From the NCBI GenBank assembly GCA_947449695.1, contig CANFST010000036.1, positions 1 to 32,797 of the forward strand: 32,797 nt of DNA, given 5' to 3'. Below the pieces are notes generated by a model. That model did not search any database and was not told the origin of the DNA. It was given only the letters and a program-made list of their open reading frames with translations. Origin of the DNA: Chitinophagales bacterium. GTDB taxonomy: Bacteria > Bacteroidota > Bacteroidia > Chitinophagales > CAIODY01. This document shows, in pieces, positions 1 to 32,797 of this stretch; within the stretch, counting starts at the first letter, position 1, and each line of letters opens with the position of its first letter. The position numbers were made by a program, and so were the translations under genes.

Positions 1-681
1 ACGATTGAACAATTCAGTGATTTAGGAAGTGGCTTTAATATTTCGTTGAAAGATTTGGATATACGTGGCGCTGGGAATTTGTTGGGAGGCGAACAAAGTG
101 GCTTCATTGCCGAAGTGGGTTTTGAAATGTATCATAAAATATTGGATGAAGCCATTCGTGAATTGAAAGAAACTGAATTCAAAGATTTGTTTGAAGATGT
201 AACTACAGATACCATTGCACCGAAATACGTGAAAGAGTGTGCTATTGATACCGATAATGAAATGCTGATTCCTGATGAATATGTGAACAGCATTAACGAA
301 CGACTTTCATTATATCGTCAGTTGGATGATTGTGAAAATGAAGAGCAATTGCAAACATTTTCCACACAATTAGCAGATAGATTTGGCCCATTGCCAGCGG
401 AAGTATTTGAATTGTTTGATGGTATTCGTTTGCGTTGGGTAGCTACTGATTGCGGCTTTGAACGATTGATTGTGAAAGATAAAATGATGCGTTGTTATTT
501 CTTAGGTGAACAACAAAGTAAGTTTTATGAATCACCCAAGTTTGCCAGCATCCTCAATTTCATTAATGCACAAGGCACACGATGCAGCCTGAAACAAACC
601 GACAAAAACTTAATTGTAAGCATTAAGCACATCAAAGATTTGAAAGAAGCCAAAGAGTTTTTGGAGAAGATGAATGGGTGA
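1..681 (+). CDS. mfd: Transcription-repair coupling factor Mfd, C-terminal part (5' truncated by window)
   Basis: Mfd is an ATP-driven DNA translocase that removes RNA polymerase stalled at DNA lesions and recruits UvrA for nucleotide excision repair. The reading frame is open from base 1, so the gene starts upstream and only the last 226 codons are present. The first residues contain the stretch DLDIRGAGNLLGGEQSG, the highly conserved end of the Mfd/RecG superfamily-2 helicase core, followed by the C-terminal TRCF domain (about residues 75-200 of this fragment), which includes the conserved INERLSLYRQL-type helix. The stop is TGA at 679-681. The next gene begins about 50 bp downstream after a short A/G-rich spacer, and no strong terminator is visible. 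Identification is secure from the motif; the N-terminal UvrB-like and RNAP-interaction domains lie outside the window. Confidence 0.96.
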   Translation, partial: TIEQFSDLGSGFNISLKDLDIRGAGNLLGGEQSGFIAEVGFEMYHKILDEAIRELKETEFKDLFEDVTTDTIAPKYVKECAIDTDNEMLIPDEYVNSINERLSLYRQLDDCENEEQLQTFSTQLADRFGPLPAEVFELFDGIRLRWVATDCGFERLIVKDKMMRCYFLGEQQSKFYESPKFASILNFINAQGTRCSLKQTDKNLIVSIKHIKDLKEAKEFLEKMNG

Positions 682-729
682 TTTGGAAATGAGGAAATTA
701 GAGGATGAGAAAATGAAAATACAATAACA
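682..729. repeat. Short A/G-rich degenerate intergenic repeat
   Basis: The spacer between mfd and the next gene is a purine-rich stretch with a loose 10-11 bp period (gatttggaaat, gaggaaattag, aggatgagaaa). A similar style of sequence occurs at 21106-21171. I recognise this only as a type of low-complexity spacer common in Bacteroidota; I see no promoter or hairpin in it. Confidence 0.35.
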
Positions 730-1841
730 ATGGAAAATAATTTAGTTACTTATTATTTAGGTGCTGGCGCAAGTGCTAATGCAATCCCAACGCTTGGTGA
801 AGCTTTTAAAGAAAGGTTTAAACTATTTGTAGAATTTGTTTCTGAATTTTCTAAACAAAATAAAATTTACGAATCTGAACTTTCTGAATTTTTGTCAATA
901 GCTAACGAAATATCAGAGAATTACACTCCAGATACTTTGGCAAAAAAAATGACCATAAATAGAGAGTTTAATAAACTGAGGAAAATAAAAAAAGTGTTAA
1001 CTGGTTATTTTTGTTTTGAACAGAATAGAATTGATGCGGAAGATTTATTTAGAATTGGTCCTGAAGGATTAAGTAAAATAGATAACTATAAAACGTTGAA
1101 CACAATTGTTGATGGACGCTATTCGCCTTATTTATCAGCAATTCTTGACCAAAATAATTCCCAATTTCATTTACCAGAGAATTTAAGAATAGTTAGTTGG
1201 AATTATGATTTTCAGCTTGAAAGGGCTTATTTTGAATTGACTGGTGAAAATGGATTACATAGCATAAATTCATTAGGCTAAATGGAATTGCGAATTTTGA
1301 TAGTGAAGAATATTCTTTAAGTTCAATGGTATCAAATATGAATTATGTTTCTGAAATCCCAAATAGTGGTAATAAAAATATTTTGAGCCAATTATTAAAT
1401 GTTATTACAAATGAAAAAATTGAATCAAAAATAAAATTTGCTTGGGAATTTCAGGGTAATTCTCAAGTTAAAAAGGCAATTGATTGTTTTAAAAATTCAA
1501 CTTCAATAGTTGTAATAGGTTACAGCTTTCCATACTATAATAGAGCAATTGATTTTCAAATTTGGGATGAATTATTTAGTAATAGTGACATAAAAACAAT
1601 CTATTTGCAATACCCCGATAAAGTTGAGTGTGAAAAAATTGAAAGAAGAATTAGATTGATGCTCAAAGATTATGATTATAAAATACCCAGTTATGATTAT
1701 CCCCCTCAAGGATTAAAAACTAACTACTCTGATAAAACAAGGTTAGACCAAATTTTAGAGTTTGAGCATATTTATAAAGATGAACTTTTTTACATTCCTG
1801 ATACTTTAATAACGAATCAAAAACCAAAGTATATCAAATAA
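730..1841 (+). pseudogene. SIR2-like domain protein, interrupted by a frameshift
   Basis: Two consecutive reading frames together make one SIR2-like protein of about 370 residues. The first (730-1281, frame 1) starts at ATG and carries the Rossmann-type glycine motif GAGAS at residues 11-15 and a SWNYDFQLE motif near residue 155. It ends prematurely at TAA 1279-1281. The second frame (frame 3) is open from 1263, after a TAG at 1260-1262, and continues as RLNGIANFD, matching the K-L-(H/N)-G position of SIR2-like domains, then VVIGYSFPYYNRAID, the G-Y-S-x-P motif, to the stop at 1841. The break must therefore lie within about 1263-1281. Known SIR2-like proteins bind or cleave NAD+, and several act in anti-phage defence; that role here is inference, since no partner gene is adjacent. 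It is either a pseudogene or an assembly/sequencing error. An internal ATG at 1326 could start only a C-terminal fragment. Confidence 0.75.
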
Positions 1842-1937
1842 CTTTCTCACATCTAAGGTATAAGAAGCCTCAATTCTACCGTTTAACCCCTGTTTTCCCT
1901 CATTTTCCTGCTTTTTATAATCCTGTTTGTTGTAAAC

Positions 1938-2216
1938 ATGATTATAGTTGCGGTAAACATAATCAACAATAACATTTTTGTAATCATCATTAAGGCAAAG
2001 ATGATTATGATTGAAGCAATGTTGATTATGATTGCTTTAATGATGATTATGTTTATCATTTTTATAATTATGATTGCCGCAATAATGATTATGATTGAGG
2101 CAATGTTGTTCATGTTTGTCATTTTTATGATTATGATTAAGGCAATAATGATTATGATTACCATTTTTATAATCATGATTACCATAAACATGAACAATAA
2201 AATCATTTTTATAATC
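1938..2216. repeat. Mosaic tandem repeat array of 15-, 21- and 27-bp units
   Basis: Thirteen contiguous imperfect units fill exactly 279 bp. Read on the plus strand most begin atgatt. The order of unit lengths is 21-27-15-21-21-27-15-21-27-15-27-15-27. The 15-mers look like atgattaaggcaata, the 21-mers begin atgattatgattgaggcaat, and the 27-mers end in catttttataatc or a close variant. Lengths differ by steps of 6 and all are multiples of 3, so frames stay open on both strands. The predicted products (Ile/Met-rich or His/Asn-rich) have no domain character and are treated as by-products. The array fills most of the gene-free stretch 1842-2369. Flanking DNA at 1885-1935 looks like degenerate further units (ttataatcctg). 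Confidence 0.8.
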
Positions 2217-2303
2217 AACAAAAAAGAAAAGTGGAAGCAGGATGCTGTTTTTAACCACTCACAATTCTTTAACTTTTTGTTCTGTTAATCTTAACAAAGC
2301 GTT

Positions 2304-2335
2304 TTTGGTGGGTTTTAAATACCCCTTTAGTTTTG
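2304..2335 (+). promoter_or_regulatory. Bacteroidota-type promoter for the DUF1573 gene
   Basis: TTTG at 2304-2307, a 20-bp spacer, then TAGTTTTG at 2328-2335. This is a full match to the -33/-7 pattern TTTG-N19-21-TAnnTTTG used by the Bacteroidota primary sigma factor. It predicts transcription starting near 2341 and a leader of about 30 nt before the ATG at 2370. Confidence 0.65.
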
Positions 2336-2369
2336 AGTAAATTAATTTTTTAACCAAAACAAATTTATT

Positions 2370-2834
2370 ATGAGAAAGACTTTTTTATCTGTTATCGCTT
2401 TGTTGTGCTTGTTTTCAACTGAAAAACTTTTAGCACAAAACACCACCACACCTGCCAACCCCAATGCCCCCGAAATTAAGTTTGTAACTGTGAAACACGA
2501 TTTTGGCAACATCAAAGAGGGCGAAAAAGCTGTTTTTGAATTTGAGTTTACCAACACTGGTCATGAGCCATTGATTATTCAGTCGGCGCAGCCATCATGC
2601 AGTTGCACTGCATCGCATGTACCTAAAGAACCTGTATTGCCTGGCAAATCAGAAAAGATTACTGCCGAATATGGCACACAAGGCAGAGTTGGGGCTTTTA
2701 CTAAAACAATTAATGTAAGCTCTAATGCCAGCACACCAAGTGTTATGCTGACTATTACAGGCACAGTGCAGGCTGCAACCGTTACACCTTCATTGGATAA
2801 GAATCAGAATACGATGAGTGAACAGAAGAAATAA
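2370..2834 (+). CDS. DUF1573 domain secreted protein
   Basis: A 154-residue exported protein. Residues 1-22 form a signal peptide (basic MRK start, hydrophobic core, cleavage likely after LLAQ). Residues about 34-135 match DUF1573, an immunoglobulin-like beta-sandwich frequent in Bacteroidota: HDFGNIKEGE, FEFTNTGHEPLII, the SCSCTASHVP cysteine pair and PGKSEKITAEY. The C-terminal 20 residues are polar and look disordered. The molecular role of DUF1573 proteins is not established; they are thought to be periplasmic or surface proteins. The gene is monocistronic: it has its own consensus promoter at 2304-2335 and a hairpin terminator directly downstream (2851-2887). The start is fixed by the signal peptide and the promoter position. 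Confidence 0.88.
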   Translation: MRKTFLSVIALLCLFSTEKLLAQNTTTPANPNAPEIKFVTVKHDFGNIKEGEKAVFEFEFTNTGHEPLIIQSAQPSCSCTASHVPKEPVLPGKSEKITAEYGTQGRVGAFTKTINVSSNASTPSVMLTITGTVQAATVTPSLDKNQNTMSEQKK

Positions 2835-2850
2835 AGCAACCAATTTTTTG

Positions 2851-2887
2851 AAAAAGCGGCATGGGAAAAACCTTTGCCGCTTTTTTT
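2851..2887 (+). terminator. Intrinsic terminator after the DUF1573 gene
   Basis: The arm aaaaagcggca (2851-2861) pairs with tgccgcttttt (2875-2885) across a 13-nt loop, and the T run continues to 2887. The hairpin core is nearly identical to the terminator at 5606-5640. Confidence 0.8.
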
Positions 2888-2915
2888 ATGTGACGGAAAT
2901 ATTTTTGACTTATTT

Positions 2916-2946
2916 TTTGCTGTTTGCTTTTTAATGGTTAAGTTTA
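2916..2946 (+). promoter_or_regulatory. Probable promoter of the PKD-repeat gene
   Basis: TTTG at 2916-2919, a 19-bp spacer, then TAAGTTTA at 2939-2946, which is one mismatch from TAnnTTTG. It lies 24 bp before the ATG at 2971, giving a short leader. Confidence 0.5.
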
Positions 2947-2970
2947 CGACAATCTTAAACAAAATTTACC

Positions 2971-5574
2971 ATGCAAAACTTTACAAAAGTATTTTTTTCT
3001 CTCTTTTTAACACTCTTATTGTCTTTTGCATTGGCATTACAAACCAAGGCTGTAAACTGTAATGCACATTTTATTCATTACCCGAATACGCACAACCCTG
3101 ATAGTGTTCATTTCTATCCAACGGTTACTACGGGTACTTCTTACTATTGGAATTTTGGTGATGGAAGTCCAACAGCTACTTCAACAAGCCCATGGCATTT
3201 GTATGCTGCCGCAGGTACTTACTATGTTTGCCTTTACATTAATGATTCAGGTACAGTTTGCACTTGGTGTGATAGTGTAAAGGTTACTGGTCATACGTTA
3301 ACACATCCATGCAATGCCGCATTTTCACATTACGCTTTGTCAAATCCGGATAGTGTTCATTTTTTTCCGGCAATTACCTCTAACTTTCCGCAATCATGGA
3401 ATTTTGGTGATGGCTCGGCTGTAAGTACTGCTTCAACGCCCTGGCATTTGTATGCTGCTTTAGGTACTTATGTAGTATGTCATACTGTAAATGATTCAGG
3501 TACTTATTGCACTTCATGCGATACGATAACAATTGTTGCGGTTAACTGTAATTCGCATTTTACGCATGCCCCCAACACACATAATGCAGATAGCATCTAT
3601 TTTTATCCAGCTGTTACCAATGCTGTATCTTATTACTGGAGTTTTGGTGATGGTTCACTTTCATCAACGGCTACTGCACCTTGGCATCTATATGCGCACA
3701 GTGGCACCTATCATGTTTGTTTGTATGTAAATGATTCAGGCACAATGTGCACTTGGTGCGATAGTGTGAAAGTGCTAGGTAATGCAGTACATTGCAATGC
3801 TCATTTTGTGCATTATCCAAATACACACAATACTGATAGTATTCATTTCTACCCGAACATTACCACTGGAACATCTTATTACTGGAGTTTTGGTGATGGC
3901 AGTACTTCATCAACGGCAACCAGCCCCTGGCATCAGTATGCACATAGTGGCACTTATTACGCTTGCTTATACATCAATGATTCAGGCACCACTTGCTCAT
4001 GGTGCGATAGTGTTAAAGTGATTGGGAATAATACAGTGCATTGTAATGCTCATTTTGTACATTATCCAAATACACACAATGCTGATAGTATTCATTTCTA
4101 TCCGAACATCACTACAGGAACATCCTATTACTGGAGTTTTGGTGATGGCACAACTTCATCAACAGCAACCAGTCCTTGGCATCAATATGCGCATAGTGGT
4201 ACTTATTATGCTTGCTTATACATCAATGATTCAGGCACCACTTGTTCATGGTGCGATAGTGTTAAAGTGTCAGGAACTATAAATTGTAATGCTCAATTTG
4301 TTCATTATCCAAACACCCACAACGCTGATAGCATTCATTTTTATCCTACCACCACTTCTGGAAGTTATTATTACTGGAATTTTGGTGATGGCACTAACTC
4401 AACGGGCATTGCTCCTTGGCATTTATATGCTCCAGGTACCTATGTTGCTTGTTTAACAATTAATACTGGTGGTGCTTATTGTACGCAATGCGATACTATT
4501 GTGGTTACAGGTTCACAGTTGCCGTGCAATGCTCATTTTACACATTACTCATTAACCAGCAATACTGATAGTATTCATTTTGTTCCATCAGTTACAGGCA
4601 CTAATACTTATTATTGGAATTTTGGTGATGGCACTCATTCAACAAACCATGATCCATGGCATACTTACAGCACACCTGGTCATTATTATGTTTGCTTGTA
4701 TGTGAATGGCACATCATGTCATTGGTGCGATAGTGTAATCATCAATGCCATTACACCACCTTGTAATACCCACTTTTCACACTATACTTTAAATAATCAA
4801 GATAGTGTTCATTTCTATCCAACAGGTACCACAGCAGCTTCTTACTATTGGAGTTTTGGTGATGGAACAACATCTGCTTCACAATATCCTTGGCATCAAT
4901 ATGCAGCGGCAGGCAGATATTATGTATGTATGAGAGCTACAACAGGCGCAGCCTATTGTTACTGGTGTGATAGTGTTACTGTGGTTGGTAATCCACCGCC
5001 ACCATGTAATTCAAACTATGCTTATTATTGTTTAGGCAACCCTGATAGTTTGCATTTCTATGCTTACAGTGGTGTCGGCACTAATTACTGGGATTTTGGT
5101 GATGGAACAACTTCAACATCTCAGTATCCTTGGCATTATTACACTACCTTAGGCACTTATAATGTTTGTCATACCACCAACAATAATGGTGTTTATTGCA
5201 CTTCGTGCGATAGTGTTACATTAGGTGGCACTTACTATGTTTTCTATCGAATTAATGCAGGCACTAGTGGCGATACTTTCCAGTTTGCACCTTCATCAGC
5301 CACTGGTATTAATGCGGTGATGCAGAATTATGGCATGGTAAAACTTTATCCGAATCCTTCTAACGAAAAGGTTACTATTGCTATCAGCAATTTATCAAAC
5401 ACAGCAAACATCAGGCTTTATGATAGTTATGGCAGAACTGTTTATGCAATGGATAATTTAATAGATGGTAATTTTACTATCAATACAAAAAATTTATTGG
5501 CAGGAAATTATTTTTATCTTATTAATTCCAATAACCAGATTATTGCTAAAGGGCAATTCATGATAGCTCATTAG
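2971..5574 (+). CDS. Nine-repeat PKD surface protein with T9SS type A sorting domain
   Basis: An 867-residue secreted protein. Residues 1-27 are a signal peptide (hydrophobic core TLLLSFALAL). From Cys30 there are nine consecutive repeats of about 80 residues. Each starts with a CNAHF-type motif and has the PKD signature YYW-FGDG, a PWHxYA segment, a YYVCLY strand and a CxxCDSVxV end, so four cysteines recur per repeat. Histidine is unusually frequent (for example HYPNTHN, HFYP, PWH). Repeats 4 and 5 (3793-4041 and 4042-4284) are almost identical. From about residue 789 (VKLYPNPSNEKV) to the end is a T9SS type A sorting domain, which routes the protein through the outer membrane to the cell surface. 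PKD folds usually serve in adhesion or as spacers; the ligand is unknown. The gene stands alone between two terminators. Confidence 0.92.
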   Translation: MQNFTKVFFSLFLTLLLSFALALQTKAVNCNAHFIHYPNTHNPDSVHFYPTVTTGTSYYWNFGDGSPTATSTSPWHLYAAAGTYYVCLYINDSGTVCTWCDSVKVTGHTLTHPCNAAFSHYALSNPDSVHFFPAITSNFPQSWNFGDGSAVSTASTPWHLYAALGTYVVCHTVNDSGTYCTSCDTITIVAVNCNSHFTHAPNTHNADSIYFYPAVTNAVSYYWSFGDGSLSSTATAPWHLYAHSGTYHVCLYVNDSGTMCTWCDSVKVLGNAVHCNAHFVHYPNTHNTDSIHFYPNITTGTSYYWSFGDGSTSSTATSPWHQYAHSGTYYACLYINDSGTTCSWCDSVKVIGNNTVHCNAHFVHYPNTHNADSIHFYPNITTGTSYYWSFGDGTTSSTATSPWHQYAHSGTYYACLYINDSGTTCSWCDSVKVSGTINCNAQFVHYPNTHNADSIHFYPTTTSGSYYYWNFGDGTNSTGIAPWHLYAPGTYVACLTINTGGAYCTQCDTIVVTGSQLPCNAHFTHYSLTSNTDSIHFVPSVTGTNTYYWNFGDGTHSTNHDPWHTYSTPGHYYVCLYVNGTSCHWCDSVIINAITPPCNTHFSHYTLNNQDSVHFYPTGTTAASYYWSFGDGTTSASQYPWHQYAAAGRYYVCMRATTGAAYCYWCDSVTVVGNPPPPCNSNYAYYCLGNPDSLHFYAYSGVGTNYWDFGDGTTSTSQYPWHYYTTLGTYNVCHTTNNNGVYCTSCDSVTLGGTYYVFYRINAGTSGDTFQFAPSSATGINAVMQNYGMVKLYPNPSNEKVTIAISNLSNTANIRLYDSYGRTVYAMDNLIDGNFTINTKNLLAGNYFYLINSNNQIIAKGQFMIAH
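3793..4284 (+). repeat. Near-identical tandem PKD units 4 and 5
   Basis: Two in-frame units of 249 and 243 bp. In the aligned domain cores I count 15 synonymous codon differences and only two amino-acid changes (Thr/Ala in NTD/NAD and Ser/Thr after FGDG). They are the closest pair among the nine repeats, consistent with a unit duplication or gene conversion followed by selection on the protein. Confidence 0.8.
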
Positions 5575-5605
5575 TATTCTTTTAAATAACAGTACTCTTT
5601 TTACA

Positions 5606-5640
5606 AAAAGCGGCAAGGGAAAAACCTTTGCCGTTTTTTT
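5606..5640. terminator. Bidirectional intrinsic terminator between converging genes
   Basis: The arm cggcaaggg (5611-5619) pairs with cctttgccg (5625-5633) with one G-U pair. The hairpin is flanked by an A run on the left and a T run on the right, so it can act in both directions. It sits between the PKD gene (plus) and the DUF1571 gene (minus), and its core repeats the terminator at 2851-2887. Confidence 0.75.
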
Positions 5641-5665
5641 TTATAAAAAATAAATTTTGAAAAAA

Positions 5666-6532
5666 TCAAAACCCATACTCTTTAAATGCACTGGTAAATT
5701 CATCGGGTTTGTAATTAGGATTGACAACAAGTTGCGAAAATTCATATTGCTCAAACAAACCTTTGTCGTCATAAATCTGCTGGAAGATAGGGTAGTAGCT
5801 CTGCTGGCTGATATACAGTATAGTCGTTTTAGCATATGATGAAGGTACTTTCAATTTTCTGCTGCCCAAATCTTCATCGAAATATTTAATACCATTATTC
5901 AATTCTAAAATTGAATATTCGGGAATCAAGAGTTTTTTGCAAATTGAAAATATGGTTTCGCCAGGTTTTGATTGATAAGTGGTAAAAGTAAAATTGGGGT
6001 CTATCACCACCATTTTATAACATTTCACATTGTTCCAAACCACTTCACCCTCATATTTAAAAATGCTTTCAAACTTTTTCATTGCCAATGCTTTTTTGTG
6101 AGCATCGGTAAGAATATTGTAAATAGTTCCAAAGCCTGTGCAAAGTAAAGTATGATGTTGGTTTTTAGCCATAGTAGAACCAAAAGGGGAGAAGTCGAGA
6201 TTTGGAATATACTTACCTGCATTCACCAGCACTTTATTTTTTCGTTCACCTTCTGCATACAGCAATTCAGTACCAGCATTATCACCAGAAAGCACTTTTG
6301 AATAAATACAATGCGGCTTTACTTTCAGTTTTGAAAACATATCGTTTGCTTTCATGCCTCCATTATCTTTCAGGCGTTCAATGCTATGCATTTTAAATTG
6401 AACACCTTTATAACTGCCCAATTCTTTCAGCATTTTTTCAATAATTAATTGCGATGAAATTTCATGTTTCTCAACCGAATTGGCTGACAAAAACAATAAA
6501 GCAGTAAACAATAGCAAACTTGCTAGTTTCAT
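5666..6532 (-). CDS. DUF1571 family exported protein with inserted LysM domain
   Basis: A 288-residue protein starting at the ATG whose complement is at 6530-6532 (MKLASLLLFTALLFLSANS, a signal peptide); the frame also opens at an upstream TTG, which I consider less likely. The body matches the DUF1571 family of Bacteroidota envelope proteins (VWNNVKCYKMVVIDPNF, and near the end QSYYPIFQQIYDDKGLFE). Between these halves, about residues 185-240, is a LysM-like module (KPGETIFSICKKLLIPEYSI followed by LELNNG), which in other proteins binds peptidoglycan. This suggests a periplasmic wall-associated protein; the biochemical role of DUF1571 is not established. It lies 117 bp downstream of rlmI on the same strand and is ended by the bidirectional hairpin at 5606-5640. 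The LysM call is good, the function open. Confidence 0.8.
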   Translation of the reverse strand: MKLASLLLFTALLFLSANSVEKHEISSQLIIEKMLKELGSYKGVQFKMHSIERLKDNGGMKANDMFSKLKVKPHCIYSKVLSGDNAGTELLYAEGERKNKVLVNAGKYIPNLDFSPFGSTMAKNQHHTLLCTGFGTIYNILTDAHKKALAMKKFESIFKYEGEVVWNNVKCYKMVVIDPNFTFTTYQSKPGETIFSICKKLLIPEYSILELNNGIKYFDEDLGSRKLKVPSSYAKTTILYISQQSYYPIFQQIYDDKGLFEQYEFSQLVVNPNYKPDEFTSAFKEYGF

Positions 6533-6649
6533 TGATTGAATCAAGATGATTGTAAATAATTATTATTGCAAATTATTATTCTTTAAATAAATTTCCAACA
6601 TCCAAACAAAACAATTTAAAAACATATTCTTGCTTGAATCAAAATTGTG

Positions 6650-7819
6650 TTAAAGCACTTGCAAAATAGCACACTTCAAATAATGTGTTTCAGGGATATT
6701 CCAAATCAATGGATGATCAGGTGATTGAGCATTATAAGCAACCTGACGTAAAATTCGTTTGGCATCTCCGGCAGCATCTGCGATTACATTTTTAAATTCT
6801 TCACTATAAATAAAATGACTGCAACTACTTGTAACCAAATAACCACCAGGTTTTACCAATTGGATACCTCTTAAATTAATTTCTTTATATCCTTTTGTAG
6901 CGGCTGCTAAATTTTTTCTGCTTTTTGTAAATGCAGGTGGGTCGAGCATTACAATATCATATTGTTTTTTTTCGGCACAACGTTTTTTCAATTCATCAAA
7001 AACATTTACCGCCGAAAATTTAAACTGTTCAAAATTATTAAGTTTAGCATTAGCCTTACATTCGTTAATGGCATCAGCAGAAATATCCATGGCTTCTACT
7101 TCGGCAGCACCAAATTTTGTTGCATACATGCCAAATGAACCAGTATAACAGCAAGCATCTAGAACAGAAGCATTTTTAACAAATGGTTGTAATGCAAGTC
7201 GGTTGTGGCGTTGGTCATGAAAAAAACCTGTTTTTTGTCCTTTAGCCACATCTACCCAAAATTTTATTCCATCCTGATTCATGATGAAACGAGTATCAAA
7301 CTTTGCTTTTAAAAATCCTGTTTGCTGTTGCATGCCTTCTAACTCTCTTACAGATGCATCATTGCGTTCGTAAATTTTTTCGGTATTGAATATTTCACTT
7401 AAAATGTTGACGATACTTGTTTTCCATTTATCAATACCCAATGAAAGAGTTTGGATTACAATCACATCTTCAAATTTATCAACTACTAAAGCTGGCAATC
7501 CATCTGCTTCACCAAACACAACTCTGCAATTTTTTTGATAACCTATGTATTGACGGTAAGCCCATGCTTCATTTAATCTTCTTCGGAAGAAATTCTCGTC
7601 AATTGATTCATCTCGGTTTCTGCTCAATAATCGAACAATTATTTGTGATTTATCATTGATATAACCTTTTCCTAAAAAATGCTGATGTGCATCGAACACC
7701 TCAACTATATCGCCATTGGTATATTCACCTTCAGTTTTTCCAATTTCGTTAGCATAAACCCAAGGATGCCCACCTGCAATCCTACCTTGCTTTTTGGCCT
7801 GAAGAATAATTTTTGACAT
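6650..7819 (-). CDS. rlmI: RlmI-type class I rRNA (cytosine-C5) methyltransferase
   Basis: A 389-residue SAM-dependent methyltransferase of the RlmI/RlmK-like family; E. coli RlmI makes m5C1962 in 23S rRNA. Residues 1-75 form the PUA RNA-binding domain (GRIAGGHPWVYANEI), followed by the linker domain (VFGEADGLPALVVDKF). The Rossmann methyltransferase domain has motif I VLDACCYTGSFG at about 219-230, KTGFFHDQR just before it, motif IV DPPAF at about 293-297, and the likely catalytic cysteine in SSCSH at about 333. I chose the start MSKIILQAKK because an upstream in-frame ATG (7841-7843) lies beyond the predicted -7 promoter element at 7832-7839. The substrate position is inferred from the family. 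Divergently transcribed from the M1 peptidase gene. Confidence 0.9.
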   Translation of the reverse strand: MSKIILQAKKQGRIAGGHPWVYANEIGKTEGEYTNGDIVEVFDAHQHFLGKGYINDKSQIIVRLLSRNRDESIDENFFRRRLNEAWAYRQYIGYQKNCRVVFGEADGLPALVVDKFEDVIVIQTLSLGIDKWKTSIVNILSEIFNTEKIYERNDASVRELEGMQQQTGFLKAKFDTRFIMNQDGIKFWVDVAKGQKTGFFHDQRHNRLALQPFVKNASVLDACCYTGSFGMYATKFGAAEVEAMDISADAINECKANAKLNNFEQFKFSAVNVFDELKKRCAEKKQYDIVMLDPPAFTKSRKNLAAATKGYKEINLRGIQLVKPGGYLVTSSCSHFIYSEEFKNVIADAAGDAKRILRQVAYNAQSPDHPLIWNIPETHYLKCAILQVL

Positions 7820-7831
7820 ACATTTTTTTTG

Positions 7832-7839
7832 CAAAGGTA
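7832..7839 (-). promoter_or_regulatory. -7 element for rlmI
   Basis: On the minus strand TACCTTTG matches TAnnTTTG exactly and sits 12 bp upstream of the chosen ATG, implying a very short leader. No TTTG at the proper -33 distance is seen. Confidence 0.45.
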
Positions 7840-7888
7840 GCAAACAAAAAATCTATTCAGTTTGAAATGCAATTTCCTTTTCATCAAT

Positions 7889-7896
7889 TACATTTG
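7889..7896 (+). promoter_or_regulatory. -7 element for the M1 peptidase gene
   Basis: TACATTTG matches TAnnTTTG exactly, 19 bp before the ATG at 7916. A TTTG at 7861-7864 is present, but the spacer is 24 bp, longer than the usual 19-21. Confidence 0.4.
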
Positions 7897-7915
7897 GTGT
7901 TCTAAATTTTTTTTG

Positions 7916-10900
7916 ATGAAAAAAACAGTACTCCTTTTATTCACTTTTTATTATTCACTATTCACTTTTGCTCAACCGCCTTATCCATCTGGCAGACCAA
8001 CTTTGGTTAAAGAATCTTTCGATGCAAAATCTCCTGCCGGAATTTATGAAAGCAAAGAAAATCCGTATTACTGGAAAAATAGAAAACCTGTTGAAACCTA
8101 CTGGCAGCAAGACATTCATTACACTATTGACGCAAATATTGATGAAACGAAAGACATCATTGAGGGCGATGAAACTTTAGAATATACCAACAATTCGCCT
8201 GATACTTTGAGCTTTGTTTTTTTTCATTTGTACCAAAATGCATTTCAACCCAATTCATATTTAGATGATTTGAGTAAACACAATAATGTAAAATCAAAAT
8301 GGGGAAAGTACGAAGCACAAGGCTTGGGAACTACTGTAGAATCGATAGTTTCAGATAATCAAGTATTGAAAACAGAATTAGATAACACGATTTTGAAAGT
8401 GTATTTGGCAAAACCAATTTTACCTAATTCACAAATTTCTTTCAAAATAAAATTCAAAACTTATTGGGATGCAGGGAGCCAAAGAAGGCGCATGAAAAAG
8501 TTTGATGTAGTTGGTTATAAAGATGAAGTTGGGCATCGTCATTATGATGGTGTGCATTGGTATCCGAGGATTTCTGTTTATGATGCAAAGTTTGGCTGGG
8601 ATGTTCAACAGCACATGGGCAAAGAATTTTACGGCGATTATGGCACTTATGATGTGACCTTGAAATTCAGTGATAATTACGTGGTGGAAGCAACAGGTTG
8701 GTTGCAAAATGAAAACGAAGCGATGCCAAATGAGTTGCGAAGCAAGCTCGACATCAAAAATTTTCCAAAGAAAAAAGAGGTTATTACTACAGTTTACCAT
8801 AGAAATGAAGGCAAAGGAAAAAAAGATATGCCGATGTGGGTTGTAAGTGAAGCTCCTAAAAAAGATTACGATAAACCCGAGGAAATAATTCCTTACAACA
8901 CTACAAACAGAAAAACCTGGAAATATCATGCAGTGAATGTGCATGATTTTGCTTTCACAGCTGACCCAAGTTATCGAATTGGTGAAAGCGAATGGAACGG
9001 AATTAAAATTGTTTCACTTGTTCAAGAAGCACATGCAAGTGGCTGGAAAAATGCAGCCGATTACACAGCTCGTGTGATTGAGTATTACAGCACTCACGTG
9101 GGCATGTATGCCTATCCAAAAATGGTGGTGGCTGATGCACAGGATGGTATGGAATATCCGATGCTTACATTGGATGGCGGTAGTGACCCGGGTTACAGAG
9201 ATTTGCTGGCGCATGAGGTTGGTCACAATTGGTTTTTCGGCATGGTCGGTAATAACGAAACTTACAGAGCGATGCTCGATGAAGGCTTTACACAATTCCT
9301 CAACACCAATGCCTGTGAGGCTTTGGATGGGAAATATCGCATCACTCCAAAATCAAAATCGTGGTATATGAATCGTTTTAAACAAAAAGATTTGATTAGA
9401 AATTCTGAAACAATGAATGGCTATATTAATGATGCCATGCACAATCCAACAGCAACTTTAAATACACACAGTGATGATTTTAACGGTGCATTAAATCATG
9501 ATGGCGGATATAGAAATGTGTATTTCAAAACATCTGCTATGCTTTTCAATTTGCAATATGTATTAGGTGATTCGCTGTTCTGGCAAGCATTTCAGCATTA
9601 TTTCAATCAATGGAAAATCTGTCATCCGTATCCAGAAGATTTTCGTCAGAGCATTCATCAATCTGCAAAAGTTGATTTGAATTGGTTTTTTGATGAGTGG
9701 ATGGAAACTGCAAAAACGATTGATTACAAAGTAGGAAGAGTGAAAAATTTAGGCGACCATAAATATCGCATCACTTTAAAACGAAACGGTGAAATGCAGA
9801 TGCCGCTTGATGTTCAAGTTACTGACAAAAATAATCAGCGTTATAATTTTTACATTCCGAACACTTGGTTTGTAAAAAATACTTCGGCAACTGTTTTACC
9901 AAAATGGTGGGGCTGGGGAAAATTCAGAAAAAAATATTCTTTCGATGTGCAACTCAGCAACAAATTGGATGATGTAAAAATTGATACATCACATCGTTTG
10001 GCGGATATTGACATGACCAACAATTTTTATCAAGACAATTCAAAAACAATTTTTGATGCAGGCTTAAATCAGCCACAGGATTGGACTTACAAGCTTCAAA
10101 AGATTCGCCCAGATGTTTGGTGGAATGGCGTAGATGGAATAAAACTCGGTGTGCATTATGATGAATCATTGATGAATTACAAACACAATTATTCTTTGTC
10201 GGCATGGTGGAACACAGGCGTAGCAAGCAACGTGGGCAATGTTGATTATTTGAAAGATAGCAAATCATCGTTAAAATATTTTGGTTTAATCCTCGACATG
10301 AATAATCCAACTGATAAAATGCTGAAGGGAAGCAGCTTTCAAGAGCATTTTCAGGTGAATGATGGATTGAATTTGGATAAAGTGCAATGGACAATTCAAG
10401 CCAATCCAAAAAATAAATTTTTCATCAACACCAAATTCATGCAACAATTTGACAAGCGTTATTTGTTCAATGCTTTTGATTGGGGCTTGGATAATTATTT
10501 GAGTGATAGCCGCTTAAGTCGCTCTGTGTATGCGTTGGACAATTCTTCTGATAATAAAAATAAAATCCTTACTTCTTCTTTCAATCCCAACAAACGTGAG
10601 TTTGAAAACAATGCCAGTTTGAATTTAGGTTGGGAACACATTTACAACTATTACACGGGCAATGGAAAAATTTTATTGGAAGGAAGATGTGGAACAACGA
10701 ATCATGATAGTGTGCATTGGCAACCTTATAGTTTTGTGCAATTGACAGTTACAAATAATACTCGTTGGAAAAAGTTTGATATTCGTACAAGAGCCTATGG
10801 ACGCTTGTCTTCGGGCATGTTGCCGAATGAATCAGCATTGTATTTAGCAGGTGCTTCGCCAGAAGAAAATGCTGAAAATAAATTTACTCGTTCGGTTGGT

Positions 10901-11389
10901 TACATCCCAAATGAGTGGATGCAATATCAAACTACCACATCGCATTTGCAGATGGGTGGCGGCTTGAACCTTCGTGGCTATGCAGGTTATCTGGCAGTGG
11001 AGCAATTTGCCAATCCGCAATATCAATATTTTACTTACAAAGGCAGAAGCGGTTTTTCGGGCAGTTTTGAAGTTGATTTTGATGATTACATAAAATTTCA
11101 TCCGAAGTTTTTCCGCAACTGGTTGCATGTGGATGCGTATGCTTTTGCTGATGGTGGTGTAATTATTTATGATGACAGTTTGAACAACTCCATCATTGGC
11201 GATTATACGTCTACATTTCGCATGGATGCTGGGATTGGAACAGCCTGGACAATTAAACGTTGGGGAAAATTAGATGCTATCAAACCATTCACTATTCGTT
11301 TTGATATGCCATTCTTTTTAAACCGCCCAGCTTATGGTGAAGAGTATTTTAAGTTTAGATGGGTAGTGGGAGTGAGTAGGAGTTTTTAA
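7916..11389 (+). CDS. M1 family metallopeptidase fused to an Omp85-like outer-membrane barrel
   Basis: A 1157-residue protein starting at the ATG at 7916, which gives a signal peptide ending in TFAQ; an upstream in-frame ATG at 7862 would precede the promoter element. The N-terminal half is an M1 (gluzincin) peptidase: exopeptidase-type motif DGMEYP at 410-415, zinc motif HEVGH at 433-437, and the third zinc ligand E456 exactly 18 residues later (MLDEGFTQF). From about residue 735 to the end the sequence changes to alternating amphipathic strands typical of outer-membrane barrels. It contains GGGLNLRGYAGY with R1020-G-Y, like the conserved loop motif of Omp85 proteins, then FADGG, RFDMPFFLNRP, and a final strand ending in RSF with C-terminal Phe. 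This suggests a peptidase anchored in the outer membrane by its own barrel. The peptidase call is firm; the Omp85 relationship is inferred from motif and strand pattern. Confidence 0.85.
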   Translation: MKKTVLLLFTFYYSLFTFAQPPYPSGRPTLVKESFDAKSPAGIYESKENPYYWKNRKPVETYWQQDIHYTIDANIDETKDIIEGDETLEYTNNSPDTLSFVFFHLYQNAFQPNSYLDDLSKHNNVKSKWGKYEAQGLGTTVESIVSDNQVLKTELDNTILKVYLAKPILPNSQISFKIKFKTYWDAGSQRRRMKKFDVVGYKDEVGHRHYDGVHWYPRISVYDAKFGWDVQQHMGKEFYGDYGTYDVTLKFSDNYVVEATGWLQNENEAMPNELRSKLDIKNFPKKKEVITTVYHRNEGKGKKDMPMWVVSEAPKKDYDKPEEIIPYNTTNRKTWKYHAVNVHDFAFTADPSYRIGESEWNGIKIVSLVQEAHASGWKNAADYTARVIEYYSTHVGMYAYPKMVVADAQDGMEYPMLTLDGGSDPGYRDLLAHEVGHNWFFGMVGNNETYRAMLDEGFTQFLNTNACEALDGKYRITPKSKSWYMNRFKQKDLIRNSETMNGYINDAMHNPTATLNTHSDDFNGALNHDGGYRNVYFKTSAMLFNLQYVLGDSLFWQAFQHYFNQWKICHPYPEDFRQSIHQSAKVDLNWFFDEWMETAKTIDYKVGRVKNLGDHKYRITLKRNGEMQMPLDVQVTDKNNQRYNFYIPNTWFVKNTSATVLPKWWGWGKFRKKYSFDVQLSNKLDDVKIDTSHRLADIDMTNNFYQDNSKTIFDAGLNQPQDWTYKLQKIRPDVWWNGVDGIKLGVHYDESLMNYKHNYSLSAWWNTGVASNVGNVDYLKDSKSSLKYFGLILDMNNPTDKMLKGSSFQEHFQVNDGLNLDKVQWTIQANPKNKFFINTKFMQQFDKRYLFNAFDWGLDNYLSDSRLSRSVYALDNSSDNKNKILTSSFNPNKREFENNASLNLGWEHIYNYYTGNGKILLEGRCGTTNHDSVHWQPYSFVQLTVTNNTRWKKFDIRTRAYGRLSSGMLPNESALYLAGASPEENAENKFTRSVGYIPNEWMQYQTTTSHLQMGGGLNLRGYAGYLAVEQFANPQYQYFTYKGRSGFSGSFEVDFDDYIKFHPKFFRNWLHVDAYAFADGGVIIYDDSLNNSIIGDYTSTFRMDAGIGTAWTIKRWGKLDAIKPFTIRFDMPFFLNRPAYGEEYFKFRWVVGVSRSF

Positions 11390-11450
11390 AAATCTTTAAA
11401 ATAAAACGGTATTTTTATAAAGAATAAACAAACCACAAAAACAAAAAATT

Positions 11451-11840
11451 ATGTCCCACTTCGATTTAGAAAAAAGCAACTCCGAATTTTACAGAGGAAA
11501 AAGATTCTTAGATTTTGGTAGACTTGAACAAGCAATAGAAATCTATACTAATCTAATAAATCAAACTCTTCAATGCGAAGAAAATGCAGATGTTATTTTG
11601 ACTTTAGAAACATCTTATAATAATCGTGGTGTTGCAATATGCAGACTTGCATTACAGCAAAAAAACAAAGATTTATACCTTACTGGTGTTGACGATTTTG
11701 AAAAATCAGTTGCATTTACAAAAGATGAGCAACAGAAAAAATGGTTGACAGCAAATGGTAATTTAGAAAACTTCAAAAAACAACTTCAAAGTTTTGATAA
11801 CAATGAAAATCAAGATGAAAGTGTCTTTCGTTCGGTCTAA
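11451..11840 (+). CDS. Small TPR-like hypothetical protein
   Basis: A 129-residue soluble, highly charged protein with no signal peptide or membrane segment. Residues about 10-90 look like a pair of TPR-type helix hairpins (FYRGKRFLDFGRLEQAIEIY, then TSYNNRGVAICRLAL followed by GVDDFEKSVAF), the usual scaffold for protein-protein contacts. The C-terminus is polar and probably disordered. It sits 61 bp after the M1 gene; the spacing and a change to more AT-rich, lysine/asparagine-rich coding suggest a separate unit. I do not recognise a named family and cannot assign a function. Confidence 0.65.
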   Translation: MSHFDLEKSNSEFYRGKRFLDFGRLEQAIEIYTNLINQTLQCEENADVILTLETSYNNRGVAICRLALQQKNKDLYLTGVDDFEKSVAFTKDEQQKKWLTANGNLENFKKQLQSFDNNENQDESVFRSV

Positions 11841-11877
11841 ATAATTTAATCAAACTTCTTTAAGTTGATAGCTAATT

Positions 11878-12003
11878 TTTGAAAAACAAAATCAATCAGG
11901 CAATCATTTCACAATTGATTTATCCAACCAACCACCAGGAATTTATTTTGTTGAAATTCGTCAAGCAGAAAATATTTGGCGCAGCAAAGTGGTGAAGGAG
12001 TAG
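11878..12003 (+). pseudogene. Remnant of a T9SS type A sorting domain
   Basis: An in-frame 41-codon stretch ending in TAG encodes the terminal part of a sorting domain (FEKQNQSGNHF, QPPGIYFVEI, KVVKE). It aligns without gaps to the last 41 residues of the protein encoded at 25273-26685, with 28 identical by my count. Upstream the frame is closed and no ectodomain is present; a short trace of the preceding strand (aagttgata) is the only other similarity. It is therefore the decayed 3' end of a former cargo gene. It lies in the 287-bp gap 11841-12127, which holds nothing else I can recognise. Confidence 0.7.
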
Positions 12004-12127
12004 TCGTTCAGCAAAAAAATCTTTAACAGATAAAGGTTAAAGGTGAAAACTTGTATTTTCTTTTTGTTTTATCATTGTACTTTTACCGAATAAAATCAAA
12101 CTAAAAAGTTCAATAAAGTAATTCATT

Positions 12128-14065
12128 TTGAAGAAGATAATTTTCATCTTATTATGGTTGTTAAATTTTAATTTGCTCGTTAATGCTCAGCAAATAAGGA
12201 TTATGGGGAGTAATATTTTTCAGATTGATTCATCAAAAATTACTACCTATCATTTTAATAAGATAGACGAACAAACCCTGATTGATACTTCGATAAATAA
12301 TCTTCATCTGTTTCATCCTGCTCAAACCGAACAACAACCTTTTTATTTTGATTTAGGAAATCTTGGGCAGCCTGTCTATCAATTTTATCACTGGCAAAAT
12401 GTGCCTTTTGGTTTTAATCCTTCTATTGCTTCTTTAGAGCCAATGCATTTTACTTTTGATAATCAACCTTTGTATAGCACATATACTAAAGCTTTCAGCG
12501 ATTTGAAGTATGTGGTTGGTTTTAAAAATGAAAATTTATTAGATGCAATTCATTCGCAGAATATTAATCAGAATTTTCATTTTGATGCTCATTATCGTTA
12601 CATAAATTCAGATGGAATTTATTTACGTCAAACCACCAAGCATCAGAATCTTTTTTTGAATCTTTCATTTGTAAGCAATAGTGAACGTTATCATGCACAG
12701 GTAAGTTATTTGGTTAATCAATTTCGTTGGCAACAAAATGGAGGTACAATAAATGATTCTATTTATGAAAATAATTATATTAATAAAAATGTTGTGCCTG
12801 TCGTTTTCCAAAATGCTTACAGTAGAATGAAGGAAGATGCATGGCAGATTGCTAATAGCTATGAATTTGGCAGTCATTATGCAAAAAAAATCAACGATAC
12901 AGCAACCATAAAACACTTTATTCCATTTTTCCGTATCCAACATGTTTTAAAAATCAGTAATCAATACAGGCATAATGCTGATGATAATTTTGATTCGCTT
13001 AATTATTTACCATTGCATTATTCATCTCCAACTATAGATTCTTTCGGGAATAAAGATTCATTAGTCAATTCATTGGTAATTCATACCTATTCCAATCAAA
13101 TCAACTGGTTAACTATGCCTTACAAAAAATTTTATGGTGATTCAGTATTAGTAGCTAGAAAAACATTAATAAATCTGGGTATTGAACATCAATTGATTCA
13201 AGCCAAATTTGCACAGTTAAATAAATCAGATTACAATTTTAATTTGCATGGAAAAATAAAAAGCAACGATTTAAATCGTAAGAAATTCAATTACAATATC
13301 GCTGCTGATTATTGTGTAAGTGGCTATAATAAAGGTGATTATAAGCTTTCATTGTTTGCATTTGAAAAAATAATGAATTCAAATTTTGTTGGTATAGATG
13401 CTTTTGCGCAACAATATCGAAACGCATTAAATATTTTATTTTGGAGCAATGAATCATTACAACAGCAATATTTTTCTGATTCGCATCAGACTACAATTCA
13501 ATCAGCAACTATATTCTGGAAAAATAATCGCTTTAATTTCAAGCTGAGTTTTACCAATAATCTATTAACTAATTATCAATATTTCAATAACAATGCTCAA
13601 TTGATTGCAGGCAGTAGGACAATAACCCAACCTTACTTTCAATTAAAAAAAGATTTTATTTTTTATCACTGGCATTTCAATAATTTATTCAATTACAACA
13701 TAGTTCAAAACTCCGAAATACCTATGCCTGCTGTTTTATACCGTGGGCAATTGTATTATGAAAACAAACTGTTTAAAAAAGTTTTATTATTACAAATTGG
13801 CATGCAATTAAATTATCAGGATAAATATTTTGCACCTCAATGGATGCCAGTATTCGATTATTTTTATAACCAGCAAATTAACTTTGGATCACAACAAAAC
13901 CTTCAGTTTTTTGTCAATGCCAAAATAAAACAAGCCCGGATTTTTGTTAAAATTGACAATCTGTTACAAGGTGTTGATGGACATGGATATTACATTGGAA
14001 AATATTATCCTTTGCCTGACCGTGGCATAAAATTTGGCATTAGTTGGCGCTTTTTTGATGAATAA
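12128..14065 (+). CDS. Putative porin (Bacteroidota outer-membrane barrel), TTG start
   Basis: A 645-residue outer-membrane protein. The signal peptide KKIIFILLWLLNFNLLVNAQ follows the start. The remainder is rich in alternating aromatic/polar strands and Asn/Gln, without enzyme motifs, and matches the general form of the Bacteroidota putative porin family (about 650 residues): FYFDLGNLGQPVYQFYH near residue 75, LEPMHFTFDNQP, and a final strand IKFGISWRFFDE. The only start that keeps the signal peptide is TTG at 12128-12130, because a TAA lies just upstream in frame and the next ATG falls after the signal peptide. Substrate unknown. Family assignment rests on length, composition and the N-terminal motif and is fairly good. 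Confidence 0.75.
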   Translation: MKKIIFILLWLLNFNLLVNAQQIRIMGSNIFQIDSSKITTYHFNKIDEQTLIDTSINNLHLFHPAQTEQQPFYFDLGNLGQPVYQFYHWQNVPFGFNPSIASLEPMHFTFDNQPLYSTYTKAFSDLKYVVGFKNENLLDAIHSQNINQNFHFDAHYRYINSDGIYLRQTTKHQNLFLNLSFVSNSERYHAQVSYLVNQFRWQQNGGTINDSIYENNYINKNVVPVVFQNAYSRMKEDAWQIANSYEFGSHYAKKINDTATIKHFIPFFRIQHVLKISNQYRHNADDNFDSLNYLPLHYSSPTIDSFGNKDSLVNSLVIHTYSNQINWLTMPYKKFYGDSVLVARKTLINLGIEHQLIQAKFAQLNKSDYNFNLHGKIKSNDLNRKKFNYNIAADYCVSGYNKGDYKLSLFAFEKIMNSNFVGIDAFAQQYRNALNILFWSNESLQQQYFSDSHQTTIQSATIFWKNNRFNFKLSFTNNLLTNYQYFNNNAQLIAGSRTITQPYFQLKKDFIFYHWHFNNLFNYNIVQNSEIPMPAVLYRGQLYYENKLFKKVLLLQIGMQLNYQDKYFAPQWMPVFDYFYNQQINFGSQQNLQFFVNAKIKQARIFVKIDNLLQGVDGHGYYIGKYYPLPDRGIKFGISWRFFDE

Positions 14066-14146
14066 ACATGTGCTAAAAAATGTTTTCAAATTTATCATTA
14101 TTGCTGATTAGAAAATATCTTTACCCCCAATCTGTATAAAAGATTA

Positions 14147-14707
14147 ATGCAAGGCAATCGTTTTTACCCCCTTTTTATGCACTACAAACCCAAACAATTA
14201 TATGAGGTGGTAGTGAATGATACCGATTTTGAAAAAGATGCGGTGGCGGCGGCTATGTTTTTAATTGAAGAACAAAGTTTGCAAGGTGGGTTGAAAATGG
14301 CAATGGAAAGGAATTTACAAAAAATTCAAAGAGAGGAACAAGAAAGAATTAATGTACAAAAAGAAAAGGAAGAACATTTGCAAAATGTGGCTGCCTTTCA
14401 AGAAGAAGGTATTGTTTTTTCGGTGCCATTGGGCGATGTAAAACAATTTGAAGATAGAATTGCTGCGGAAGGAATTGAATTTTACCGAAACGATAAATTA
14501 GAAAGTTTTGATGTGGATAGCGCACCTACACAAAGTTATTATTTCAATAAAAGGTATGCTGCTGAAGTAAATGTTATTGTTCGTGAAATTGAAATGAGTA
14601 AAATAATCCCTAACGAAAAAAAATCTATTAAACATTTAGAGATTTATGTTCTGGTTGGCGTAGTAATTATGATTGGGGTAGTTTTTAAATTGCTTAATAT
14701 TTTTTAA
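14147..14707 (+). CDS. Tail-anchored hypothetical protein
   Basis: A 186-residue protein with no signal peptide. The middle (about 55-85) is a charged coiled-coil-like helix (QKIQREEQERINVQKEKEEH). Residues about 95-150 form a small alpha/beta unit (EEGIVFSVPLGDVKQFEDRI, then EGIEFYRNDK), and residues about 164-183 are a single hydrophobic helix (YVLVGVVIMIGVVFKLL) placing the bulk in the cytoplasm as a tail-anchored protein. The alpha/beta part loosely resembles DUF2007-like domains, but I would not assign it. The stop is four bases before the aroC ATG, so the two genes are almost certainly cotranscribed and probably translationally coupled. Function unknown. Confidence 0.7.
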   Translation: MQGNRFYPLFMHYKPKQLYEVVVNDTDFEKDAVAAAMFLIEEQSLQGGLKMAMERNLQKIQREEQERINVQKEKEEHLQNVAAFQEEGIVFSVPLGDVKQFEDRIAAEGIEFYRNDKLESFDVDSAPTQSYYFNKRYAAEVNVIVREIEMSKIIPNEKKSIKHLEIYVLVGVVIMIGVVFKLLNIF

Positions 14708-14711
14708 AACA

Positions 14712-15809
14712 ATGAATACACTTGGGCATCTTTTTAAAATAACAAGTTTTGGCGAATCGCATGGAAAAGCGATTGGTGTTGTGATTGATGGCTGCCCAAG
14801 TAATTTGAAAATAGATTTTGAAAATATTCAATCTGAATTAAATCGTCGTAGACCAAACCAATCTAAAATAACTTCATCCCGAAATGAAAAGGATGAGTTT
14901 GAGATTATTTCGGGTGTTCTGGATGACAAAACTATTGGTTCTCCAATAACAATTTTAATAAGGAATAATGATGCAAAATCACATGACTATGAATGGTTGC
15001 AAAATACTTATCGTCCGGGTCATGCCGATTTAACTTATGAAAAAAAATATGGCATCAGAGATAATAGGGGTGGAGGTAGGAGCAGTGCAAGAATTACTAC
15101 AGGTTGGGTTGCTGCTGGTGCAATTGCGAAACAATTTTTGGCACTAAATGATATTCAAATTGTTTCTTGGGTGAGTCAAATTGCAGATTGCAAATTTGAA
15201 ATTGAAAAAACTTTTTTGGAGAAAAATATTTCAAAAAAAGAAATTGAAAACCTGAAAAAAGAAATTGAAAAAAGTATAGTTCGTTGTCCTGATGAAAATA
15301 TTTCCAGCAATATGATTAAGCAGTTAGAAAAAATCAAAAAACAAGGTGATACTGTTGGAGGTATTATCTGCACTGCTATTTACGGGTTGCCAACAGGATT
15401 AGGCGAACCTGTTTTTGGAAAATTTCAGGCTGAATTAGCGCATGCTTTATTAAATATTAATGCTACAAAGGGGTTTGAATTAGGTAGAGGATTTGAATCT
15501 GCAAACATGAATGGCAGCAATTATAATGATGTTTTTATTCAAACTAAAAATTCTGTTTCTACTTCAACAAATAATTGTGGTGGATTGTTAGGTGGCATTA
15601 GCAACGGAATGCCTGTGTATTTCAGTTTAGCATTTAAGCCATTATCAACTATTTTTACTGCTCAGCAAAGTATTGATAAAAATGGTAAATCTGTTTCAAT
15701 AAAAGCTGAAGGCAGACATGACCCTTGTGCTGTGCCTCGAGCAGTGCCTATTGTAGAAGCAATGACAGCATGTGTTATAGCAGATTTATTACTGCTTAGT
15801 AAAAAATAA
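14712..15809 (+). CDS. aroC: Chorismate synthase
   Basis: A 365-residue enzyme of the usual length that converts 5-enolpyruvylshikimate-3-phosphate to chorismate with reduced FMN, the last step of the shikimate pathway, in the cytoplasm. All three family signatures are present: GESHG at 14-18, RPGHAD at 101-106 and RGGGRSSAR at 119-127, plus GRHDPCAVPRAVPIVEAM near residue 335. The start is ATG with the invariant N-terminal G-x-x-F-x-I-T-S-F-G-E-S-H context. A lysine-rich helix at about 155-215 is more charged than in many homologues. Downstream of the tail-anchored protein by four bases; a hairpin with T8 run at 15819-15854 separates it from ftsQ. Confidence 0.97.
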   Translation: MNTLGHLFKITSFGESHGKAIGVVIDGCPSNLKIDFENIQSELNRRRPNQSKITSSRNEKDEFEIISGVLDDKTIGSPITILIRNNDAKSHDYEWLQNTYRPGHADLTYEKKYGIRDNRGGGRSSARITTGWVAAGAIAKQFLALNDIQIVSWVSQIADCKFEIEKTFLEKNISKKEIENLKKEIEKSIVRCPDENISSNMIKQLEKIKKQGDTVGGIICTAIYGLPTGLGEPVFGKFQAELAHALLNINATKGFELGRGFESANMNGSNYNDVFIQTKNSVSTSTNNCGGLLGGISNGMPVYFSLAFKPLSTIFTAQQSIDKNGKSVSIKAEGRHDPCAVPRAVPIVEAMTACVIADLLLLSKK

Positions 15810-15818
15810 TTCTGTTTA

Positions 15819-15854
15819 TGTATTGGTTAAATATTAGACAATACACTTTTTTTT
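15819..15854 (+). terminator. Probable intrinsic terminator after aroC
   Basis: TGTATTG (15819-15825) pairs with CAATACA (15839-15845) across a 13-nt loop and is followed by eight T residues (15847-15854). The stem is AT-rich, so termination may be partial. Confidence 0.5.
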
Positions 15855-15931
15855 AGTTTGTAATTTTATATCAATTTCCAAACAAATCATCTCTTTTAAA
15901 ATGAGTTTTGCAATATTCATTTTTTAATGGT

Positions 15932-16714
15932 ATGAAAATTAATCGTCCTTTAATAAAAAAAATTTTTACTAGTCTACTTTGGTGTGGATTGAGTGTTGGA
16001 TTTTTTACGCTTTGGGCTTTTTCATCAATGGAAAGGAAAAAAATGAGGTGTGAAAAAATTCTCATAAAAATTGATGAGGGAGACAATAAATATTTTGTTG
16101 ACAAACAGACAATATTTAAAATTATTAAACAAAAAAATAACGATACTTTATTCCTAAATAAAATAGATAAAATTGATTGGATGGGTTTAGAATCGGCTAT
16201 AGAGGCTAATTCGTGGATTATCAATGCAGAAATTTATTCTAATAGAAATGGCGAAGTGATGGTGGATGTAAAACAACGTTGTCCAATAATGCGGATAATT
16301 AACAAAGAACATTTATCTTTTTACGTTGATGAAAATGGGCTACCGATGAATTGGAGTTCTACATTTACAGCACGTGTTCTGATAGTTACTGGAAATGTTT
16401 CAATAACTGATTTTAATTACTCCCATCCAGAACAATCAAAACGGAAAGATTTAGTGCAATTAGTGAAATTTATTTTAAACGATAATTTTTGGAAGGCACA
16501 AATCACACAAATTGAAATAAATGATTTAGGCGATTTTGAATTGTATCCATTAGAAGGTGAACATAAAATTGAATTTGGCGATGCGGTGGATATAGAAGAA
16601 AAGTTTGACAGACTGAAGTTTTTTTATATCGAAGGCTTGAATAAGGTTGGTTGGAGTAAGTATAAAAAAATCAGTCTTAAGTTCAAAGGACAAATTGTGG
16701 CAACAAGAAATTAA
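15932..16714 (+). CDS. ftsQ: Cell division protein FtsQ/DivIB-like
   Basis: A 260-residue bitopic inner-membrane protein that in other bacteria links early and late divisome proteins through FtsB/FtsL. The start is the ATG at 15932 (MKINRPLIKK); a TTG eight codons upstream is less likely. Residues about 8-30 are the membrane helix (IFTSLLWCGLSVGFFTLWAF). A POTRA-like region follows (VDKQTIFKIIKQK, then SWIINAEIYSNRNGEVMVDV with the typical V-x-Q-R-x-P-x-x-R form VKQRCPIMRI), then the beta domain with YVDENGLPM and an ending FKGQIVATRN. Identification comes from this pattern plus position directly before ftsA (31-bp gap). FtsQ proteins of Bacteroidota are divergent, so sequence alone would be modest evidence. 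Confidence 0.88.
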   Translation: MKINRPLIKKIFTSLLWCGLSVGFFTLWAFSSMERKKMRCEKILIKIDEGDNKYFVDKQTIFKIIKQKNNDTLFLNKIDKIDWMGLESAIEANSWIINAEIYSNRNGEVMVDVKQRCPIMRIINKEHLSFYVDENGLPMNWSSTFTARVLIVTGNVSITDFNYSHPEQSKRKDLVQLVKFILNDNFWKAQITQIEINDLGDFELYPLEGEHKIEFGDAVDIEEKFDRLKFFYIEGLNKVGWSKYKKISLKFKGQIVATRN

Positions 16715-16745
16715 TTTAACTACTCATCAAAATAAAATATTAAAA

Positions 16746-18128
16746 ATGTTAGACAATAAAAATGATATCGTTGTAGGCTTAGATATTGGGACTACGAAGA
16801 TCTGCGCAATTGTTGGCAGAAGAAATGAAAACAATAAAATTGAAATTTTAGGCATGGGTAAAGCCGACTCAGTTGGTATTGATAAAAATGAAGGTGTTGT
16901 AAATGTTGAGCAAACTGTTGCTGCAATCAGAAAAGCAGTTGATGAAGCTCGTGAAAAATCTCAGGTTGAAATTAAATCTGTATATGTTGGTATTGCAGGT
17001 CAGCATATTAAGAGTTCTCAACATACAGGTATTATTACTCGTCAGAATACAGAAGAAACTATTAAAAGCGCTGATATTCAACGCTTGGTCGATGACATGT
17101 TCAAGCTACAAGTTGACCCTGGCGAACAAATTATCAATGTTATTCCACAAGAATTTTCTGTTGACAATTCAAGAGGAATTAAAGACCCAAGAGGAACGCT
17201 TGGAACAAGATTAGCTGCCAATTTTCACGTTATTACTGCTAAATTAAATGCTGTAAAAGTTTTACAAAGATGTATTCAGGATGCTGGTTTAGTTCAGGCC
17301 GGTATCACTTTAGAACCTTTAGCATCTTCAGCATCTGTTTTGAGTGAAGAAGAAATGGACGCTGGTGTAGCATTAGTTGATATTGGTGGTGGCACAACAG
17401 ATGTTGCGATATTTAAGGATGGTATTATTCGACATACAGGTGTATTTGGTTATGGCGGCAATATCATTACTGAAGATATTAAAGAAGGATTAGGGGTGAT
17501 GACCAAACATGCTGAAATGCTGAAAGTTAAATTTGGTTGTGCAATGGCTGGAAGTGTTGATAGAAGTCAGAATGTAACTATTAAAGGAATGAAATGGAAA
17601 GACGCGACAGAAGTTTCTTTATACAATTTATCCTTGATTATTCAAGCCAGAATGGAAGATATAATTGGCTCTGTTAAATCTCAAATAATTAATGCTGGAT
17701 TCGATCATAAAAAATTAATTGCTGGTGTAGTTCTTACAGGTGGTGGCTCTCAATTGCAATATTTAAAACAATTATTTGAATATCATCTTGGTATTAATAC
17801 TCGAATCGGGCAACCATTAGAATACATTGCTAACAGTGATTTAAGTATTTACGCTAATCCATCCTACTCAACTGGTATTGGTTTAGTTCGCAATGGTTTT
17901 GAAGATGCTGACCGTAAGCCATTTCAAAATTTAGAAATCAGTGAAGCGCAACAATTGGCACAAGAACGTGCAAAATTAGAAGAAGAATTAAAAGCCGAAG
18001 AAGCATTAAAAGCAATACACCAAGTTGAAGTAGAAGAAAAACCTAAAAAAACCGGTATGGGATTTTGGAGCAGTGTAATCAAAACAACTTCCAAAATATT
18101 CGAAGGAGAAGAAGATACTAATTTATAA
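16746..18128 (+). CDS. ftsA: Cell division protein FtsA
   Basis: A 460-residue actin-fold ATPase that tethers FtsZ filaments to the membrane and recruits the divisome. The start is ATG at 16746 (MLDNKNDIVVGLDIGTTK), which places phosphate-1 motif VVGLDIGTTKICAIVG right at the N-terminus; the frame is open further upstream but that overlaps ftsQ. Phosphate-2 VALVDIGGGTTDVAIF lies near residue 208 and the adenosine motif VVLTGGGSQL near residue 325. A charged, flexible linker (about 400-435) leads to the C-terminal amphipathic helix GFWSSVIKTTSKIF, the membrane-targeting sequence. Length is slightly above E. coli FtsA, owing to the linker. It sits between ftsQ and ftsZ, with 50 bp to ftsZ. Confidence 0.96.
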   Translation: MLDNKNDIVVGLDIGTTKICAIVGRRNENNKIEILGMGKADSVGIDKNEGVVNVEQTVAAIRKAVDEAREKSQVEIKSVYVGIAGQHIKSSQHTGIITRQNTEETIKSADIQRLVDDMFKLQVDPGEQIINVIPQEFSVDNSRGIKDPRGTLGTRLAANFHVITAKLNAVKVLQRCIQDAGLVQAGITLEPLASSASVLSEEEMDAGVALVDIGGGTTDVAIFKDGIIRHTGVFGYGGNIITEDIKEGLGVMTKHAEMLKVKFGCAMAGSVDRSQNVTIKGMKWKDATEVSLYNLSLIIQARMEDIIGSVKSQIINAGFDHKKLIAGVVLTGGGSQLQYLKQLFEYHLGINTRIGQPLEYIANSDLSIYANPSYSTGIGLVRNGFEDADRKPFQNLEISEAQQLAQERAKLEEELKAEEALKAIHQVEVEEKPKKTGMGFWSSVIKTTSKIFEGEEDTNL

Positions 18129-18178
18129 TAAATCACACAAACCATAATTAACCAACCAAATCAAACCAACTTTCCATC

Positions 18179-19756
18179 ATGCTCGAATTTAATATGCCCA
18201 AAAACCGCAGTTCTAAAATAAAAGTAATAGGCGTAGGCGGCGGCGGAACTAACGCTGTAAATCATATGCACCGATTAGGGATTAAAGATGTAGATTTAGT
18301 AGTAGCTAATACTGACAGACAATCATTAGATGCAAGCCCAGTTTTAGTAAAAATTCAATTAGGTGAAACCTTAACCGAAGGTTTAGGTGCAGGAACAAAC
18401 CCTGAACGTGGTAAAGCTGCTGCAATAGAAAGTTTAAGCAGTATCAATGAATTGTTGACTACTAATACCAAAATGTTGTTTATCACTTGTGGAATGGGTG
18501 GTGGTACAGGCACTGGTGCAGCACCAATCATTGCTAAAGCTGCTCAGGAATTAGGTATTTTAACAGTAGGAATTGTTACAACTCCATTTGATTTTGAAGG
18601 ACCTAAAACAAGACGAAGAGCATTGGAAGGAATGGAAGAACTGAAAAATCATGTTGATGCTTCTATTGTGATTTCAAATGAAACACTTCGTGAAGTATAT
18701 GGCAATATGGATATTGACAATGCGTATTCAAAAGCTGATGATGTATTAGCTATTGCAGCTAAAAGCATTGCTGATTGTATCACAACAGTAGGAACCAAAA
18801 ACGTAGATTTTGAAGATGTTAGAACAGCATTAGCAAAAAGTGGTGTTGCTATTATTGGTAATGGTACAGCCGAAGGTAGTGATAGAGCATTACGTGCTGC
18901 AGAACAAGCATTAGAATCAAAATTATTATACGATCGCGATATTCGTGGAGCTCAGTTTATTTTGATTAATGTAACTTATGGTAATCAAAAAATCACATTA
19001 GATGAGATGAATGAAATTGCTATGTTCATTTATGATAGAGCTGGTGAAGACGCTCAAATAAAACAAGGTCACGTATTTGATGAAACATTGAATGATAAAA
19101 TTTCGGTGTCAATTATTGCAGCTGGTTTTGGAAACGGAGAAAGCAAAGTTAGTGCTTATATAAATAATCGCTCTTCTAACACCACAACTACACAAATGGT
19201 TTTAGAACATAATTTGCCACTTTCTACACCATCAAATATGGCAGATTTTCAGTTAGATTTCTCATCTGAAAATAATGATATTCAAAATCAGCATGAACCA
19301 TTGATGAGTATTCCTGCACCTCAATTATTTTTAGATTTATCAGCTGATGATGAAAATCAAAATTCTTCTTTACCAATAAATAACGAAGTTGCCGAAGAAC
19401 CAAAGTTGGAACTACCTCAAACACCAATTCAAGTAAATAATGTTCAATTTGAAGTATCTAATAATCAGATTGATATTTATTCAACTGCCAATAAAGCTGT
19501 TATAAGCGAAGAAGCTGCAATGGAATTGGAACGTATTCGCAGAGCTAATGAAGAACGTGAATTAAGAAAGAAAGCATTAAAAAGTATGAACTATCAATTC
19601 ACTCAACACAAAACAAGTTTTTCTGAAAAAGGAATGGAATTGGAACAAACACCTCATTCATCCGAAAACAATATTAGCGAATATGCATTCCGTCAAAACG
19701 CCGATGGTGATTTTGAATTGAAAAAGAATCCTTTTCTGCATGACAATGTAGATTAA
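18179..19756 (+). CDS. ftsZ: Cell division protein FtsZ
   Basis: A 525-residue tubulin-like GTPase that polymerises at midcell to form the Z ring. The N-terminal GTPase domain has KVIGVGGGGTNAVNHM at 15-30 and the tubulin signature GGGTGTGAAP at 108-117; TPFDFEGPKTRRRALEG and VDFEDVRTALAKSG follow. The C-terminal subdomain ends near residue 325 (IIAAGFG). A long, Asn/Gln/Glu-rich disordered linker of about 180 residues, typical of Bacteroidota, leads to the conserved C-terminal peptide NPFLHDNVD that contacts FtsA. Start: ATG at 18179; a second ATG four codons later is possible. The gene closes the division cluster and is followed by a strong hairpin terminator. Confidence 0.97.
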   Translation: MLEFNMPKNRSSKIKVIGVGGGGTNAVNHMHRLGIKDVDLVVANTDRQSLDASPVLVKIQLGETLTEGLGAGTNPERGKAAAIESLSSINELLTTNTKMLFITCGMGGGTGTGAAPIIAKAAQELGILTVGIVTTPFDFEGPKTRRRALEGMEELKNHVDASIVISNETLREVYGNMDIDNAYSKADDVLAIAAKSIADCITTVGTKNVDFEDVRTALAKSGVAIIGNGTAEGSDRALRAAEQALESKLLYDRDIRGAQFILINVTYGNQKITLDEMNEIAMFIYDRAGEDAQIKQGHVFDETLNDKISVSIIAAGFGNGESKVSAYINNRSSNTTTTQMVLEHNLPLSTPSNMADFQLDFSSENNDIQNQHEPLMSIPAPQLFLDLSADDENQNSSLPINNEVAEEPKLELPQTPIQVNNVQFEVSNNQIDIYSTANKAVISEEAAMELERIRRANEERELRKKALKSMNYQFTQHKTSFSEKGMELEQTPHSSENNISEYAFRQNADGDFELKKNPFLHDNVD

Positions 19757-19785
19757 ATGAAAAAATCAAGGATATACACAAAAAC

Positions 19786-19820
19786 AAAAAAGCTGTTAGA
19801 TTTTCTAATGGCTTTTTTTG
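19786..19820 (+). terminator. Strong intrinsic terminator after ftsZ
   Basis: The arm aaaaaagctgttaga (19786-19800) pairs along its full 15-bp length with tctaatggctttttt (19804-19818), including two G-U pairs, around a TTT loop, and the T run continues to 19819. Confidence 0.85.
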
Positions 19821-19864
19821 TGTTTTTACCTGATAAATTCTAATAAATATTTTAGGTCTGTTCT

Positions 19865-19872
19865 TACTTTTG
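19865..19872 (+). promoter_or_regulatory. -7 element for the serine hydrolase gene
   Basis: TACTTTTG matches TAnnTTTG and lies 18 bp before the ATG at 19891. No TTTG occurs at the expected -33 distance. Confidence 0.4.
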
Positions 19873-19890
19873 CAACATAACTTTTAAGGA

Positions 19891-21105
19891 ATGCGTCGCA
19901 GATTATTGTTATGTTTATATTTTTTAGTTGTGCATGTTTTTGCACGACATGATATCCACAATCATTGGCAAAAACAAAAATCTTTTGAAAAATATTTATA
20001 CGCTCAAATGCCTGAATTTAAGGCAGTTTTAGATTCGCCAACGGTTTACCGGACACAGATTTATTTCAGCAAAATCCGGAGAGATAAAAACGGAAAAGTT
20101 CATTTCAAAGATTATCATTTCAAAAAACACAACCTGTATTATTACCCGGCAAGCTGTGTGAAGTTGCCAGTAATTTTAACATGTTTAGATAAGTTAGAAC
20201 GAAATCATCTTTCAATTCAAAACAAATTATTCATTGAAGATACTACCTACTGCGGCTTTGCTGGACAAACAGAAATTAAAAATGGGTGGAGTTTTGCCGA
20301 TTACATGAAGCGAATGTTGGTGGTGAGCAATAATATTTGCTTCAATCCATTGTATGATTTTTATGACCCACAATTATTTAAGATTTTCTGGCACAAATCA
20401 ACATTAATCCATCAACGATTTAATTATAATTGTGATTCATTGGCAAACACAAAGCACTTTCCATTAAGTATTTTAGATTCTTCAACTCAAAAAATACTTC
20501 TTCATCAAAAAGAATATTACAACATCAACAATTTAGAATTTGACAAATCTTGGGCAAATGCTGGTTTACGTTATCTTGATGCCAAAGATTCTCTTATTAA
20601 TTATCCTAAATCTTTTTCAAAAGCTAACTTTATTCCATTAGCAACTTTACAGTATTATCTGAAAAATATAGTTGCTGATAAAAACGATTATAAAACAGAA
20701 AATGGAAATTTCCTCCTCAAATACATGAGCATTTATCCTTCAGAATGCCGCCACCCAGCTTATGATGCAAAAGAATATCCTGACAACTGGGGCAAATATT
20801 TGTTGATTGGTGATGATACTGCATTTAAGAAAAATGATTCCATTCGAATCTTCAACAAAGTGGGCATGGCGTATGGTTTTCTGACCGATTGCGCTTATAT
20901 AGTAGATTACAAAAATCAGGTAGAATTTGTGGTGTCTGCTTCGGTGTTTGTAGATAGAGATGGCACTTTGAATGATGGTAAATATGCTTACAAAGAAATC
21001 GGGTTGCCGTTTTTAGGCAAATTGGGAAGAGTATTAATGCAACATGAATTAAAACACAAAAGAAAGAGTAAATTTGCCGCTCCGAAAATGGAATACAACG
21101 ATTAA
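19891..21105 (+). CDS. Exported serine hydrolase, class A beta-lactamase/PBP-like fold
   Basis: A 404-residue protein with an N-terminal signal sequence (MRRRLLLCLYFLVVHVFA). It has the three active-site elements of the serine beta-lactamase/transpeptidase fold: S88-C-V-K91 in YYPASCVKLPVI, SNN at 146-148 in LVVSNNICFNPLYDF, and K323-V-G in FNKVGMAYGFLTDCAYI, where the usual K-T/S-G triad has Val. A further conserved region is GQTEIKNGWSFADYMKRML. The protein probably acts in the periplasm; whether it hydrolyses beta-lactams, peptidoglycan peptides or something else cannot be told, and it lacks the class A E166-type omega loop in a form I can recognise. Transcribed after the ftsZ terminator from its own -7 element, so the link to division is only positional. 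Confidence 0.8.
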   Translation: MRRRLLLCLYFLVVHVFARHDIHNHWQKQKSFEKYLYAQMPEFKAVLDSPTVYRTQIYFSKIRRDKNGKVHFKDYHFKKHNLYYYPASCVKLPVILTCLDKLERNHLSIQNKLFIEDTTYCGFAGQTEIKNGWSFADYMKRMLVVSNNICFNPLYDFYDPQLFKIFWHKSTLIHQRFNYNCDSLANTKHFPLSILDSSTQKILLHQKEYYNINNLEFDKSWANAGLRYLDAKDSLINYPKSFSKANFIPLATLQYYLKNIVADKNDYKTENGNFLLKYMSIYPSECRHPAYDAKEYPDNWGKYLLIGDDTAFKKNDSIRIFNKVGMAYGFLTDCAYIVDYKNQVEFVVSASVFVDRDGTLNDGKYAYKEIGLPFLGKLGRVLMQHELKHKRKSKFAAPKMEYND

Positions 21106-21171
21106 CAATTAGCAAATTAGTAGATGAGACGATTAGCCAATTGAAAAATCAACAAATCAATAAATCATCAA
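21106..21171. repeat. Degenerate low-complexity intergenic spacer
   Basis: The stretch between the hydrolase and lipoprotein genes is made of short loosely repeated words (aattagcaaattagtagatg, gattagccaattg, aaatcaacaaatcaataaat). It resembles in style the spacer at 682-729. No hairpin terminator or consensus promoter is evident. Confidence 0.3.
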
Positions 21172-22320
21172 ATGAACAAAGGATTTTATTTTTTTCTGTT
21201 AACTACATTTTACTTTTTGAGTTGCAATCAAAATCATTCCGTAGCTAACAATGATGCTGTTAAAAAAAATAGCACATTAGCCAACAGTATTGGCGATGGT
21301 AGTTTTAATCGCATTGCACGTTACTGGAGTGGGTTACACGATTCTGCAAATGCTGGCATCGAAAAATTTAAAGAGTGGAAAAAATTCAGCACCGATTTAG
21401 ATTCTTCATTTTCAAAACTCGATAGAAAGAAATTTACAGTAGTTGATAAATGGGCAACTGTTGAATTGAAAAGTGTCAACGAAAAAATCAATACCGTATT
21501 TTATCCTTTCAGCGGACCCGATTTTTATTACGCCAATAATTTATTTCCTAATGCTAGGCGCTATATTATGGTGGGTTTAGAGCCTGTGGGTGACGCAAAG
21601 AAACTGGAACATTTAAATGATACAACGCTTAATGCTTATTTAAAACGCATTGAAAACTCGTTATATTCTATCACTAATTTTGGTTTCTTCCGTACTATTG
21701 CTATGAAAGAAAATTTCAATAAAGAAAATCTGAATGGCATGTTGCCTTTATTATATCTGTTCACTACACGAAGAGGCTATGAATTAGTCGGTTTACAACG
21801 CATTGTATTGACAAATGATGGTGTTGCAAAGCCCTATCAATTGAACGATTCAACTGTGACGATAAAAAATGTAAGGGGGGTGAAAATCATATTGCAGAAA
21901 AATAATCAGCAACAAGAATTGTATTACTTCTCGTTTGATTTATCCAACGGGAATTATAAAGCTCACCCTGAATTTGAAAAATTTATTTTATCGCAAAAAG
22001 ATTTTTGCACTTATTTAAAAGCAGCATCTTGCTTATTGCACAAATCATTTTTCAGCGGTGTTCGGAATTTGATCTTAAACAACACAACTGCTGTATTGCA
22101 GGATGATAGCGGTATTCCGATTCAGTTTTTTATAAAAGAAAAATGGAACACCACTTTATATGGTATGTACACTGGCACAATTGATTTATTTAAAGGTGAT
22201 GAACAACCCGATTTGATGGCACTTTATAAAGATTCATCCAAAGTAAAACCCTTACCATTTGGCACTGGCTACAAATATTTTAAAGGCACTAGTAATTTGC
22301 AATTGGCAGTAAAAAAATAG
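21172..22320 (+). CDS. Uncharacterised lipoprotein
   Basis: A 382-residue protein with a lipoprotein signal peptide: MNKGFYFFLLTTFYFLSC, lipobox F-L-S-C with lipidation at Cys18, followed by Asn-Gln. The mature part is mixed alpha/beta without repeats. Notable segments that look conserved are NTVFYPFSGPDFYYANNLFP near residue 107, RYIMVGLEPVG near 130, and TTRRGYELVGLQ near 200. I do not recognise a characterised family or catalytic motif. It lies 66 bp after the hydrolase gene on the same strand, possibly cotranscribed. Likely anchored in the inner or outer membrane; no residue at +2 argues clearly for either. Confidence 0.75.
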   Translation: MNKGFYFFLLTTFYFLSCNQNHSVANNDAVKKNSTLANSIGDGSFNRIARYWSGLHDSANAGIEKFKEWKKFSTDLDSSFSKLDRKKFTVVDKWATVELKSVNEKINTVFYPFSGPDFYYANNLFPNARRYIMVGLEPVGDAKKLEHLNDTTLNAYLKRIENSLYSITNFGFFRTIAMKENFNKENLNGMLPLLYLFTTRRGYELVGLQRIVLTNDGVAKPYQLNDSTVTIKNVRGVKIILQKNNQQQELYYFSFDLSNGNYKAHPEFEKFILSQKDFCTYLKAASCLLHKSFFSGVRNLILNNTTAVLQDDSGIPIQFFIKEKWNTTLYGMYTGTIDLFKGDEQPDLMALYKDSSKVKPLPFGTGYKYFKGTSNLQLAVKK

Positions 22321-22404
22321 AGATTAATGTTTTTAAGTATATTGAAATGAAATGTACTTTCGCTTTTCATAAAAATGTACTTCTATACTGCTTACCATCT
22401 CTTC

Positions 22405-24351
22405 ATGAAAAAATTATTTCTTCTTGTTTGCTTGCCCATTCTGTTTTGTATCAGCAATATTTTTGCACAAGGCACTTGGTCTCCACTTTCAAATCAGGCA
22501 CCCGATGCTAATGGCGGCGTAATGTTACTTTTAACTGATGGAACAGTTATGTGCATGACACAAACCGATACAATAGGGGGAACAAGTATTGGCAATACGT
22601 GGAATTTATTAAAACCCGATGCTTATGGAAGTTATCAGAATGGCACTTGGTCAACCTTGCCTGCAATGAATTTTACTAGATTGTATTTTTCAAGTCAGGT
22701 TTTACCTAATGGCAATGTTTATATTGCAGGTGGCGAATACGGAACTGGTGGTCATTTTGGTGAATTATATGATGTTAATACAAAGCGATGGACAATTACT
22801 AACAATTCACCAAGTAGTAATTTTTTTTATGATGCTAATTCAAAACTATTATATAACGGTAATGTTTTGCAGGCTTGTGTTTCCCCCAATTCAAGTCGTA
22901 ATCTTATTTGGAATTCTTTATCTAATTCATACTCTTTTATTAGTGTACCAAATTCTTTCGGAAGTAGCGATGAAGCCTCATGGATTAAATTGCCTGATAA
23001 CAGTATTTTAAGTGTTGATTTGCAAAGTCAGAATGCTGAACGTTATTTTCCCCAAACTAATACATGGTTGCATGATGCCCATGTTCCAGTACCACTTTAT
23101 GATGCAAAACTTGGGGAAACAGGCGCATCAATATTATTGCCAAATGGTAAAATATTTTTTTTAGGTGATTCAGTTTACACAGCTATTTATACGCCTTCAG
23201 GAAGTGCAAATCCAGGTAGTTGGACAATCGGGCCACAAATGCCATTAGTAAATATTAATGGATCTTCAGTTCAATTAGCTTGTCCGGATGCACCAGCAGC
23301 TATGATGCCAAATGGAAAAATTCTTTGTTCTTTTTCACATGCAGGAACTTACAACGATACAGCCTGGTTTTATGAATACGATTACCTCACTAATGTTTTT
23401 ACACCAGTAAATACACCCGATGGAAATAGTCAGTTAAACGGAACACCATCTTATGCAATTAATATGCTCGACTTGCCTGACGGTACCGTATTAATGACCA
23501 AATTGGGAAGCAATCAATATTATCAATATAAGCCTTCGGGTAGTGCATTAGCTATTGGTAGGCCAAGTATCGATTCAATTTTTTCAACTGATTGTAAAAC
23601 TTTTAAAATAACAGGAAAATTATTTAATGGGATTGGCGAAGGTGCTTCGTATGGCGACGATTGGCAGATGTCAACCAACTATCCGATTGTACGATTAACA
23701 AAAGGTAACAAAGTTTATTATGCAAAAACTACCAACTGGAATAGAGTTGGGGCAGTCATGACAGGCAACTTAGCTGATACAGCTTATTTTACGGTGCCTG
23801 CTTCAATGCCTTCGGGCAATTATTCAGTTGAACTGATTGCAAATGGTAATCCTTCTTTTCCAACTGTTTTAAATTATCGTACCATTCAGTTGGCTTCAAC
23901 TTATCAGGATAATATAATCGGAAATAAAAATTGTATAGGTAAGGCTGAGGTAGCTGTAAAGAATGGCAAACCTCCTTATCAGCTTAAATGGAATGGAAGC
24001 AATGAAACCAGCGATAGCATTATTAATTTATGTGCTGGAAAATATTGTTGCACCGTTACAGATGATTATGGTTGTATAAGCAATACTTGTGTTACCATTA
24101 AAGATGGATTACCACCATCATTAAAAATTTATCCAGAACCTAATAATGGTATGTTTACAATTGTTGGATTGAGGGAAGGGCAAAAAATGATTTTGTATAA
24201 CGATATCGGACAATTTTTAAACGTATTTACAGCCGATGGAACATATACCTCAATTGATATTTCATCAAAAGAAGATGGTATTTATTTGCTTACCATTCTG
24301 AACTTAGATGAAAGTGTAATGAAGCAAGAGAAAATAATAAAGTCGAAATAA
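22405..24351 (+). CDS. Galactose-oxidase-like propeller protein with SprB repeat and T9SS type A sorting domain
   Basis: A 648-residue secreted protein; the start is the ATG at 22405 (MKKLFLLVCLPILFCISNIF signal peptide), ten codons inside a longer open frame. Residues about 25-390 form a kelch/galactose-oxidase-like beta-propeller (GTWSPLSNQAPDANGGVML, LTDGTVMCM, LPNGNVYIAGGEY, LPDGTVLMTKLGSNQYYQY), followed by a galactose-oxidase C-terminal-like Ig domain (RPSIDSIF to YRTIQLAS). I see no clear copper-ligand set, so enzyme activity is not claimed. Next comes one SprB-type repeat (NCIGKAEVAVKNGKPPYQLK, then CAGKYCCTVTDDYGC), then a type A sorting domain beginning LKIYPEPNNGMFTIVG. Expected on the cell surface. 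Confidence 0.85.
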   Translation: MKKLFLLVCLPILFCISNIFAQGTWSPLSNQAPDANGGVMLLLTDGTVMCMTQTDTIGGTSIGNTWNLLKPDAYGSYQNGTWSTLPAMNFTRLYFSSQVLPNGNVYIAGGEYGTGGHFGELYDVNTKRWTITNNSPSSNFFYDANSKLLYNGNVLQACVSPNSSRNLIWNSLSNSYSFISVPNSFGSSDEASWIKLPDNSILSVDLQSQNAERYFPQTNTWLHDAHVPVPLYDAKLGETGASILLPNGKIFFLGDSVYTAIYTPSGSANPGSWTIGPQMPLVNINGSSVQLACPDAPAAMMPNGKILCSFSHAGTYNDTAWFYEYDYLTNVFTPVNTPDGNSQLNGTPSYAINMLDLPDGTVLMTKLGSNQYYQYKPSGSALAIGRPSIDSIFSTDCKTFKITGKLFNGIGEGASYGDDWQMSTNYPIVRLTKGNKVYYAKTTNWNRVGAVMTGNLADTAYFTVPASMPSGNYSVELIANGNPSFPTVLNYRTIQLASTYQDNIIGNKNCIGKAEVAVKNGKPPYQLKWNGSNETSDSIINLCAGKYCCTVTDDYGCISNTCVTIKDGLPPSLKIYPEPNNGMFTIVGLREGQKMILYNDIGQFLNVFTADGTYTSIDISSKEDGIYLLTILNLDESVMKQEKIIKSK

Positions 24352-24358
24352 AAAATCC

Positions 24359-24387
24359 ACTATTTTTTCGAGGGAATAGTTTTTCTT
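24359..24387 (+). terminator. Possible weak terminator
   Basis: ACTATT (24359-24364) pairs with AATAGT (24375-24380), followed by TTTTCTT. The stem has only six AT-rich pairs, so the call is tentative. Confidence 0.35.
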
Positions 24388-24484
24388 GATCTGTTTTTAT
24401 TATAAGTAAGAAAAAATACAATTCCGCTGTTTAGACACCTTTAATATTTTTCCAGATTTCGGAAAATCAATGGTCTTATTGATT

Positions 24485-24492
24485 TAGTTTTG
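24485..24492 (+). promoter_or_regulatory. -7 element upstream of the two-TM gene
   Basis: TAGTTTTG matches TAnnTTTG and lies 21 bp before the ATG at 24514. No good TTTG is present at -33. It could drive both the two-TM gene and the response regulator. Confidence 0.4.
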
Positions 24493-24513
24493 CTAACCAC
24501 TTAACCTTTCTGT

Positions 24514-24795
24514 ATGAAATCATTCTCCCGTTTTTTCATTTTTTCCTCCGCTATTTTTGTAAGTCTTGTTTGTATTGCAACATTTCTTCGTTGGCAATTC
24601 GATTTAGTATCATTTAATTGGTTTACTTTTTATTTTGGTAACATTAACCCTACAGTGGCAATAGGTTTAATCATTAATGCAGTTCTACTTATTCTATTGC
24701 ACTACATTGTAAAACCTGTTAGTTTCATCGATTTTATCAACACCATCAAACAACTCAGTAGCTATTGGCTTACTTTGAACAGAGTAGTAGATTAA
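24514..24795 (+). CDS. Small two-TM membrane protein
   Basis: A 93-residue protein with two hydrophobic helices, about residues 5-25 (FSRFFIFSSAIFVSLVCIAT) and 47-67 (TVAIGLIINAVLLILLHYIV), joined by an aromatic loop (FDLVSFNWFTFYFGNINP). The C-terminal 25 residues are amphipathic. No family is recognised. It precedes the response regulator gene by 25 bp in the same direction, so the two are probably one transcription unit. Being small and membrane-bound it could be a partner of the regulator, but nothing in the sequence shows that. Confidence 0.65.
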   Translation: MKSFSRFFIFSSAIFVSLVCIATFLRWQFDLVSFNWFTFYFGNINPTVAIGLIINAVLLILLHYIVKPVSFIDFINTIKQLSSYWLTLNRVVD

Positions 24796-24820
24796 TTAAC
24801 CCCTAAAAACTACCATCACC

Positions 24821-25198
24821 ATGAAAATATTAATTGCCGACGATAACGAGTTCAATATTTTAATTGCTAAAAAATATATCAATAAGCTGTTTCCCGAAAC
24901 ACAAATTGAAACCTGCACCGATGGGGTAGAAGCGGTCAAATTTTCAACCCTTTCGAAATTCGATTTGATACTGATGGATTTACAAATGCCCAATATGGAT
25001 GGCGAAACTGCTACCAAAGCTATCAGAAACAATGCTGACAATATCAATCAACAAACTCCTATACTGGCATTAACCGCCAGCGTAAACCCTTCTGAATTAG
25101 ATAATTGTATGCAAATAGGAATGAATGATGTGATTGCCAAACCATTTGTAGCCAACAATATTAAGCAAAAAATACAATCCTTTGCTGTTGCGGTTTAA
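24821..25198 (+). CDS. Single-domain response regulator (CheY-like receiver)
   Basis: A 125-residue stand-alone receiver domain. The acidic pair D7/D8 (ILIADDNEFN), phospho-acceptor D53 (LILMDLQMPNMDG), T85 (ALTAS) and K107 (DVIAKPF) are all present, so it should be phosphorylatable. The D-N-E-x-N after the acidic pair and the M-D-x-Q-M-P-x-M-D-G form are typical of receivers that end hybrid histidine kinases or serve in phosphorelays. No output domain follows. No histidine kinase is in the window, so the partner is encoded elsewhere. Located 25 bp after the two-TM gene. Confidence 0.93.
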   Translation: MKILIADDNEFNILIAKKYINKLFPETQIETCTDGVEAVKFSTLSKFDLILMDLQMPNMDGETATKAIRNNADNINQQTPILALTASVNPSELDNCMQIGMNDVIAKPFVANNIKQKIQSFAVAV

Positions 25199-25272
25199 CC
25201 ACTTTAAGGAAGTAACATCTTATTGCTTTTTAAAGCGGTGGATCTTTTCAATTCGTAATTATCATTTAAGAT

Positions 25273-26685
25273 TTATTCCTTCACCACTTTCCCTCTCCAC
25301 ACTTTTTCGTTTTCTTTTACCTCGATGAAATAAATGCCTTGTGGTTGCTGACTTAATTCGAGTGTAAATTGATTGCCCGATTGGTTTTGTTTTTCAAATA
25401 CAGTTTGCCCTGTAAGGTTAATTAATTTAATTGTAGCTGCATTTACCGCTGATTGCAAACTAATTACTGTTGAATGGTTAGCAGGGTTGGGTGACAAATT
25501 CAATAATGTGTTTTGATTTATTGATGAAATACCTGTAACAACAACTGAATAGCATAAGGATGTATCCATACAAACATTATTGGTTAATGCTACTGCATAA
25601 TTGCCTGAAACAACAGGCGTAAAGCTTTGATTGGTTGCACCGACAATAGCAGCATTAGCATTATTACAATCAAGCCATTGATAGGTTGAATTGCTGGCGG
25701 ATGTTAAAGTTGTTCCATTTACAGTTACAGATTTATTTACTGGGTTAACTGTGTAATGAAGTGTAATCAATGAATCGCAACCTAAATAATTAGTGAAATG
25801 ATGTGTAAATGTGCCTGAAGATTTTAAATAAGTACCATAAAAATTAAAGCTATCTCCTTTGCAAACTGTTTGCGACATGGTAGTAGAAGAAGAGGGGAGT
25901 ATGGTTAAATTAAGCGTTATAGTTGAATCGCAATTCAAATAATTAGCCATTACATAATTGTAAACCCCAGAGTTGGTAAGTGTGGCACCGAAAAAACTAT
26001 AACTACCACAAACAGATTGATTTATACTCGAACTACTCGGATTATTGCAAATTCTTTCGGAGATATTTAAATGTGTAGTATTCCACAAATCATTATTATC
26101 ACTTCCGCTATTGCCATTTACAGCATTTACAACACCCCAAAACGAAATATAGCCAGTACCTGCAGTAGGAGCTTTCCAGTTAAATGTTTTTGAATAAGTT
26201 GAACCATTAGTTCCTGATCCGGTTGTTGCTGTTGTGGTTGCACTTTGTTCTACAAGATTCATAACAAAACTTCCAGCCATTGCAGCTGCATATCGGGTAG
26301 TTGGTGGTAAAGAGGTGGTAATCCATGCACCAGCATTGATTGGTGTGGTTTGAGCAACAGTATCTACAATACAACCTAATTGAAAGCCATAATTAGGTAA
26401 TGTGGTATTGCCATTGTTAACCCCGGTTATTTTTACTGTATAATTCATGCCTGGTACATATCTGTTAGTGGCTATGCCAGCTGAATCCAATTCAATTGAA
26501 ACTGCTATATTAGTAGTAGCATTTCCACTATGACATCCACTGCCTTTACATCCTGCCATATTTCCTAATCCGGTTTCAGCACCAGTACAGTTATGACCAT
26601 GCTTGGCAGCTCCTTTTTTATACCCTGTTAGTGTAATAAATGCAATAACTAAAACGGTAATAATGGACAGAATATTTTTTTTCAT
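25273..26685 (-). CDS. Choice-of-anchor-V/Reeler-like secreted protein with T9SS type A sorting domain
   Basis: A 470-residue secreted protein; the start is the ATG complementary to 26683-26685 (MKKNILSIITVLVIAFITLT signal peptide), the open frame extending 28 codons upstream. The mature N-terminus has C33 and the segment GCKGSGCHSG, giving C46-x4-C51-H52, then YVPGMNYTVKITG and PNYGFQLGCIV, as in choice-of-anchor-V/Reeler-type domains that usually begin with a C-x2-C-H motif. Two related Ig-like repeats follow (SVCGSYSFFGATLTNSGVYN and TVCKGDSFNFYGTYLKSSG, each with LGCDS/LNCDS), then an Ig-like PKD-type unit and a sorting domain from NLSPNPANHSTV to KVVKE. The CxnCH motif might bind heme c; this is inference. 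It follows the MFS gene on the minus strand with a 97-bp gap. Confidence 0.83.
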   Translation of the reverse strand: MKKNILSIITVLVIAFITLTGYKKGAAKHGHNCTGAETGLGNMAGCKGSGCHSGNATTNIAVSIELDSAGIATNRYVPGMNYTVKITGVNNGNTTLPNYGFQLGCIVDTVAQTTPINAGAWITTSLPPTTRYAAAMAGSFVMNLVEQSATTTATTGSGTNGSTYSKTFNWKAPTAGTGYISFWGVVNAVNGNSGSDNNDLWNTTHLNISERICNNPSSSSINQSVCGSYSFFGATLTNSGVYNYVMANYLNCDSTITLNLTILPSSSTTMSQTVCKGDSFNFYGTYLKSSGTFTHHFTNYLGCDSLITLHYTVNPVNKSVTVNGTTLTSASNSTYQWLDCNNANAAIVGATNQSFTPVVSGNYAVALTNNVCMDTSLCYSVVVTGISSINQNTLLNLSPNPANHSTVISLQSAVNAATIKLINLTGQTVFEKQNQSGNQFTLELSQQPQGIYFIEVKENEKVWRGKVVKE

Positions 26686-26782
26686 AAAGGCTGCAAAGCT
26701 AAAATTGCAATATGAATAAAATGTTACCAGAACTAAAACATGAATTAAACAAAGGGCTAAAACAACCAATAGAAAACAGTCA

Positions 26783-27961
26783 TCAATTTTTTTCTTCTTT
26801 CATTTGAAATAAAAAATAAACCACCACCACTAAAGCCCCTGCAACCGATAAATAAAACAAGGCTTGTGGCGAAAACTTTGTCCAGATTAATCCTGCTAAA
26901 ATATTGGCTGTTAGTATCACAATGCTTTGCATGCCCGAATAAAACCCAAGGGCAGTGGCTTTGTCATCGGGGTTGCAATGCTTGCTTAACCAGGCTTTTG
27001 AAACACCATCGGTGGCAGCAGCATAAAAACCATATACAAAAAAGGCTAAGAAAAATAACCACACGGTAGAGCAAAGCGGAAATAAAAAATAAGCCAGCAT
27101 AAAAAACAAAACACCAATCAGGAAAGCTCCTTTCATGCCTAGTTTATCGGCCAAATGCCCAAATGGATAAGCCAACAAAGCAAACACCATGTTGTAAAAA
27201 ATATAAGCTGATAAGATAGTGGTGTCAGTCAACTGAGCTTGCTTACCCATCAACAAAATAAAAGCATCGCTCGAATTGAAGAGGGCAAACAATAACAAAC
27301 CAAACAACAGTTTTTTATAATCAGCCGAAGCCATTTTCCAATAACCCAACGATTGCCAAAGCGATGGCGCTTTTTTGTTGCTAATGGCGGTTTGTTTTTT
27401 TTCTTTCACCAACCAGGTGATGCCCACCGCAACCAATGCAGGCAAAAAAGCAATAAAAAACAAACGGCTATAATCGCTGGGATAAAAGTGTAAATAAACC
27501 AAAGCAGCTAACACACCCAATCCTGCACCGATAGTATCTAAAGCCTTGTTGAACCCAAATATTTTGCCTCGGTTTTCGGGCGTTGATTCATCAGCCAATA
27601 AAGCATCACGGGCACCAGTTCGAACACCTTTACCCAATCGGTCTAAACTTCGTGATGCAAAAACCCATATTGGAAAAGTGAAAACAGCTAACATTGATTT
27701 ACCAATGGCACTCATGCCATAACCCAAGCGTACAAAGCTCATTCGGTTTTTTAAGTTATCGGAGAATTTACCAAAGTAAGCTTTGCTCAAGCCTGATGTG
27801 GCTTCGGCAAAACCTTCCAAAATCCCAATAAACAAAGCGGTGTAGCCAATACTTTTTAAATAAAAGGGCAAAATAGGGATGAGCATTTCGCTGCTGATAT
27901 CATTAAACAAACTGACAAGCGATAATAAAATAACGGTTTGACTTATTTTCTTTTTTGACAT
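26783..27961 (-). CDS. MFS transporter
   Basis: A 392-residue inner-membrane protein with about twelve hydrophobic helices and no signal peptide, the size and layout of a major facilitator superfamily carrier. The N-terminal half contains GILEGFAEATSGLSKAYFGK, FGKFSDNLKNR (the loop 2-3 G-x-x-x-D-x-x-x-R type motif), and RSLDRLGKGVRTGARDALLA, a conserved segment in a subgroup of MFS carriers of unknown substrate. The second half repeats the loop motif as FGHLADKLGMKG. The start ATG complements 27959-27961. It is followed on the same strand by the choice-of-anchor-V gene. Export versus uptake and the substrate cannot be inferred. Confidence 0.92.
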   Translation of the reverse strand: MSKKKISQTVILLSLVSLFNDISSEMLIPILPFYLKSIGYTALFIGILEGFAEATSGLSKAYFGKFSDNLKNRMSFVRLGYGMSAIGKSMLAVFTFPIWVFASRSLDRLGKGVRTGARDALLADESTPENRGKIFGFNKALDTIGAGLGVLAALVYLHFYPSDYSRLFFIAFLPALVAVGITWLVKEKKQTAISNKKAPSLWQSLGYWKMASADYKKLLFGLLLFALFNSSDAFILLMGKQAQLTDTTILSAYIFYNMVFALLAYPFGHLADKLGMKGAFLIGVLFFMLAYFLFPLCSTVWLFFLAFFVYGFYAAATDGVSKAWLSKHCNPDDKATALGFYSGMQSIVILTANILAGLIWTKFSPQALFYLSVAGALVVVVYFLFQMKEEKN

Positions 27962-28144
27962 CGTTAAGATTTAAGTGATTAAAGATAAGCTAAAAAAAAT
28001 CTCAAAAATTAAAGCTATGCTTACTATTTTGTTCAACTTCTATTCCGTTAAAGTTGTTGGGGATAATTACTCGAAAAGTGCTAAAAATCAATCTATTGAA
28101 CCTGAAAAAAACCAAAATGAATTTGTTGGGTTATTAAGGCAACT

Positions 28145-30724
28145 TTACCTGATTAAAGTAACATCTCCCTTTAAAAGCTGATGTGAAGATTGCTCAGAGA
28201 AACTATATTCAATCATATAAACATACACACTTAATGGTTGTTCTGCTCCTTCGAATTTCCCATCCCATCTGTTGTGATAATTAGATGATGCAAATATTTG
28301 TTCACCCCATCTATTATATACCGCAATTTTATAAAACCTAAGATCATCAGGATGATTGGTTATAGCACCAAAATCATCATTGTAGCCATCGCCATTAGGT
28401 GAAAACGCATTAGGCACCTGCAATACTTCAACACAATGTTCTGATACATTGATTGAATCAGTTGCCGCACAGCCATAATTATTTTTTACAGTAACACTGT
28501 ATTCACCAGCCCTGGTAACCATGAAAGTATTATTGCTACTTCCATCTTGCCATTTTATAAAATTGAAATTAGAAACAGATAAAATGATTTTATCAAACCC
28601 ATCGCAAATAGTTGTGTCGGCTCCTAAATTAACATTCATCATTCCGAATGAAGGAGTTACAGCCTGCATAGTATCTTTACATTGATTAGAATCAGTTACT
28701 ATTGCAGTAACCTGTGTTTGATAGGCAATATGATTAATCGTTGGTGAATAGGAATTAAATGGTAACCAATGATACTGGTAAGGAGGTGTGCCACTGTTGA
28801 TGGAAATTGAATCTTCACCTTTTGATGAATTACAGGTATCAGGTTTTGTAATAATGGAAAACTTTAAGGGGATTGAAGGTTTTATTGATAAAGTATCATT
28901 GATCACACAATTGTGCGAATCAATCACCTGTACTAAATAAGTGCCACTGATTAAATTATTTGCCGAATTGGAAGAACTTATATTAGGTTGCCAATTATAA
29001 CTGTATGGCGATATACCACCATTTACCTGAACAGAAGCAAGCCCATTTTTTTTACCACATGTAGTATTAGTAAGTTGGTTATGTAATTGCAAAGCTGATG
29101 GTTGATGAATATTAAACTGAATTTGTGCTGTGCAATTATTCGCATCTGTTACAATAACACTATAATTATTGGCAGATAAAGAAGCGGATGAATTGGAGTT
29201 GCTCACATTAGGCGTCCATGAATAATTAAATCCTGGTGTACCTCCATTTACCTGCACAGTTGCACCTCCATCATTACCATTATAACAAGAAACATTTTTT
29301 AAATTGATTATTCCTAGAGTCATACTACCGCCTGATGAGGGGACATAAACATGAATAGAATCTGTACAACCGTTTTGGTCAATGATGGATACCACATAAT
29401 TTCCGGCATTGATATTATTTGCAATATTGCTTGAACTCACATTGGGTTGCCATTGATAATTATAGTTGGGGGTGCCTCCATTTTCAGTAACAGTACCTGA
29501 ACCATTAGCCGAACCACAAACTGATGAAGTTGTACTGAAACTATGGCTGAAATTAGCTGGCTGGGTGATATGCACTGACCTGGAAACACTGCAGGTTTTC
29601 TGTTGTGATACTGTAATGGTATAAATACCTGCCACCAGTTGAAAGGCAGAATCAGTCAATTGCGGAGGTGTTGTATTCCAGGAGTAGGATAGAGGAGCAT
29701 TACTCCCAGTCACTATGGCATTTGCCTGACCATTATTTCCATTAGGGCAGGAAACATTTAAAGAATCTATACTTAAACCTAATACAGCTATTGATTTTGT
29801 AATAGTATCATTTCCGCTGCATGCGTTGGTAGCAACTAACTGCACATGATAAACCCCAGGCGATGAAAAGATATGTGTGGGGTTTTGAACAGTGCTTGTA
29901 TTATTTACACCCGAAGCAACATCTCCAAAATTCCAATGCCACGATGAAGGACAATTAGTAGAGGAATCTGAAAAGGAAAATGTAGCAGTAGAGGTGCAGT
30001 TAAAACCGAAATCAGCCGTATAACGTGGGGCATTCTGAATATATACATCATCAAAGGCTACACCATCAAATGCATTGCAAGTGGTACCAGCGCCAAATGT
30101 GAATCGAAACAAAACATTCGACTGACCTGCTAAAAAACTTAAACAATGTTTGGCTACTACCCAGCCGCTGCTACCGCCTCCACCCTGACAACTGCCTGCT
30201 GTGGCTTGCATATTGCCACTCCATCCGTCTTTTACTGTGGCAAGATTGGTTAAATAAACTACAGGAGTATAGTTATACCAATTGGCTGTGTAACAATCAG
30301 TCGGCTCATTCACAGTGCCTACATTTATCCACGAAGTACCATTATTGATAGAGTACTGCAGATTTGAACCATCGTACTTACGCTCCGACTCCCAGAAAAT
30401 TTTAAACTCAATATAAGGATGTGCAAGATTAGTGAAATCAAAACAGGGACTGGTTACATAAGAGCGTTCGCCATTAGCATACGAACTGTTGGTCAAACCC
30501 CCTACTATCCAGCATTTCAGCCCTTGCCCTGCTGAACTGATAACTGGTTTAGAAGGTGTGCCCCATGCCCAATCATTCGATACACCACCTGATGTCCAGC
30601 TTCCATTAGTGATTTCAAAATTTTCGTGATAAGGAAATGTGCTTATACATTGAGCTTTAAGGCTCAGAAAACCTGAAAAAAGAAATGCAATACCTGATAA
30701 AATAAACCTAAGGTGATTATTCAT
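28145..30724 (-). CDS. PKD/SprB-repeat cargo with gliding-motility-associated (T9SS type B) C-terminal domain
   Basis: An 859-residue secreted protein; the start is the ATG complementing 30722-30724 (MNNHLRFILSGIAFLFSGFL signal peptide). Residues about 25-235 form a jelly-roll/MAM-like domain (FPYHENFE, WAWGTPSKP, SYVTSPCFDF, FDGVAFDDVYI). A PKD domain follows (SWHWNFGD, NPTHIFSSPGVYHVQL). Next are five SprB-type repeats of about 75 residues, each with a C-x-x-x-x-G start, NGGTPxYxYxW and a Y-x-V-x-V-x-D-x-x-x-C end. After an Ig-like module (LGADTTICDG) comes the type B sorting domain (VPNAFSPNGDGYNDDF, VYNRWGEQIF, WDGKFEGAEQPLSVYVYMI). Such proteins are exported by T9SS and are often adhesins linked to gliding; gliding here is not shown. 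It stands alone. Confidence 0.92.
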   Translation of the reverse strand: MNNHLRFILSGIAFLFSGFLSLKAQCISTFPYHENFEITNGSWTSGGVSNDWAWGTPSKPVISSAGQGLKCWIVGGLTNSSYANGERSYVTSPCFDFTNLAHPYIEFKIFWESERKYDGSNLQYSINNGTSWINVGTVNEPTDCYTANWYNYTPVVYLTNLATVKDGWSGNMQATAGSCQGGGGSSGWVVAKHCLSFLAGQSNVLFRFTFGAGTTCNAFDGVAFDDVYIQNAPRYTADFGFNCTSTATFSFSDSSTNCPSSWHWNFGDVASGVNNTSTVQNPTHIFSSPGVYHVQLVATNACSGNDTITKSIAVLGLSIDSLNVSCPNGNNGQANAIVTGSNAPLSYSWNTTPPQLTDSAFQLVAGIYTITVSQQKTCSVSRSVHITQPANFSHSFSTTSSVCGSANGSGTVTENGGTPNYNYQWQPNVSSSNIANNINAGNYVVSIIDQNGCTDSIHVYVPSSGGSMTLGIINLKNVSCYNGNDGGATVQVNGGTPGFNYSWTPNVSNSNSSASLSANNYSVIVTDANNCTAQIQFNIHQPSALQLHNQLTNTTCGKKNGLASVQVNGGISPYSYNWQPNISSSNSANNLISGTYLVQVIDSHNCVINDTLSIKPSIPLKFSIITKPDTCNSSKGEDSISINSGTPPYQYHWLPFNSYSPTINHIAYQTQVTAIVTDSNQCKDTMQAVTPSFGMMNVNLGADTTICDGFDKIILSVSNFNFIKWQDGSSNNTFMVTRAGEYSVTVKNNYGCAATDSINVSEHCVEVLQVPNAFSPNGDGYNDDFGAITNHPDDLRFYKIAVYNRWGEQIFASSNYHNRWDGKFEGAEQPLSVYVYMIEYSFSEQSSHQLLKGDVTLIR

Positions 30725-30806
30725 AAAACGATGCAAATATCGTCAATACGTTTTGCCCCGTTGCTTACCCAAAGTGAACTTAGTATTAAATTTAACCTAT
30801 GCCTCT

Positions 30807-30956
30807 TCAAATATATTCTTCCACCAAAAATATTGATAGCCTATAATAACTCAACCTACCGTAGAAGTTAAGCTGTTGCTTGTTGTCGCCAAGCTGCCGC
30901 AAAGCCTTTAAGCGTTGGGGCTTGGTGACTTTCTGATTCAATAAGGTTGTTCTCAT
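30807..30956 (-). pseudogene. Truncated copy of the orphan sorting-domain gene's 5' end
   Basis: A 49-codon frame whose first 33 codons (MRTTLLNQKVTKPQRLKALR, then QLGDNKQQLNFYG) are identical at DNA level to the start of the gene at 32409-32780. After Gly33 the sequence switches to unrelated residues (RLSYYRLSIF) and stops. No sorting domain follows, so it is best read as a partial duplicate rather than a functional gene. Confidence 0.65.
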
Positions 30957-30973
30957 TTTTCATTTACTTTTTG
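30857..30973. repeat. 117-bp perfect direct repeat, copy 1
   Basis: Identical base for base to 32681-32797 (offset 1824). The left boundary is sharp: identity starts at taccgtagaag, with different bases immediately before. The right boundary is unknown because copy 2 runs into the window end. Confidence 0.95.
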
Positions 30974-31004
30974 TTTGTTTTATTTTTCTTTTTTGAATCA
31001 AGCA

Positions 31005-31049
31005 GTTACGAAGCGGCTTTGCTCATTACCTCTGCTTCAGCTTCGCAAC
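31005..31049. repeat. Inverted repeat/hairpin 1
   Basis: GTTACGAAGC (31005-31014) pairs with GCTTCGCAAC (31040-31049), ten positions with one A-C mismatch, around a 25-nt loop. No T run follows directly. Confidence 0.55.
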
Positions 31050-31099
31050 AACTCATACAACTTGCTACCTACGGGATTTTTTTTAGCAATTTTTAATCA

Positions 31100-31131
31100 G
31101 GCTTGAACTTTTGTTTCTTTTGGTTCAAGCC
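31100..31131. repeat. Inverted repeat/hairpin 2
   Basis: GGCTTGAAC (31100-31108) pairs perfectly with GTTCAAGCC (31123-31131) around a 14-nt pyrimidine-rich loop (ttttgtttcttttg). It lies downstream of the kelch gene and could act in RNA 3'-end formation on the minus strand. Confidence 0.6.
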
Positions 31132-31160
31132 AAAAGAAAATAAAACAGCCTAAAATTATG

Positions 31161-31184
31161 GAGTTTCGTGGGGACACGAACCTC
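31161..31184. repeat. Inverted repeat/hairpin 3 with GNRA-type loop
   Basis: TTCGTG (31165-31170) pairs with CACGAA (31175-31180) around the tetraloop GGGA, and beyond one mismatch GAG pairs with CTC. As plus-strand RNA this is a compact GNRA-capped hairpin. It sits 20 bp after the kelch stop codon. Confidence 0.55.
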
Positions 31185-31203
31185 GGCAGAAGGTGCTGAA
31201 AGC

Positions 31204-32403
31204 CTATTGTTTAATGAGTTTTACGATTTTTGAGGTGTTGGCATTATAGCATTTAACGAAGTAAACACCTGATGGAAATGCGTTAAGATTAATGATTGTG
31301 GGGTTAAACATATTAATGGTGCTGTAAATAATCATTCCGTAAGCATTATACACGTCAATATTAAGGTTTAGATTGGGTGTGGCTGTTAGTTTGAAAATGC
31401 CGTTGGATGGGTTGGGTGTAATATTGATGGTTTGTATTGGGTTGGTTTGTGGATTGAAAATGCCTGTGGTGGTGGGGTCGAATTGCCAAAGGTCGTTGGT
31501 TCTTGCAAAAGAAATAGTTGATTTTAGCCCTCCGAAAACATAACCTATGTTAGCAATATTAAATCCCACTGCACCTGTTCTTGCGTTACTAGGAAAAGAT
31601 GTTATTTGATTCCATGAATCTGTTATTGGATTATATTCCCAAAAATCGTTTAATAAACTTCCGTTATAGTATCCTAAACCTATGTACGCCTTGTTGTTAA
31701 TAACAAACCATGAAGCATTTTCTCTACCAGATGCAGGTAAGCTTGTCTTTTGTGTCCATGAATCCACTAATGGATCGTACTCAAATAAATCATTTAGTCC
31801 ACCACCACCACTTGAGCCTAACCCCACGTATCCTTTTCCTAAAATTGAAAAACCAACTGCACTTTTTTTACTATGCCCCAATAGAGATGCTTTTTGTGTC
31901 CAAGTATCATTAACAGGATTGTATTCCCAAAAATCAGAATGAGTATAAAGACCATCATACCCAAATCCTAAATAACCTTTATTCCCAATTGAAAATGAAG
32001 TAGCAAAAGTTCTATAAGTACCTGGGAAGTTTGTTTTTTGAATCCATATATTATTATTGGTGTCAAAAGCCCACAAATCATTTGTAATAACCGCCCCACC
32101 TGTACCTACATACCCAATTCCATTGATTACAAAACTTATTGCAAACTCCCTTGTACCTCCTCCAAAATTGGCAATTTGAGTCCATGAGTCATTGACTGCA
32201 TCGTATCTCCAAAAGTCATTTAAATCATGTCCGCTACTATCCATTCCAAGACCAATGTAGCCATAATTACCAATACTAAAACTTACTGCTCCTTCTCTTC
32301 CTATGCCTGTAAGATTGGCTTTTTGTGTCCAAATACCATTTGTTTGAGCATAAAGCAAATAATTTGTAGTAAGTAATACGAGGATTAATATTTTACTTTT
32401 CAT
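31204..32403 (-). CDS. Six-blade kelch protein with T9SS type A sorting domain
   Basis: A 399-residue secreted protein. The signal peptide MKSKILILVLLTTNYLLYAQ is followed by six kelch-type repeats of about 48 residues, each with a W-T-Q-K start (for example SWTQKTSLPASGRENASWF), a G-Y-I-G-L-G strand and a (N)D-F-W-E-Y-(N/D)-P end. They should form one closed six-bladed beta-propeller. A sorting domain begins at INITPNPSNGIFKL and ends VYFVKCYNANTSKIVKLIKQ. No catalytic motif is seen; a surface binding role is the likely one, ligand unknown. It follows the orphan sorting-domain gene on the minus strand with only five bases between them, and lies between the two copies of the 117-bp repeat. 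Confidence 0.88.
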   Translation of the reverse strand: MKSKILILVLLTTNYLLYAQTNGIWTQKANLTGIGREGAVSFSIGNYGYIGLGMDSSGHDLNDFWRYDAVNDSWTQIANFGGGTREFAISFVINGIGYVGTGGAVITNDLWAFDTNNNIWIQKTNFPGTYRTFATSFSIGNKGYLGFGYDGLYTHSDFWEYNPVNDTWTQKASLLGHSKKSAVGFSILGKGYVGLGSSGGGGLNDLFEYDPLVDSWTQKTSLPASGRENASWFVINNKAYIGLGYYNGSLLNDFWEYNPITDSWNQITSFPSNARTGAVGFNIANIGYVFGGLKSTISFARTNDLWQFDPTTTGIFNPQTNPIQTINITPNPSNGIFKLTATPNLNLNIDVYNAYGMIIYSTINMFNPTIINLNAFPSGVYFVKCYNANTSKIVKLIKQ

Positions 32404-32408
32404 ACGGT

Positions 32409-32780
32409 TTATTGTGTTACAATTTTTTTAAAATACAATTTGCTTCCGATTTCTATTCGGTAAAAATAAGCACCTTGTGCCAACTTATTGATGTTTACTT
32501 CAAACTGATTTTTACCTATATTTGATTTTCCAACAAAAACATTTTTTATTTGTCGTCCGCTTAAATCATACAATTCAATTTTCAAAACTTCTACTTTATC
32601 AGTCGTGATTTGTATGGTTTGCGTTGCATCTGTCGGATTAGGATAGATATTAATTGCCTTTTGTAATTCGATTGCATCTATACCGTAGAAGTTAAGCTGT
32701 TGCTTGTTGTCGCCAAGCTGCCGCAAAGCCTTTAAGCGTTGGGGCTTGGTGACTTTCTGATTCAATAAGGTTGTTCTCAT
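32409..32780 (-). CDS. Orphan T9SS type A sorting domain without signal peptide
   Basis: A 123-residue reading frame from an ATG complementing 32778-32780; an in-frame TGA lies two codons upstream, so it cannot extend further. The first 40 residues are basic and soluble (MRTTLLNQKVTKPQRLKALR), with no signal peptide. Residues about 45-123 are a complete type A sorting domain (INIYPNPTDATQTIQI, VLKIELYDLSGRQIKN, LAQGAYFYRIEIGSK). A sorting domain needs prior Sec export to be used by T9SS, so this frame as it stands should not be secreted. It may be the 3' end of a broken cargo gene, a frameshifted tail of a longer gene beyond the window, or a spare module. Its first 33 codons lie within the 117-bp direct repeat. 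Confidence 0.6.
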   Translation of the reverse strand: MRTTLLNQKVTKPQRLKALRQLGDNKQQLNFYGIDAIELQKAINIYPNPTDATQTIQITTDKVEVLKIELYDLSGRQIKNVFVGKSNIGKNQFEVNINKLAQGAYFYRIEIGSKLYFKKIVTQ

Positions 32781-32797
32781 TTTTCATTTACTTTTTG
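32681..32797. repeat. 117-bp perfect direct repeat, copy 2 (cut by window end)
   Basis: Identical to 30857-30973. It covers the first 33 codons of the orphan sorting-domain gene and 17 bp upstream of its ATG. The repeat may continue beyond the window. Confidence 0.95.

Follow-up and report, generated by a model that had tools for sequence, protein, structure and literature searches.

Proteins of the Omp85 superfamily usually carry POTRA domains before the barrel, but some accepted subfamilies, among them noNterm and Metallo, have none. Two motifs forming a lid-lock pair were defined in PMC4490367: (V/I)RG(Y/F), located at the L6 loop tip, and (F/G)xDxG, located in strand 13 on the inner wall of the barrel. 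Fusions of an enzyme to an Omp85 barrel have been described previously. For the patatin-like protein PlpD, secretion of the enzyme was assumed for a long time, but the enzyme was then shown to remain periplasmic (PMC11116518); PlpD forms homodimers (PMC11116518). The example of PlpD suggests that not every Omp85 member inserts or translocates polypeptides at the outer membrane. Ten Omp85 subfamilies were distinguished by Heinz and Lithgow in 2014 (PMC4104836). For the Metallo subfamily, conservation was reported at the genus level only, its PF00149 domain was called a metalloprotease, and a group consisting of the barrel alone, with sequence similarity to the Metallo barrel, was noted (PMC4104836). 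An M1 peptidase was found in none of the ten subfamilies, and neither PF01433 nor the word 'peptidase' occurred in the main text searched (PMC4104836). A full-text search of open-licence papers returned no published M1–Omp85 protein and no related Omp85 or outer-membrane aminopeptidase, although such an absence is not proof.

The window, the whole analysed stretch of 32,797 nucleotides from a Chitinophagales bacterium, encoded on its forward strand a protein in which an M1 aminopeptidase is predicted to be fused to an Omp85-type barrel (7916–11389), based on the translated open reading frame and its orthologues. The reading frame was intact, with the ATG at 7916, the stop codon at 11387–11389 and a product of 1157 residues. 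The N-terminus (MKKTVLLLFTFYYSLFTFAQ) was recognized by eye as a hydrophobic Sec-type signal sequence without a lipobox cysteine. A type I signal peptide was accordingly predicted from the sequence at residues 1–19/20 (MKKTVLLLFTFYYSLFTFA-Q, 7916–7972), with a helix at residues 2–16 in the structural model.

The M1 metallopeptidase module (residues ~60–689, 8093–9982) was delimited with Pfam PF01433 and by structural matching, and consisted of an N-terminal beta domain, a catalytic domain and a small beta-sandwich (604–689). Peptidase_M1 (PF01433) was the sole Pfam family found in the protein (E 1.1e-14, residues 429–595, above its cut-off). As an earlier note on this DNA had stated, a canonical HExxH-x18-E zinc site was present at residues 433–456 (9212–9283), with HEVGH at 433–437 and the third ligand, E456, exactly 18 residues further. 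Conservation was evaluated in 50 aligned orthologues, 40–94% identical to the window protein, in which H433, E434, H437 and E456 were each invariant (50/50). The M1 exopeptidase motif GxMEN was represented by the variant GMEYP (residues 411–415, 9146–9160); in the alignment its glutamate, E413, was kept in all 50 orthologues, while the asparagine was replaced by tyrosine. Y536 (9521–9523), in a VYxK context, was likewise invariant in 50 of 50 and is the probable catalytic tyrosine, given its position relative to E456. The nearest solved structures by sequence were the Colwellia aminopeptidase and leukotriene A4 hydrolases. From approximately residue 61 on, the full-length AlphaFold2 model matched M1 aminopeptidases with Z 25–28 (tricorn factor F3, IRAP, LTA4H, ERAP1). 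The zinc site, the exopeptidase glutamate, the N-terminal beta domain and the catalytic domain were common to the window protein and known M1 aminopeptidases (LTA4H, IRAP/ERAP1, tricorn factor F3, the Colwellia aminopeptidase and the two-domain M1 of D. radiodurans). In contrast to these enzymes, the window protein had GMEYP for GxMEN. In the model, the helical domain IV of full-length M1 enzymes was not seen, and the chain entered the barrel directly after the beta-sandwich. Judged by its sequence, the N-terminal half is an M1 zinc aminopeptidase with an intact site, and its peptidase activity is predicted.

Since M1 enzymes alone were among the matches listed for the full-length model, the barrel was modelled and searched by itself. 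Both AlphaFold2 models, of the full-length protein (pLDDT 77) and of residues 698–1157, were moderate in confidence; the barrel model had a mean pLDDT of 74 and a pTM of 0.76, and confidence was low at residues 858–895 and around the L6 tip. Both contained 16 strands, 11 before and five after the loop carrying the RGY motif, which is the Omp85 layout. The barrel spanned residues ~720–1157 (10073–11386), as delimited by the models, the structure searches and profile–profile comparison. In the models, loop L6 (residues 967–1044, 10814–11047) lay between strands 11 and 12 and contained LRGY at 1019–1022, within GGGLNLRGYAGY at residues 1014–1025; the first position of the motif was leucine, not valine or isoleucine. 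The second signature defined in PMC4490367, FxDxG, which the earlier note had missed, was present as FADGG (residues 1077–1081, 11144–11158) and was placed by the model on the 13th strand (1070–1086). The protein ended in ...RWVVGVSRSF, a beta-signal-like end with a C-terminal phenylalanine (F1157, 11384–11386).

The R-G-Y motif and the terminal phenylalanine, both of which had been pointed out before, were invariant (R1020, G1021, Y1022 and F1157, each 50/50), as were F1077, D1079 and G1081 of the FxDxG motif (each 50/50). With invariance across all 50 orthologues, the HExxH-x18-E, RGY and terminal phenylalanine features are not due to chance. An RG[YF] ... FxDxG pair at matching spacing occurred in one of 424 unrelated open reading frames of the fetched loci, and this one was a divergent M1–barrel protein. 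In a Foldseek search with the barrel model, 107 matches had E ≤ 0.001, and each of the best 50 was a BamA or TamA chain. A second structural aligner, VIA, gave Z 17–20, and its best 50 matches were exclusively BamA, Sam50, FhaC, TamA and Toc75 chains, including BamA of D. radiodurans, F. johnsoniae and P. gingivalis. The earlier proposal of an M1 metallopeptidase on an Omp85-type barrel, for which a comparison of the predicted C-terminal structure with known Omp85 proteins had been recommended, was thereby borne out at the level of the models, with a 16-strand fold and RGY inside L6; of the two refuting conditions named in the note, this was the stronger.

The other check proposed for the C-terminal domain, a search with the Omp85 profile, gave no direct match. 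Neither the window protein nor any of 38 barrel domains of the family matched Pfam Omp85 (Bac_surface_Ag, PF01103) at E < 1. Scans of the C-terminal half with Pfam and NCBIfam also gave no match, and neither the stand-alone relatives of the barrel nor the divergent fusions had a meaningful Pfam match. These results would be expected if the domain were a barrel unrelated to Omp85, for example of the porin or transporter type, with a coincidental RGY motif; in the same direction, an HMM of the C-terminal family searched directly against known Omp85 open reading frames picked up none. Because the direct search missed them, profile–profile comparison was needed. With hhalign, the merged family, to which divergent members had been added, scored 95.6% (local) and 97.0% (global) against Bacteroidota Omp85, and the reversed controls did not exceed 1.0%. 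The close family alone scored 50–66% against a mixed Omp85 set, and the top reversed control over all comparisons (5.4%) was also obtained with the close family alone. Since the profile–profile comparison was positive, we read the missing Pfam match as a limit of profile sensitivity and not as a structural failure; the relation to Omp85 was visible through profile–profile comparison and structure alone. An unrelated barrel is highly improbable in our assessment, as the strand count, the position of L6, FxDxG on strand 13, the structural ranking and the profile–profile scores all agree against it. The fold, the structure searches, the signature motifs and the profile–profile comparison support the assignment of the C-terminal domain as a predicted Omp85-type 16-strand barrel.

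No POTRA domain was predicted. In the model, the region before the barrel was the all-beta sandwich at 604–689, without POTRA-like helices, so the M1 module fills the place of the POTRA domains, as had been suggested from the sequence. With PlpD and other patatin-like Omp85 proteins (FplA; 'type Vd'), the window protein has in common a single polypeptide in which a periplasm-facing hydrolase is followed by an Omp85 16-strand barrel. However, the enzyme of PlpD is a patatin lipase and is separated from the barrel by one POTRA domain, whereas the window protein has an M1 peptidase, lacks a patatin domain and has no predicted POTRA. It also shares the barrel fold, (V/I/L)RG(Y/F) in L6, FxDxG on strand 13 and the C-terminal aromatic residue with Bacteroidota BamA, TamA and TamL, but those proteins carry POTRA domains, while its own barrel lacks them and has diverged beyond the reach of the Pfam Omp85 model. 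The enzyme domain of the Metallo subfamily is PF00149, which we take to be a calcineurin-like metallophosphoesterase domain; the window protein does not contain it, PF01433 being the only family found. In both, the domain joined to the Omp85 barrel is an enzyme and not a POTRA domain (PMC4104836).

In the strand list of the full-length model, the loops on the barrel side far from the N-terminus totalled ~194 residues, compared with ~44 for the turns on the same side as the N-terminus. This asymmetry is the usual outside/inside pattern of such barrels and would place the N-terminus, and hence the M1 module, in the periplasm. The earlier note had described the protein as a surface or periplasmic peptidase that was possibly self-secreting. 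Secretion of this kind, similar to type Vd, would have the barrel export the M1 module, which would then degrade external peptides at the cell surface; it draws on the analogy with patatin-type proteins and on FhaC, one of the structural matches, since FhaC-type Omp85 barrels translocate polypeptides. The analogy has lost its basis, however, because the PlpD patatin domain was shown to stay periplasmic (PMC11116518). Furthermore, the lock motif was the F-type FxDxG of BamA and TamA and not the GxDxG of FhaC, and the enzyme of ~600 residues precedes the barrel, with no plug or release site seen. The 'surface' and 'self-secreting' parts of the earlier description were thus unsupported, and we consider self-secretion very unlikely. 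Type IX secretion of the fusion protein was considered and rejected, as no sorting tail was matched with Pfam and the C-terminal end is a barrel strand.

We consider it probable, from the models and by analogy with PlpD, that this protein acts as an M1 aminopeptidase in the periplasm and that its own Omp85 barrel fixes it to the inner face of the outer membrane, with both activity and topology predicted. The fusion protein would be exported by Sec and its signal peptide cleaved, after which BAM would insert the C-terminal 16-strand barrel. The M1 module would remain in the periplasm, at the position of the POTRA domains or of the PlpD patatin domain, and, at the membrane surface, would shorten peptides from the N-terminal end. 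The L6 lid lock, formed by R1020 with D1079 of FxDxG, would keep the barrel closed, and the barrel would serve mainly as an anchor or platform. The periplasmic topology, the absence of translocation and the substrates are all inferred.

The fusion was not confined to the window. A scan of species-representative genomes yielded 60 related loci, nearly all of which encoded the same fusion and came from uncultured Bacteroidota. In total, nearly 60 orthologues of the fusion were obtained, together with divergent M1–barrel proteins across the Bacteroidota and stand-alone barrels in other genomes. Of the 395 genomes sampled from the phylum, 73 had a match to the barrel profile; in 27 of these the match was inside an open frame of at least 966 aa, and in the rest the frames were ~400–500 aa. 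The short-frame matches examined were stand-alone barrels without an M1 domain. Compared with two close orthologues, dN/dS was 0.08–0.21 in both halves of the gene, and both the M1 half and the barrel half are under purifying selection. Over longer distances, conservation was higher in the M1 half than in the barrel (median identity of 59% vs 37%). In an unrooted tree of the M1 domains, the label 'without barrel' required three changes, but one row with this label (L028, 447 aa) was truncated at the locus boundary and may carry the wrong label. One early fusion followed by losses is the simplest reading of these sequences, although it is not proven by an unrooted tree. The M1–barrel fusion is ancient and widespread in the Bacteroidota.

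Several other long M1 proteins carried a homologous barrel (hhalign 99.2–99.7% to the window family) in which RGY was lost and an FxDxG-like motif was mostly kept. The genome of the window itself encoded such an M1 paralogue (contig 5, 24368–26017; locus L002, 799–3864), with an open frame of 1021 aa and a C-terminal homologous barrel without RGY. At another locus (L015; G164 contig 11, 140016–144322), two M1–barrel fusion genes were arranged in tandem in one genome. In a divergent member (L092, JAUIGE010000002.1, 6001–8883), the zinc site was lost: HExxH read RELAFAWF and parts of the domain were deleted. The open frame, GGLNLRGYSGW and the C-terminal phenylalanine were retained, and from its sequence this protein probably combines an inactive M1 domain and an intact barrel. 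Other, separate M1 homologues were also encoded in this genome. Stand-alone, POTRA-less Omp85-like barrels of ~420 aa without a Pfam match were present at L163 (6224–13294), L162 and L164–L169, and two of them were in tandem in the L164 genome. They have a parallel in the barrel-only group reported for Metallo (PMC4104836). At the eight loci examined, they were located in a conserved cluster with GreA and NUDIX genes and, in most, also with acetate kinase and phosphotransacetylase; the cluster members were GreA, NUDIX, the barrel, acetate kinase, an SH3-domain protein, an EamA transporter and phosphotransacetylase. This housekeeping cluster gives no pointer to function.

The barrel could alternatively be an active insertase, an assembly factor or a peptide conduit, with the M1 module processing its substrates, for example the N-termini of outer-membrane proteins or incoming peptides. 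Both lid-lock motifs were invariant over the 50 orthologues of the window clade, beyond what a passive anchor needs, so a role in transport or assembly is possible. The barrel may also have a job of its own, since the divergent L092 protein has kept the barrel motifs without a zinc site and stand-alone versions exist without any enzyme. Against this, the protein has no POTRA domain for handling substrates, and the gene neighbourhood in the window was not conserved and held no dedicated substrate. The neighbours of the window gene recurred beside at most two orthologous loci, while some orthologous loci had neighbours in common among themselves. In addition, the RGY arginine has been lost from a related clade of fusions in which FxDxG is mostly retained, and for this reason an anchor was preferred to a machine. 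We regard an active barrel as unlikely. A more specific proposal, that the aminopeptidase replaces POTRA and works with an active, lid-locked barrel in an undescribed, phylum-wide Omp85 subfamily coupling polypeptide passage or insertion to periplasmic N-terminal trimming, is put forward as speculative and on balance doubtful.

A putative porin (Porin_10) was encoded downstream of the fusion gene (12128–14065), and this linkage was not conserved in most orthologous loci. Elsewhere in the window, type IX secretion cargo was encoded at 2971–5574, 22375–24351, 25273–26769 and 28145–30736, comprising PKD-repeat, Kelch and SprB-repeat proteins with Por_Secre_tail or CHU_C sorting domains.

With the membrane-anchored aminopeptidase as the preferred reading, what is new here is the M1 variant of the enzyme–Omp85 proteins; the enzyme–Omp85 architecture itself was already known, and the protein hence does not represent a new kind of system. 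Because the barrel lies below detection by Pfam, the fusion would escape a survey that relies on the Pfam Omp85 profile. M1–barrel proteins presumably carry a plain M1 metallopeptidase annotation in which the membrane half goes unrecognized, and their localization may therefore be mis-assigned. With this finding, a peptidase joins the few enzymes known in fusion with Omp85 barrels. The family would also provide a natural series for the role of a POTRA-less barrel, from M1–barrel proteins with the lid lock, through those that lost the lock arginine and an apparently inactivated M1 with an intact barrel, to the barrel alone.
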